Shown one piece after another: positions 1 to 61,912 of a DNA stretch of 61,912 bases (within the stretch, counting starts at the first letter, position 1; each line of letters begins with the position of its first letter). The position numbers and the translations under genes were made by a program. The notes under the pieces are model-generated. The model was given only the letters and a program-made list of their open reading frames with translations, made no database searches and was not told the origin of the DNA. Origin of the DNA: Stentor roeselii (lineage: Eukaryota > Ciliophora > Heterotrichea > Heterotrichida > Stentoridae); NCBI GenBank assembly GCA_006503475.1, contig RSEH01000274.1:1-61912 (forward strand), in the 5' to 3' direction.

Positions 1-1
1 T

Positions 2-334
2 GGTGTGTTTTTAGTAACTTATCTTAGGGAAATCTGCAAGACTATCAATTTACTTGAGAAGAAAATGGAGAAAATGATGGATGAAGGACATGAAGTGATT
101 GAAAGTGATCTTTGGCATCAAGTGAGGATGTTTCGAATTCACTGTATATCATTCATGGTATTTTTAGCATTATTATCCTGCATCAGTGGCCTGTATGAAT
201 ACTATCGTTATATCCCTTGGGTAGGAATGGGTACAGAAATTTACATCATTTTCATCTGGGTCCTTCTTCTTTCCGTTTACTTTTGTTTCCGTGAAAAAAA
301 TCCTTACTTAAAGCCAGACTCTTTAACATTCTAG
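2..334 (+). CDS. Membrane protein, C-terminal part (5' end outside window)
   Basis: The frame is open to the left edge and ends at TAG (332-334), with no GT...AG element around that stop. About 110 residues are visible. A charged, probably helical stretch with repeated Lys/Glu/Met residues comes first, followed by two hydrophobic segments (about residues 48-65 and 78-93) and a short charged tail rich in Lys and Pro. The shape fits the end of a polytopic membrane protein. No family motif was recognised, so no function is proposed. The next gene on the same strand begins 48 nt downstream in the same frame, but the TAG and the change in composition argue for two genes. Confidence 0.55.
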   Translation, partial: GVFLVTYLREICKTINLLEKKMEKMMDEGHEVIESDLWHQVRMFRIHCISFMVFLALLSCISGLYEYYRYIPWVGMGTEIYIIFIWVLLLSVYFCFREKNPYLKPDSLTF

Positions 335-382
335 CCATTTCCTTATAACCTGTATAAATTCTTAGTAGAAATAAATCTATTG

Positions 383-1045
383 ATGATCTCTTCTAAAATC
401 AACGAACCAGACAGAGTTCTCATAAAGCAAAGAGAGCTGATCCTTAAAAAACACTATGAAAAGTTGAATCAAATTAGAAACTCAGGTCCAAAATCAATCA
501 TTTTATCTAAAAGTTTAGTCCATCGAGGAAAGAACTCTTCAAACACCGAGAGAAAAATCGAGATAAACAGAACAAACAAGATTCTTCTATCAAAAATAAC
601 ACATATCTCTCATCGAAAGCCAGAAATTTCCAAGTCAACTTCAAACATTCACAAAAGTCTCAACATCCACCTTCGCAATCAGATAACTTCTAAAATCAAT
701 GAAGAAAATGAAAAAATCGCTTCAAGAATTCGAGGACAAAGACCTTTGATTGTAAAGAAAAAGTTTGAAGATGAATTTTTACTTCACCAGAAATACAAAA
801 ATCAACTTTCAAGACAAAGGTTGATGAAGTACCAGGAATCTTTGTGGAGCAAGTCGAGTACAAATGTGAAGAAAAGTTTTACTCCGACGATGAAGAGAGA
901 ACTGGAGGAAAATAGCATGAAAAGAGAAGAAGGGTTGAAACAGAATCAGAGTTATTCGAAATCGCCTGCATTGCCTGAGTCTTTAACAAGTCGGCCTAGG
1001 AACGGGGAATTTTATGAAGACTATAAAGATGATTTTATGTTTTAA
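383..1045 (+). CDS. Basic hypothetical protein, 220 aa
   Basis: The first ATG of the open frame is at 383 and the stop is TAA (1043-1045). The product is very rich in Lys, Arg, Ser and Asn, has no membrane segment or signal peptide, and has a helical, Gln/Lys/Glu-rich centre (about residues 120-160) that could be a short coiled coil. Its acidic, aromatic tail ends in DDFMF. I recognise no family. Single-gene spacing and codon use like the neighbours support a real gene. A cytoskeleton-associated role would fit the composition but is only a guess. Confidence 0.6.
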   Translation: MISSKINEPDRVLIKQRELILKKHYEKLNQIRNSGPKSIILSKSLVHRGKNSSNTERKIEINRTNKILLSKITHISHRKPEISKSTSNIHKSLNIHLRNQITSKINEENEKIASRIRGQRPLIVKKKFEDEFLLHQKYKNQLSRQRLMKYQESLWSKSSTNVKKSFTPTMKRELEENSMKREEGLKQNQSYSKSPALPESLTSRPRNGEFYEDYKDDFMF

Positions 1046-1145
1046 GGATAAGTTGAAAGAATTTGAATCTTAAGAGTTAATCTATTATTTTTATATGTTA
1101 AGTAAAGTCTTATTCTATGAAAGGTATTCGATATCTCATAAATAG

Positions 1146-2090
1146 ATGGATGCAAAGAATGATGTAAAAACTTCTTCAAGAGACCTGTTTTTTAATAAAC
1201 TTTCAAAAGAGTTCTCTCTTGACCCAAAAAAAAGCAATAATCTTAAAAACTTCAGAACTTTACTCTCAGAAGATTCAATTCCTAGAGAAAATGTTCTTGG
1301 AATAATACAAGTCTTTTCAGAAGAAGAAAAAAAAAAGTCCAACACCATAAGTGGCCTCAGGACAGCCCCTACAACAACAGATCATTTAAACTTAACATAT
1401 CAAAGTTTATTCCAAGGAGACAGCAACCTAAGCATGAGTCAAAAAAACTTTCACAATACAAACTCACCTTTTAATATGAGTCTCTCTGGAATAAAACATA
1501 AATCAGAACCAGAATCATCAAATACTTCACTAATGAACCAACTTAAAGATTACAAAAATATGGTAGAAGTTTCTTTTGAAAGTCCTAACCAGAGCTCTCA
1601 TACTGTCTTATCTGAAAATCGTATAAGCAAAGTCAATTTACTTGGAGAAGTCTTACTTCTCAAACAAGTCAATGGAAAAGTACTCATGGGGGCAAGTCAA
1701 GGTCTAAATATTTACATTTCAGGAGAATTCTTTTATTTGAGTGAAGAATTCGACTATCTTATCAAAAATGTGGATTTTAAAGTGAAGTTCAAAGAGAATG
1801 GACTTAAAATCTTCAAAAATGAAGAGTTTAAGTTGAATTTCAAAGAAACTGGGCATATTGATATTGGAGGAAATGGCCTGGTTAAAAAAAAAAAAGGTGA
1901 TGGAGATTTGAGGGTGATTAAAGAACATGGATGGAAAATCGAGATGTTCAAAGCATCCACTGAAAAAATATTCAAATCAATTCAGGTTTATAAAGGAAGT
2001 AAAACCTTCACAGACCCTGTGCAAATCGAGAATAACATGATTTTCTTAATAAACAACACGGAATTCATATCACGGATAAAATATTCTTAA
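1146..2090 (+). CDS. Hypothetical protein, 314 aa
   Basis: The ATG at 1146 follows an AT-rich leader and the frame ends at TAA (2088-2090). The first ~150 residues are Ser/Asn/Thr-rich and look disordered. The second half alternates charged and hydrophobic residues with many Gly turns (about residues 165-310), as in a small beta-rich domain. There is no signal peptide or membrane helix. No known family is recognised. Overlapping frames on the opposite strand are shadows of its A-rich codons. Confidence 0.65.
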   Translation: MDAKNDVKTSSRDLFFNKLSKEFSLDPKKSNNLKNFRTLLSEDSIPRENVLGIIQVFSEEEKKKSNTISGLRTAPTTTDHLNLTYQSLFQGDSNLSMSQKNFHNTNSPFNMSLSGIKHKSEPESSNTSLMNQLKDYKNMVEVSFESPNQSSHTVLSENRISKVNLLGEVLLLKQVNGKVLMGASQGLNIYISGEFFYLSEEFDYLIKNVDFKVKFKENGLKIFKNEEFKLNFKETGHIDIGGNGLVKKKKGDGDLRVIKEHGWKIEMFKASTEKIFKSIQVYKGSKTFTDPVQIENNMIFLINNTEFISRIKYS

Positions 2091-2176
2091 GATAGTTAAT
2101 TTAAACCTCTCTAAATAAAATTCAACCCTCTTGAAACTCGAAAAATTTAAACAATCTTCTGTTATTCAAACTAATA

Positions 2177-3259
2177 ATGAAAAAAGTTATTAATTTTGGT
2201 ACCTTCCGTACCAAAAGAATAGACATCCTGACAAAGCAGATCTGTGGCAACCCAGTGATCCACGATGACCGTAAAGGAACCGAAGTTCGTTCACTTTTAA
2301 GACATTCCATGAAAAACATGAACTACTCCACACGACTGGAAACTGAAAGTTCAAAAACACGAATAAGTTCAGCAGAAAAGTAAAAAATATTCAGTCCAAG
2401 CAGTCGCTTAAAGCAAGTCCCTTCATCATCAACTCCAACAAAATCCTTGCAACCAGTTCACACCCGGTCACAGTCAAACAAGCCTCAGACCTACTCAACA
2501 CCGAATGAAACCTTACGTCACATGTCGCCTACTTCATCATCCTTAAAAAAAATCGTGAAGCTTCAAGGTCCCCAAAAGAGCTACACAAGGAAAATCCAGC
2601 CAACACCTTCTCCAGGCGACTATCATAAAGAACTTACAATTGGAGGGTGTAGCTACAGAATAGGAACAGCGAAAAGAGTCAGAGAACGGAAACAGTCATG
2701 CATGGGTCCTGGGTCCTACGAAGCAAGAACCTTCCCAGCAGGGGTTTCTTATTCAATGACTCCTCGACGTAAAGGACAGAAAAAGATTTTTGACTTTCCT
2801 GGTCCGGGGACTTATACACCTAGTGCTTTAGAAGAAGGAACAAAGTTTTCAGTGGCAAGAGCTGATCGGTCGAAAACTCGATGTTCTGATAGTCCTGGAC
2901 CTGCTGCTTATTCAGTCTCGAGACCTAATTCTTCACGTTCTGCAATGTAAGATATAGAAAGAACTGTGAAGGGAAATAGACCACCTTTAAGTCAAATTTT
3001 AGACACTCCTGGACCTGGAGAGTATCATTTTGATTTGAAAATTGGAGGTGTTGAGATGTCGATAAGGAATAAATTTACTTTTAGAAGCCAGAATACTGAA
3101 CCGGTTCGAGTTATTTAGGGACCTGGCGCGTATTCTCCTAGTATTTTAAGCAGTGCTTCTCCTAGCTGGAGGTTTGGAAGTAGTAAAAAACGTTTGGAAC
3201 TTAATGACCACTCAGTTCCAGAACCAGGATGGTATAATAAACCAGATATACGAAATTAG
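2177..3259 (+). CDS. SHIPPO / sperm-tail PG-rich repeat protein, 345 aa, three 15-nt introns
   Basis: The protein carries repeated PGP motifs followed by Tyr: SPGDYH, MGPGSYE, FPGPGTYTP, SPGPAAYS, TPGPGEYH and EPGPGAYSP. This is the sperm-tail PG-rich (STPGR) signature of ODF3/CIMAP-type proteins, several of which associate with axonemal or cortical microtubules. The frame is interrupted by TAA, TAA and TAG, each inside a 15-nt GT...AG intron (2380-2394, 2947-2961, 3104-3118). Splicing the third rebuilds the motif EPGPGAY exactly. Start ATG 2177, stop TAG 3257-3259. A second STPGR gene lies at 43295-43945. Orthology to a particular CIMAP protein is not claimed. Confidence 0.85.
2380..2394 (+). 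other. 15-nt intron, phase 2
   Basis: GTAAAAAATATTCAG. It contains the first apparent in-frame TAA of the SHIPPO gene; A at position 10. Confidence 0.8.
2947..2961 (+). other. 15-nt intron, phase 2
   Basis: GTAAGATATAGAAAG. It removes the second in-frame TAA of the SHIPPO gene; A at position 10; unusual AAG 3' end. Confidence 0.75.
3104..3118 (+). other. 15-nt intron, phase 0
   Basis: GTTCGAGTTATTTAG. Removal restores a perfect EPGPGAY repeat; A at position 10. It starts GTT rather than GTA. Confidence 0.85.
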
Positions 3260-3308
3260 ATTAGTTAAACTTTTAAACTTTTGGACTTTTGATGGTATTT
3301 ATATGTGT

Positions 3309-4502
3309 TCAAGCAGGATTTGAACTCACACAAGTCACGATACTTGGAATGTTTAAAACTTTTGGCTTGATTGCAAGCCAAGGATGTTCTAAAAGCTGAG
3401 AAGATCTTGGTCTCATCTCTGGAAGTGGGTCAAGCATGGATTTTAAACAATCAGCAGCAAGTTCTGAGACTTGTTTTTTTACTTTTACTCTGCATTCCAG
3501 GTTTTTTGTGAGAATTTTCTTTAAATCTCTTGCTTCAAATGGATGTTTTCCGTGAAGAATGATGTAAAGTACGACACCTGTGCTGAAAATATCGATTTTA
3601 TTGTCGTATTCTTCATCTCTTAGCATCTCAGGAGCGACATATCCAGGTGATCCACATTTTCTTCTTTGTGGATATTGACTTATGTAAGCTAGGCCAAGGT
3701 CTATTATTTTGAAGTCGATTTCTTCAAGATTCTTAGAAATCAAAATGTTTTCTAGTTTTAAGTCTCGGTGAACGATGTCGTTTGAATGAAGGTATTCGAG
3801 CGTTTCAACAAAGGACCTCATGAATCTCACAGCAACTTTTTCGTCTAGTGCTCCGAAATCACTGACGAGTTTTAAAAGACTTCCATACTGAACGTACTCT
3901 AATACCAGGTAAACTTGATCATCATCTTCAAACACTGAATAAAGTTTGCAGATATTTTTATGATCAATTTTTCTCATTATTTTTATCTCGTTGGTCAGGT
4001 TTCTTAGAGACTGAGGTTTTACTAAATACGACTTTTTAATGCATTTTATTGCGAATTGGTTTTTTTTTTGTATGTCTTCTGCAAGGTAGACTATTGAAGT
4101 ACTTCCGACACCGATTTCTTTAATCTGCACGAAATAGTCCTCGATATGGCAAAAAACACAAATTTTCTGGAAAACTTTTATGCATAAGTCCAGGTCTTCT
4201 TCACTTTCCGTGTAAAAAACTCGCCCATTTAAATGGAATCCAGGCTTTACTCCTGAATCTGAGTCTTCTATAAAGGCTTCGAATAGCATTAAAGATACGT
4301 CTAAATAGGACTCGACTGAACCTGACTGGCTTATTTCTAATAAATAAGGATTGCTTATATGATAAAGTGAACGTTTCAAGCTTCCTTTGACTTTTTGACT
4401 CAGGAATAATTCAAGAGTCGGCTCTGAAAATACGAGTCCTGAGTCTTCAAAGACTGGAGACCAGTTAGTTTCATAATCTCTGGATGTAAAAACTGATTTC
4501 AT
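3309..4502 (-). CDS. Ser/Thr protein kinase with N-terminal PH-like domain, 397 aa
   Basis: The kinase domain (about residues 125-378) has a glycine loop (IGVGSTSIVYLAE), the ATP-site Lys in FAIKCIKK, the catalytic HRDLKLEN, DLG in place of DFG, the APE motif (GYVAPEML) and a conserved HPWL end. Insert pattern and ending suggest a CAMK-like kinase. The first ~120 residues contain a basic strand pattern and a stretch ending LDLCIKVFQ that resembles a pleckstrin-homology domain, a combination common in ciliate kinases. The DLG variant keeps the metal-binding Asp, so activity is likely. Stop is TGA, one of only two in the window. The 5' flank is a 758-bp gene-free region. Confidence 0.85.
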   Translation of the reverse strand: MKSVFTSRDYETNWSPVFEDSGLVFSEPTLELFLSQKVKGSLKRSLYHISNPYLLEISQSGSVESYLDVSLMLFEAFIEDSDSGVKPGFHLNGRVFYTESEEDLDLCIKVFQKICVFCHIEDYFVQIKEIGVGSTSIVYLAEDIQKKNQFAIKCIKKSYLVKPQSLRNLTNEIKIMRKIDHKNICKLYSVFEDDDQVYLVLEYVQYGSLLKLVSDFGALDEKVAVRFMRSFVETLEYLHSNDIVHRDLKLENILISKNLEEIDFKIIDLGLAYISQYPQRRKCGSPGYVAPEMLRDEEYDNKIDIFSTGVVLYIILHGKHPFEARDLKKILTKNLECRVKVKKQVSELAADCLKSMLDPLPEMRPRSSQLLEHPWLAIKPKVLNIPSIVTCVSSNPA

Positions 4503-5261
4503 TTTGAATTATATTAGTGATTAATATTCGCTCGATTAATTTGGTTAAAAGTTGAATTTTATGGAGTTTATGTTGTTTTAGTATATTATTTTAAATTGTT
4601 CAAGAAAGTTAGATGATTTTTGAATTTTTTAAATTATTGGGAAAGGATTTTGTAATAGTTTTGAATAGGTGGTTTTTAAGGATTGGGATGATTAGAGCTC
4701 ATTTGGGTGAAAATTTAGATGTGGAATGTTGGGAATTGGTTTATTGGTTGATGTTTGGAGGAAGATTCTTTGTGAAATGGTTTTTTTGTTTCGAGAGGTT
4801 GGTGGAATCTATAGAGATTTTTTAAGAGTAAAACATTTTTATCTGACTATCTAATATGATAGCTTATGGAAATATGGAAATTTACTAATTATCATCTAGA
4901 TTAAGAATTTAAGCACATTAAGTAGCTTATTGCTTTATAAGATAATAAGAAATAATATATAATGTCTTAAAAAGGTATTAGAAGTTGACTATTCAATTTT
5001 AATTTATATGAACAATAGTGAAATTCAACAATACCAATTCAATAACTTTAATTTTTTCATATCATCCAATAAATCCAAGTAAACACTAAATTATCAAAAA
5101 CATTTATATATCAAAAATTCTTCTAATTACTCAAACTATCAAAATTACTTAAATAATTTCTAAAATCACATTTCAAAACATCTCTAAACCTAAGTAATCA
5201 ATTCCTAAAATTATTCTCTTAAAGTCCTCCATCCAAGACTTTAATAATAAAAACCAATAGA
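4503..5261. other. Gene-free AT-rich spacer with composition switch
   Basis: No convincing gene. 4503-4830 is G/T-rich on the + strand, which is C/A-rich on the sense strand of the minus-strand kinase whose 5' flank it is. 5040-5240 is C/A-rich and lies 3' of the minus-strand gene at 5262. A 70-codon frame at 4613-4825 is rejected as a product of the skewed composition. Confidence 0.6.
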
Positions 5262-5627
5262 TTAGTTATAGGATAACTTGACTGGCATTTTATAAGGACA
5301 CAAGACACAAAAGACACTCGCCGAAGTATTTTCCATAACCACCGAATCATCAGGCAAGTTCTTCAAAGCAGCAAGTCTTGGCTTCATAATCTTAAAGAAC
5401 TCCTCAAAGTCCACCTGATGATCAAGTGCCTTGATTTCATCAATGATTTCCTGCATATAATGTGGAAAACTCTCGATTTCCTCATTAATCTTGTTGACAT
5501 CAACTAGTCCATTAACCGGTCCGAGGTACTCAAAACAATTCCTGACCTGATGAACATCTTCTCGAGTGACAAAAGGGAGCTGAATGTATTTTTCAAATTG
5601 AATTTCATTGGAAGTTGACTGTCCCAT
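5262..5627 (-). CDS. N-myristoylated EF-hand-like protein, 121 aa
   Basis: The product starts MGQSTS, a good N-myristoylation signal (Gly2, Ser6). The rest resembles a small degenerate EF-hand protein: two helix-loop-helix-like stretches, with FEKYIQLPFVTREDVHQVRN at the front and a second around VDFEEFFKIMKPR. Neither loop has a full set of Ca-binding Asp residues, so calcium binding is doubtful. The C-terminus contains Cys residues (VFCVLCPYK). It is transcribed away from the anoctamin gene, with only 39 nt between the two start codons. Membrane-anchored regulator is an inference. Confidence 0.65.
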   Translation of the reverse strand: MGQSTSNEIQFEKYIQLPFVTREDVHQVRNCFEYLGPVNGLVDVNKINEEIESFPHYMQEIIDEIKALDHQVDFEEFFKIMKPRLAALKNLPDDSVVMENTSASVFCVLCPYKMPVKLSYN

Positions 5628-5666
5628 TATCTTCTAATTGTAAGACATTCGAATAATTACTTAATC
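5628..5666. promoter_or_regulatory. 39-nt divergent intergenic region
   Basis: Both the myristoylated protein gene (minus) and the anoctamin gene (plus) begin at its edges, so both core promoters and both 5' UTRs must fit in these 39 AT-rich bases or lie inside the opposite coding sequence. No recognisable TATA box. Confidence 0.5.
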
Positions 5667-8600
5667 ATGGACGATGAACTTATCCGTCTTCGGATGCACG
5701 TCGAGAAGCTCCAACGTGAAAATGCAGAAAAGTACTCAGCCATCCTCGCTCTTAACAAACAAAACGAAGAACTAAAAACTGAAAATTTCAAGTTAAAACC
5801 TCTCAGTCCCTTGAAAACGAATAAAAGCTCAAATGAAGAAAATCCTGAAATCCTCTTCCGTCTTGAAACTATGAATCAAGGTACTTCTTCAGCTTTTCAT
5901 ACTTCAAGAAACTCGGCAGTGAACCTTGGCCGGTTACTTGCAATGAAAGGCGCTGAATATCAAGTCAAAATCGATGCGATGAGGAGAATGTTTGAAGGGA
6001 AATTTGAGTATAAGGAAAGTCCTCATTCTTTGGTTAATATCAGTCGGTGGGAACTGGTCATTGTTTGTCCTAATCCTGATAATCGGAATTTGAGATCGAA
6101 GATTAATAAAGAAGAAGCGGTGAAGTACTTTCATAAAGGCTTTCGACCTGAGTTTTCGAAGAAGATCAAACAACTTAGAATTAATCAAATTGTGGAAAAT
6201 AAAGCTTTTGAAGAAGTTTATGAAACTTTGAATAGTGGAAGTAAAGAAGAGAAAATGTTTAGTAATGGACTTAGGTTCTTTACTGATGAATTTGGAACTG
6301 TTGATAAATGTACTCCTCCGAAGGACTATCTTAGTCTTATGAGGAATGTGTTACTTGTTAAACTTGGAATTCACTTAGGACTTCATACTAAGCAGGTTAT
6401 TAGCAATAATGGGAAGTATATTTATATACTTGTTTGTGCTGATGAACAGGACCTTCAAAATGAGGCTGAATCGACGAATTATAACTTGCAGATGGAAATT
6501 GGGGAAATTGACCTGCCAAGCCTTGAACCAGTAGATAATAATTTACGTCCCCTACGAGTACTCGACTTCGAAGATGAAGAGATAAAACATTTTCACCAAA
6601 CAATTTCCAAAGAATTTCCAGAAACCGTAGATCTTTTAAAACTTTCTGAAAACGAAGACAGTAAATACTCTCACGAAGGTATAACAGAAGCAATCAAATC
6701 AACCTACAAACTCTATCTTGGTTATTTACTACAAGGTCTCAGAACCTTGACAAAATCCGAGCTGACCGGAAATTCAAAAAACATTTTCCTTCAAAAACTT
6801 TTACAAAACTGCATCGAAAAAGCAAATCAAGGAAAAATTAAAGAAGCAAGGATTCAAAACTTGTGGTCAAAAATTGGATTTGAAAAACCTCTTAGTCCTT
6901 ATTTGGACTATTTTAGAAAAATCGACCCGGATACTAAGAAGTGCAAATACGAGCATATGTGGAAAAAGTATGAAACTCAAGGTTTTAGAACAAGGTCTAT
7001 TTTTAGTAGCATCGATCGCATCAAGTTGCTGCTTTCTATGATTAAAAAAGAGGTTAATATTGATTATCTTGTGGAAAAAGAAGTGCTGACGGCTTTTTTC
7101 CCTTTAAAAAATAATTATGATTTAATTGGAGAAAAGATGTACACTGGTGTTTTAGATGATTTGAATTATCAAGATAAAACTAAAAGTTACCTTAAAGAAG
7201 CTCTTGGAGGAGATTTTTATGAACCTTCGGTTAAAGGGATCACTCAGAATTGGGAATCTAAATTTTACTCTCATCAATTGCCTTTGAATAAAATTAGAAA
7301 TTACTTTGGAGAGAAAATTGCTTTTTACTTTGCATTTATTTCTTTTTTTAGCAGAATTGTTTCTATTCCTAGTATTTTTGGACTTGTTGTATTTATTTTG
7401 CAAAGAATTTATGAACCTGATAGTCCTTTAATCATTATCATAAACTTATTGTTCTGCATCTATTCTTCTATATGGGCTACAATTTTCATCGAATACTGGA
7501 AAAGAAAAGAAAACTGCCTTGCAATCCGGTGGGGTACAACCGACTTCGAAGAAGACGAGGTTCCAAGACCTCAATTCTTAGGCGAGCCAAAGAGATCTCC
7601 AATCGACGACGACATGGACGACATATACTTCAACCCAAGATCCCGTTACAAGTATTTTCTCTTATCAACTATCGTGACAGGAATCTTCATCACAATCGTA
7701 ATAGTTGCAGTTCTTTTCCTGATATATCTAAGAACCAACATCACAAACACTTTACTTTTCAAAGGTTTTGACCTGGCAGGTCCAGTAGTATCAAGTCTCA
7801 ACGCAGTTCAAATCCAGATCCTAAACTTAATTTTCAATAGAGTCGCTATAAAACTAACGAACTTGGAAAACCATAGAACCCAATCAGACTATGAAAATTC
7901 ATTAATCCTGAAATGTTACGTGTTTCAATTCATTAATTCTTTTTTCTCATTATTTTACATTTCTTTCTTCAAAACTAACATCGAAGGATGCATGGTCTGG
8001 AAAGGAACAACGAAAAAAGAACAGATAAAAGGAGAGAGTTGTGCTGATGAACTTTACATTCAGTTTATTACGATATTTATTTTATCGTTTTTTAGAAATA
8101 TTATTGAACTTGGCATTCCTTTTGTAACTGCTTTGAAAAATTCTCAGGAGTTAAAAGGAAAGGTGAAAAATATTGAACTTATTCCAACGGATATAACAAA
8201 ATTAAGAAATCAGATTGATTCTCAATTCGCTTTACCACCTTATATCACTAGAGATGTAGATGGGACTCTTGGTGATTATCTTGAGGTTTCTATATTGTAT
8301 GGATATATCACACTTTTTGCTGTTGCTTTTCCGCTAAGTGGAGCTCTTGCATTTATTTCTATTGCAGTTGAGATACAGGTGGATAGGTTTAAATTGTTGA
8401 ATCTTGTTAGGAGACCTATTCCTATTGGCGCGAAAAATATTAGCAGTTGGAAAACTATTTTTGTATTTAATAGTATTACTTCTATTGTTACAAACTCAGC
8501 ACTTATTTGTTTTACTTTGCCTACTTTTAAGAATTTTGATTTGGCTGAGAGGAATAAGTTTCTTATTTTCTCGATTTTTTGTCTTATTATGCTTGGGGTT

Positions 8601-8786
8601 AGGTCTTTTATTGCTTTTGCTATACCTGATATTCCAATGAAATACGACGTGATCTCAAAAAGACACAGAAAAATCGCCCAAAGATTTATCAAAGGCTGGG
8701 AAATCATCGACACAAAAGACGACTCCCGAAAAGTTTACGTAAACCCAGAGATCTACTGCACAACAAGACTCTCCGAAGACCCTTAA
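5667..8786 (+). CDS. Anoctamin (TMEM16)-family membrane protein, 1039 aa
   Basis: Anoctamins are Ca-activated chloride channels or lipid scramblases. The core begins near residue 545 with NYFGEKIAFYFAFISFFSR, followed by hydrophobic segments and the family hallmark LLFCIYSSIWATIFIEYWKR, a long loop, and further membrane spans to about residue 1000. The N-terminal ~540 residues start with a short coiled coil (residues 1-45) and are cytosolic, as usual. Acidic pore residues of the Ca sites cannot be assigned without alignment. Start ATG 5667; the frame is uninterrupted to TAA (8784-8786). The next gene starts 14 nt downstream. Channel versus scramblase cannot be told. Confidence 0.9.
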   Translation: MDDELIRLRMHVEKLQRENAEKYSAILALNKQNEELKTENFKLKPLSPLKTNKSSNEENPEILFRLETMNQGTSSAFHTSRNSAVNLGRLLAMKGAEYQVKIDAMRRMFEGKFEYKESPHSLVNISRWELVIVCPNPDNRNLRSKINKEEAVKYFHKGFRPEFSKKIKQLRINQIVENKAFEEVYETLNSGSKEEKMFSNGLRFFTDEFGTVDKCTPPKDYLSLMRNVLLVKLGIHLGLHTKQVISNNGKYIYILVCADEQDLQNEAESTNYNLQMEIGEIDLPSLEPVDNNLRPLRVLDFEDEEIKHFHQTISKEFPETVDLLKLSENEDSKYSHEGITEAIKSTYKLYLGYLLQGLRTLTKSELTGNSKNIFLQKLLQNCIEKANQGKIKEARIQNLWSKIGFEKPLSPYLDYFRKIDPDTKKCKYEHMWKKYETQGFRTRSIFSSIDRIKLLLSMIKKEVNIDYLVEKEVLTAFFPLKNNYDLIGEKMYTGVLDDLNYQDKTKSYLKEALGGDFYEPSVKGITQNWESKFYSHQLPLNKIRNYFGEKIAFYFAFISFFSRIVSIPSIFGLVVFILQRIYEPDSPLIIIINLLFCIYSSIWATIFIEYWKRKENCLAIRWGTTDFEEDEVPRPQFLGEPKRSPIDDDMDDIYFNPRSRYKYFLLSTIVTGIFITIVIVAVLFLIYLRTNITNTLLFKGFDLAGPVVSSLNAVQIQILNLIFNRVAIKLTNLENHRTQSDYENSLILKCYVFQFINSFFSLFYISFFKTNIEGCMVWKGTTKKEQIKGESCADELYIQFITIFILSFFRNIIELGIPFVTALKNSQELKGKVKNIELIPTDITKLRNQIDSQFALPPYITRDVDGTLGDYLEVSILYGYITLFAVAFPLSGALAFISIAVEIQVDRFKLLNLVRRPIPIGAKNISSWKTIFVFNSITSIVTNSALICFTLPTFKNFDLAERNKFLIFSIFCLIMLGVRSFIAFAIPDIPMKYDVISKRHRKIAQRFIKGWEIIDTKDDSRKVYVNPEIYCTTRLSEDP

Positions 8787-8800
8787 TTGGTAACTTAAAT

Positions 8801-9838
8801 ATGTTTAAATTACAGCCAGAACCTTGGAAAGACCCAAAAGTAAAAGTCCGTGTAAAAACGAATGCATATTTCCATGAAAAGCACGAAATCTGGAATTCAT
8901 TAGCTCATTCATCTCCAAAAGTCTCTAAATTTTACCTGAAACCTCAAAAAAAACCAGGAAACTCTTCAAGTCTTGTACCAGCAGAATCCCCTTCAAAGCC
9001 AATAATGATAATTCCCCAGCAATGTGAAACTTTAAAGCGTGCATCATCAAGAGAGCAAATAAAAAGAAGACAACTTGAAAGAGAAGCTCTTCAAGCCCGA
9101 AGCAATCAATGCATAACAGCTCGAAACATTCCAGAAGTGAATCCAAGGTTCAGTACCTTCAAAGACCCTGCCGCTCATCCGGTCATTTGCAGGGCGAAGA
9201 CTTTTGACAATTACAATGAATTACCTGAAAATAGACTGAAACTTGTCATTAATGAATTCATTTTAGAAAAAGACTCTGAAGCTTTAAAGCATATGTCGAA
9301 AAAAATTGAAGAGGAAGTGAAACATGAAGAAGTTGTTAAGGACTGGCATGTTAAAAATAGAGCTGAAAGTCTTGCGAGAATGAAAAGACAAAGAAAAATT
9401 AATAAGGAAAGAGAGGAAATGGCTGGACTTGATAAGATTAAACAGGATTCTTATCGGAAACAACCTTCGACTAGTCAGAGAATTCAGAGATTGTCTGTCG
9501 CTAAAGAGGTTAAAGTTGGATTTCCTGTTGATTATAATGAAAGTTGTGGGTTGTTAAGAGCTGGTGTTCTTAGCTCGGAAAAGGCTAAGTTTCCTAAGTC
9601 TGCAAGAGAACCGCAAATCAAAAAAGTTAGCATGAATGTCTTGCCTGAGTACTCACTCTCAAGCTCCTATCAAAAGCCTCGAATAGTCGAAGAATACGAC
9701 CAAATCACTTTACAAGAAATCACAGATCAAATGAAAGAACTTGAAAAATTTGAAAAAAGAATAGGCGACAAAAAAGATAACCTCGGTTTTCCCCACATCG
9801 ACCTCGAGAAGTTCCAAAAGGGCAATTTTAATGAATAA
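8801..9838 (+). CDS. Basic coiled-coil hypothetical protein, 345 aa
   Basis: The ATG at 8801 lies 14 nt after the anoctamin stop, and the frame closes at TAA (9836-9838). It is Lys/Glu/Gln-rich, with helical stretches at about residues 70-110 and 150-215 containing repeated Arg/Lys/Glu heptad-like patterns, and a short acidic helix near the end. There are no membrane segments or known motifs. It may be a cytoskeletal protein, but I recognise no family. Confidence 0.65.
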   Translation: MFKLQPEPWKDPKVKVRVKTNAYFHEKHEIWNSLAHSSPKVSKFYLKPQKKPGNSSSLVPAESPSKPIMIIPQQCETLKRASSREQIKRRQLEREALQARSNQCITARNIPEVNPRFSTFKDPAAHPVICRAKTFDNYNELPENRLKLVINEFILEKDSEALKHMSKKIEEEVKHEEVVKDWHVKNRAESLARMKRQRKINKEREEMAGLDKIKQDSYRKQPSTSQRIQRLSVAKEVKVGFPVDYNESCGLLRAGVLSSEKAKFPKSAREPQIKKVSMNVLPEYSLSSSYQKPRIVEEYDQITLQEITDQMKELEKFEKRIGDKKDNLGFPHIDLEKFQKGNFNE

Positions 9839-9873
9839 ATAAGGAATTAAGGCTCTTATAATTGTCATTAAGA

Positions 9874-10152
9874 ATGGCTGAGGTCGAAGAAATCCAGGAA
9901 AAACTCGAAGCTCTTTCAGTTCAAAAAAGCGAAACTGAATGGCTTCAAAATTCAGTCCTAGGAAAACAAATCAAAGTCCTTCTGACTGACTCTCGAGAAA
10001 TAATCGGAAAGTTGCAATGCGCAGACCATTTGGCAAACGTGGTGTTAATCCAGGCGACAGAAGTCATCAGTCCTCAAATTTCTAGGAACCTGGGAAATGT
10101 GATAATCCCTTCCAAGGGCATCCAGAGGGTCTTTTTGTTGACAAGTAGTTAA
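9874..10152 (+). CDS. NAA38: LSM-domain protein, NAA38/LSMD1-like, 92 aa
   Basis: Almost the whole protein is one Sm-like fold. The Sm1 part is VLGKQIKVLLTDSREIIGKL followed by QCADHLANVVLIQATE; the Sm2 part is LGNVIIPSKGIQRVFL. The T-D-x-R-x-x-x-G-x-L-x-C-x-D-x-x-x-N-V order and the closing LGxxxIP resemble NAA38 (LSMD1), the small auxiliary subunit of the NatC N-terminal acetyltransferase, more than the splicing LSm proteins. ATG 9874 is chosen because it is the first ATG after the upstream stop. The 3' end is 14 nt from the convergent gene on the other strand. LSM8 is the main alternative. Confidence 0.75.
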   Translation: MAEVEEIQEKLEALSVQKSETEWLQNSVLGKQIKVLLTDSREIIGKLQCADHLANVVLIQATEVISPQISRNLGNVIIPSKGIQRVFLLTSS

Positions 10153-10166
10153 TCCATACTTTTATA

Positions 10167-10721
10167 TTAACAAAAAAGCTTATTTCTCATTATTTGACTC
10201 AACCTTGCTGCACAGCGGTCAGTTCGAGAGTTGAACCCTTGAGATTCCATTTGTGGAGAATTGATGCAAGTCCTTAAAACTTGTTCTTCCCAGTCATCAA
10301 GTTTTAGAACTTCTATTTGATCACGTTCGGACTTTGACTTTTCATTAAAAGTTCTTTTTTCACTTAGGTTCTTGAATTTCATAAGTTTTGATGTTAAGTT
10401 TTTCTTTTTAACATTTGGACTTCTGGTTAACATAAAGATTTCATTTCTTTTTTCTCTTTGAAAATTTATCGAATTCAGTTCTACGAAGCGATTTGAAAAT
10501 CTTTGATTTGAATCTACTGGAGAGAGTTTCAATGGAAAGTGACGTTTGGAAGGCTTGTTGTCAATTGATTTCAATGAGAAATCAGGAGAAGGTGTTAAAA
10601 TGTTGTAAGTTTGAGGACTTTTATGTTTGACTATCTGAATCCCTCCTTTAAACTTCTGAGGATGACTTCCGATCCATTCAAAATTCTTTTCCATGTTTTT
10701 AAATATATAAGTTTTCAGCAT
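10167..10721 (-). CDS. Hypothetical protein, 184 aa (or 175 aa from second ATG)
   Basis: A Ser/Lys/Asn-rich, probably disordered protein with several Ser-Pro sites (LTPSPDF, LKLSPVD, LTRSPNV). A short, more conserved-looking segment sits near the C-terminus (DDWEEQVLRTCINSPQ). No family recognised. Two possible starts exist: ATG at 10721 and ATG at 10694. The second has the longer AT-only leader and may be the true one. Convergent with the LSM gene. Confidence 0.55.
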   Translation of the reverse strand: MLKTYIFKNMEKNFEWIGSHPQKFKGGIQIVKHKSPQTYNILTPSPDFSLKSIDNKPSKRHFPLKLSPVDSNQRFSNRFVELNSINFQREKRNEIFMLTRSPNVKKKNLTSKLMKFKNLSEKRTFNEKSKSERDQIEVLKLDDWEEQVLRTCINSPQMESQGFNSRTDRCAARLSQIMRNKLFC

Positions 10722-10742
10722 TAAATAATAAACTTCAGATGA

Positions 10743-11390
10743 TTACACGAAAAGCATTCCTAAAATCACGAAATTAATCCATTCACCTGAAGATTCACTT
10801 TCATCGATTTGAATCAAACTGCCTCCTGCATAAAGATAGTCAATCGCAGCCAGGTCTTCAGAAACAAACCCTGCACAAACAGGCCGATCATGAAGAAACA
10901 CGAAGAACTTGACTTTCATGACAAGATAAACAAAATTGTCTATTTCTTTTCGGCAGGCTGAATCAATCATCTTAGCATAATCATCATCACCTTCTGAGAC
11001 TTCACAATAACCAAAGCCGTTGATACTCAGTCCACATCTACATTCAGCGTGACTTCCATCGTTTAAAAGACAGTCGTTATTGTTTAAACAACGTTTTGGG
11101 TGACTTTCTACGAGTTTTTTCGCTTTGTTTGGAGAAACCTTGCAAATCTCGTCCATTAACTCGAAGACTGAATTTTTATCTGATTCGAAATGACTGGAGT
11201 GACATTCGAGTCCTGTGTTTCCTTCTTCCCAACTTGAATGCAATTTTGTGATATCGCAAAAGTCACCGTCTAGACAAGGGGATAGACGGATTGAGTCTGT
11301 TGAAAATAAGGCGCACATGTGACTTGAGTAGATACCGCATTGGGTCTTTGGGCAGGAGCCTGCTGCGAGAGAGATTAAGTAAACCAGCAT
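10743..11390 (-). CDS. Small secreted or anchored Cys-rich protein, 215 aa
   Basis: A short signal peptide (MLVYLISLAAG) is followed by SCPKTQCG and a series of paired cysteines, then a C-terminal hydrophobic tail (WINFVILGMLFV) that could be a GPI signal or membrane anchor. The opening (signal peptide, CPxxxCG, then a Pro-Cys and Phe-Cys pair) and the middle CRCG...YC motif resemble the two large Cys-rich proteins at 29708-31717 and 32906-34891, so it looks like a short member of that family with one unit instead of two. Likely cell-surface. Function unknown. Confidence 0.65.
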   Translation of the reverse strand: MLVYLISLAAGSCPKTQCGIYSSHMCALFSTDSIRLSPCLDGDFCDITKLHSSWEEGNTGLECHSSHFESDKNSVFELMDEICKVSPNKAKKLVESHPKRCLNNNDCLLNDGSHAECRCGLSINGFGYCEVSEGDDDYAKMIDSACRKEIDNFVYLVMKVKFFVFLHDRPVCAGFVSEDLAAIDYLYAGGSLIQIDESESSGEWINFVILGMLFV

Positions 11391-12093
11391 ATTTAAATTT
11401 TGAAGTTTAACATCGTGATTTAAAATTTTATTTTGAAGGAGGTGAAGGGATTGTAAGATCAGGGTTTTAGATAAGTGTGGAAATTTATGGGTCAGAGAGG
11501 GTATGGTTTATAAGTTTGTGTGAAAGGGATTTGATTTTATAAAGGATTTTATTGGATTAGTTTAAGGGGTTTATATAATTAGAGTTTAGTTGGTGTGGTG
11601 ATATATTATATTTCACATGATGATTATAATAATTATATATTTCATTTGATAATGGGAAATATAATATATTTCAATTGGTGATGGTAAAAATGTATGAGTA
11701 TAGGGGAGACTATACAAAAATTAGGAAAATTCTTGGGTAGATCGAAAAGAAAATACTCTAAAAGTTCTTTTACATACATTTTATTTGAGATTTCAATATT
11801 TCTAATACAAGGGAAAATTAATTTTCTGTCACTCACTAAACTTCAGCCCTTTAAATGAAATTTTCAGTTAAATCAGTTTCTTCCTCGGTAAACTTATATA
11901 AATAGTTGAAAAAATTACAATAAAAAGCCTAATAGTCACTCATTCATCAATTTGCATGCTTTATAGTGAATATAAAGTTGCATCTGAAACTCCTACTAAA
12001 AAATGACAAACTAATTCCTTTGTATTTTCATCAATTTTCTTCCTTACTCTAATAATCATGAATTTATTAGTTTACATATGAATCAAAATTGAC
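11391..12093. other. Gene-free spacer, G/T-rich then AT-rich
   Basis: 11400-11600 is G/T-rich on the + strand, as expected 5' of the minus-strand Cys-rich gene. 11600-11690 is almost pure AT with imperfect repeats of a tatatttca-type word. A 64-codon minus-strand frame at 11642-11836 has no supporting feature and is not called. Confidence 0.55.
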
Positions 12094-12294
12094 TTAACAC
12101 CCTTTTCTCCAGCTATCCCAGTCATTTGACGAACTTTTGAGTTCTTTTGTTAAAAAAACCTTAAAAATTTGATTTTCTGCTCGATAGTAAGTCAAGACTT
12201 CCTGAACCTTTTCTTCTTGCTCTCCAGAGTCAATTTCATCACTAGGTAAATTTTGCATAATTTTTCCATTGGGCCTACAAGGAACACAACCCAT
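12094..12294 (-). CDS. Small dually acylated-type protein, 66 aa
   Basis: From the ATG at 12294 the protein begins MGCVPCRPNG: Gly2 for myristoylation and Cys3/Cys6 for palmitoylation, a classic dual-acyl plasma-membrane signal. The remainder is hydrophilic and acidic in the middle (SDEIDSGEQEEK). The open frame extends nine codons upstream, but that start would bury the acylation motif, so the inner ATG is preferred. A small membrane-tethered protein of unknown role. Confidence 0.55.
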   Translation of the reverse strand: MGCVPCRPNGKIMQNLPSDEIDSGEQEEKVQEVLTYYRAENQIFKVFLTKELKSSSNDWDSWRKGC

Positions 12295-12384
12295 AATTAT
12301 AACCCGATAAATAAATGTCAAACTCTAGAAAATTCATTTACTTTAAAACTATTCAAAAATTTAACTGGAAATTTTCCCCTAATA

Positions 12385-12960
12385 TTAAGAATTATTTAGG
12401 TTCATTTCTTCTCTGGAGTTCAAAATCTCGATTGAAACTATTTCTTTAGAGCAATAATGCGAAAACACCAGTTTTAGAATAAAAAAAATGTTGATAATTA
12501 GAGAAAGTGCACAGGCTGATATAAGAAAACCAGAATATAATGGTCTTTTCTCAAAATCAACGTAGTAAAACATTGAATAGGTAAATGTCGATGCAATTAT
12601 CACAACAAAAACTCCTAAAATTATCATCTTGACATAAAATCTAAACCGTTTTTCACTATCGGAATTCGCTTTGCAAGAAAACCGAGAAAATATCGACACT
12701 TTGAAATATTCTTTACATATTTCACAACTTGAATTCTTGGCTTCAGAAGATTTAGTGAAAATCCAGGTCTTCAAGCAACTTTCATGTACATAGGCAGAAG
12801 TCCCTCTGCATAAGCAAGGTTTGATGAGGCCGTCTATTGTCGATTCCATGCATATTCTACAAAATAACTGTTCAATAGAGGATTCACTATTGTTTTCAAT
12901 ACCTGGCGATAAGTTTTCATTGATATCTTCAGAGAATTCAATGATTGGTGACACGCTCAT
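12385..12960 (-). CDS. RING-CH (MARCH-type) membrane E3 ligase, 191 aa
   Basis: A RING-CH zinc finger (C4HC3) occupies about residues 33-85: CRICME, CLCRGTSAYVHESCLKTWI and CEICKEYF supply the metal ligands. Two hydrophobic segments follow (about residues 108-130 and 143-165), the usual MARCH arrangement of N-terminal RING-CH and two membrane helices. Such proteins ubiquitinate membrane cargo in endomembranes. The true start is the ATG at 12960; the few upstream codons lack an ATG. A paralogue lies immediately upstream on the same strand (13179-13730). Confidence 0.85.
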   Translation of the reverse strand: MSVSPIIEFSEDINENLSPGIENNSESSIEQLFCRICMESTIDGLIKPCLCRGTSAYVHESCLKTWIFTKSSEAKNSSCEICKEYFKVSIFSRFSCKANSDSEKRFRFYVKMIILGVFVVIIASTFTYSMFYYVDFEKRPLYSGFLISACALSLIINIFFILKLVFSHYCSKEIVSIEILNSREEMNLNNS

Positions 12961-13178
12961 ATTTATAATACTCTTCAAGTATATCTGTAGAAGTTATTAT
13001 TAAAGATTTATTGATTAAATCAATTTTATTTTTCGAAATGATTGCTTCTCAATTCTAAGTATTCATAAAAATTCATTATTTCCTGGATTTTCTATAATTT
13101 TTAACTTCTGTTCAATAAAATTAAGACAAAAAGTTTTATTGAAATATTCTCTTTTTGACTGAATCAGAATAAAACTAA

Positions 13179-13730
13179 TTATTTACTTTTTGACTTAATT
13201 TTAATTGAAACCACCTTCTTCTTGATAAACGCTGTCAGAATCAAGCGAAGAATAATTATTAAATTAACCAGAATAAAGAAAGAAAAGACACAAAGTATTG
13301 CAATAGACTGCCCCATCGCCTTTCGGAAGTCAAGAAACCTGCTAAAAGAAAGAAAAGAAACAATAGCAAGGATAGTAAGAATGATCAAATAAAGAATAAG
13401 CCGATACCCAAAACTAACCCATTCCGAGTTGGAAAGATAACGTTTGCAAGTGAATTTTTTAACAGTTGCAAGATTAAAAGATTGTTTGCAGACTTCACAT
13501 TTCGCAGAATTAAATTGAGTGTATTTCCCAAGAATCCAATTTTTCAAGCAGTCTTCATGGACGAATTCCATCGACCCAGTGCAGAGACAAGGACTGATAT
13601 AAATATTTTCATCTTGTTCAAAGCAAATACGACAGTATTTGTCTATATTTATAGTAATTTCACTTATATCTGCATTTTTTTTCAAGATAGACGGACTGTC
13701 TATGTTAAAAGTATCATCAACTGGTTTCAT
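13179..13730 (-). CDS. RING-CH (MARCH-type) membrane E3 ligase, 183 aa
   Basis: The RING-CH finger (about residues 32-85) reads CRICFEQDEN, CLCTGSMEFVHEDCLKNWI and CEVCKQSF, complete for C4HC3 zinc binding. Two membrane helices follow (about 110-130 and 140-166) and a basic tail (VVSIKIKSKSK) matching the tail of the neighbouring paralogue (EIVSIEILNS). The pair, same strand and 218 bp apart, is most simply a tandem duplication that has since diverged. Start ATG 13730, stop TAA. Confidence 0.85.
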   Translation of the reverse strand: MKPVDDTFNIDSPSILKKNADISEITINIDKYCRICFEQDENIYISPCLCTGSMEFVHEDCLKNWILGKYTQFNSAKCEVCKQSFNLATVKKFTCKRYLSNSEWVSFGYRLILYLIILTILAIVSFLSFSRFLDFRKAMGQSIAILCVFSFFILVNLIIILRLILTAFIKKKVVSIKIKSKSK

Positions 13731-13774
13731 ATTATTTATAACAAAGTTCTTAGAATAATTATCTCTTATTTACA

Positions 13775-14779
13775 CTAACTCTCAAAATTTAGACTGTCTT
13801 GAATTGAAACGTTGACTCTTGGAGCTTTGCTGTCACATTGTTCTTCAGCTTTACAAGCAAGAGCCTCGAAACTTAAACATTCCTTAATAAAAAAAAGTTC
13901 ACCATCAACTTTTTTCCTTAAATCAAACCATTTGTTGATTTTACTTCCTGAATAAAACTCTTCACAGTTCTTCCAACATCCTTTATCCCAAGGATTTTTC
14001 GCCTTTCCTTTAAAAGCATTTTTCAATTTTTCCCTGGTTGTCTGATTGCTGACCACCAGATACAAGTGATAAGCCCAAAGTCCGAAAACAGCCCAAAATA
14101 ATGCAATATAAAGAAGTAAAATAAAAACAACTTCAACAATAAAGTCAATTCTCGAAGTCTTAAAAATCGGTTCCATCAAAATAATGCAACTTATGACGTT
14201 GATAAGTATAAGAGCTATAAAATTCGTCAGGAACATTAAAAAATATCGATAATTTCCTTTCCCAATGCAATTTCCTATCCAAGGACAGTGATGGTCTTGT
14301 TTTTCAACACAAACATTGCAGATTGAACAATGTGAAGAACGAGGAGGTCTTACAATGAGGCAAGTTTTACAGTATTTTAGATGAAAAAGACTGTGGGAAT
14401 AAGAAATGTTCACTACTCGGATGTCCAGAGGGTGAGGGTTATTCACTGTTGAGATGTAGTAACTTATTGTTGGACTACCTGAAGGACCTACTGCGAATGG
14501 AGGCTCTTGCTTTGGAATGTAGCCTGGGTTTGACAGGGCTGAATAGAAAAAGTAAATAATTGTAAGTAAGAGCAATGTAAGGGATAATGGAAAGAGAAAT
14601 GTTATCTTTGAAAGGTTGAAAAGGAATGTGTAGAGAAATATTGAAGGAACTAGGATTACTAAGAAAGTTGCAAGTCCTTTTAAGTAGTCTGGACTGAATG
14701 GTGATTACCCAAACATTATCGAACCTTTGAATAAAAATTTGTTACGGCCTTGCCAATGCTTGTAGGCGTATTGTTCCAT
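13775..14779 (-). CDS. DHHC palmitoyltransferase, 329 aa, one 15-nt intron
   Basis: The catalytic Cys-rich domain contains the paired cysteines of KYCKTC, SHCSICNVC and the active-site DHHCPWIGNC, followed by NYRYFLMFL. Four hydrophobic segments flank it as expected, and the family TTxE motif appears as QTTREK. The enzyme transfers palmitate to protein cysteines at Golgi or plasma membrane. The apparent open frame lacks the N-terminus because of a TAA. Removing a 15-nt intron (14694-14708) extends the gene to ATG 14779 and creates MFGPDY, the usual motif before the first helix. Stop TAG. Divergent from the next gene with 98 bp between starts. Confidence 0.9.
14694..14708 (-). other. 15-nt intron, phase 2
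   Basis: GTAATCACCATTCAG. Splicing gives IMFGPDYLKG in the DHHC protein; A at position 10. The sequence is identical to the intron at 53271-53285 in the giant receptor gene. Confidence 0.88.
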
Positions 14780-14877
14780 TTTAATCTATCATATCTTAGA
14801 TTATCGATTTCTTTAATTATTTAAAAGGAAGACTTCCATATTTCTTGGGTTGAATATTTTTAGTTATTATAGGAAAA
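14780..14877. promoter_or_regulatory. 98-nt divergent intergenic region
   Basis: Lies between the DHHC start (minus, 14779) and the GOST-like gene (plus, 14878). AT-rich, no clear motif. Confidence 0.45.
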
Positions 14878-16188
14878 ATGATCAATCAGCCGCAAAGAAT
14901 GCTTCAAACTCTGAGTACCAAATTTCTTATTTGGATGCTTGCGATTTCGTCTATTTTTTTCGTTATTTGTGTCATTCTCGCTTCTACATCAGCACCAAAA
15001 ATGATAGGCACCGAAAGCACCACCTTCAAGGGCTGCAAATCAGAAACCTTCAACTGCATATCTTCTAATTCTCAGCAAGAGTTTCTAGTAAAGATAACAA
15101 AAGTAAATAAAGAAAACAACTACATCTACTTCAAATTGATTCCAAAGTTGAAAAATAATAAAGAAACTGAAGTGAGAATGAACTTCACAATCACAGACAA
15201 CAAAGAAAAAGACACAATATTAGAAGACGACAGTTCATACACATTATCAAATGATAAATTCCCAATCACTCATTTAATTTCTCACATCAACGAAGACAAT
15301 TCCAGCTTTGACCTAAGATTAAAAGTTTTCTTCAACGAAAAAAACACAGATCTATTACAATTAAAATTCGAAATAAATTTCCTCAGTAAGCCTTTTTACA
15401 TTTACTTACTAACAACGAAATACGTATTTTTCAGTTACATGTTGATGTGTCTAATCCTCTTTCTAGTTAAAACTCGGAAAATGACTTACAGATACCTGCC
15501 GTTCGAAACAGTGACATCTCTGATAATGTGCATTTCTGTTCTAATCTTCAATGAACCGTTAATAGGTGCATATTCAGAGTTCTCAGAGATCAGCGCGATT
15601 TCAGTGTCAGTCTTTTGCAATGTCCAGTTCATTTGCAGTCTAGTCCTGTACTGGTTGTTCATGCTGAAGAAACTCAACAACCCTTACTGCAAAAAAATCA
15701 TCACATTGGTTGAGTTTATCTTCATCAGCTCTCTTTTCGCGATGCTTTTCGTTATTTACGTTTACGTTCAGTCAAATCTGAAGTACGATACTAGTTATAA
15801 TTGGGAAAAGGACCTAGAAGGCGCTCGTAAAATCATTTATCAGGTCGTTATCAGTATTTTAGTACTTTTCGCCTTCTGGATGTTTGTACTCATGCTGATG
15901 TCGCTTCGGAAATGGAGAGATGATTCCTTTACGTATAGGGAAAAGGTCTACTGGGGCTTTAACTATGCACTTATCGTTATTTCCTTTGTTTTCATCGGGT
16001 TGGGGTATCTTCAGAAGCTGGAGTATGGACAGATTCTTTTGATAATCGTTTCTCTTTACAATATCTTCTTTAGTGTCTCGCTGCTGGTCTCAACTCCTGA
16101 ATTGAGCTTGTTTAATAATTGGATGCAGGATATTAGACTGGAAGACTCCAGAGTTGTTGAATTTGAGTCTCATGAAAACCCTGACTAA
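14878..16188 (+). CDS. GOST-like seven-TM protein (Wntless/TMEM181 type), 436 aa
   Basis: One N-terminal hydrophobic segment (about residues 17-37) is followed by a ~140-residue non-membrane domain with beta character and N-glycosylation-like sites, then seven closely spaced hydrophobic segments (about residues 180-415) and a short acidic tail. This order, a lumenal GOLD-like domain before a 7TM core, is that of the GOST family (Wntless, TMEM181, GPR107/108), trafficking factors of Golgi and endosomes. Assignment rests on architecture rather than a diagnostic motif. Ends with three consecutive TAA codons; the next gene starts 12 nt later. Confidence 0.6.
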   Translation: MINQPQRMLQTLSTKFLIWMLAISSIFFVICVILASTSAPKMIGTESTTFKGCKSETFNCISSNSQQEFLVKITKVNKENNYIYFKLIPKLKNNKETEVRMNFTITDNKEKDTILEDDSSYTLSNDKFPITHLISHINEDNSSFDLRLKVFFNEKNTDLLQLKFEINFLSKPFYIYLLTTKYVFFSYMLMCLILFLVKTRKMTYRYLPFETVTSLIMCISVLIFNEPLIGAYSEFSEISAISVSVFCNVQFICSLVLYWLFMLKKLNNPYCKKIITLVEFIFISSLFAMLFVIYVYVQSNLKYDTSYNWEKDLEGARKIIYQVVISILVLFAFWMFVLMLMSLRKWRDDSFTYREKVYWGFNYALIVISFVFIGLGYLQKLEYGQILLIIVSLYNIFFSVSLLVSTPELSLFNNWMQDIRLEDSRVVEFESHENPD

Positions 16189-16200
16189 TAATAATTATAA

Positions 16201-17943
16201 ATGGAAAGACCTAAAACAACGATTCCTTTTTCATTTCAAGACTCTTTTGTATTTCGTCAGAGATCAGGAGAAATCAATTGGAGAGAAATACAAAATATTG
16301 ATATCGACTTTTTGATTCAATCTGGAAATATTTCGAAAATAAATGAACTGCTTGAAAATCTTACTTTTTCAAATATTGATACGAGTGACCTTCAAAGGTT
16401 CCCTGATACTTTCGTATTGAAATTCATAAGACTCTCCCAGTTCGCACTCGAGTACCTTCAGCAGCAGAAGTCACAACTAGAGTCCGAAAACGAAGGAATC
16501 AAGAAAGAAAAAAGTCTTCAGCTCCATTTAAATTCAGAACTAGAGTCAAAAATAACAAATTTCAACAAAAAAAACACTTTTCTAGCCAACCAGATAAAGA
16601 ACAAAAAGCGAGTTTTATCCCTTTTCGAACAATACGTTTTAAAACAGCCATCAATGATGGAGGTTCTTCAAAGAATAGACCGAAACAAGCACATAAAATG
16701 CAGCACATGTGGAAAGATCTTCGAAAACTTCCAGTACTACGAAATGCATCGAAAAAGACGACATGAAGCCCCATCAAGGCCGCCAACAGCGCCTTTAGCC
16801 GAATTGCAAGGTTTAAAACTTTCCTTAGAAGATCAACTAAAGCAGATCCAATCGCATCACGAGGAAGAAATAACTCAATTAAAATCTCTAATCCTTCATC
16901 AAACCCAATCAAAAATCAAAGAACCTCTGGTCGAAGCCCCTAAAGCTGAACTTTCGAAGTCAGTTCAAGAAATCGAGTCATTGAAAAAAGAACTCCTTGA
17001 AATCCGAGCTAAAAAAAAAAGACAAGAAGAAATTATTCAAGATCGACAAGCTGAGATTTTAAGACTTGAACTGGAAAATAAAAAACTATTGAAAAGTAAA
17101 GAAAAACTGAAAGTTGATATGGAAAAAGTTAAGTTTGGAGACTCTCAGAAGATTAAAAGTTCTGCACGGGAAGAAGATAATTCTATTGAGGACCCTGGGC
17201 ATCGTAGAAGGAAAATCACGAGTGAATCAGGGATGACTAATTTCGTGAATAATATTTATGATGGACTTGTTGACCGTCAAGGACCTTTTGACCATAAAGA
17301 TGAGGAAAAAAGAGGCCGTTTTACACCTTTTAGTGAAAGAATGTCACCGTCTTTTAAAGAAAATGATGAAAATGAATATGTTATGCCTATAGAAGCTCCT
17401 GAACCGAATAATATACTTAAAGCGGCTCAGTTTCTTGGAATTGATCCTGTTGAAGAGACTCAGTTTTTATACTTGGCTAGAGAATTCTTGAAAAATCCCA
17501 TACCTGATGGATGGGAAGTCGTGAAAAATGGAGAAAATCATGAGTTTTTGAATAAGGATAATGGACAGACCCAGATTCAACACCCTGGAATTGAGTTCTT
17601 TAGGGACCTTTATAGGCAGATTAAAAATAAAAAGGCTTTTACACTTGATAAGTTAAAGGCTATCGTCAATCGACCTGTGAAAGGGATTCTCACTTTAAAA
17701 TATAGAGAAGGCCTAATGACTTATTTCGCACCCGATGAAAATATTTTTTATACTCAAAGACTCATGCTAAATGAAAAAGTCCAGACTGCTCTAGACAAGA
17801 TGAAAAATATAAGCACTGTTCAACTTAATAAAATTAATGAGGAAAGAGAAAAAATGTTCATGGAAAGAGGTGAAGAATACAGAAGGGCGAACGAGGTCTT
17901 AAACTCAGAGCTGATTAAGAATTTTAATAAACTAAAAAAGTAG
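16201..17943 (+). CDS. DZIP1: DZIP1-type zinc-finger protein with CEP164-like WW module, 580 aa
   Basis: The N-terminus (residues 8-90, F-x-F, W-R-x-I, D-I-D-F, then FVLKFIRLSQFALEYLQQQK) matches the DZIP1/Iguana domain. It is followed by coiled coil and a single C2H2 finger (residues ~167-188: CSTC...HRKRRH). DZIP1 acts at the basal body and transition zone in ciliogenesis. After another coiled coil, residues ~402-480 (AAQFLGIDP, FLYLAREFLKNPIPDGWEVV, QHPGIEFFRDLYRQIK) closely resemble the WW-containing N-terminus of CEP164, a distal-appendage protein. The second WW tryptophan is replaced. Start context TTATAAATGG; stop TAG. Confidence 0.85.
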   Translation: MERPKTTIPFSFQDSFVFRQRSGEINWREIQNIDIDFLIQSGNISKINELLENLTFSNIDTSDLQRFPDTFVLKFIRLSQFALEYLQQQKSQLESENEGIKKEKSLQLHLNSELESKITNFNKKNTFLANQIKNKKRVLSLFEQYVLKQPSMMEVLQRIDRNKHIKCSTCGKIFENFQYYEMHRKRRHEAPSRPPTAPLAELQGLKLSLEDQLKQIQSHHEEEITQLKSLILHQTQSKIKEPLVEAPKAELSKSVQEIESLKKELLEIRAKKKRQEEIIQDRQAEILRLELENKKLLKSKEKLKVDMEKVKFGDSQKIKSSAREEDNSIEDPGHRRRKITSESGMTNFVNNIYDGLVDRQGPFDHKDEEKRGRFTPFSERMSPSFKENDENEYVMPIEAPEPNNILKAAQFLGIDPVEETQFLYLAREFLKNPIPDGWEVVKNGENHEFLNKDNGQTQIQHPGIEFFRDLYRQIKNKKAFTLDKLKAIVNRPVKGILTLKYREGLMTYFAPDENIFYTQRLMLNEKVQTALDKMKNISTVQLNKINEEREKMFMERGEEYRRANEVLNSELIKNFNKLKK

Positions 17944-18073
17944 GAATTTAAGTATTTTTATTTTTTCACAATAATTTTCAAAGAAATCTTTCAAAAAACC
18001 ATTTCCTTTCAATTCTTAACTGTAAATTTTCTACTAAAATCATCATAAACTGACATTAGCTGTTAATCTAATA

Positions 18074-19396
18074 ATGGAAGAAAAGTCAAGTTCATGGGTT
18101 TTTACCCTATTGTCTGCAAGATCTGAAGCGATTCCAATTCTCGACACAATAATTTTTCAAGACAACAAGCCATTAAAGTTCCTAAGCAATAAACAAAACA
18201 CAGAAATCCAAGAAACCGAGTCAAAACCTCTACCGACCATCTTTTCTCAATTAACATCCTTAGACTATCCAGCTTCAAAAGTAATCTGCGCCTTTATTTC
18301 CAACTCGAGCTACAAACAGATAAAAAAAGGTGAAATTCGTTCCTCTTCTTTAAAACTCTCAAAAAATTTAGATCAAATCCAACTTCTTTACACAAAAAAA
18401 GGTTTAAACCTGTCCTCCAGTCTAATCCTCGAAATTCTTTTCCTATCATCCCGTTACAAGTCACAAGTTTTCCAAAAAAAATCAACATTCGAAAAACTTG
18501 AAAACCTTGAAAACCCTTTCTTGAAAAATTCTATAAAAGAATTAGGATCCGTGATAGTCAAAGCGATTGAATCAGAAACAACAAGTCAATTATTGAAACT
18601 GAATCTAGAATTTTTGATGGACTTTCAAGAAAACCTTTACCTTCAAAAAGTAAATTCTTGTGTCTTGGTCTCAAGTTTCTGGACTCAAGAAGTTTGCTCT
18701 AAATCCGCTGAAGACTTGAAAAAATTTTTAAAAACTTGCAAAAGGGTTAAAACAAAATCTTTATTTGAAAAAACAACGGAAAATGATTTGCATAAGGAAA
18801 TATCAGTGATCAGCATTGACAGTGATGAGAAAGATGACGGTTTTCTTAAGGTTCCTGAAAAGAACTTCACGTTGAGAGTCAGTCCTTCTGACCCTAGGAA
18901 CAAGAGAAGGACCTTGTCGAACTGTTTAAAGCCAGTTGAAGTTCTAAAAAAGAACAGAAAAGCGACTTTTATGCCTGAAACCAACTTCCATAATAATTTC
19001 AATGGAAGCCCAGATGACCACTTGGACGACTCCTGGGACTACGGCTCGGTTGACGTTAACTTCCTTGAAATGATCAGCAGAAGAGCGATTCGTAACACGA
19101 ATCTTTCCAGGCCGATTTCACCTACATATGAAGAAATCAAGCAAAAAATGCGACAAATAAATGAAAAGTTTTCTTTAACTCCTTCTGGCATCAAAACTTT
19201 TGACTTCCGTTCAGATAGTCTGAAGTTTCAACTTGGAGGTGAAAACATCAGAAAAAGCATCGAAAATCGAAATGAAAAAATCTCTGCTTTGGGGTTTCCT
19301 TGTTTATCAAGAAGAAAAACCAGTTCAAAGAGCATGGCGAGTTTACCAAATGTTTGCAAATTTGAAATCAGGAAAAGCTGGGAAAAGTTTAATTAA
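18074..19396 (+). CDS. Hypothetical protein, 440 aa
   Basis: No family recognised. The first ~215 residues are predicted largely helical (LLSARSEAIPILDTIIF, ILEILFLSSRYKS, LLKLNLEFLMDF) and may form an alpha-solenoid-like fold. The remainder is Ser/Lys/Arg-rich and disordered, with a DDSWDYGSVD acidic patch. No signal peptide or membrane helix. Stop TAA lies only 7 nt before the next ATG. Confidence 0.65.
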   Translation: MEEKSSSWVFTLLSARSEAIPILDTIIFQDNKPLKFLSNKQNTEIQETESKPLPTIFSQLTSLDYPASKVICAFISNSSYKQIKKGEIRSSSLKLSKNLDQIQLLYTKKGLNLSSSLILEILFLSSRYKSQVFQKKSTFEKLENLENPFLKNSIKELGSVIVKAIESETTSQLLKLNLEFLMDFQENLYLQKVNSCVLVSSFWTQEVCSKSAEDLKKFLKTCKRVKTKSLFEKTTENDLHKEISVISIDSDEKDDGFLKVPEKNFTLRVSPSDPRNKRRTLSNCLKPVEVLKKNRKATFMPETNFHNNFNGSPDDHLDDSWDYGSVDVNFLEMISRRAIRNTNLSRPISPTYEEIKQKMRQINEKFSLTPSGIKTFDFRSDSLKFQLGGENIRKSIENRNEKISALGFPCLSRRKTSSKSMASLPNVCKFEIRKSWEKFN

Positions 19397-19403
19397 AATA
19401 AAT

Positions 19404-20534
19404 ATGCTGAGATATCTAAAAAGGAAACTTTCCTCAAAGTATGATGAATTGTTTTACTGTATCGAAGAGTTCTCTGAAGGTCTCGGGGCTCTTGCATCTC
19501 AAGACCTTTTGAAAGCTGAATCGAAATTTCAAGAATGTCTTGAAAAAACAGCGAAAAAGCAGTATTTAGGAGAAGTTCCTCATAACACGATATTGAAATA
19601 CCTGGCATTAACTCAACGTGGATTAGAAAAGTTTTCAGAATGTTCATCTTCATTGTTGCAGATTTCTTTGAACCTGGAAAGACGTGATTCTCCATTAAAA
19701 CATCAGGCTTTTCTAGACCTAGTTCGACACACTTTAAACACTAACCCTTCAAAAGCATCTCAATTGACTTCCAGTTATCAATCAACGGTCCCCCCTTCCC
19801 TTTCCCACGAGTTTCTCTTCTTACACGGAGTAATAAAAAATTAGACTGCCCTTCTCTTATCAAACCACTTCAATGAAGGCAAGCAAGCCCTTTCTGAGAG
19901 TCTTTCTTCAGACAAGCCTATCAACAACGCCCTGGCATTGAACAACCTGGCCTGTGGGCAATGGTGGCACGCGAGGTACCTTTCAGAAGAAGATGAAAAG
20001 GCCTTGTCAGACTTTAAAGACTGCTTCAAGACCTTCTCTAAGTCCATTCAACTCTTCGAAGGTCTTGACGAGGACTTTAAAATCGACAAGCATCAGATAA
20101 AAAAGCCTGAAAGTGCCTTTGCAGCTCTTAACGTCGCTGAAGTCGCTCTTCAAAGCGGCGTCCTTTCAGTAATTAACAAGCAGCCAGCTGTACATTGGAC
20201 CAAAGCAGCTCTTGTGAATAAACAGAAGATGTCTGCAGAACTCAATGGTCGAGGATTCACTTTGTTGGCAGTGGCGATGAAGATGTCGCAGGACTCGAAG
20301 CATAGTGAAGAGTGCTTTGAAGTAGCTTTGAAGTACCTGAGAGAAGTAATCAATATCTAGTCAAAATCTTTCACGCATTTCATTGCTTTGAGTTCTTTTG
20401 AAGAACTTTTGAGAAAATCAGACCCTGAGAAGGCCAAGACGCTTAAGGCAAAAGCGGATGAAATTGGAAAGGATTTGACCGAGTTCTCGGAAAGGCAAAG
20501 CCAGTTGTTTATCCCTGATTGGCACTTAGGGTAG
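19404..20534 (+). CDS. TPR-like helical repeat protein, 366 aa, two 15-nt introns
   Basis: The ATG at 19404 follows the previous stop by 7 nt. Two apparent TAG stops fall at the 3' ends of 15-nt introns (19830-19844 and 20346-20360). Spliced, the protein is a run of paired amphipathic helices with TPR-like positions (ALASQDLLKAESKFQECL, LLLSNHFNEGKQALSESL, ALALNNLACGQWW, LLAVAMKMSQDSKHSEECFE). It ends at TAG (20532-20534) followed directly by more TAA codons. A scaffold role is usual for such folds. The partner and pathway are unknown. Confidence 0.75.
19830..19844 (+). other. 15-nt intron, phase 0
   Basis: GTAATAAAAAATTAG. It joins FLHG to TALLLS in the TPR-like protein; A at position 10. 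Confidence 0.8.
20346..20360 (+). other. 15-nt intron, phase 0
   Basis: GTAATCAATATCTAG. It keeps the C-terminal 58 residues of the TPR-like protein in frame; A at position 10. Confidence 0.8.
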
Positions 20535-20542
20535 TAATAATA

Positions 20543-22306
20543 ATGTCATATACCCATAACAAATTGCTTTTGTCTAGCAGGAGACTTGCACCCATGGGAG
20601 AAGATACGAAAGCTGCGTCGGAGGACTCGAGAGATGAGGTACCTATTGTTGATATTGAAGAAGATCTGACTGACTCGTTTTTTGGGTCAACTTCGGAAGG
20701 GGGAGATTCCATTCTGATACAAAAAGTACCTCACCTGGAATGTCTTCAAGGACAGACTAATAACTTCTCGGTTCAAGACAAGTCTTTGTCCGCGCTAAAG
20801 TCCGCAGTTTCTTCAAACAACCTGGAAATATGTAAAGACTATCTTAGGACAGAGCACCCTGACCCGAACACCCAGTTTGAAAACAACGAGACTCTTCTTC
20901 ACATCGCAGCGCGACTAGGCCACAGTAAAATATGCGAAGCTCTAATCGACTACGGTGAAGGCACCAACGTAAATTCTTTCAACTCGAAACTGTCGACTCC
21001 TCTTCACCTTGCTTGTGAAAATGGTCACCTGCCAGCAGCGCAGCTGCTGGTTCGATCAGGTGCAGACATCAATAAAAAAGACTTAGAAGGCAACACTCCA
21101 CTTCATCTTGCAAGCATCTCAAACAACCCGCTGCTTGTTTCTTGGCTTTTGACGAGAAATCCTGACACGACGATGAAAAACTTAAAAGGACTCAAAGCAG
21201 AAGAATGTGGGACTGAACTCGTGCAAAAGGCTTTTATTAAACACTTTAAAAGGACTTTGGTTTCTGAAGGGCCAGCTTTTACAAATGTGCATAAAATGAA
21301 TATTTATAGAAGTAAGACAGTTGATTATTCAAGTAGAATCGCGCCTAGTCACTTTTCGGTTTTAAGGGAACTTGGGAAAGGATCGTTTGGAGAGGTTTTC
21401 TTGGTTTCTAAACAGGAGACTACGGAACTTTTTGCTATGAAAGTGCTGCAGAAGGAGAAGATTATGAATCAGAATTTGATTAAATACGCGATTACTGAGA
21501 GAAATGTTCTTAGCTACTTAAGTCATCCGTTTATTGTTTCACTTAAGTATGCCTTTCAGACTCAGGAAAAACTTTTCTTGATTCTTGACTTTTGTGCAGG
21601 AGGCGACCTTGGGCAGCACCTTACTAATGAAAAAAGATTTACTGAGTATAGGGCTAGGCTTTATTTGTGTGAAATTGTACTTGCACTTGAAGAATTGCAT
21701 AAGAGAAATATTATATTTCGAGACTTGAAACCTGATAATATTGTCATTGATCATGATGGTCATGCCAGGCTGACTGATTTCGGCCTGAGCAAAGAGCACG
21801 TGTGTGACAACTACCAAGCCCGAAGCTTCTGCGGGTCTCTGGCCTACCTAGCCCCAGAGATAATTCGTCGAAATGGTCACGGCAAAGCAGTTGATTGGTA
21901 CCTTTTGGGAGTAGTTTTCTATGAGATGGTCGTAGGGTCACCGCCTTACTTTTCCTATGACAAAAAAGAACTCATTCACAACATCCAGAAAGGAAAACTG
22001 AAAATTCCGAGCACCTTAAGCGCGGAAGCCCGAGAACTGATTTGTGATGTACCCATTATGTAGCTGCTTCAAAGAGACCCTAAAAGAAGACTTGGCTACG
22101 CCAGAGACGCTGAGGAGGTCAAAGAGCATCGGTTTTTTAGGGGGATTAATTGGGAGGCTGTCTTCCGCAAAGAACTCTGCCCTCCAAAAGTTCCTCTAAT
22201 CGAAGTCCCCAAGACCGGAGTTCCAGCAGAAGACATATTCGGTCACTTCATGAACACCGAAGTAAACAAAATAATCGGCTGGACCTTCATAAACGAGTCT
22301 GACTAA
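20543..22306 (+). CDS. Ankyrin-repeat AGC-type Ser/Thr kinase, 582 aa, one 15-nt intron
   Basis: Ankyrin repeats span about residues 80-215 (ETLLHIAARLGHSKICEALI, TPLHLACENGHLPAAQLLV, TPLHLASISNN). The kinase domain follows (residues ~271-530): GKGSFGEV, FAMKVLQKEK, RDLKPDN, DFG and APE, with AGC features and an AGC tail ending in a hydrophobic motif-like GWTFINESD. A TAG within the domain is the end of a 15-nt intron (22049-22063). Splicing gives ARELICDLLQRDPKRRLG, the exact AGC consensus. The start is ATG 20543, eight nt after the previous stop. Ankyrin repeats suggest targeting or autoregulation. Confidence 0.9.
22049..22063 (+). other. 15-nt intron, phase 0
   Basis: GTACCCATTATGTAG. Removal restores the ungapped AGC kinase motif ELICDLLQRDPKRRLG; A at position 10. 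Reading TAG as Gln would instead insert five residues. Confidence 0.9.
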
Positions 22307-22334
22307 ATAGCTAGAAACTTAAAATTTAAAATAA

Positions 22335-23360
22335 ATGGAAGCCACTGATACAGCAGAAAATTCTCTATTCTCAAGAATTCACGAAATTTTTGCTGAATAT
22401 CATTTAGGAGGTCTTCAAAAAGCTGCAGCAATGAAATTTATCAAAGAAAAAATCGCCGATGCAAGCAATCAATCCGTATCAAGGGTAAGAACATGGTTAT
22501 TAAACAAAATCAACAACAAGCCAAACATTCCAACTCACCCAAGACAAATAGGAAGTCCCGACATAGTATCAGGTCTTCGCGCTCACAACTGGTGGAACGT
22601 TGAAGAATTTCCCTGGATTCGAGAAGTAGAAGCCTGTTACGAGGACATCCGGCAAGAGCTTCTTGCGCTTCACTACAAAGGCGGTTTCCAGCCTTACCGG
22701 GGGCCTTCTTGGACTCCAGGTGTTGACGCTCCTGACATCGGGCGACAAAGTCACGACCAGGGCGATTGGAACGTGTTTTACCTTTACCTTCACGGAATGT
22801 CTTTTGAAGAAAATATTGCAAAATGTCCGAAAACTGTTGAAATGATAAAGAAAATAATTCCACGTCATTACGAACACGCTTTTTTCTCAGCAGTGAATCC
22901 ACAAACACACATCGTGACTCATCATGGACCGACTAATAAGAAACTAAGACTTCACTTTCCAATCACAGGTCTTACTGGTACCCGACTTCGAGTAGCTGAT
23001 GATATTCAAGGCTTCGAAGAGGGCAAAGCCAAGGTCTTTGATGACTCCTTCGACCATGAAGCCTGGCATGATGGAGACTCGACGAGAATTAATTTGATAG
23101 TCGACTTTTGGCACCCGGACCTGACAGACGATGAGGTCAAGTTCTTTAAAAGTCTTCAGAATTCCAAACTTAGGGCTGAGAAAAAACTCACAGCTGAAAT
23201 GAAAGACACGTTTTTCTCCGTCATCGAAGCTGCGAAAGAACTGAGACCGAATGATAACTCTTGGTGGGCTTTGTCTGATCAGGATAAAAACATCTTGCAA
23301 ACTATTGCAAATGTCCCTGTAGATGAAGAGGCCGCGGAAGACTCAAAACAACCTGAATAG
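22335..23360 (+). CDS. Aspartyl/asparaginyl beta-hydroxylase-like dioxygenase, 341 aa
   Basis: The double-stranded beta-helix signature is clear in residues ~190-260: HHGPTNKKLRLHFPI supplies the first iron His, and HEAWHDGDSTRINLIVDFWH the second conserved His/Arg cluster, as in the Asp_Arg_Hydrox family (ASPH). These Fe(II)/2-oxoglutarate enzymes hydroxylate Asp/Asn in EGF-like domains. This copy has no membrane anchor or signal peptide, unlike animal ASPH, so it is probably a soluble member. The first ~80 residues are helical and unassigned. Stop TAG; the next gene begins 27 nt on. Confidence 0.85.
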   Translation: MEATDTAENSLFSRIHEIFAEYHLGGLQKAAAMKFIKEKIADASNQSVSRVRTWLLNKINNKPNIPTHPRQIGSPDIVSGLRAHNWWNVEEFPWIREVEACYEDIRQELLALHYKGGFQPYRGPSWTPGVDAPDIGRQSHDQGDWNVFYLYLHGMSFEENIAKCPKTVEMIKKIIPRHYEHAFFSAVNPQTHIVTHHGPTNKKLRLHFPITGLTGTRLRVADDIQGFEEGKAKVFDDSFDHEAWHDGDSTRINLIVDFWHPDLTDDEVKFFKSLQNSKLRAEKKLTAEMKDTFFSVIEAAKELRPNDNSWWALSDQDKNILQTIANVPVDEEAAEDSKQPE

Positions 23361-23387
23361 CTAGTTAAGATCACTCGACAGTTATAA

Positions 23388-24353
23388 ATGGAAGACAAGA
23401 TCTGGGCTGTCGACTCCACATCTACAACGACTAAACTACTTGAAAAGCGTCGAATGATGTATGAAGTCAAAGAAGAGTTCAACCAGGCTAAAGACGAGGA
23501 AAGAGAACATGAAAATGACTTCAAAACTACTGAAACAAGGATCAGGTCGAAAGACCTTGAACTACAACAGAAACTTATACAATACAATCATGAGTTGCAG
23601 GATAATGAACACCGTCGGAATAAAGCTAGCAAAAAATGTGAGGAAGAAAGAAAAAACCGTGAACAACGAGAACTTCAAATCAAGAAACTTATCCAGGAGT
23701 TCAAAGAACTTAAAGAAAAAAATGAAGCTCTTGAACGAGAAGTCTCCCGAATGAGAAAATACGAGGACTACCTGGAACGTATCAAAGAAAAGAACTCAGA
23801 AGACTTCCCTGAAATCGGAGATATTCTCACAAGATATGAAACTTTAATTTTTTCTTATGAAAACCTAATGAAAAGAAGACATTACCTCGAAGAAGAACTT
23901 CAAAACATCAAGAAAGACCGTGATCAATACGAAAAGAAAAATAAAGACGATATGATGGAGTTGACCATTGAAATCTCTAAGCTACAAAAAGACATTGAAG
24001 CTCTTGAAGTTGATAGAAACGACCTGCAGAAAAATCTTGAACTTGCAAGCACCTTGTCAACTGAAAAAGACTTGGAACTCGGGTGCATGTTGACTGCCAT
24101 CGACAGCCTCTATGACCGCTGCGCACGAGGACTGGAAAACCCGAAAAAAAAGAAAATAATTCAGAAGCCGAAGGCTTCTGCTGAAGATCAGGATAATTAT
24201 GATATTCGCGCAAAACTCTCAGTGAAAAGTTTGAATGAAATTAAGGTTTTTATTCAAGATATTGAAGATATTCTTAACTCTTATAAGGAAGAAAAAAGGG
24301 AAAAGGAAAAAGAAGAACGTGAAAGAGCTATGAAGGAAAAAGGAAGGACTTGA
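23388..24353 (+). CDS. DUF4200 ciliary coiled-coil protein (CFAP73/CCDC42 type), 321 aa
   Basis: Nearly all residues are coiled coil (Glu/Lys/Arg-rich heptads). The segment LLEKRRMMYEVKEEFNQAKD, then LQQKLIQYNHELQDNEHRRN, then YEDYLERIKEKNSEDFPEIG and ILTRYETLIFSYENLM follows the order of the DUF4200 domain shared by CFAP73 (MIA2), CCDC42, CCDC38 and CFAP100. CFAP73 and CFAP100 form the modifier of inner arms complex on the doublet; CCDC42 acts in manchette and flagellum. Which paralogue this is cannot be decided here. TGA stop. Confidence 0.8.
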   Translation: MEDKIWAVDSTSTTTKLLEKRRMMYEVKEEFNQAKDEEREHENDFKTTETRIRSKDLELQQKLIQYNHELQDNEHRRNKASKKCEEERKNREQRELQIKKLIQEFKELKEKNEALEREVSRMRKYEDYLERIKEKNSEDFPEIGDILTRYETLIFSYENLMKRRHYLEEELQNIKKDRDQYEKKNKDDMMELTIEISKLQKDIEALEVDRNDLQKNLELASTLSTEKDLELGCMLTAIDSLYDRCARGLENPKKKKIIQKPKASAEDQDNYDIRAKLSVKSLNEIKVFIQDIEDILNSYKEEKREKEKEERERAMKEKGRT

Positions 24354-24405
24354 AAGGGGTAATGTTTAAATGGTTGAGTTGGATTAAGAATGACGGGCAT
24401 AATAA

Positions 24406-24828
24406 ATGGCCTTCGTTTTGCTCTTGATTCCGGTGAAGGCTTTCGTTTGTAGCAGGACTTGTCTTAATTCCTGTCTTGAGAAACCGACTACTGCATGTAT
24501 TAAGGACTGCTGTCCTCTTTATTCAGTTTCATTCGGACATGCATGCGAGCTGCACTGTGATGAAAAGAACGGAAACTACTCGTGCAGTGATAAATGCTTT
24601 CAAGAGCAGCCTTCTTGTCATCAAAATTGCCTCAGTTTCTGTGATCATCGCTCTGATCAATGTGTTCAGGCCTGTTTAAATGAATTTTGTGGCCCGAAAT
24701 CAAGTCAAACGAACTGGGTCTTTGTCATCGGGTTAATTATTTTAGTTTGCGGGTTTGTGGTCGTGCTTTATCAACACTTAGACAACATCATGACCAAAAC
24801 CTCGGAGAGAGAATTACTTTACACGTAA
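24406..24828 (+). CDS. Cys-rich type I membrane protein, 140 aa
   Basis: A signal peptide (residues 1-13) precedes about 85 residues with 21 cysteines in a regular CxxxC, CCP, CxxxCD pattern, then one strong hydrophobic segment (about residues 104-125, WVFVIGLIILVCGFVVVLY) and a 15-residue cytosolic tail. It is a small surface protein with a disulfide-dense ectodomain. Spacing differs from the CPxxxCG family elsewhere in the window. No named domain recognised. ATG in the usual AATAAATG context. Confidence 0.7.
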   Translation: MAFVLLLIPVKAFVCSRTCLNSCLEKPTTACIKDCCPLYSVSFGHACELHCDEKNGNYSCSDKCFQEQPSCHQNCLSFCDHRSDQCVQACLNEFCGPKSSQTNWVFVIGLIILVCGFVVVLYQHLDNIMTKTSERELLYT

Positions 24829-25149
24829 TTTTTATGTTTTATTAATCATGGAAAATTGGATAAATGGCAGATATTTTGAAAGATTTTTTAGATTTTCAAA
24901 TAATCTTAATTAGATTTTAGATTTAATTGAAAAATTCTCTGAATTTTTCATGAAGTGTTCCAGGTTTAACAGTTTTCAACATCGGAAAAATTGATAAAAT
25001 TTCTAGAAAGTTGTTAAATAAAGAAAATAGCTTTTAATAAACACTTTTCTCATAATTTTCATAAATTTTCAATAACCTTCCTAAATTTCAATAATCTTTC
25101 TAAAATTTTCAATAATCTTTTTAAAATTTTCAATAATCTTTCTTAAATC
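24829..25149. other. AT-rich promoter spacer containing a short tandem repeat
   Basis: 321 bp without a gene. The first 230 bp are irregular AT-rich sequence. The end carries the repeat given separately, which reaches to within a few bases of the SIN1 start codon. Confidence 0.6.
25062..25146 (+). repeat. Imperfect ~21-bp tandem repeat, four units
   Basis: The unit aaattttcaataatctttct recurs four times with small changes (aatttcaataac, ttcaataatctttct, ttttcaataatcttttt, ttttcaataatctttct) immediately before the SIN1 ATG at 25150, so part of it is probably 5' UTR or core promoter. Confidence 0.75.
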
Positions 25150-26595
25150 ATGGAACTTTCAGAATACACTGAACTTGAACGTGTTCTAAAGCGAGGTATG
25201 TGTCGTAAGTTGACACCAAGTACTTTTTTCGAGAAGATAATAGACTACGACCCCTCAATGCAGGAGTACTTCCGTAACTCACCCCCTTGCGTGATTCCTT
25301 CTGAAATTATCTCAAGTCTGCCAGAGGAGCCTTTATCAGTTCCTTCAATCGAAGTCACAAAAGATCTTCCAGAGGGAGAAGTTGAGCTGCAAGTGGAAAA
25401 AGAGATGAACTATAAAGAGTCGTATTTTGAGTCAGCCACAAAAATTTCAACCTTGACACAGTCGATAATGAATCAGTCAAACCAAGAACGTCGAAGAAGT
25501 AGTGACAAGTCAAGCAACTTAGTCAACCTAACAATTTACTTATTCGGGACTTCTGACAACTTACGAGTTTCAGTTCCTCCTTCCACAACGATCGACCAGC
25601 TGATAAGCAGAATTATTTCACTATACATGAAAAGCGAGCAAAACAAGTTAAAACCTCTTCCAAAAGGTCCAGTTGCAGAAGGTTACCGAATCTGGTTCAT
25701 CGACGAGGACAACTGCTTCCCAGACACAGACATCACAATAGACAGAAACCGGACAGTGAAAGACCTGGACGCTGAAAACTTGGCCTTTTGTGCGGTTTCC
25801 GGTTTTGACATCGTGAAACATACGCAAGTCCTTTCAAAGAACACGCTAGTCGAAGGCATTCCTTTGTTTATACACTTCAATGAGAAAAAGATTCATATTG
25901 GAGTACGGCCTGATTATAACTTGACTGATGTGCTCAAAGTGATTCAAGAGCATCAGAGCTTGGGATATATGAACCCTTCGGAATATGAATTTAAAATCGA
26001 CCTGGAACTGGAGGACTCGATTGAAACTGAAGAGTGCATTGTTGATATGGATGTCATGGTTACTGACCTGAGGACTGAAGAACTTAAGCTGTATAAAAAG
26101 GTCTACGCCGACACCCCAATCGAAGTACAATCCATAAAAAAAGAAGTCCCAATGAGCAGAGAAGACGGAGAAGTAAGATTCGATCCTTCAAGAACCTTCC
26201 TCTCCAGAGCCCAGGCATGTTTATATAAAGAATACGAGGTGATAAAGCAGAACAAAAAGGGAAGAAAACAGAAAAGAATTCTAGGAATCGACCAACAAAG
26301 ACTCTACAACATGACAGAACAACAAGCAAAGCAACCTGTCAAAGGCAAAGCGCCCCAAGAACACGACAAAAAAATCTTCCGTCAAAAAATCGTCTCAATG
26401 TTCAAAGCAGTGACTCAACACCCAGAAATTCTAATTTCCAGCATCCAAAGCGTTCAACAAGACAATAAACATCTTCATTGCTTCATCATCGAGTACATCG
26501 AAGCAGGTGTTAAAAAGCGAAAAATCTACGAAACCGAGAAAAGTTCAATAAGTGCTGAGATAGTCGCAAAAATCACGACAATCATGCAGCTTTAG
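25150..26595 (+). CDS. SIN1: SIN1/AVO1, TORC2 subunit, 481 aa
   Basis: SIN1 is the TORC2 subunit that recruits AGC kinase substrates and binds Ras and phosphoinositides. A CRIM-like domain (about residues 125-225) includes YRIWFIDED, PDTDITIDRNRTVKDL and LAFCAVSG. A ubiquitin-like Ras-binding segment follows (about 235-335). The C-terminal PH domain (about 365-480) begins LYKEYEVIKQNKKGRKQKRI then LGIDQQRLYNM, very like other SIN1 PH domains. Length is near the family norm. Stop TAG. Notably an AGC kinase lies nearby (20543-22306), but a direct link is not shown. Confidence 0.88.
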   Translation: MELSEYTELERVLKRGMCRKLTPSTFFEKIIDYDPSMQEYFRNSPPCVIPSEIISSLPEEPLSVPSIEVTKDLPEGEVELQVEKEMNYKESYFESATKISTLTQSIMNQSNQERRRSSDKSSNLVNLTIYLFGTSDNLRVSVPPSTTIDQLISRIISLYMKSEQNKLKPLPKGPVAEGYRIWFIDEDNCFPDTDITIDRNRTVKDLDAENLAFCAVSGFDIVKHTQVLSKNTLVEGIPLFIHFNEKKIHIGVRPDYNLTDVLKVIQEHQSLGYMNPSEYEFKIDLELEDSIETEECIVDMDVMVTDLRTEELKLYKKVYADTPIEVQSIKKEVPMSREDGEVRFDPSRTFLSRAQACLYKEYEVIKQNKKGRKQKRILGIDQQRLYNMTEQQAKQPVKGKAPQEHDKKIFRQKIVSMFKAVTQHPEILISSIQSVQQDNKHLHCFIIEYIEAGVKKRKIYETEKSSISAEIVAKITTIMQL

Positions 26596-26646
26596 CAATA
26601 TTTAATTAAAATTTCTTACTAAATCTTCGAAATTTTATTAATTCAG

Positions 26647-27015
26647 TTAAAGTAAAACGCAGAGACAACAGGACTTATGCGTCATTTCTCTTTCAGGCTC
26701 GAATTGACTTGAACTAAGTTCAGTGATTTCAGAGTTCAAACTATCAGTACTAGACGAAATCGAATGTTTCCGGCCGTAGCCAAGTGACCGTCTCGGTCTT
26801 TTCCCTTCTTCTTCACTAGATCCAAATGACCGAATAAATCTGAATTCAAAAAAACTCGGAGGGTCGACTGACTTATTCCTTTTTTTCTTTTCCAGGACTT
26901 CAGATTGACAAGTCTCTTCATATGCAAAGCTGTTAGAAAGACCTAAATAAACCCTACCCTGGCAGTTGTTTAAACAAACTTCTGATGATAAAGGAAAGAC
27001 TTTTCGATTTTCCAT
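26647..27015 (-). CDS. Hypothetical protein with CaaX-type prenylation tail, 122 aa
   Basis: The C-terminus HKSCCLCVLL ends in a CaaX box (CVLL); the terminal Leu favours geranylgeranylation, and the adjacent CC and C suit palmitoylation. The rest is Ser/Glu/Arg-rich and disordered, with a basic patch KRPRRSLGYGRKHS that may help membrane binding. It contains no GTPase motifs, so it is not a Rho-type protein. A membrane-tethered protein of unknown role, beside Rab1 on the same strand. Confidence 0.6.
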   Translation of the reverse strand: MENRKVFPLSSEVCLNNCQGRVYLGLSNSFAYEETCQSEVLEKKKRNKSVDPPSFFEFRFIRSFGSSEEEGKRPRRSLGYGRKHSISSSTDSLNSEITELSSSQFEPEREMTHKSCCLCVLL

Positions 27016-27070
27016 TATAACTCCAAGTTAAACTGAAACTTGTCGAAGACCTTTATATTATCTATCTACC

Positions 27071-27724
27071 TTAACAGCACCCTCCTTCTTTCTTGTTCTG
27101 AACAGCTTTTCCTCCCGTCAGCTTCTGTCCAGAGACATTGGTGCTCGTTGGACCTGTCGGAGCATTTGACACGATTTTCGACTTGATACTTTTCGTCATC
27201 TTCACGAAACTTTCCTCGACTCCCGTTGCAGTTTTCGCTGAAGTTTCAATATACTCGACTCCCAGACTCTCTGCAAGTTCTCTCGCCTCTTCAGGGGACA
27301 CAGCTCGACGGTCAGTCAAGTCAGCCTTGTTGCCGACCAGGAGCTTGTTGACGTTATCTGAAGCGTATTTGGTGATTTCATTCATCCAGTTCCCGACGTT
27401 CATGAAAGAGTCCCTGTTGGTCAAGTCGAAGACGACGATGATTCCATGGGCGCCTCGGTAATAAGAAGATGTAATTGTTCGGAACTTTTCTTGACCTGCC
27501 GTGTCCCAGATCTGAAGTTTGAAGATCTTGTGATCGATGTCGACTGTCTTGATTTTCTGAATGGGTGTTACGAAGTCGACTCCTATTGTTGAAATGAAAC
27601 TTTCGGTGTAGGTGTTGTCTGCGAATCTTAGAAGGACACTTGACTTGCCAACACCTGAATCGCCGATCAGAAGGAGTTTGAATAGATAGTCGCTGAGTGG
27701 GGCTTACTATTCCGGATTTGCCAT
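27071..27724 (-). CDS. RAB1: Rab1 small GTPase, 212 aa, one 15-nt intron
   Basis: All G-motifs are present: P-loop GDSGVGKS, switch I Thr in [25 protein letters not shown] and ETSAK, and a C-terminal double Cys (GGCC) for geranylgeranylation. [20 protein letters not shown] and [17 protein letters not shown] are characteristic of Rab1, the ER-to-Golgi GTPase. After codon 5 the genomic frame shows TAG TAA. Excising a 15-nt intron (27693-27707) gives [18 protein letters not shown], matching Rab1 precisely. Ends with TAA directly after the prenylated Cys pair. Confidence 0.95.
27693..27707 (-). other. 15-nt intron, phase 2
   Basis: GTAAGCCCCACTCAG. It splits the Tyr codon in MANPEYDYLFK of Rab1 and removes adjacent TAG and TAA; A at position 10. 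Best single proof of the 15-nt intron model in this window. Confidence 0.95.
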
Positions 27725-27821
27725 TTATATCCCATCGGATTTGCATAAGGAGTTAATCATATGAATTATGCTTGCGGACTAAAGAATTCTGGGAAATCAC
27801 TGCTTTTTGCCTGTTTTGGAA

Positions 27822-28685
27822 TTACTGTGAATTTTTTGAGGAGAATTTGTGGAAGATAGGGTTGGTTGAACGGGTTATTCGAAGGGACATGTTTAAAAGC
27901 TTTTTTTCTTTTACTAAACTTCTTTCAAATACCTGCTTTGATGAAGACTTTCTTCTTCTTATTAAAATTTCGAAGTTTTCTATGTTTTTTTGAAGGAGAT
28001 TCCCAGTTCTTTCCTTAGGATTGCTTTTCACCCGCTTTTTACTGAAAAATTTCTCAACTTCGCGATTTTGCAGGAGTTTTTTCCGTGATTTTTCGTTTTG
28101 GAAGTTTAAGACCTTCTGGAAAAAGTTAGATTTCGTTAAATTACCTTCACTAGCAAGTTCCTGGAAAATTTTTAAAAGCTTTTTCGAGTCAGAAAGGCCG
28201 AGACTCAAACATGACTCGATAAAATTGCTACTTGACAAAGCGTTTTCCCTGTCCAGATAAAAATAATCAGAAATGACGTCCGCGTCCGAGAAACGATCAA
28301 GTAAATCATTAAGAAAAGAAGGAAGTTCTTGTGTAAAAGACCCAATCGGTGATATATTTGAAGGAGTTTCTTCATTTGATGATTGAATTTTCACTTTTTC
28401 TGAAGTTTTGATGATTATTTTTCGTGAGTTCAGGTTCGGAGACTTCGATGCTGGAGACTTTTGAGGAGAAAGGTTCAGAGGAGAGTTTGAAGAGATTCGC
28501 GTTGGAAACTTGGGACTTGAAATTACTGTCAATTTGGATAATAATTTTTCGTGGGTTTTTTCATTTTTACTTGAAGCTTTCAGTCTTGCGATTCTAGGAC
28601 TTTATACCTCATACCTGCCTCGGCGGTGGGTTGTAGAAGGAAAATTTGATGTAGGTTTCGATGGATATGGTCTTGAATTAGACAT
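27822..28685 (-). CDS. Ser/Pro-rich hypothetical protein, 282 aa, one 15-nt intron
   Basis: The long open frame (27822-28532) has no ATG. Adding a 15-nt intron (28600-28614) connects it in frame to an upstream ATG at 28685, giving an N-terminus MSNSRPYPSKPTSNF. The region around residues 60-115 has many SP sites (SPLNLSPQKSPASKSP), typical CDK/MAPK targets. A helical acidic middle (ELPSFLNDLLDRFSDADVIS) and basic C-terminus follow. No family recognised. It lies 97 bp upstream of Rab1 on the same strand. Confidence 0.7.
28600..28614 (-). other. 15-nt intron, phase 2
   Basis: GTATGAGGTATAAAG. It removes an in-frame TAA and supplies the only ATG for the downstream frame; A at position 10. Confidence 0.75.
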
Positions 28686-29707
28686 TTGGGGAAATCAAAT
28701 TATAAGGTTTTATGAAGAATTATTAAAGGGTTGTGGAAGTTTTAGCGAAAGGATTTAGGAGAGTGGTGGGGTGGTTGATATGGATTAGATTAGAGAATTG
28801 TGGATTATAGAGGAAGAGGTTTTATTGGTTTTGGGATTATTTTTTTGTTATTGTTTTTGGAAATTTTTTGTTGGTTTTTGGGAGATTGGAATTTTTGAAT
28901 GGGGAGGTTTTTGATGCAGTTTATAAGGATTTAATAAGAGTTGTTTGTATTTAGGAGATTGGAATTTTCATTAATTTGTATATAAAATTTAGAATTCTTT
29001 TATTTAACCCTCTATCAAATAGATCTTGAGCGAAATTTTATTATTTATTTAATGCTTATAAACTGCATGATTAAGATAGTTGTGAGCTACAGTTTCTAAA
29101 ATTACTTTTGAAGAATAGTATCAAATATTCTTTTTCTTTTTGAATCTCAATTTTTATAGGAAAATCAATACTAAACACATAAACATGCTGAAGAAAACAT
29201 ATCATTCTTAGATTGTATTTTTTCCTTATAATGATAGCAAAATTAGCATAATATAAAAGAAAGGAGAAATTATCTATTATTGTAAATGCACTAGAGATTT
29301 TCGTTTTCTTTTTAAATACAAAAAGACTTGGTCAATATTTCAAGTTTTAAAATCTTTCACCCAGTAAAATCTTAAAAGATATTAAACATAAATAAAAGAA
29401 ATTTCATCTTCCCCAAAAATAGCTTAATATTGAATAATTTTTTATTATAACTTAAATGGAAGAATTGTGAACATATATTTAATCATTATAATTATTTATA
29501 ATTTCTTAGAAGGTCACAGTTATCGAGCTTTTTTATAAGTATTACATGAAAAACTAGTAATTTTCTATAACAAAAATTTTTATTATCTCTTTCCTTTCAT
29601 CTTGCTAAACAATTTCACATATAATTCCATACTAATAATCAAACTGATCTAAAAATATCTAATTCTTCATTCCTTCAAATAATTAAAAATCTAAATTCTA
29701 AACTAAC
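28686..29707. other. Gene-free spacer, about 1 kb
   Basis: 28740-28990 is strongly G/T-rich on the + strand (the 5' flank of the minus-strand gene at 27822). 29000-29560 is plain AT-rich. 29560-29707 is C-richer, as expected 3' of the minus-strand gene at 29708. I see no gene or repeat. Confidence 0.55.
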
Positions 29708-31717
29708 TTAAGCTAAAATAAAGAAACTGAGTCCAGTGAAAGCCAAGACCTGTCCAAAAGATGAAGATGATGAAGATGATGAAGCTGAAGAAGAAGAAGA
29801 AGATTCTTCATCTCTAATATAAACAAGCGCATCATAAAATTCCGAATTATAAGCCTGCAGAGTGATATCATCAGCTTTGTAATAATAAGCTCCACTCGTT
29901 AAATTCAAATAATTCAAATTGTACTCATAAAACATAGCAAGTAGAGAATCACTATGTTTAACACATTCAACATTCCATTGATTCAAATAACAAGAAGTCT
30001 TGGAAGCAAGGCTCTTGAAGTTCGAAATAATCTTATTGATGAGCCCTCCATCTCCTACATACAACGGGAAAGTGCCTTGTCCTCCAAGTCCACAAACGCA
30101 ACTTTCAATATAAGTTCCTGTTGAGTCTGTTGTCGTTACTCCAAGACGGCAGCTTTCAAATAATTTGCCATTCGAGACTGGGGCTGGAGCGCAGACTATT
30201 TCTCCTGTTGCGTTGGAATCATGTCCGAATCCACTTGCACAAGCTTCTGAGTAACCAAAAGTACTTCCAGTCTTGAGAACTGTTGATTGTCCATTTGGAA
30301 GACTGAACTTTAAAGTGCATTTTCCGAATAAACATAAGGAAGAACTGTTGCAGTTTAAGTCGGCTTCACAGGTTGGGTAGGCATTCACATCTTCGCATAA
30401 TTTTGAGGTTGAATTGCAGTAAAGCCCTGGATTGCATAGTTTAGTTTCAGCGTCGCAGGTGTTGTTTTTTGTGACTCCTTGGCATCTGTTATTGGTGCAG
30501 TTGCTACTAAGGCATTCTGTTGCTAGTTTGCAGTATTGTCCTGGATATGCTGCAGTAGGTGTGGGTTTTGCTTGGCAGGTTCCGTTATTCTGAGGGGCGG
30601 TTTGACAGTACTGACCTGAGGGACATTTGGTAGTCATATAAAATTCAACTTTATGATCCGAGTAAATATTAGAACTGTAATAAGAGCACTGATTTTCAGC
30701 CCACGCAGAAGGTTTACTAACCGAGCTATAAGCAGTACATTGCTTATAATTATTTTTCACCATATTATACTCCTCTTCCAGGTCAGTGAAATCCAATAAT
30801 AAAGTCTGATCAATACAATCTTTCGAATTAATCTGTTTATACCAAACTCCATCCAAATAAAGCGAAGCATTAAGTGCCCACGCAAGATAATTTTCAAAAG
30901 CCACAGAGTTAATTTGAACAAAGCAAGCATAACTCCATCTTCTAAGTCCATTACAAGTATGAATGCTATTTTCAAAGAGCTTTTTCCAAGAGCTAATCAT
31001 AGAAACCACCTGAGCATCACCTTCAAACAAAGGGCAATATTTCTTTCCATCATACCCGCATTCACAAGGTCTGGTAGTTTTCCCATCTTTCGCAGTACAA
31101 ACTCCACTTTCAGGGCATTCAACGACAGACTCATTATCAGCGCTTTGAGGAGCGACTGAGCAGTTCCAAGCATCGCCTTCTTTAACAGCGAATCCAGTCG
31201 AGCAAAGTGGAGCCAAATAGTTCCAAGTCGTATTAGTCTGTTCATGCAAGTCCAAAGAGAACATCTGAACGCAAGTGCCCATATCACAAAGACAGTCATT
31301 CGTGCATTCTTCATCTAAAGTACAATCCTCTCCCTTGTTCCCAACACTCACACATTTTCCTTTACTACAGAAAAGTTCTGCTTCACAGTCAGCTGTTGAT
31401 GTGCAGTTGCTTTCACTGTTCTGAGGAATTCCTTGACATGCATTTCCTTTGCAATTCCCTGACTTGCAGTCAAGATTGACCGAGCAGTACTCGCCTGGGT
31501 ACCTGGAACTCGCTGGGTAGTTTTGGCAGGATGAGCTTTGTTGTGCTTTGAACTCGCATTGGTAGCTTAGTTCGCATGGAGTGATTTTGTAAGTGTCGAC
31601 TCCGGATGATAAGGAGTAGTCGATGCACTGAAGAGATGTTGAAGAGGATGAACCACAGGTGTAAGTCGGGCATGATACACCGGCTGCTGCGCTTATCAGG
31701 CTCAGAAGATGTAACAT
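29708..31717 (-). CDS. Cys-rich surface protein, two-unit ectodomain, GPI-type tail, 669 aa
   Basis: A signal peptide (about residues 1-14) leads to CPTYTCG. Two related ~300-residue units follow; each has a (R/A)YPG(E/Q)YC...C.S.NC..N.CQG block, a CLCDMGTCVQMFSL / CLFGKCTLKFSL block and a CxCG...PL(F/Y)(E/V)GD block. Many N-glycosylation sites are present. A poly-Ser tract (about residues 635-652) precedes a hydrophobic C-terminus (LAFTGLSFFILA), a typical GPI signal. The paralogue at 32906-34891 has the same design. Probably a glycosylated cell-surface coat or adhesion protein; ligand unknown. The poly-Ser region derives from a trinucleotide microsatellite. Confidence 0.75.
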   Translation of the reverse strand: MLHLLSLISAAAGVSCPTYTCGSSSSTSLQCIDYSLSSGVDTYKITPCELSYQCEFKAQQSSSCQNYPASSRYPGEYCSVNLDCKSGNCKGNACQGIPQNSESNCTSTADCEAELFCSKGKCVSVGNKGEDCTLDEECTNDCLCDMGTCVQMFSLDLHEQTNTTWNYLAPLCSTGFAVKEGDAWNCSVAPQSADNESVVECPESGVCTAKDGKTTRPCECGYDGKKYCPLFEGDAQVVSMISSWKKLFENSIHTCNGLRRWSYACFVQINSVAFENYLAWALNASLYLDGVWYKQINSKDCIDQTLLLDFTDLEEEYNMVKNNYKQCTAYSSVSKPSAWAENQCSYYSSNIYSDHKVEFYMTTKCPSGQYCQTAPQNNGTCQAKPTPTAAYPGQYCKLATECLSSNCTNNRCQGVTKNNTCDAETKLCNPGLYCNSTSKLCEDVNAYPTCEADLNCNSSSLCLFGKCTLKFSLPNGQSTVLKTGSTFGYSEACASGFGHDSNATGEIVCAPAPVSNGKLFESCRLGVTTTDSTGTYIESCVCGLGGQGTFPLYVGDGGLINKIISNFKSLASKTSCYLNQWNVECVKHSDSLLAMFYEYNLNYLNLTSGAYYYKADDITLQAYNSEFYDALVYIRDEESSSSSSASSSSSSSSFGQVLAFTGLSFFILA

Positions 31718-32004
31718 TTATTAATGGCTCTGAAAGGTTTGGGATTTTTTTCTAGATTTGGATGTTGAATAACAGGAAATTGCTTAAAGGTTATTTAGAG
31801 TTTCAGATTTAGGGTAATGGGATGGATGAATTGAATTTTTAAGAGAAAATTTTTTGAAGTTTGTGGGAGAAATAATTAGTTTTAGTGGAAAGGTTTATGT
31901 TATGTTTGATTTTGGGTTAGAAAATTTGGAGTTTTGGTTTTGATTGAAGAATTTTAGTGGGATTAGTTTTTTTAAGGTTTTCAGATATCAGAAACTTCAG
32001 TTAC
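31718..32004. other. Spacer, G/T-rich on + strand
   Basis: 287 bp between the first Cys-rich gene and the coiled-coil gene. On the sense strand, the bases just before the Cys-rich start read ccattaataaATG, shared with the paralogue at 34891. Confidence 0.5.
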
Positions 32005-32892
32005 TTAAAGTCCGAACCTTTTCAGGTCTTGCAGAACGTTTTTCGCCTTGATTCCTTGGTCCCAATATTTACTGCTTTGTCTTGTGTTGGGTTCTTCTTT
32101 CAAAACTTTCACTTGACCCTTTTTTCCTAAATTCTGACCTTTTTGCCAGTTTTTCAGCAATGAGTACTTTTCTTGAAAGCCTTGCAAGTCAGGTTCAGTC
32201 TGCAACGATTGACTGACTTTTACTTCACAAAACGATTTGCAAGGTGTTAATTCAACAGCAGGAGTGAAAAGAGACTGAGAATGGCTTTTGCCTTTGATAA
32301 TTTTCTCTAATTTCGAATGGATTTCTTTGTAAAAGCTTTCATTTAGCAAGTCAGAGTTAGAGAACTTCGAATTTTCCCATTCATGATGACTCCAAATCTT
32401 ATTAACAAGGTTTTTCATTTGAAACAGTAAGAAACTCTTATCTTTTTCCAGTCCTTTCAACTTATTTTTCGCTTCTTTTAATTTTTTTTCAAGTTCGTTA
32501 ATTTTCGAGCCATAAACAAGAAGGTCTTCTTTTAGTTCCGAGTTGATTTTAGTGAGATCCGTTATTTTTTTTTCATAGTTTTCAGAATTTCTCATCATTA
32601 AAACTTTCTTTTCTAATTCTTTTAAACTTGTTTTAAGTTCAAGATTTTCTGATAGAACCTTAGAAAGTTGGTCTTCAGTTCTTTTTTGCTGTTCATTTAA
32701 AGTGTTTCTTAGTGATTCTTTTTCGTACTCAATGATTTGATTTTCTTCTAGTTTAAGTGAATCCCTAGAAGACTCCTTTTCGATAATTTCTTCACTTTCT
32801 GTATCTTCTGCTGAAGGCTGGAAAGAAGACAATGATCCTGAAGGAAAGTACTCAAGTTTATTAACTTTTAGCAAGTCATTTTTAAAATCCAT
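32005..32892 (-). CDS. Coiled-coil hypothetical protein, 295 aa
   Basis: Residues ~50-165 form a long Glu/Lys/Leu heptad coil (LRNTLNEQQKRTEDQLSKVL, ELEKKLKEAKNKLKGLEKD). A less regular basic C-terminus follows. No signal peptide or membrane segment, so it is unrelated to the secreted genes on each side. No family recognised; a cytoskeletal or basal-body role would be usual for this organism but is not shown. Start ATG 32892 is 13 nt from the end of the next gene upstream. Confidence 0.65.
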   Translation of the reverse strand: MDFKNDLLKVNKLEYFPSGSLSSFQPSAEDTESEEIIEKESSRDSLKLEENQIIEYEKESLRNTLNEQQKRTEDQLSKVLSENLELKTSLKELEKKVLMMRNSENYEKKITDLTKINSELKEDLLVYGSKINELEKKLKEAKNKLKGLEKDKSFLLFQMKNLVNKIWSHHEWENSKFSNSDLLNESFYKEIHSKLEKIIKGKSHSQSLFTPAVELTPCKSFCEVKVSQSLQTEPDLQGFQEKYSLLKNWQKGQNLGKKGQVKVLKEEPNTRQSSKYWDQGIKAKNVLQDLKRFGL

Positions 32893-32905
32893 GAATTATA
32901 ACTAA

Positions 32906-34891
32906 TTAAAGTAATGCCCAGAGAGCTAAACTGGCCACTAAGGTAGCTGCATAGGATGATGATGATGATGATGATGAGGAGGAGGAAGAATCATCTATAT
33001 ATTCATAAGCGGTGTGATAATCCTTCGCAAAAACTTCAACAATAGATTCTTCATAATCGACCAATTTATACCCATCCGTAAGCATAAACAATGAAACATA
33101 GTAACTATAGTAATGTTCGAGATAATTTGTATCATGCTTGACACATAAAGAATTGAAATTGTTATTCCAACATGAAGTTTTATTTCCTAAGTAGCTCAAA
33201 GCAGCAATAGCTTTTGCTAAATTATCATCATCTCCATAGAACATTGGAGTATATCCTTTTCCATTATAACTGCACATGCAAGTAGAATTGTACACACCAG
33301 TACTATCTTGAACTAAAGTTCCCGGGACACAAAGCTTGAAGTAATCGCCATCAAAGCTCTTTGGGGGATCCGTGCAGGTAACTATTTTATCATTATCTAA
33401 AGCAGCGAATCCACTTTTACATACTTCAGAGTATCCATAGTAAGACCCATGAGTTATCTTTCCATCCAATCCATTGGCGATGCTGAACCTCTTTGTGCAT
33501 AAACTCTTGAAACAAACGGAATCACTTTTACACTGAGAGTCTAAAGTGCAGGTAGTTTCAACGGAACTTTTGCATACTAATGCAACTGAATCGCAATAAT
33601 AACCAGGGGCGCAAAACAATGTCTTATCGTCGCATACTTCACCAGTTGTCAGCCCTTTGCATCTATGACTACTGCAAGAGTTACTCCAACAATCAGAATT
33701 TGATGAACAGTATTCACCTGGGTATCGTTTGACTGTAGAGGAAGATTCGCAATATGCATTAACTCCTGGTGTACCTATGCAAGTCCCTTTTGAACAGCTT
33801 GTGATTTGATAGTACTCAAGTGGATGGTTAGAGAAAATGTTATTATAATATAAAACACATTGATTTGTTTCCCAAGTTTTAGGTCTACTCGACAATTTTT
33901 TATAAGTTGGGCAGGTATAAAGTCCATTAGAAACCATTTGGTAGTCTATCTCAATATTTTTATAGTCAATTAAAATAGTATCATCAACACAGGTCGGAAG
34001 ACTAACACGCTTGTACCACATTCCATCAAAGTACTGGATTTTCTTGACAGACCATTTCAGAAAATCTGCATATTTACTTCCTCCATAAAAGCATGCATAA
34101 GAGTACCTACTAAGTCCATTGCAGAACATTTTACTGTAATCAAAGAGACTCTTCCAGTATGTGATCATATCCACAACCTCTTGATCTCCTTCAAAAAGTG
34201 GGCAGTAAGATTTTTCGTTATAGGCGCATTGGCAAGCTCTGGTCGTAGTTCCATCTTTAGCTGTGCAAAGTCCACTTACTGGACAGGCTGTAATATCTGC
34301 ACTTTGACTCACAGGAGCGACAGCACACTGACGCACATTAGTGGCACTATTGAGAACTGAGTATCCAGATTGACAAGCAGGGGAAAAAGTGCCAGTGACT
34401 GAAGTTGTAGTTTGGCCATTTGCTAACGAAAACATTAGAGTGCAGACTGAATTGTCACAAACATTGTCATTTGGGCACTGCTCATCTTTGGTGCAGGTAT
34501 CGCCGACGTTTAGAACTTTAACACAATGAGAAGTCGAATCACAATATAGTGTAGGTGCACAGTCAGCAGTTGTTACACAAGTCAAAGTACTTTCTGCACT
34601 AATCCCAACACACATGTTAGTAACGCAGTCATCTGACTTGCAATCGAGAGAGTTCATGCAATATTCTCCAGGGAATCTTGTCCTTGTTGGATAAGACTGA
34701 CAGTTTGAAGAAATTCCATCAGTATACGTACATAAATATCCTGATTCACATGTAGTGATTTTGTAAACTTCACTTCCAGTGGTTCCTGAATGGGCGATGC
34801 ACTGGCCTGATGTCGGTTTAGATGATGAGCATTCGTATTTCGGACACGAAGCAGCCTCTGTAAGAGCTATAAGACTCAACGCGTACCACAT
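32906..34891 (-). CDS. Cys-rich surface protein, two-unit ectodomain, GPI-type tail, 661 aa
   Basis: Paralogue of the 29708-31717 product. Signal peptide, then CPKYECSS, CESGYLCTYTD, RFPGEYCMNSLDCKSDDC, a second half with RYPGEYCSSNSDCWSNSC and CFKSLCTKRFSIANG, and CMCSYNGKGYTPMFYGDD. A 12-residue poly-Ser tract near residue 640 precedes the hydrophobic tail YAATLVASLALWALL (GPI-type). Divergence between the two is substantial, so the duplication is not recent. The two genes share a short upstream word (ccattaataaa) just before the ATG, hinting at common control. Confidence 0.75.
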   Translation of the reverse strand: MWYALSLIALTEAASCPKYECSSSKPTSGQCIAHSGTTGSEVYKITTCESGYLCTYTDGISSNCQSYPTRTRFPGEYCMNSLDCKSDDCVTNMCVGISAESTLTCVTTADCAPTLYCDSTSHCVKVLNVGDTCTKDEQCPNDNVCDNSVCTLMFSLANGQTTTSVTGTFSPACQSGYSVLNSATNVRQCAVAPVSQSADITACPVSGLCTAKDGTTTRACQCAYNEKSYCPLFEGDQEVVDMITYWKSLFDYSKMFCNGLSRYSYACFYGGSKYADFLKWSVKKIQYFDGMWYKRVSLPTCVDDTILIDYKNIEIDYQMVSNGLYTCPTYKKLSSRPKTWETNQCVLYYNNIFSNHPLEYYQITSCSKGTCIGTPGVNAYCESSSTVKRYPGEYCSSNSDCWSNSCSSHRCKGLTTGEVCDDKTLFCAPGYYCDSVALVCKSSVETTCTLDSQCKSDSVCFKSLCTKRFSIANGLDGKITHGSYYGYSEVCKSGFAALDNDKIVTCTDPPKSFDGDYFKLCVPGTLVQDSTGVYNSTCMCSYNGKGYTPMFYGDDDNLAKAIAALSYLGNKTSCWNNNFNSLCVKHDTNYLEHYYSYYVSLFMLTDGYKLVDYEESIVEVFAKDYHTAYEYIDDSSSSSSSSSSSSYAATLVASLALWALL

Positions 34892-35167
34892 TTTTATTAA
34901 TGGTTAATTTACTCTACAACTTTTGATTCAGTTTTTTCGCTAATCTAAAAAAGTTTTTAGCTAAACCCTCTGATGACCCGTCAAAGATCTTATCCTAAGT
35001 CAAGAAATGAATTCTTATCATCATTCCATGACCATTGTCAAGTAAAAGTCTGAACTTAACTAGAATAATTTAACATAAAAGAACATTGAAGCTAGTTTAA
35101 GATTTTTTTAATTTGATTCTTTATCCTCAAGTACTCGAAGCCTAGGACCAAAGAAAAGACATTTTAG

Positions 35168-36469
35168 ATGGAACATGAAAAAGTACTGATCATTGGAGGC
35201 GGTCTAATCGGATGCACGACTGCCTACATGCTAAAAAAAATGAGTCCAAACTGCCAGGTGCTAGTTTTAGAAGCCGGGTCAGGAGTAGGTGAGTCTTGTT
35301 CATTCCAAAACGGAGGAACCCTTTCATATTCTTTTACGACTGGCCTTAACTCTACAAAAGCCTTTCGGGAAGCATTATTCTCAGAAGGGACATCCTTTTA
35401 CTCTATCCATTCTTCAATCATTCTAAAACCTTCTTTTTGGTTCTGGGCAGGAAGGTCAATCTTTTCTTATTTTTTCAGCTCAAACCGCGACGAGCACATC
35501 TTCAACCTGGGCAAAAGATCTTCAGAGCTTCAAGTGACTCTTCGAAGTGACCTTCTTGCAGACTCGAACCCAATCAAAAACGACTACCTGGGGCCTGATG
35601 AAGGCCTTGCAGTATTTTACTCAACTTTAGACAAATTCGAAGCATGTAAAAAAAGATCAATTCAGTTAAACCAAGAGAAATCGACTAAAATTCACGTGAT
35701 TGCAACACGTAAGTCCTCAGCAAGACATGAGCCAAGTGTTGAGGACTGGAATGTTGAAATCGTTGGAATGGTGAAAAATTTCAATGATTACCTCAGTGCT
35801 CATGACTCTTATCGACTTACTACTTCTGTTGCTGGACTTGCTCAGAAAATGGGAGTCATTTTTCAAAATCAAGCGAAAGTTCATGGGTTTACTGTGAAAG
35901 ATGGAAGGGTTATCGCGGTTCAGTTGGAGAATGGACAGGAGCTTGTTGCTGATAAGTTTATTTTGTGTGCTGGAATACATAGTTCGGAATTAGGAGAAAT
36001 GCTTGGGTGGAAGGCTCCTATTTGGCCTGTTAGTGGAGTGACTTTTAATATGAGGACTAGCAAGAAGTTTAGGAATACTGTTTATCTTAATGACTCTCAC
36101 CCCACGTATCTTACTCCGATAAGGGAAAATCTTTACCGAGTGTCATCGTTTTATGAGTTCACTGATGTTAACACCCATGAAGTCAACCCAGCAAAAATCT
36201 CCTTTCTCCAAGATCGAGTTTCTAAAGTATTCAACATAAAAGATGCAGAATTCAGCGATTTCTGGAGTTGTAAAAGACCAGTAAGTAGTGACGACCTTCC
36301 AATAATAAGTGAATTTCCAGGTCTTTCAAACGTATTCATCAATTCAGGCCACGGTAGTCGAGGAAGTATCTTTTGTCTGAGCAGTGCTGAGTTGATAAGT
36401 TACCTAGTCCTTGGTAAATCTCCTCTTCTAGACCCTCGTCCATTCAGCGCATCAAGATTTTTGCTTTAG
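35168..36469 (+). CDS. FAD-dependent D-amino-acid dehydrogenase (DadA/DAO family), 433 aa
   Basis: The N-terminal Rossmann motif VLIIGGGLIGCTTAYML binds FAD; EAGSGVGESCSFQNGGTLS matches the DadA second motif, in which the flavin ring sits. A C-terminal NVFINSGHGSRGSIFCLSSA closes the FAD site. The family oxidises D-amino acids to keto acids, or in relatives glycine or sarcosine. DadA-type enzymes are common in bacteria, so an old bacterial origin is possible, but composition matches the neighbours. No signal or membrane helix besides the nucleotide fold. TAG stop, with a further TAA two codons on. Confidence 0.85.
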   Translation: MEHEKVLIIGGGLIGCTTAYMLKKMSPNCQVLVLEAGSGVGESCSFQNGGTLSYSFTTGLNSTKAFREALFSEGTSFYSIHSSIILKPSFWFWAGRSIFSYFFSSNRDEHIFNLGKRSSELQVTLRSDLLADSNPIKNDYLGPDEGLAVFYSTLDKFEACKKRSIQLNQEKSTKIHVIATRKSSARHEPSVEDWNVEIVGMVKNFNDYLSAHDSYRLTTSVAGLAQKMGVIFQNQAKVHGFTVKDGRVIAVQLENGQELVADKFILCAGIHSSELGEMLGWKAPIWPVSGVTFNMRTSKKFRNTVYLNDSHPTYLTPIRENLYRVSSFYEFTDVNTHEVNPAKISFLQDRVSKVFNIKDAEFSDFWSCKRPVSSDDLPIISEFPGLSNVFINSGHGSRGSIFCLSSAELISYLVLGKSPLLDPRPFSASRFLL

Positions 36470-36482
36470 TCTAACTAAATAT

Positions 36483-39400
36483 CTACTTTCTAAGCAAAAC
36501 CGAGACCCTTGGTGCCCTTGCCCTAGGTTTTTCATCGTCGTTTCCAACTGAGTTTCTTTTCGAGTCAAAAGCGATGAAAGGTTTCTTCAAGTCGTTCTTC
36601 GGCGACGAGATCTGCTCGACAGTGACTTCCGGTTTAAAGAAGCAACAGAAGAAGAAGATTCCATAAAGACTATGAACCAAGAACAGTTCAATCAGTCCAT
36701 AAATAGAGAAGTTAAGCACCCAGAACAGGTAATACTTGGAGGAATACTCAGTTAAAGACCACACCGCAAAGATCGCACTGCAAATGATGATCATCAGGCT
36801 GATCCCGATGATTATCTTGCTCACAGCTTTACTTTTCAGGTTGAAATAATGGCAGAATGCGAAAGGACATGAAAAACACTGGGCAATTAAAAGGACTAAG
36901 AAACCTTGATACCAGTCTTCAAGTCCATAGGCTTCGAAACCGTCTTCGGCCTGAGGCGCGTCGAGGATTTCTTTGTTGTAGAAGATTCCGATTAATGTGA
37001 ACATCATGAACTGTGATGCGAAGACTCTTAGAGTAGTCACGATTCTCAAGTTATTATCACCTGAATCTGCTAAAATCATTACCGGACAATACATCCGAAG
37101 CCCGAAGGACCCGCTTTCATCGTCGATCTTTTCTTTGTCGTTTACATAAAAAATGACGAGTAGAATGACCATCATCCAGAAGACAATGATGAGTAATAAT
37201 AAAGGGTAGTTCATTCTTTCTTCTACTTTAAATTTGATTACGCGACTTTTGTAGTCGGTTGACACGTTGATGCTCTGGTTGCCGATAGATGTGAAAAAGA
37301 ACTTCAAAGAAGAGTTACCGTCAATGACTTCTAGTTTTTTCGCTCCGTGGTAATCATCACCGGAATTCACCGTCACTGTCATTGTTTCATTGTACAGGTC
37401 ATGGTTGATGTCAAGCAGCAGGACTGTCAGATTTGAACAAACATGTTCAGTTGGCTTTTCATCTAAAAACAACTGAATTTGATGTAAAAAGATATGAGCT
37501 CTTTGCTCTGTTATTTTGAAATTTCCTTCTGAGTAAGACTCTCCAGCTGTTGACTTCCCTGAAGTCAACTCGATGACAGTCGCTCCGAATTTATAGTCTC
37601 CTGGAGTGAGGATTGAAAGACCTGTGAATGAACAGACCCCTGCCTCGCAGATCTGGGTCAAGTTTCCATGAATGACTGATTTCGGAGTGGTGAATAGAGA
37701 AACACTGTAATTTCCGTTTTCACTTTCAATGGACTGCAGGGTGTTATCCAGGACGTCGACAGTGACGTTGAAATAATGAGACTCAGGGAATTTCTTCAAG
37801 ATGGGCTCGATTTGAAGTCTTTGTCTTTTAAGTGAAAGTTGTAGTTCATGCTCGTATCCAGTTTCAGTGATTATGGTCAACTTAATGTCACCTTTTTTAA
37901 TAAAGTAAATCTCGAATTCCACCTCTCCTGATACCGCCTCCTTTGAAACTTCACCGAATATTTCATCGTCTGAGGTTAAATTAACTAAACAGTTCGGTTC
38001 CCATGTTGTGTTCACTTGGTCGAATAGTTTTATTTTCACTTGGAAAGGGAAGAAAACTGTTAAAACACTTGAGTTGATTTCTACTTCCAGGTAGGAAAGA
38101 TGAAGCATTGACTTGGGAATAAACGCGTTTTCTGCTGTGATCTGGAAAGTTTCGTTGTAGATCAACGGGTCTTCTTTAGGAGTAAGGCCGGACTTCTCGT
38201 GGATCGCAACTCCGAATTGATAGTCGCCGGGTGTTAGGATTGTTACGGGGGAGAACTCTTTAAAGCCTTTCACTGCAAGACCTTTTGAGTTGCTTGTTAG
38301 TTTGCCCTCTGGAAGAAGGAATATTGAAATGTTGAACTTTCCGTGGGTGTCTAGAAGACTTTCACCGAAACTATCGAATATTTCGACTAGGATGTCGAAG
38401 TAGTTTGAGTCTTGTTCCTAGATGGGTGTTACTATGTGGGGAGTTATTGAAACTTTTTGAGTGTATGGCAAAACTTGCATCTCGAATGATACTGTGAGAC
38501 CGTCGCAGGTTAAAACAGTAACTTTGGCATACCCAACTTCTTTAAAGTACACATTAAACTTCACAGTTCCATCATAAGCAATTTTACTAGTTTCTCCATA
38601 AATAGTCATATTCGAGTTAATAACAACATTGCACTCTTGATTCCAAAGATTTTCTTCTTGATCTTCAATTGTCACATTTATCTGAAAAGCCTCGAAAGTA
38701 CTGACAATTTCGTAGTACTCTGCTTCAATCTCTGATATTACAAGCAAGTCATCAGGAACCTTCGCATTTTCACTTGTTATTTGGTAGGATTCAGGTGAAG
38801 TTAAGAACAAAACTCGGGAGTTTGATTCAGATTCTTTAATTGAAGCCTGGAAGAAAAAGTTTCCTTGCTCTAGAATTGAAACTCTCTGGAAAGTCCATTC
38901 GCCTTTTACTTGAGGATAGTTCATTGAACCTGAAAGATCTCCTTCGGGTGATAGGTTGATCGATATGTTGTAAATTCCGTTTTTGTCTTCGAGGAGAGTT
39001 AGAGAGTTGTCGTAAATTCCGACTTTCACATTGAAGTAGTTTGAATTATCATTCTAATTTTCAATTACGATATGGTCTTCTACTTCAATTTTCCCCTTCA
39101 TAGGGAAAACAACAATTTCATCCGACCTTGAAAAAGTATCACAAACAGTAATCAACAAGCTAAGAGTCCCTGGATTCTTCGTAAAAACCTCAAAATTAGA
39201 CTGCCCAGACCTAGTTTCATGATAAGTACTTCCATAAAGTGTATTATTCCCAACAACTCCAGCTTCACAGACCTTATCATAGCTTTTTCCGATCTGATTA
39301 TAAAGAAAAACATTGACTTTAAAACTGAAAAAAGCTGTAGGTTCCCTGGTACTATACCCAATAGTCATATTTTTCAATTCATGAAACCCGACAGGTAAAT

Positions 39401-41024
39401 TCGACTGATCAACTGAAATTTCATAAACTTGAGTCACTCCTCGAGTCACTTCTTTTCCACTCTCATCCTTCCCAACAGCAGTGAACTGATAACTTCCTTG
39501 ATCAATAATAACCAAATCATTCAAAACAGCATGTCCATCAACAGCGACAACAGAAGGATTTCCATATAAACTATCAGCCCCCACTGAAACCGTAAAAGAA
39601 ACATTGGTCAAACTAAGTTTATTCAGTCCTTCATAGTCGAAAACATCTAAAGTCAAGTTAAACCAGTTGCTAGTTTGTGTCTAAATAAAAAGTACCAGTT
39701 CTGAATCAACTGAAATAATCGTCTGAGGACTTTGAACAGTTTTTGTGAAACCTGCTGAAACTGATAAACAAGTGATTAAAAAGTAACCCTCGCCGATGTC
39801 TGGAGTGTAAAGATGGAAGACTGCCTGGCCGTTTGATGATTTGACTGAAGTTTCTCCGATTAAAGTCAAGTTTGCCTCGATGGTCACAGTTTCTTCATCT
39901 ATGTAGGAAGATTTTTCAGTTGATAGAGAAACGATTATTTCAAACTCGAAGTAAGAAGTGAAAAAAGTTGCACTTGATGGAGAAAGGAAGGCTAGTGGCC
40001 ATTTTTCGACGATTATTTCTCTGTCGTAGGTGATAGGGTCGAGTGACTCTGAACTCGCGATCAGGGAATAGTTTCCGATTGTGTCGATTGAAAGATGAGT
40101 GAATTCAGCGACTCCATTTTTCACCTGAACTTGACTTGCGCCAGTCAGGTTTCCGCTTGAAAGGGCAAGAGTCACGTTGTTTTGACTGTTGTTTGAGTCT
40201 AAAATGTCTGAGTTCAAGTTGAAAATTCCGACTATTACCTCGAATTCACTTCCCACTCGAAGGGACTAAATATAGAGTACCTCTGATGATACGTTCATGA
40301 ATTTCAAACCGAATCTTATCGGCTCTTCAACGGGAGGGTCTGGAGTACCTGCTCCGGTTTCATTTGAAGATGTGGAATTTGACTGAGTTTCATTTGAAGT
40401 TGAACCAGTTTCATTTGAAGATGAACTAGTTTCATTAGAAGTTGAACTAGTTTCATTAGAACTTGAACTAGTTTCATTAGAAGTTGAACTAGTTTCATTA
40501 GAAGTTGAACTAGTTTCATTAGAAGTTGAACTAGTTTCATTAGAACTTGAACCAGTTTCATTAGAACTTGAACCAGTTTCACTTGAACTAGTTTCATTTG
40601 AAGAAACTTCTGATTGCTGAGACGAGTTAGAATTCCCTGTTTCACCTTCTACTCCCTGACCACTTCCTGAGTCACTGGTCTGTTCAGAGGACCCTGTGCT
40701 ATTCGAGTTACTCTGACCTTCAGTCGATACTTCCTGTTGACTTCCTGAATCACTCGCCTGTTCAGATGTCGCTGTGGTGTTCGAGTCACTTCCGCCTGAC
40801 TGGCTTGAAACGTCTTCAGTCGTTGCTTGAGTGTCTTCCGTTTGCAATGAAATAGGTCGGTCTGAGGGCTTTAAGCCTATGAGAAGAACTTTTGAAGACT
40901 CAGAGTTCAATTCGCTCAGACCCTTTGTTGATCTCTCTTTCGCAAGGGTGTCGATTATGTTCAAGTTAACTGAGAATGTGCCGAGAAGAAGAAAAGGCAA
41001 AAGAAACTTTGGAACAACCCTCAT
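36483..41024 (-). CDS. Polycystin-1-like modular receptor, 1,493 aa, four 15-nt introns
   Basis: Signal peptide (1-19), then a Ser/Thr/Asn-rich stalk (residues ~85-235) with about ten SNET repeats, each a glycosylation sequon. From residue ~249 come tandem beta-sandwich modules of about 200 residues marked by a [YW]FN/D-x-x-V-x-(I/V)-x-D pattern. A C-terminal bundle of about six hydrophobic segments (residues ~1250-1440) contains RIVTTLRVFASQFMMFTLIG then FYN, resembling the polycystin-1 helix after its PLAT position. Four phase-0 introns (40266-40280, 39681-39695, 39054-39068, 38418-38432) lie at module borders. One gene, not five, because all segments share frame. It resembles the giant gene at 45912-58601. 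Function (adhesion, mechanosensing) inferred only. Confidence 0.78.
38418..38432 (-). other. 15-nt intron, phase 0
   Basis: GTAACACCCATCTAG. It lies at a module border (ITPHI | EQDSNYFDI); A at position 10. Confidence 0.85.
39054..39068 (-). other. 15-nt intron, phase 0
   Basis: GTAATTGAAAATTAG. It lies at a module border (EDHI | NDNSNYFNV); A at position 10. Confidence 0.85.
39681..39695 (-). other. 15-nt intron, phase 0
   Basis: GTACTTTTTATTTAG. It lies at a module border (DSEL | TQTSNWFNL); A at position 10. Confidence 0.85.
40266..40280 (-). other. 15-nt intron, phase 0
   Basis: GTACTCTATATTTAG. It separates the stalk from the first module (VSSE | SLRVGSEFEVIV); A at position 10. Confidence 0.85.
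40385..40605 (-). repeat. 21-bp coding minisatellite (SNET stalk)
   Basis: On the + strand the 21-mer ctagtttcattagaagttga plus a recurs about eleven times with one- or two-base changes and stays in frame. Each unit encodes seven residues including the N-E-T sequon. Confidence 0.85.
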
Positions 41025-41917
41025 TTATTACCATAAATTTTTTAAAAATATTCAGATTTTGGGTTAAACTTGAATTTAGGTGAAGGAAATTTTCAAGATG
41101 TGATTGATTTATCATTGCTTTTGAATGAATTTAGCTGGGTGTAGAAGAAGGGATTTTGGACAGGTTTGAATGGTTTTGAAGGGGCGAAGATGAGTTGGTT
41201 TTAAAGGTTTTATTATATTTGTTGGGTTAAGAATTTCGGGCTTGGGAAGTTTTGGTTATTTGGAGAGGGAATAGCAGGATGGGTTGGGTTTAAGGAGAAG
41301 GAATGGATTTGATGAAGAGAAAAGGATTTTTATTGTTTGAGTGTTGGATGTTTGCAGGTTGTTAAATAAAGTATTGAAATATTATTCAGGGTAAGTGTAA
41401 ATGAGGTTTATTATTAGTTTTTATGATGATTTTTGAACTTGGAGTTAATTAGAATTGGGTCTTTGAAATTTCAAGACTTTTATAGATAATTTAAAAATAC
41501 CAGGATGTTGAATGTAGATATTTTATATATATAATTAAATATGATTGTGAAAATTCTTTATACTTTGAGGATTTCCTCTAGTTTATAATATTTGTCACGA
41601 TTTAAACTTTAGAAATTGTTTTAACCCTTGTGATCGAAATCTCTAATTACACAATGCTTTTATCATAAATATCAGACTGAAAATCCAGATTATAATCCCC
41701 AACACATTCTCTGCACAAAATATTTTTCAAAAAGTAATGATACTAATTCAATTCACCGAAAAAAAATCATCATCAAATAGTAAATAACCTCCTCAATCAC
41801 CCCCCTCTTCAAACCAACATTCCAAACACCTCAACCTTAAAAATCCAAAACTTCTTAAAAAATCAAACTTTAATAAAATAACTAACTTCACTTTCCAAAC
41901 CCTACAAAAAATAAAAT
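41025..41917. other. Gene-free spacer, about 0.9 kb, with composition switch
   Basis: 41060-41400 is G-rich and C-poor on the + strand (5' flank of the minus-strand receptor gene). 41500-41640 is AT-rich. 41690-41917 is C-rich and G-poor (3' flank of the next minus-strand gene). No gene seen. Confidence 0.6.
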
Positions 41918-42934
41918 CTAATAATCATAATTTATCAATTCCAAAATCGTTTTAAGCAAAGAACACTCAAAAATCCGATAACAATACTCGAAACTTTCAA
42001 GTTGTCTTTTAAGTCTATAAGTTTTTCTCCACAATAAACTATTTCCAACACGAATCCTCAGCTTCTGATAGTCCGGCTTAGATTTTTTGTCAGGAGGTGA
42101 AAAACAAAACTCTTTGAACAAAATTGGATTTTGATAAGAAAGCCAGGATTGGATTGAGTCACATTTGAAAATATTTGCTTTATTGGCTTGGATGAAAACT
42201 TCGAAGAGCTCATTGAATTCTGCCTGCAGAAGCAGCGCTAAATATTTTAGTTCTTCGTTAAAAATTTCATTCAGTGGATAGGAGTTGCTGATGAGACTCA
42301 TCCAAATTACTTCATTCGAAAAAAAACCAGAAAAGAGATCATTTAAATCGATAAAAAGTGCGAATTCGAGTTCTTTACTGAATCTTATTCGATAGTCATA
42401 AATTGAGCAAAGGTCCCAGCTGACACTCAAGTCATTAATGAACTGAACAAATTTCTTGAAAAATTTCATTTCTTTGAAAGCGTTTGAATTATACGAAATA
42501 TACTGGTCCAGTAGCATCGCCCATTTATCGCTATTGAGACTGTCTTCAGTAATCAGTTTCTGTATCGGGTACATCGTTGCAAAGGTGCAAAGCACTGGTT
42601 TGGGCCAGTCCCTATCCTTGTAATATTCATGGGACAAGTCAAATAATGTACTTTCAAGGTACTCTATCGGTAGTGACAAAGAATCATTAATACTCGTCTC
42701 AAGTTGTTCTCGTAGTTCTCTTATCTTTTTACCGCCCTTGCCTTGATTCAACTCAAGAGCATGCTGATGAGTTGTGATACTTTTACGACTAGTCAATAAG
42801 TGAGTTGATGAAAAGATTCGTGATATTGTCGACATCGAGCGGCCATCTCGACGTTCAACTGAAACAAGCTCGGATCCTGAATTTAAAACGTAGTCTTGAC
42901 TCTGGCCTGAATAGTCTTCATTGAGTGTGTTCAT
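41918..42934 (-). CDS. Hypothetical helical protein, 338 aa
   Basis: The first ~70 residues are Ser-rich and disordered; the rest is mostly helical with many aromatic residues (VIWMSLISNSYPLNEIF, LKYLALLLQAEFNELFEVFI) and no membrane-length hydrophobic run. No family recognised. Long single frame with codon use like its neighbours. Start ATG 42934, stop TAG. Confidence 0.65.
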   Translation of the reverse strand: MNTLNEDYSGQSQDYVLNSGSELVSVERRDGRSMSTISRIFSSTHLLTSRKSITTHQHALELNQGKGGKKIRELREQLETSINDSLSLPIEYLESTLFDLSHEYYKDRDWPKPVLCTFATMYPIQKLITEDSLNSDKWAMLLDQYISYNSNAFKEMKFFKKFVQFINDLSVSWDLCSIYDYRIRFSKELEFALFIDLNDLFSGFFSNEVIWMSLISNSYPLNEIFNEELKYLALLLQAEFNELFEVFIQANKANIFKCDSIQSWLSYQNPILFKEFCFSPPDKKSKPDYQKLRIRVGNSLLWRKTYRLKRQLESFEYCYRIFECSLLKTILELINYDY

Positions 42935-43294
42935 TATTGGTTAATAGAAAGTTGGAATTATTAGAAAATTTAAAATTTTGATTTTTTTTTTGAATTTGAA
43001 TGGCTTTTACTGTAAAAAACAAAAGGTTGTTGTAAATAAAAGATTTGTTTGGATTAGGTTAGGCCTTTCTGAAGATTTAATTTAGATGTGGATTTCTTTT
43101 GTAATTGGAGTTATTTGAGATATATTAATTGATGAAAATTGTTATGAATAAAAAATTGGGTTTTTTTGAGAGTTTTTAATGAATTGTTGAAGTTTTGAAC
43201 ATTAAAGTTAATTACATTTTAATGATAAATTTTAGCATTATTGAATGAAGAGAATTTAAGGATCTAACTTTACAAACTAGTGAGACTGAACTAA
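42935..43294. other. Gene-free spacer
   Basis: 360 bp, G/T-rich on the + strand in the first two thirds (5' flank of the minus-strand gene at 41918), then mixed. No repeat or frame of note. Confidence 0.5.
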
Positions 43295-43945
43295 TTATTT
43301 TTGAATGATTTTTCCTTTAACGGGTGAGTAGAATCTTGATATGCTGTTTCCTGAAATTTTGACAAAGCAAGAAGGAATCTCATAAGTACCTGGACCAGGA
43401 GTACTAGGCCTGGTTTTGCCCTCTTTAGACCTGGGCCCTACCCCGAAGGTGATTTCAGAATAATGATTTTTTTCCATTAGATTGAATTTCGGGTTATATG
43501 ATCCTGGAGGAGGAGATTTAAATCTGTCCTTGGTGTGAAATTTAGGACGAAAGCTGAATTTGGGTCCGTCTTTACAAATAGTTGTTCCCAGGTCATAAGT
43601 TCCAGGTCCCGGAGTAGTGGGTCTATTTTTCCCTGGAGTATCTCTTAACCCTCCAGCCATAGAAGGTCCTTTCTTTTCAGTTTCAAAGCAAGAAGGAATA
43701 GAATACTTATCAGCAGAAGGAGCATCTTTCCCAGTGGCATTGACAAGTTCATATCTTTTGCCAAAGCCGAATGTCGTTGACCTTTTTTCCAGAGTTGAAG
43801 GCAAGTCAAGGAGCTCTGGGCATTCTACCATCGACTTATGCTTGAATCGCCTTGCTTTGGAGAAACTCCAGTGAATCGAAGATTTTCCGATTGAGGAGAA
43901 GGATGAGTTGTTTTCTGAAAGGTTAGACAACTGATGTCTTATCAT
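43295..43945 (-). CDS. SHIPPO / sperm-tail PG-rich repeat protein, 216 aa
   Basis: Several STPGR repeats are visible: TTPGPGTYDLG, SPPPGSYNP and STPGPGTYEIP, each after a stretch with FGFG or FSFR (KRSTTFGFGKRYEL, GPKFSFRPKF), as in ODF3/CIMAP proteins. A related gene with six repeats is at 2177-3259. Expected to bind microtubules of axoneme or cortex. No intron is apparent. Start ATG 43945, stop TAA. Confidence 0.82.
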   Translation of the reverse strand: MIRHQLSNLSENNSSFSSIGKSSIHWSFSKARRFKHKSMVECPELLDLPSTLEKRSTTFGFGKRYELVNATGKDAPSADKYSIPSCFETEKKGPSMAGGLRDTPGKNRPTTPGPGTYDLGTTICKDGPKFSFRPKFHTKDRFKSPPPGSYNPKFNLMEKNHYSEITFGVGPRSKEGKTRPSTPGPGTYEIPSCFVKISGNSISRFYSPVKGKIIQK

Positions 43946-44387
43946 TTTAACAATTAATTATTATATTGGCTTGAAAACTTGATATAGTTGAAGAGTGGAT
44001 AAAAGAAGTGATTTTTTTGGGAATTTTTTTGAGATGTAGAGATTTTGGGTTGATTTGGTTTTGTTTAGTTGGGGATGGAGAAATGGGAAGATTTATAATG
44101 GTGAGGATTGGGTTTTTATAATTTTTGGGTTATTATAAATAATAGTTTCACCGAGATCCATTTATAGGAAGAGTTTACAGTTATTTAAAATTAAAGGACT
44201 AAAGAAAATTCAAAGGGGTTCTAGGTGTTCTTTTATTCGTTGAGGAGGATGAAGGTTACATTCTTATAAGTTTACTTGATGCCTAAAACTAAAAATTCCT
44301 TCATCACCTTCCAAACCCCATCAAAAGCAACCCTCCAACTTCTTCCAAATCCAAAATCCACTGCTAAAACCGATGGCGTAAAATAAA
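43946..44387. other. Divergent promoter spacer with sharp skew switch near 44275
   Basis: 43970-44160 is G/T-rich and 44275-44387 is C/A-rich on the + strand. The switch falls between the minus-strand SHIPPO gene and the plus-strand gene at 44388, so each gene has a C-rich sense-strand leader. Confidence 0.6.
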
Positions 44388-45077
44388 ATGTCGCTTCCAT
44401 CCGACCAGCGGTATAAATCAAGAGAGCCTTCATTTTCGACGACCGAAGAGGTTGAAAAGTCTCCAGAAGCGATTCTTCGAAAGACATTAATCTCTTCAAA
44501 CCACTTTTTGATGACTCAAATCGACAAAAACAAGAAATACTTAAAATCGCTTCAAAGTTTTCTAGCATGGATTTCATCATGCCCTGAAACAGTGAACCCA
44601 GAACTGACAAGTCTAATCCTTTCAAACAACCAGCCAGAGAGTATCTACGACTTTGAACTTCGACTAGTAAGCGATTTCAACAAATTCATCTGCAAGTCGA
44701 AGTACTTCAGTTTCATAGTCGAACTGGTTTCATTAACCGGTCAAAGTATTCCAATAAGCCAGAAGGTTCCAGTGGAGGTCAAGTTGTACACTTCTGAGAC
44801 TTTGCCCAAGCCTATTGCGAATACCATGCAAGGAAAGAGTATTATTAGGGGAAGGGGAACGGAACAAATGGTCTATCATGCGAATGAAGGCAAGTTTTTA
44901 GTGAGGATTAAAATGCAAATCACTGAAGTCAGTTCGCATTTTGTGAATGGGACTATTAATTTAGTCGTCGGTTGTAAGGACGATGAACATTTTTCAGTCA
45001 AACCACTTGTTATTAAGGATCTGGTTATTAAGGCTAAGGAGAAAACTTGCATTAGGTGGAGAGAAATGAGAAATTAG
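44388..45077 (+). CDS. Hypothetical protein, 229 aa
   Basis: Residues 1-95 are hydrophilic and helical; residues ~105-225 look like a beta-sandwich (FSFIVELVSLTGQSIPISQ, VPVEVKLYTSETLP, LVRIKMQITEVSSHF, INLVVGCKDDEHFSVKPLVI) with a C2- or arrestin-like alternation, but no diagnostic motif. Function unknown. Ends at TAG, convergent with the next gene 21 nt away. Confidence 0.65.
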   Translation: MSLPSDQRYKSREPSFSTTEEVEKSPEAILRKTLISSNHFLMTQIDKNKKYLKSLQSFLAWISSCPETVNPELTSLILSNNQPESIYDFELRLVSDFNKFICKSKYFSFIVELVSLTGQSIPISQKVPVEVKLYTSETLPKPIANTMQGKSIIRGRGTEQMVYHANEGKFLVRIKMQITEVSSHFVNGTINLVVGCKDDEHFSVKPLVIKDLVIKAKEKTCIRWREMRN

Positions 45078-45098
45078 AGTATGAGACCTACATTAATT

Positions 45099-45860
45099 TT
45101 AGTATTTTAGATTCGGAGTATTTGGAAGATTTTCGGTTAGGTTTGAGTGTAGAGTGGTTAGAATGGATTTTAAATTTGATGCTTCTTCGCTTAGGCCTTC
45201 ACCTGTGATGAACTATTTGGATATTACACAACATACCAGAGAGTCGAGGTTTTCACTTATTTCTTTTAAAGCAGTCAAGATTTTTGCACCAGTTTCTTCA
45301 TCAATAAACTTTTCTTGTAAACCTTTAACCAGACTCAAAAATTTAAAACAAAACTCTAAATCAGAATCTTCAATATCTTCTCCTTGCAAGTCATCTAAAG
45401 CACTTTGAATCAAATCCTGGTATTTAATCATTTCACTTTGTATAAACAATTGAGAATTCACAGATATTTCTTGAAATTTTTCAATACTTTCCACAAACTT
45501 TGCAATACTAACAAGTCTTTTTTTTTCTATTTCTTGATTTGCGATATCCTGAACAAACCCGATGGCATCATTTTTAAGTCTTTCCAAGAAACCCTCTCCT
45601 TTTTGTCTTAAAAGAGCAGAACTTCGAGAAACTTCTATTTTGCAGTTCATTACGAAGCACAAGTAACAAGTGCGGAAATCCTCGCAAAGAGCTTCCAAAG
45701 CTGCCAGGTCAAGAGAAGCTGAGCAGGCAAGGTGAAACTTGTAAACTTCGTGAGACATCCGAGCGGCAGGGCACTTGTAGTCGTGATTTGCTGGAATTTC
45801 GTGGACTTGGGAAATGCTTTGACAGAGTCTCAGAAGAGTGATGACCTGGCTATCTTCCAT
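45099..45860 (-). CDS. Hypothetical helical protein, 248 aa, one 15-nt intron
   Basis: Mostly amphipathic helix, with a Cys-rich stretch near residues 45-75 (HLACSASLDLAALEALCEDF, RTCYLCFVMNCK). The visible frame ends at TAG (45213-45215), but this is the end of a 15-nt intron (45213-45227). Splicing adds 38 residues (starting FITGEGLSEEASN) before TAA at 45099. The extension brings the 3' end to 21 nt from the convergent gene, in keeping with spacing elsewhere. No family recognised. Confidence 0.65.
45213..45227 (-). other. 15-nt intron, phase 0
   Basis: GTAATATCCAAATAG. It joins SLVCC to FITGEGLS; A at position 10. Confidence 0.75.
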
Positions 45861-45911
45861 TTCTGTTCAAGTATTGGATATTTGAATTGAATGGCTAGGT
45901 TGTTAATATAA
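45861..45911. promoter_or_regulatory. 51-nt divergent intergenic region
   Basis: It separates the starts of the minus-strand gene at 45860 and the 12.7-kb receptor gene at 45912. AT-rich, ending ttaatataaATG. Both promoters must be contained here or extend into the coding sequences. Confidence 0.5.
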
Positions 45912-48900
45912 ATGTTTTTTATTGCCTTTGTTTTGAGTTTAGTTGACTCTCAATACGTGGGGGTTGACCAGCTGATAGCTGTAAAGAATATTTAGGGAGC
46001 AACAACATCGGCATACTCTTACGTTTTTATTAGTCTTTATGATTCATCAGGAGGCTGGTATCAAGTAGATGGAATAACAATCACTCTCTCTCTGTCACCT
46101 GCCAGTACCTTACTCGGAACAACTTCTTGCACAACTACTTCAGGAAGATGCACATTTAATTACAATGTCCTCTGTAAATACGCAGGAACTTTTGTTTTCC
46201 AAGCCTCAGCCACTTCTTTCACAACTGGATCTTCCTCCAGTTTTACAGTCACAGGAACTTCCGCCTTCAGTACCATTTCCGTCTCACCCAGCACTTCAAG
46301 TCCATCTTCTAACTTCGACTTCACAGTGACTGTGACAATATCTGACTCAAACAGTGCAACGACCACGAATTCATGTGAAGTAAGTCTAAGTGAAAGTGGA
46401 GGTTCGACTATATCAGGGACCACAAGTTTAACATTTGTAGGGTCTTCTACTTTTACTATATACATAACATCAACAGGTAGCAAGACCATAGTTGCAACTT
46501 GTGGAACAGTCACAGGTAGTTCAGCAATAACAGTCATGAGTGACTATTTAAAGATCACATCTTACACTCCATTGGTAATCATTACTCAGCCAAGTACAAG
46601 TCTTGATACTTTTTCAATAACAGTTAAAGTTTATAACTACGACCAGACGAGTATCGAGACAGCACGAGGCGCATATGTTGTTTCATTAGCAGTGAGTCCT
46701 ACAGGGACCATGTCAGGAACAGTTTCAGGCACAACAGCATCAGGAGAGATTACTTTCTCCTCTTTAAGGATCTTGACAAGTGGAACCTTTAGTGTCAGAG
46801 CTTCATGCACGAATATCATCTCAGCGACTTCTGTGACAAGAACAATCACGAACTACGTCCATTCAATAACTTTATCAAGTGATTCAGCAACTCCTTCAAT
46901 GAATTTTCAGTTTACTATCACTGCTACTTTGAAATCAGAAGATAGCGAATTGTATAAAGCGACAAGTGTCACTGTTACTTTAACTGAAAGTACCAACTCT
47001 TTACAAGGAACAACTTCAGCAGCAAGTTCAACTTCAACAGGAATAGCGACTTTAAATGTTTATTGTACAACTACAGGGGCGAAGACGATTGTAGCGACAG
47101 TTGCTGCAAATTCACCATTTTTAGCAGTGACTCAATCAGTGAGTGTAACAATTCAAGCATTGATGTTGGTCTTCGGAACCTTGACCCCAACTGTAATATA
47201 AACTTAGCCAACTGATACATCAATAACTTTCTCTGTCAGTGTTTCAGTTAAGGACAACAGCCAGACAACAATTGAATCTTCAAGAGGTCCTTATTCAATA
47301 ACGATATCTTTAACACCCACAGGGACTACTTCAGGAACCTGGACAATAAACACTTCAAGTGGAACAGCAAGTTTCACAAGTCTTCGAATCATCTCTGCAA
47401 ATACTTACACCTTGACAGCTACTTGCACCACTGCAGGAGTAACCCAAACGACAACTTCAGCTACTTTAACAACATATGTAAAAACTATGACTCTATCAAG
47501 CTCGACCTCCACCCCGACTATGAATTTTGCATTCACGTTAAGTATCACTTTAAAAAATGAAGACACTTCAAGTTTTACTGGAAGTTGCACTGTTTCAATC
47601 ACAGAAAGTTCGAATAGCTTAGTCGCTGCAAGTGGAAGCCTTAGTGTTGCGAATAGTGCAGGAAGTGCAAGTCTTAGTGTTTATTTAACTTCAACTGGCT
47701 CGAAGACTATCACTGCATCATGCCCGGCTTCTGGGAACTTTGCAGCGGTTTCAGCAACTGTGACTGTGACTGGCCAGGCTTTGTTATTAAAGATAAATTC
47801 GGCTTTTACTGCAGTAATTTTTAAACAGCCTGCGAATAGTTTAGTTTCGTTTTCAGTGATTGTTGGAGTTTATGATAGCACTGGGACTTCAGTTGAAAGT
47901 GTTAGAGGTCCATATGATGTTACGATATCTTTATCTCCAACAGTGACAGTTTCAGGAACATGGACAGGACATACTGCATCAGGTTCAATTACATTTTCAT
48001 CACTTCGAATTCTTACATGGAACACTTACACCTTAACAGCTTCATCGGCAGGAATGACCTCAGCGACGACTTCTTCATTTACAACAACGAATTATGTCCA
48101 TACCATTACAATGAGCACATCAAACTCTAGTCCAAGTGTAAACTTTCAATTCACAGTTACAGTGAATCTTTTTGGAGAAGATGGAGGGACTTTTATTGGG
48201 TCTTGTTTAATAACTTTAACGGAAAGTACCTCAAGTTTAATGGGAATAACTAGTACAACGATATCAACAACAGGGACTTATGGGTTTTTAGTTTATCTTA
48301 ATAGTGTTGGAGCTAAGACGATTGTAGCGACTTGTCCTGCATCGGGTTCGAATACGGTTAAGACTCAGAGTTTGGCAGTCACTGCCATGACACTTATTTT
48401 AAAGATTTCTCCAACTAGTCCCACGGTAAGTTTTACATAGATGACAAATAGTTTGAATAGTGTTAGTTTAGTTGTTGGAGTTTATGATAATTCTGGCACT
48501 ACTGTGGAAAGTTCGAGAGGACCTTATACGGTTGCACTTAACTTGTCGCCTACTGGAACTATTTCGGGAACGAGTTCAGGCTCTACCTCATCAGGGCAGA
48601 TCACTTTTTCCAGTATTCGAATTACTTCAGCGGGAACGTTTTCTATAGTAGCTACTTCTTCAACGATAACACAAGCCCAAACGAGTACTGTTACTATTAA
48701 AAACTATGTATATACCATTACCTTAACAGGTCCAGTATCGAATCCTTCAGTTAATTTCGATTTTTCAATAACAGCTACTCTTAAAGGTGAGGACACAAAC
48801 ACTTTCCTTCGAAGTTGTGTCTTGACATTGAGTGAGGTAGCAAATAACCTCGGTGGAACCTTAACCCAAGCCATCACTACTGGGTCTTACACCTTCACAG

Positions 48901-51900
48901 TTTATCTCAAAACTGTTGGAACTTTTAACATAATAGGAACTTGTCCTGCTGAAGATTCAAGTCCAGCTGTAACAGGAACAGTTTCAGTAACTTCTTTGAT
49001 ACTGATTTTGAGATTTGACCCAACTATTACACCAGTAATTAAGAAATAGCCTGCAAATAGTTTGACCAGTTTTTCAGTGACTGTCAAGGTTCTTAGTAAC
49101 GATGGTTCAGTCGTTGAAAGTGTGAGAGGACCTTACACTGTTAGTCTCTCACTAAGTCCTACAGGAACCTTTAGTACAACAGTAAGTGCAAGCACGACAT
49201 CAGGGGTCGTTACCTTTTCTTCACTGAGAATTCTGACTTGGAGCACTTTTACTCTAACAGCTCAATCAAGTAGTGTCACGACACCAGTAACATCATCATC
49301 ATTTACCACAAGAAACTATGTCCATACTATCACTTTATCAAGTACGACAACTACTCCAAGCATGAATTTTGATTTCACCTTGACAGCTGTTTTGAAAGGA
49401 GAAGACACTAACGCTTTTACAGGATCATGTGTAATTACTTTGACTGAATCTACATCTAGTCTTTCTGGAGCTACTTCGAACACAGTAACTGGAGGAACTG
49501 GAACTTTTACTGTATATATGACTTCAACAGGTGCTAAAACTATCACAGCAACTTGCCCCGCATTAGAAAGTAACACTCAAAAGACTCAGACAATATCAAT
49601 AACTGTTCAGTCCCTGATCATAAAAGTCAATACAGTAAGTCCAACTGTAAATTTTACTTAGCCTGTAAAGACCTTAGATTCATTCACAGTGAGTTTAGGG
49701 GTCTATGATAATAGTGGCAATACTGTTGAGTCTACAAGAGGTCCTTACAGTATTTCATTGGCTCTTTCACCGACTGGATCGTTTTCAGGAACAACCACAG
49801 GGCAGACTTCTGCAGGTCTGCTTAGCCTTGCATCATTGAGAATTATCTCTGCGGGGACATTTACAATCCAAGGTTCTGCCACTTCGATAACCTCTGGGTC
49901 GTCATCATCATCCTATACCATAGCAAATTACGTGCATTCAATGACTTTAACATCGTCATCCATGACACCAACTATGAACTTTTTATTCACGATTACAGCA
50001 ACATTAAAAGGAGAAGATACTACTGCATTTACTGGAGCATGTACTGTGGGGTTATCTGAAAGTGCAGCTGTTTTAACTGGAGAGTTGAGCAAAGCTAACT
50101 CAGGAGGAACGGCAACATTTTCAGTTTACTTTTTAGCCGTTACAAGCAATCGAATTATCACAGCCTCATGTCCAGCTTCCGGATCATATCCTTTGGTCAG
50201 TACTACAATAACACTAACAAGTTTGACACTAATACTGAAAATTGGAAGCTTCACACCAATAGTAATAAACAATTAGCCTTCAAACAGCTTGAATGAATTT
50301 TCGATCACAGTAGGTGTTTATGATAACTCAGGAACAAATGTTGAAAGCTCTAGAGGACCTTATTCTATAAGTATAGCATTGTCTACAAGTCCATCAACAG
50401 GGACTCTTTCTGGAACTGCGAGCGGATCAACCACATCAGGGCAGATAACTTTTTCAACTCTAAGAATTTTATCTGCAGGGACTTTTACTATTACTGCATC
50501 GAGTGGAACACTTTCACCTGTCACGACTTCATCAAGTGTAACAGTTGTTAATTATGTCAACACCATTACCCTAACTAACACTCCTACAACTCCCACAGTA
50601 GACCACAGTTTCACCGTGAGCATCAGCTTAAAGGGTGAAGATACAGCTACGTTCACAGGGACTTGCAGCATAACATTATCTGGAACCAACCTTGCAGGAA
50701 CTTTGACTGCTTCAATAACAGGAGGGTCAGGCACAATGTCTGTTTACTTTACGGCTTCAGGTAGTAAGTCTATAACAGCAACATGTCCTGCAGTGGATTC
50801 AAGTCCAGCAAAAACCTTCACTTTGGCTGTAACAGTTCTACAACCTAAACTAAAAATTTCAGGTTTTACTGCACCAGCGCACAGCTTGACAGTTTTTTCT
50901 CTAATAGTGGGAGTATACGACAACTCAGGCACAACACTTCACTCAGTCAGAGGTCCTTATTCAATTTCTCTTACTCTAACACCTTCAGGAGGCACTATTG
51001 GCTCATTGACAGGGTCAACTTCATCAGGTGAGGTAACATTTTCAAACATGCGAATATTATCAGCTAACACCTTTACAATAACAGCCTCAACATCCGATAT
51101 GGTTTCGGCAGTGACATCATCATTCACAGTATATAACTTTGCCTACTCAATAGTATTATCATCATCAACCACCACTCCAAGTCTAAATTTTAACTTTGAT
51201 ATAACAGCGACAGTGAAAGGAGAAGACGGAAACTTATACGCAGGGACCTGCGTCATTAGTCTATCAGTAGCTGACTCAAGTCTAGTCGGAGAAACTTCAA
51301 AAACAACGACGAATTCAGTTTCAGTCATGAGTGTTTACTTCAACTCAGTTGGAAGTAAAATAATTCAAGCGACTTGCCCAGCTTCTTCGCCGAGTCCTGC
51401 AGTTTATCAGACGATTAGCATCGTTGTTCAAGTCAATAAGTTGAAAATTACTTTAAGCACTCCTTTGGTATGATTTATTTAGCCTACTTTGAGCACTGGG
51501 TACCTTTCTTTGAATGTGCAGGTCTATGATTTTAACTTGGTGAATGTGGAAAGTGCGAGAGGAGTTTATCCTATCACGTTGAGCTTGTCTTCGGGATATT
51601 GGACTGGAACCATTTCGGGAAATACTGTCTCTGGGCTATTGGCAATCACTGATATTAGGATACTTACTACTGGAACTTTTACTATTACTGCAAGTTCCAC
51701 TGGTTTAACTTCTGCGGTTTCTTCAAGTCTTTCTATCACAAATGTTGTCCATTTAATAGAAGTTTCTACCAGTACTTTGACTCCAACAATCAATTTCGAT
51801 TTTACTGTTACAGTCAACATTAAAGGAGAGGACGGAAATGCTTATACAGGTACCTGCTCAACTGCCATTACTGAGACTGGTTCAAGTAATATGGTGGGCA

Positions 51901-54900
51901 CACTCTCAAAAATAACTTCAACAGGACTTGTGACATATACTGTTCATTTCACAACGTCTGGAAGTAAAACGATTCGAGCTACATGTAATAATGTTTTTGG
52001 AACCACGACAGTTACTGTTGCCACAATGGAACTCAAGATTTTATCTGTGACGCCCACTGTAAATTATAAATAGCCTACTACCAGTATCATTAGTTTCACC
52101 ATAGAGCTGGGAGTCTATGATACTGCTAAGTCAACCCTTGAAACTTCAAGAGGACCTTACACAATATCTTTATCATTATCTCCAACTGGCACTTTTAGTG
52201 GAACAACTACAGGAGATACTTCGGGTGGACGTTTAACTTTATCAGGTTTAAGGATTCTCTCAGCTGGAACCTTTACATTAACTGCCAGTTCTACTGCTTC
52301 AACAATTGCTTCAGTTTCGTTGAACACCCCTCTGGTTGTCACCAACTTTGTGTACACAGTCAATGCTGCCGTTGATAATGCGAGTCCTTCAAAAAATTTC
52401 GCCTTTACAGTGACTGTTACTTTAAAAGGTGAGGACAACAACTTATTTATGACAACCTCGACAGTAAGTTTATCTGAAACATCAGGAGCGACTATTTCAG
52501 GAGTTTCTTCAGGAAACTCAAATAATGGAGTCGCGACTTTAACCATTTACTTCTCTCAGCCAGGCAGTAAGACAATAAGGGCAACTTGCAACTCAATATA
52601 TGGAGATGTTAGTGTTGATGTTCTAGATCAGGTCTTGAAGATTACTCTTGATACCACTGTAAGGGTTATGCAGCCAGATGATAGTCTTGACGTTTTTCAA
52701 GCTACTGTAGGAGTATATGATAGTAATGGAGCTGTAATTGAAAGCAACAATCAAAATTATGGAATTATTCTATTACTGGATCCCACTGGAAGCATATCCG
52801 GAACAGTTTCGAAGTCAACCACAAGTGGAGTTGCAGTTTTCGGAAATTTACGAATATTATCAAACGGTAGCTTCAAAATTCAGGCTACTTCAACAGGTCT
52901 AGCTTCAGTAGAGACATCAGTGATGACTATAACAAACTATGTCCATACAATAACACTTGCATCCTCAAATGTGAGTCCTTCAGTAAACTTTGATTTCACC
53001 TTGACAGCAACACTCAAAGGAGAGGACCTGCAGCCGTTCCTGAACTCATGTGCGCTTACCTTGTCAGAGACAACTGGAATTGCAATAATAGGATCTACAT
53101 CAGCAACTACATCTACTGGTTCAGCTGATTTTGTAATAGCTTTCGCAACAGCTGGAACTAAATCTCTTTCAGTATCTTGCCCAGCATCAGGACTCAATCC
53201 AATAAAAACAGGAACTCTTTCAATAAGTATTTCATCATTGATTTTAAGAATCAATTCAATAAATCCTACAGTAATCACCATTCAGCCAAGCACAAGTTTG
53301 ACAGAGTTTTCGATATCAATATCAATTTTTGACCATTCCGGAAATAACAAAGAGACACAAAGAGGGCCATACTCAATAACTCTATCAGCTTCTCCTAGCG
53401 GAACAGTGGTAGGAACCTGGTCAGGGACAACAGTATCAGGTGACCTGACTCTGCAAAGTCTTCGAATCTTATCAGAGAATTCTTATATTTTAACGGCAAG
53501 TTCTTCGAATATTGTCTCAGCAGCTTCTTCGTCAATTTCTATTGTGAAGCAACTTTACAGTATGACGATTACTTCAAGTGAGGCAACTCCTTCTGCACAC
53601 TTCGACTTTGTTTTAACTGTAGACTCGACCTCTGAGGATAATAGTGTTTATGCTCATTCATGTCAGATTGATTTAAGTGGAACAGATCTTGCTGGGTCTT
53701 TGAGCAAAACTAGTTTAACCGGACAGATAACTTTTACAGTGAGAGTAACTTTATCAGGTTCTCACACAATAACTGCAAAATCATTAGCAACAGCATCAAG
53801 AGGTGAAGTTTCAACATCCATAACTTTGAACATTCTTGCAAACGTTTTAAGACTATCAACTTTTCAACTTACAGTATTTCCCAAATAGACAATCACAAGT
53901 GTTACGTCCTTAAGCTTTACAGTCTCTGTTTACGATTCCAGTGAGACAACAGTAGAATCATCTCATGGTCCACATATTATCAATATCGTTCTTAGCCCTT
54001 CTGGAACATTAGCAGGAACTACTCAAATAGTCACTGTCAATGGAGTGGCTTCGTTCACAGGAATTAGAGTTCTTTCAGCAGGTTCTTTCCAAATAAGGGC
54101 TTCCTCAGGAGATATGTCACCTGATACAAGCAACACATTAACAGTAACGAACTTTGTGTTTTCAATGACAATTTCGGCAGGAGAGGTCCAAACCGTCGCT
54201 TTCCCCTTTTCAGTGGAAGTTCGAGTAAGAGGAGAAGACTCAGCACTTTTCACAGGGTCAGCAACAATCACATTATCATCAAGATTAAATGGAGTTGATA
54301 CAACATTATCAAGTGATACAGTTACTTCAGGAATAAAAGTCTTTACAGTAACAGAAACGAGTATCGGAATTAAGACATATGTGGCTTCTTGCAGTGGCTT
54401 GAGTCAAATAACTGTTGTTACTGTTAATGTTGCAAAGTTAAAGATTTCTTCGATATCTCCCACCGTATTAAATATATAGCCTTCACTCAGTACAACGTCC
54501 TTTTCAGTAACAGTCGGTGTATACAACCAAGATTTCACAACAATAGAATCCGTATCCGGCATATACACAATAACCCTTTCCTTACTGCCAAACACAGGAG
54601 TACTTTCAGGAACTCTATCAAAGACCTCATCAGGTGGTATAGCAATATTTTCAGGTCTTCGAATCCTTTCCTCAGGTTCTTACACCCTGACAGCATCCTC
54701 CTCTCCAATAATCCCAGGAGTTTCCAATTCCCTGACCATCACAAATTTCATCACAAAATTAGAAGTTTCCCTAAGCAAGTCAACAGTTTCCGCATACGAG
54801 ACCTTTAAATTAACAGTAAATCTTTACGGAGAAGACCAAAAAGCTTTTATTCTGCCAGCATCAATTCAAATAACTGAGAAAAATTCCGAAAAAATCAACG

Positions 54901-57900
54901 GAAATGTGAATTTAACGACTTCAACTGGTGTAACTCAAACACTTCTTTATTTCTATGAAAGTGGAAACAAGGTCCTTGTGATTGAAGCAGGTGACTTGAC
55001 AAGTGAATTAGAAGTCACTGTAAAAAACCTCACAAATCCTGATGTAAAATGCGTGAAATCAACAAATACAGACACCTGCATTCAATGTGTAACCGGCGCT
55101 CAGTTATTCGATGGAAAATGTGAATGTACTTTAAACTCAAACTACTCCTACGACTCAAGATCCTGCCTTTGCAATGAAGGTTTCTCATCAACCAACAACT
55201 ACTGTGTACAATGTGGAAAATACTACTCAAAAAGTGAAGTTTCCGCTAAATTTTCCTCAGATTTCACTAAAATTTTAATAACCTTCGCAGTGCAGCCTGT
55301 TATTTTTTCTGATTGCAACAAGTTTTTAATTATTCCAACAGCTTTACAGAACTATTCTTTTACTTGCACCTGGGAAAATTCTTTGACTCTCAGTATCAAG
55401 TTTTTGACTGTCCCGCCTTCTGACCTGGTGATCGGCATTGACCCTTTGAAGTTGCAGAAAGTTTCAGAAAAATGTTCTTTTGTAGTGGATCAGCTGAGTC
55501 TTGTTGTCAGTTATGATGGAAAACTTCCAGTACCTGACTCAGCGATTTCAGCACCTGATGTGTTTTCACTTGCTTGTTCACGATTTGACTTGGCATTCAC
55601 TACGACGAATAGTGGAAAAGATGCGGTTTATAAGTGGTCGGGAGTTTGTAGTCCTGAGAATTCTAAGGTTTCTGATTATTTAGACTCGATTTCGAATCAT
55701 TTTGGAAAGATACCTTTGAGTATTTTAACGTTGGGTACTTTAAGTTTAACGGTTAATGTGTCCACCCCAGCTTTTCGAACCTATTCAGTAACAACAAAAG
55801 AAGTAAAAATCGATTCGAGTCCTTATCTAACAATCCAATTATCATCAGGTAGTTCAATATCAATAAAAAGATCATCTCCTCTATTAATAAAATCCTTGAT
55901 TCAAGAGAGTTGTGGAAATTCAGACTACACATACAAGTGGACATATTTATCCTCAAGTCCTTCATTAGACTTTTCCTCTATTTTATCTATAAACAAGAGA
56001 GAAAACACTCTTTTAATTCCAAGTGATTCACTTCAAGCAGGATTTTCTTACGAGTTTCAAGTTCAGGTCTCCGACGGGTCTGCCAGCGGCTCCGCCGCTG
56101 TCCTGGTCAATGTCCAGTCAAGTCGCTTGAGTCTCGTCCTTTCTCGCTCGAGTGGCTCAGTGGGGACTGACTCTGACTTCACAGTAAAGGCAATTGCGAG
56201 TGACCCAGATTCAATCAAGTCTTCTTTGAAATACCTTTGGACATGCAAAGAGGCCTCAAGTGAATGTTTAGATAATTCTGGACAAGCTCTTTTCGATTCA
56301 GAGACTTTAAGTGAATTGACTGTCAACAAGTTGAAACTTAGAAATAAAGCAGTTTATGTATTTTCAGTCACTGTTAGCAATGAGGATAAGTCTGAAAGTA
56401 TTTCGATTGAAATCAATGTACAGTCAGGGATTAAAGGACAGGTGATCATTCAACAAGCTTTATCGAAAATTAATGTTGATAAGCAAATGACTATCTTGCC
56501 GACTGTTGTTGATGTAAAATCAACTGATGTTGAATGGTCCGTCGTTCAGGGGCCGTCGTTTGACTTGTCTTCAAAGTACTCCTTTATGACTATTGAAGCA
56601 CTTTCTTTGACTGAAGGATCGTTTTACCAGTTGAAACTTAGTTTAAAAAGTTCAGGATTGGATGTTGAAGCACTTTACTCGTTTTTTACAAATTCTCCTC
56701 CAACTTGTGAAGGACTTTTACAAGAAACTGATGGAAATAAACTTGTTCTAACTGCGAATGGATGTGTTGATGGCGATGACTCTGATTATCCTTTAGCTTA
56801 TCAGTTCGGAGCTAGCATTGGAAAGAAGAAAGTTTGGCTTACTTCAGCTTCTCTTTTAAATGAGTTTAGGTTACTTGTGAGAACTGGCGTTACTTTTGTT
56901 TGGGTTAAAGTTTGTGACTCTGTCGCCAGTTGTGTTGAAATTGATGAGGCTTTTAAAAATCAAGCAACTCGCAGATTAGATGAAATTTCTGATGAGTTTG
57001 ATTCGGAAACTAGTGATCTTGAAAATATTCCATCGGCGATTGTTTATTATTCAAATGTTGCTACTTCAGCTACAATTGTTAAAATGGTTGAAAAATTTAA
57101 AACTTATGTTACAGGAACTTATGTAGATGAAAATGAATTAGACTTGATAATTGACTCCTTGTTTTATATTTTTAATGCGAAAACTGAAGTTACTGAAACA
57201 CAGGCAAATGAACTGACAGTTACTTTGACGAAAGTACTGAAAGGAATCAGTTTTGACTTGACAGATGAACAGGTCTTGGGAATATTTTCCTGTGTTGATG
57301 AAAATGTGAAGTTGATTTACCCGAAAAATATGGTAAATTTAATAGAAATTGTAAGATATCGATGGATACTAAATAAAACTCCAACCCAGAAAGTTACTTT
57401 TAGTTCCAAGTTATTTGTTTCAATGATCCGAAGCTTATCCTCTTCCTCAGACCAAAAAATATCATCAGGAAAATTCGAAATTTTACTAAAAAAAGGTTTT
57501 ATCACCGAAAAAAATTTAGTAATCGACCTGACATTTGCAAAATTCTACGAAAAATCTCTTCCCCTCTTCGACTTATCTATACAACTAAGTGGTAAATACG
57601 AAAGTAACACCCTGACACTATGGACTCCAGAAAACTTTGAACAGACATTAAATGCAAGTATTCAAGTGACTTACTATTCATCAGAATTCCCTTCAGGAAG
57701 CCGATGCCATAATTTAGATAATTTCAACTGGACAACAACAGGTTGCGAGATCATCGATTTAACAGAGGAAAAGATAACTTTCAACTTAATCAACCCTATG
57801 TTGTTAAAAATAGAAAAATACGACTATAACAACTTTTTCCAAGGTCTTTGCATTTTTATTTTATACTCATTACTTGCAGCAGGTTTAATTTTGATCAGCT

Positions 57901-58601
57901 TTTCATGTTTAATGGACAGAGGACTATCAGACGTGAACCACCAAAAGACTCTTCTGATGCTTTTTCCTTTGACAAGTGTGATGATTCCACAGCCAAGACC
58001 ATGGCGAAGACTTTACACTCTTCACTTAGTAACTTCCCAGAGTTTACTTCTGGCACTCATAGGAGGTTTTTACAAGTTATACCCACAAGACGGTGGTTTC
58101 GTGATTTCAACAACAGCGAAAAGTGGAATGTGTGCTGGTTTATGCCAAGCTCTTTGCCTTTCAAACTTAATTCTGATATTTTCTTCATTGAAACATAAGA
58201 AAATCGTGATAGTTTTTTATTTCATCAACTTAATCGTCCTTTGCCTAAGTCTCGCTATAGTGACAGTCATTTTATCCTTTGGAGCCGAGTCTTTCATTTA
58301 CAACTGGGTAAGTGGCTATGTGCTCTTCGGTGCCATCGACATGGTTTTCATCGAGTTCTTCTACGCTTTGTTGATTTTCATGAGATACAAGAAAAATTTA
58401 AAAACCCATCATTTAAGCAATAATCCCAGTATCGACTCATTCAACAAAAACTTCGAAGACCGAGTCGACCCCTTCGGAAGAGACTTCAATGACAACGAGC
58501 GAGTCTTCATGAAAGTCGGAAGAAAACCTGATTCAAGTTCATTGCGACATCCGATAAAGACCCCAGAGTCCGACAAGAAGTTTAACACTCACTATCATTA
58601 G
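45912..58601 (+). CDS. Giant modular polycystin-1-like receptor, about 4,159 aa, 14 introns of 15 nt
   Basis: Signal peptide (MFFIAFVLSLVDS), then about 15 tandem ~200-residue modules (residues ~24-2970). Each has VGVYDNSG..VES.RGPY.I.LSLSPTG, SSLRILSAGTF, NYVHTITL and LKGED....GSC.I.LSES blocks, like two beta-sandwiches, and ends LKI-P-T. A Cys-rich EGF-like patch follows (~2978-3033), then REJ-like repeats (~3150-3440), a GPS-like SRCHNLDNFNWTTTGCE (~3859) and about six C-terminal helices (~3900-4100) with a PRPWRRLYTLHL segment resembling polycystin-1. No PLAT domain. Ten frames separated by TAG are one gene: all lie in the same phase and each TAG ends a 15-nt intron. Surface adhesion or mechanosensing is inferred. 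Confidence 0.88.
45981..45995 (+). other. 15-nt intron, phase 0
   Basis: GTAAAGAATATTTAG. It separates the signal-peptide exon from module 1. Confidence 0.88.
46575..46589 (+). other. 15-nt intron, phase 0
   Basis: GTAATCATTACTCAG. Module 1/2 border (TYTPL | PSTSLDTF). CAG end, so no stop codon betrays it; found by alignment to sister borders. Confidence 0.82.
47193..47207 (+). other. 15-nt intron, phase 0
   Basis: GTAATATAAACTTAG. Module 2/3 border (TPT | PTDTS). Confidence 0.9.
47814..47828 (+). other. 15-nt intron, phase 0
   Basis: GTAATTTTTAAACAG. Module 3/4 border (AFTA | PANSL). CAG end, silent in the frame. Confidence 0.82.
48426..48440 (+). other. 15-nt intron, phase 0
   Basis: GTAAGTTTTACATAG. 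Module 4/5 border (SPT | MTNSL). Confidence 0.9.
49035..49049 (+). other. 15-nt intron, phase 0
   Basis: GTAATTAAGAAATAG. Module 5/6 border (TITP | PANSL). Confidence 0.9.
49647..49661 (+). other. 15-nt intron, phase 0
   Basis: GTAAATTTTACTTAG. Module 6/7 border (SPT | PVKTL). Confidence 0.9.
50262..50276 (+). other. 15-nt intron, phase 0
   Basis: GTAATAAACAATTAG. Module 7/8 border (FTPI | PSNSL). Confidence 0.9.
51468..51482 (+). other. 15-nt intron, phase 0
   Basis: GTATGATTTATTTAG. Module 9/10 border (STPL | PTLST). Confidence 0.9.
52059..52073 (+). other. 15-nt intron, phase 0
   Basis: GTAAATTATAAATAG. Module 10/11 border (VTPT | PTTSI). Confidence 0.9.
52659..52673 (+). other. 15-nt intron, phase 0
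   Basis: GTAAGGGTTATGCAG. Module 11/12 border (LDTT | PDDSL). CAG end, silent in the frame. Confidence 0.82.
53271..53285 (+). other. 15-nt intron, phase 0
   Basis: GTAATCACCATTCAG. Module 12/13 border (INPT | PSTSL). Same 15 bases as the DHHC-gene intron at 14694-14708. Confidence 0.82.
53874..53888 (+). other. 15-nt intron, phase 0
   Basis: GTATTTCCCAAATAG. Module 13/14 border (FQLT | TITSV). Confidence 0.9.
54465..54479 (+). other. 15-nt intron, phase 0
   Basis: GTATTAAATATATAG. Module 14/15 border (ISPT | PSLST). Confidence 0.9.
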
Positions 58602-58611
58602 ATAATAATTC

Positions 58612-60957
58612 ATGAAAGTCGAAAAAAGACTGCCGAAATTACTTAAACTGCCCAGATATCCTTCTGAAAGGTCCTTCGAGTCAGCTACTCGAGCGATTTC
58701 TCCAATCAGCAACAATGAGGCACTCGCTGTTGTCAAAAATTCTGACTCGTTTCGGTCTAGTCTTGTCTCTCGTAATGCGACTCCTATTGATGTGATCGAT
58801 AACAGGTATTCCTTCTGCCCTCCTCAAGATAAATTTAAAAGAACTTCAGCAACTTGCAAGCTTTGCAAGCAACTTGAACGAGAAGTAGAAAATTATAAAA
58901 GAACTGTCAGTAGCTTGAAGGAAAAGACTGCTGTCAATGAAAAACATTTGAAACAATATGAAAGTCTTTTACTTATCAAGGAAAATCGGTTGAAAGAAAG
59001 AGAAAGTTCGATTAATGAACTTTATGATGGTTTGCAGGGAAAAGTTTATTCAAAAGTTCGGGATTTTCAAAGAGATTTTAAATTTCAGTTAAAAGAAAAG
59101 GGGATCAGTGAATGTTCAGTACAAACTACTGGAATCGATGATTTTGACTTTGAAAAAAAAAGACTAGAAGAAAAAAATCTTAAAATCGAAAAAATCTTGG
59201 AAGAAATTTCAATTTTTTCACAATTTCCTAGTGAAAAATCCTATAAACCTTCAAGAAAACTCAATAATTCACATTATAAAAACCTTACAATTATCCTCTA
59301 CCCAGAAATAAACCTCATTCACAACAAACGGTCATCACCTTCTACACAAAATGAAAAAGAATCCCAAACAGACCGTTCAAAACTTCTAAAATTTTCATCA
59401 AAAGTGACAAAATCCAGTCAAACCGAATCATTTCCTTCAGATCTTCCAGAAAACGTCTCAGGTTTAAAAGATCGAGAATCTCTTCTTTCACAGAAACTTC
59501 AGAAAATTTTAGAAAAAGAATCAGAAATGTTGAAATTTTCATCAGATCTTCAAAAAAGAAAGATTGAACTAGACCAACAAGCGAAAAACTTGTCTTTATC
59601 TTCTAGAAAGGATAGTAAAGACTGTTTCTCGTCTGAGTCTCGTGAAAGAAGCGGGCGCTGTGACCGCTGTGAAGACTTTTTAACTGATGAGAGCAGAAAA
59701 GACCTTGAGTTGATGATAGAAGCGCATTATAAGAAAAAAAGAGATTCGTTGACTTTGTCTCATGAATGCACTGTTGGGACAACAAGACAAACGTCAGTTA
59801 AATCGACTCCTGAGAGAAATTTTAGTAAACTTCAAGAAAGTATTATTAAAGATCAGCAATTGTTTAGGTCTCCTCAAGAAGTTAGCTCGAATATGAAAAT
59901 CAATGGATTTAAGTCTATTGAGGATAATGAGTATTCTTTTTTTAAACAACTTAGCATGTCAGGGAATAGCGACTGCATCGAAGGACTGACTCCAATCAGA
60001 AAGTCATCCTTTCTCGAAAAAGACTTCGACGACAAATCCGATGAAAAAAACAACGACAAGTCCTGTCACGACCATTCTGACAACTCAGGAAACGAGCTTC
60101 AGTCCCTTCCTCATTCCCGCGACGAGCCGACTCACCAATTATCAATCGTCGCAAGACTAAAAGCAAAACTTCAGCAAAAAGCCTATGAAGCCGAGCAACA
60201 AGTAAAATTAAAAGAATTTTTTTATCAACAAGAAAACGAGAAGTTCATGAAAATCATTCAACAATTCGAAAGTTTTAATTTAACCCTTTCCAAAGAAAAC
60301 CAGGAATTAAAAGAAAAGTTAAAAAATCTAACACGAGAATTCGATGTTTTAAATGAAGAAAAAGAAAGAAATCTTCAAGTCATTCAAAAGTTTGAAGAAG
60401 ATTTTTCGGAGTTTAACAGAAAAGTAGAGGAGTTAAATGAAGAAAACTCGAAATTAGAAGAGTTGAATGGAAAACTCAAGGCTCGACTTTTGATTTATAA
60501 GAATAAAAGGGTCAGTCATGAGGGAAGTGAAGTTTTACATGAAGAACTTGATCAGTTGATTCACCAAATGCATGAAAAACTTCTGGGAATGCAGGAAAAA
60601 GAGAAAGAATTAATGCAGTTAAAGAGAGAACTTAGCATTGAACATGAAAATAACTTGAATAATGCAGAATGTCTTAAAATTTTGTTCAGTGATTTAAGCA
60701 GGGAAAAAAAGGATCTTTTGGCAGCTAAGGAAGAATTCGCTTTTCAGAAAGCTGCTGTTATTGAAATTGAAAAAAATCATCAGCAGCAGGGATTGTTACT
60801 TGATATTAAGGAAAAAGAACTGCTTAGGTTTAAAGATGAACTTGTTGAAAAAGAAAGAATTTTTTCAGCTTATAATAGACGATCACCTACGAAGATGTTT
60901 AAAAGGATGAATACTCAGTTAGGGAAGTTAAAGCAAGACTCTTCGGATACGTTTTAA
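58612..60957 (+). CDS. Long coiled-coil protein, 781 aa
   Basis: Start ATG 58612, ten nt after the previous stop. A short N-terminal basic region includes CKLCKQL near residue 83. Coiled coils span residues ~85-160 and ~510-765 (EREVENYKRTVSSLKEKTAV; ELKEKLKNLTREFDVLNEEK; EKEKELMQLKRELSIEHENN), separated by a Ser/Lys/Glu-rich linker with a CDRCEDF motif. No diagnostic domain; centrosomal or basal-body proteins often look like this. Stop TAA. Function unknown. Confidence 0.7.
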   Translation: MKVEKRLPKLLKLPRYPSERSFESATRAISPISNNEALAVVKNSDSFRSSLVSRNATPIDVIDNRYSFCPPQDKFKRTSATCKLCKQLEREVENYKRTVSSLKEKTAVNEKHLKQYESLLLIKENRLKERESSINELYDGLQGKVYSKVRDFQRDFKFQLKEKGISECSVQTTGIDDFDFEKKRLEEKNLKIEKILEEISIFSQFPSEKSYKPSRKLNNSHYKNLTIILYPEINLIHNKRSSPSTQNEKESQTDRSKLLKFSSKVTKSSQTESFPSDLPENVSGLKDRESLLSQKLQKILEKESEMLKFSSDLQKRKIELDQQAKNLSLSSRKDSKDCFSSESRERSGRCDRCEDFLTDESRKDLELMIEAHYKKKRDSLTLSHECTVGTTRQTSVKSTPERNFSKLQESIIKDQQLFRSPQEVSSNMKINGFKSIEDNEYSFFKQLSMSGNSDCIEGLTPIRKSSFLEKDFDDKSDEKNNDKSCHDHSDNSGNELQSLPHSRDEPTHQLSIVARLKAKLQQKAYEAEQQVKLKEFFYQQENEKFMKIIQQFESFNLTLSKENQELKEKLKNLTREFDVLNEEKERNLQVIQKFEEDFSEFNRKVEELNEENSKLEELNGKLKARLLIYKNKRVSHEGSEVLHEELDQLIHQMHEKLLGMQEKEKELMQLKRELSIEHENNLNNAECLKILFSDLSREKKDLLAAKEEFAFQKAAVIEIEKNHQQQGLLLDIKEKELLRFKDELVEKERIFSAYNRRSPTKMFKRMNTQLGKLKQDSSDTF

Positions 60958-61912
<955 letters not shown>

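Follow-up and report, generated by a model that had tools for sequence, protein, structure and literature searches.

One giant gene, located at 45912..58601 on the forward strand of the 61,912 nucleotides of Stentor roeselii DNA analysed here (the window), appears to code for a receptor which probably grew by tandem duplication of a pair of Ig-like domains carrying its own 15-nt intron. The frame opens with the ATG at 45912, closes with a stop codon ending at 58601 and contains no internal stop over 4159 amino acids, which supports the single giant gene proposed in the first-pass annotation; one spliced transcript is predicted, as is a location of the protein at the cell surface. From its N-terminus, the product consists of the part encoded by the signal-peptide exon, a series of 15 repeats, each about 195 amino acids long (192-202 in exons with one whole module), and a C-terminal part of ~1175 residues, confirming the estimate of about 15 modules of ~200 residues as well as the conserved junction, in which LKI..P is followed by P..SL in the modules.

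Exon 1 (45912..45980) comprises the signal peptide, recognised by eye, and about nine residues that take the same place as the A strand or LKI segment at the other borders; an equivalent first exon exists in the gene models C88, C490, C432 and C264. Modules 1 to 7 follow as single exons (45996..46574, 46590..47192, 47208..47813, 47829..48425, 48441..49034, 49050..49646 and 49662..50261), the sixth having been modelled with AlphaFold2 at a mean pLDDT of 91. Modules 8 and 9 share exon 8 (50277..51467; AlphaFold2, mean pLDDT 87), modules 10 to 14 are again single exons (51483..52058, 52074..52658, 52674..53270, 53286..53873 and 53889..54464), and the last exon (54480..58601), for which no intron is required, contains module 15, a Cys-rich stretch, a PKD/REJ-related region, a degenerate GPS (CHNLDNFNWTTTGC) and the membrane segments. 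All of these exons and the introns between them lie on the forward strand.

Each of the 14 introns is exactly 15 nt long, lies in phase 0 and follows the pattern GTA-N6-A-N3-AG. They occupy 14 of the 15 repeat borders, namely that between signal peptide and module 1 (45981..45995) and 13 of the 14 inter-module borders, much as had been claimed for nearly every junction: modules 1 and 2 (46575..46589), 2 and 3 (47193..47207), 3 and 4 (47814..47828), 4 and 5 (48426..48440), 5 and 6 (49035..49049), 6 and 7 (49647..49661), module 7 and exon 8 (50262..50276), exon 8 and module 10 (51468..51482), modules 10 and 11 (52059..52073), 11 and 12 (52659..52673), 12 and 13 (53271..53285), 13 and 14 (53874..53888), and module 14 and the last exon (54465..54479). 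The sole border without an intron is that of modules 8 and 9 (~50876), where the sequence continues at spliced length with no extra residues. An in-frame stop is found inside ten of the 14 introns; the four stop-free ones (46575, 47814, 52659 and 53271) were recognised by motif and position. Searched in any frame, the 15-nt pattern was matched 14 times in the giant gene, always at repeat borders, and was absent from the spliced coding sequence, where 200 codon shuffles yielded a mean of 2.8 and a maximum of 11; a 16-nt form, used as a control, was matched three times, never at a border.

Seven further models of genes in this genome, including one on the minus strand of the window, repeat this layout, and in the eight models together 85 of 94 borders carry an intron, at an identical offset at 78 borders, which speaks for the duplication of unit plus intron postulated earlier. 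The total fell from 95 to 94 borders when the first module of C264b, whose upstream border is missing, was dropped, and the absent border between signal peptide and module 1 in C50 is roughly placed; an absent border may also hold a deviant stop-free intron. All 85 border introns are in phase 0; for 82 of them, which were found by the motif, the search had required an in-phase position. Single-unit exons measure 564-621 nt (74 measured), and 24 introns are present in one paralog. The smaller family gene of the window (36483..41024, minus strand) codes for a signal peptide, a Ser/Thr/Asn-rich head, five modules and a membrane region, with introns whose first bases are 40280, 39695, 39068 and 38432 and none ahead of module 5; since its membrane region lies 229 codons past the last module, there is no space for a REJ/GPS part. 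Among 13 further module-bearing paralogs, considered for their last modules only, seven were without a border intron. The module profile search returned 96, 96 and 97 matches in three rounds, in the course of which C432 went from 11 to 10.

Spliced introns are not the only way to read these stretches. Translation might continue through the border TAGs, so that each border gains five residues, or every frame might belong to a gene of its own, and such a view draws on the fact that 15 nt in phase 0 throughout keep the frame and that 30 of the 85 border stretches are stop-free. However, interrupting in-frame stops (55 in the eight models) fall without exception within 15-nt GT..AG stretches, with GTA in 54, A at position 10 in 53 and TAG as last codon in all 55, which amounts to a constraint at the nucleotide level, and no in-frame stop away from the borders demands an intron in any of the eight models. 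The stop-bearing stretches, moreover, match the intron rule of S. coeruleus (PMC9505925), exactly the 15-nt stretch is missing at the border of modules 8 and 9, and single-module exons begin right past the intron without a signal peptide. TAG readthrough in place of splicing is therefore unlikely from the sequence, and the unspliced reading as a whole extremely improbable. Because the motif itself picked the family's 30 introns without a stop, counts of the motif in these carry no weight as evidence, and the GTA and CAG probabilities, circular for motif-picked introns, were left unused. In-phase matches to the 15-nt pattern can arise by chance, as two occur off the borders, at 107701 in module 2 of C490 and at 122209 in the C-terminal exon of C432. 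Neither has a stop and both were rejected as introns, the former being excluded by hand, the latter removed in the model and counted as non-border.

Two homologous Ig-like domains make up each repeat. Predicting the structure of a module had been suggested as a check on the modular reading, and in the single AlphaFold2 model of exon 8 the border (199/200) falls between the strands E191-195 and E207-214 of the next domain, the LKI strand being supplied by the preceding unit. In this model the repeat border is part of a loop within the first Ig-like domain and not a domain border. The equivalent loop in the unit's second half has no recognised intron; in alignment A3 of the pair one row is misplaced. 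No Pfam name above cut-off was obtained with five module queries, bacterial-type Ig-like (Big) domains included, and sequence searches of the PDB gave E values of at least 0.056 for the module profile and at least 0.28 for the paralog C106. Among the best 50 Foldseek matches listed for the exon-8 model, mainly complement/macroglobulin and axoneme chains were present, at TM scores of 0.21-0.36. A prokaryotic source of the module was considered and set aside, with one match of 29% identity (residues 7-81), in a Gemmatimonadota MAG, among 425 pattern hits.

Symmetric exons, with an intron phase rule behind them, are the mark of exon shuffling in metazoans. That symmetric domain exons were likewise moved between genes by recombination within introns is suggested by the internal exons, which are all symmetric 0-0 and have a signal-peptide exon ahead of them. 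Such shuffling is nevertheless improbable here, as the exon-8 model shows the border within the loop of a domain, as introns of 15 nt would leave almost no room to recombine in, and as nearly all of the 135 module matches in the genome lie on contigs that also bear the family C-terminus, apart from the module-bearing contigs C102, C115 and C220, absent from the C-terminus list. The likeness to animal exon-shuffled proteins drawn in the first-pass annotation is formal only, because the junction is a loop between two strands and not a domain edge; introns at domain borders of the animal type were rejected on the exon-8 model. That exon equals repeat follows already from one intron per tandem unit, which gives exons of unit length wherever the intron sits.

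Position, phase and the module tree suggest that intron and unit were duplicated together. On this tree the 85 presences and nine absences require six changes; as it is unrooted and weak at depth (27 of 91 inner branches are starred), it does not distinguish loss from late gain at every absent border. A comparison of intron and module trees, envisaged as a further check, finds no phylogenetic signal in the intron letters, intron likeness being uncorrelated with module likeness (Mantel r=0.021, p=0.29; r=0.028, p=0.26). Intron letters that are unrelated even among sister units could also be expected if intron-free repeats had been duplicated and each unit had later gained its 15-nt intron independently at a common hot spot, and the strong bias of the exon letters 3' of the intron, CCN directly following 65 of 86 introns (a number including the non-border match in C432), points the same way. 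Yet third codon positions differ at 57-68% in eight chosen unit pairs, the closest included, and with such saturation unrelated intron letters are expected anyway. Parallel insertion would moreover require that one site among ~600 in a unit was struck as many as 85 times, always in phase 0, in place of the six changes required under inheritance; it would have spared the equivalent loop in the second half, and the exon base before the intron varies (A 40, T 26, G 14, C 6), so that we regard it as highly improbable.

Towards its end the giant protein had been likened to REJ/GPS proteins and to polycystin-1. The first likeness holds for the paralog C106, to which the giant protein aligned at E 6e-26 and in which Pfam recognises REJ (3.7e-27) and GPS (1.4e-7), but by Pfam not for the giant protein itself, whose last exon, searched at E 1, gave no REJ, GPS, PLAT or channel match and came nearest to K319L-like_PKD, below cut-off with 25 vs 27 bits. 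Its GPS-like stretch lacks a downstream HLS/T or C.C and is followed by a membrane segment; four membrane segments are clear in a simple hydropathy scan, perhaps with a fifth by eye, and no 7TM match, which would mark the seven-helix domain of an adhesion GPCR, was found by Pfam after the GPS. Cleavage at a GPS depends on HL(S/T) and Cys pairs; since the giant protein has neither this site nor the second Cys pair, it is probably not self-cleaving, whereas some paralogs may be. Polycystin-1 and its kind possess 11 membrane segments and PKD repeats. The paralog C106 and the membrane segment behind the GPS-like stretch resemble this kind, from which the giant protein departs in its degenerate GPS site, its four or five membrane segments and its Ig-like array; without PLAT and polycystin channel matches in Pfam the polycystin-1 likeness fails, and polycystin-1 proper was rejected. 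Inspection by eye of the C-termini of two paralogs of the REJ/GPS type showed no obvious PLAT or channel. To call the protein tied to no named family was too strong, considering that a related C-terminus occurs at ~31 places in the genome, among which are the giant gene's locus and one with both REJ and GPS matches in Pfam.

Under co-duplication, an ancestral receptor of the ciliate lineage would have carried a single ordinary intron of 15 nt close to the 5' end, located directly after the signal peptide in the A-B loop of the first Ig-like domain. Unequal exchange would then have copied the two-domain unit in tandem, with the intron included in each copy, and in a few copies the intron would later have been cleanly lost, so that exon and repeat coincide without introns marking domain borders or acting as recombination sites. 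The resulting protein would present ~30 Ig-like domains in an extended stalk, then the Cys-rich stretch, a REJ/PKD-related juxtamembrane part, the degenerate GPS and finally membrane helices, four or five in number; as far as distant homology permits, it might act in adhesion or sensing as a long, membrane-anchored stalk.

It is a rather doubtful extension that the whole receptor family grew by duplicating the intron-bearing double Ig-like unit and that the introns were kept as functional. If true, genes could grow exon by exon with no intronic recombination, the presence of 14-24 introns in single genes would stand far outside the norm for a lineage with 15-nt introns, and near-complete retention would imply that the introns do something, e.g. 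by controlled retention, which would stop translation (55 of 85) or lengthen the A-B loop by five residues (30 of 85). The array offers a clean natural case of repeat-intron co-evolution, with an apparently single intron in many copies at one homologous site of one genome, too small for a recombination site and cleanly absent from a handful of borders; intron loss, sequence drift of minimal introns and splice-site constraint can be measured directly on it. It also reveals, in a Stentor ciliate, a large family whose giant proteins are Ig-like and REJ-related; no published description of it was found among the listed titles and abstract openings of open-licence papers.

With metazoan exon shuffling (PMC8001218) the array shares symmetric exons for extracellular repeats, and it differs in an intron that lies, in the model, off the domain border and would be too short for recombination. 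Also comparable are the minimal introns of Stentor coeruleus (PMC9505925), equally of 15 nt, with GT..AG, a branch A at position 10 and an A+T content of 75.6%, compared with 74.7% in this family; they are present in 18% of genes, mostly one each and biased to the 5' end, whereas the giant gene has 14 and a paralog 24, each at the same repeat position. The closest precedent is provided by the Tetrahymena LRR arrays (PMC6564038), with exons of exactly 90 bp in phase 2 that number tens of thousands, while the Stentor array has double Ig-like units, exons of 564-621 nt, phase 0, 15-nt introns, a signal peptide and a membrane C-terminus in eight genes modelled and more seen in part. In Tetrahymena, too, the exon period equals the repeat period, a single intron phase is used and repeats interlock across exon borders, which the same paper explains as clonal expansion of an exon together with its intron.

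The frame that the first-pass annotation had read as one giant gene at 45912-58601 (+) of the Stentor roeselii window proved real: once 14 introns are removed, a single open frame of 4159 codons results (gene W), whose 15 modules of about 195 residues are each a pair of homologous Ig-like domains. Each of its introns is exactly 15 nt long and in phase 0, with GTA at the start, A as the tenth base and AG at the end. The pattern GTA-N6-A-N3-AG occurs 14 times in W, 14/14 at borders (between modules, or between signal peptide and first module), and is absent from the spliced CDS, against a mean of 2.8 in shuffles; a 16-nt form occurs three times, off borders. The length, the GTA..AG ends and the A at position 10 match the rule for Stentor coeruleus, where 92.8% of 8806 introns are 15 nt long and the branch A usually sits at position 10 (PMC9505925). 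As the spliced CDS contains no in-frame TGA, TAA or TAG ahead of the terminal TAG, and 19 TGG, its coding usage shows no departure from the standard code.

In the genome (44.39 Mb, 522 contigs) the last exon of W found at least 33 places at E 0.01 or better, a lower bound with 34 of 242 candidates scored, two being modules of the paralog C88 and not C-termini; a single module found at least 135 places (150 of 188 candidates scored). Eight gene models were built, namely W, Wm on the minus strand of the window, C88, C50, C490, C432, C264 and C264b, the last without its 5' part. A module profile with trimmed edges gave 97 matches in its final round, of which two were left out, one short and overlapping (C88), the other partial (C-terminal part of C264); the 95 modules kept, one lacking an upstream border, yielded 94 borders. 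Module matches away from the C-termini found with the last exon (G000:C506:144506-145048 and contigs C102, C115 and C220), one in an open frame of 4195 aa, may belong to other genes or to additional members of the family.

A 15-nt intron is present at 85 of the 94 borders (C88 24/24, W 14/15, C490 12/13, C264 11/13, C50 9/11, C432 8/10, Wm 4/5, C264b 3/3). It lies 10 residues from the profile start in 78 cases, 9 in four, and 7, 0 and 15 in one each, these being first modules with poorly aligned starts. While 82 introns were chosen by the in-phase motif, three were added for an in-frame stop, two of them without A at position 10 and one with GTG. An in-frame stop, always a terminal TAG, is found in 55 introns, and 30 are stop-free. 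With the introns removed none of the eight models holds an internal stop; every frame-interrupting stop thus falls within a border intron, and the 55 stop-bearing introns therefore form a motif-free sample, in which GT..AG was found in 55, GTA in 54 and A at position 10 in 53. Seven genes need no intron in their C-terminal 1156-1175 codons, nor does Wm in its 229. In-phase motif matches off borders at 107701 (C490) and 122209 (C432) contain no stop and were not counted. The sequence itself shows the structure of the gene, with introns that fit the rule at the borders, the repeat structure and their recurrence across the family. Among 13 further paralogs, represented by their last few modules only, six (L004, L008, L011, L017, L018, L021) have at least one border intron and seven (L010, L012, L013, L014, L015, L020, L022) have none there. 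Parts of the family thus lost the intron, acquired it late or never had it, which speaks against a simple history.

A tree built from the 94 modules is rooted at the midpoint only, and its bootstrap had not settled, with 27 of 91 inner branches starred. Positional orthologs occur in C490, C50, C432 and often C264, hence part of the array is older than the split of these genes. Modules of W and C88 form their own, interleaved group (88/85), in which firm support is limited to some pairs (W_01/C88_01, 100/99; W_04/W_06, 100/88). C490_05, _06 and _07 cluster (100/82) beside C50_05 (94/59, weak), with introns at all these borders, apparently an expansion. On this tree intron presence requires at least six changes, where shuffling gives a mean of 8.8. 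Of the nine intron-free borders, four belong to last modules, those of C490, C50, C432 and C264, which form one clade (100/91); five, in these genes and Wm, are the most 3' border of the gene. This would fit one old loss plus Wm, or a cDNA-mediated loss from the 3' end. The comparison of intron with module likeness, proposed earlier as a sign of co-duplication, gave no signal (Mantel r=0.021, p=0.29 with the module after the intron; r=0.028, p=0.26 with the one before it), as is expected where third codon positions already differ at 57-68% (eight module pairs, closest ones included). Co-duplication of intron and module, which we infer, thus rests on place, phase and tree, not on intron similarity.

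The C-terminus of W had been likened to REJ/GPS and polycystin-1; the former likeness was retained and the latter dropped. Residues 198-835 of the last exon align with the paralog C106 (E 6e-26), in which Pfam detects REJ (3.7e-27) and GPS (1.4e-7), whereas in W itself Pfam gives only a sub-threshold PKD-like match. GPS-like C..W..GC stretches recur among paralogs, followed by HLS in several (e.g. L008, L011, L014, L029), and that of W is degenerate; hydropathy indicates four clear membrane segments, perhaps a fifth. On these grounds the region appears REJ/GPS-related, and neither polycystin-1 nor an adhesion GPCR. Splicing of W, a surface location, an adhesive or sensing role and loss of autoproteolysis are all inferred. 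Relatives with a related C-terminus also carry other heads by Pfam: Laminin_G_3 in L028 (G000:C335), while L023 and L025 (G000:C12, C248) have Cys-rich stretches of the Giardia VSP-like kind. Two in-frame TGA in L017 (G000:C195:28255-32226) and a module split over two frames in L020 (G000:C179) may represent pseudogenes, sequencing errors or unusual introns.

Wm (36483-41024, minus strand) has five modules with border introns, a Ser/Thr/Asn-rich head with repeated SNETSS motifs and a membrane region soon after the modules; the REJ/GPS part is absent. A long open frame of 782 codons stop to stop (58609-60957, +), charged and coiled-coil-like by eye, lies directly downstream of W, and the start of a beta-tubulin-like gene (61341-61912, +), likewise read by eye, is cut by the contig end.

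Among the matches listed in searches of open-licence full texts, none describes the W family. The nearest known phenomenon is the Tetrahymena LRR array of 90-bp exons (PMC6564038), for which its authors invoke clonal expansion of an exon with its intron, an explanation that would serve both systems. Introns of 15 nt would offer hardly any space for recombination within them as the route. Compared with the Tetrahymena array, the unit, the protein family and the phase are new, but most of all the introns of 15 nt.
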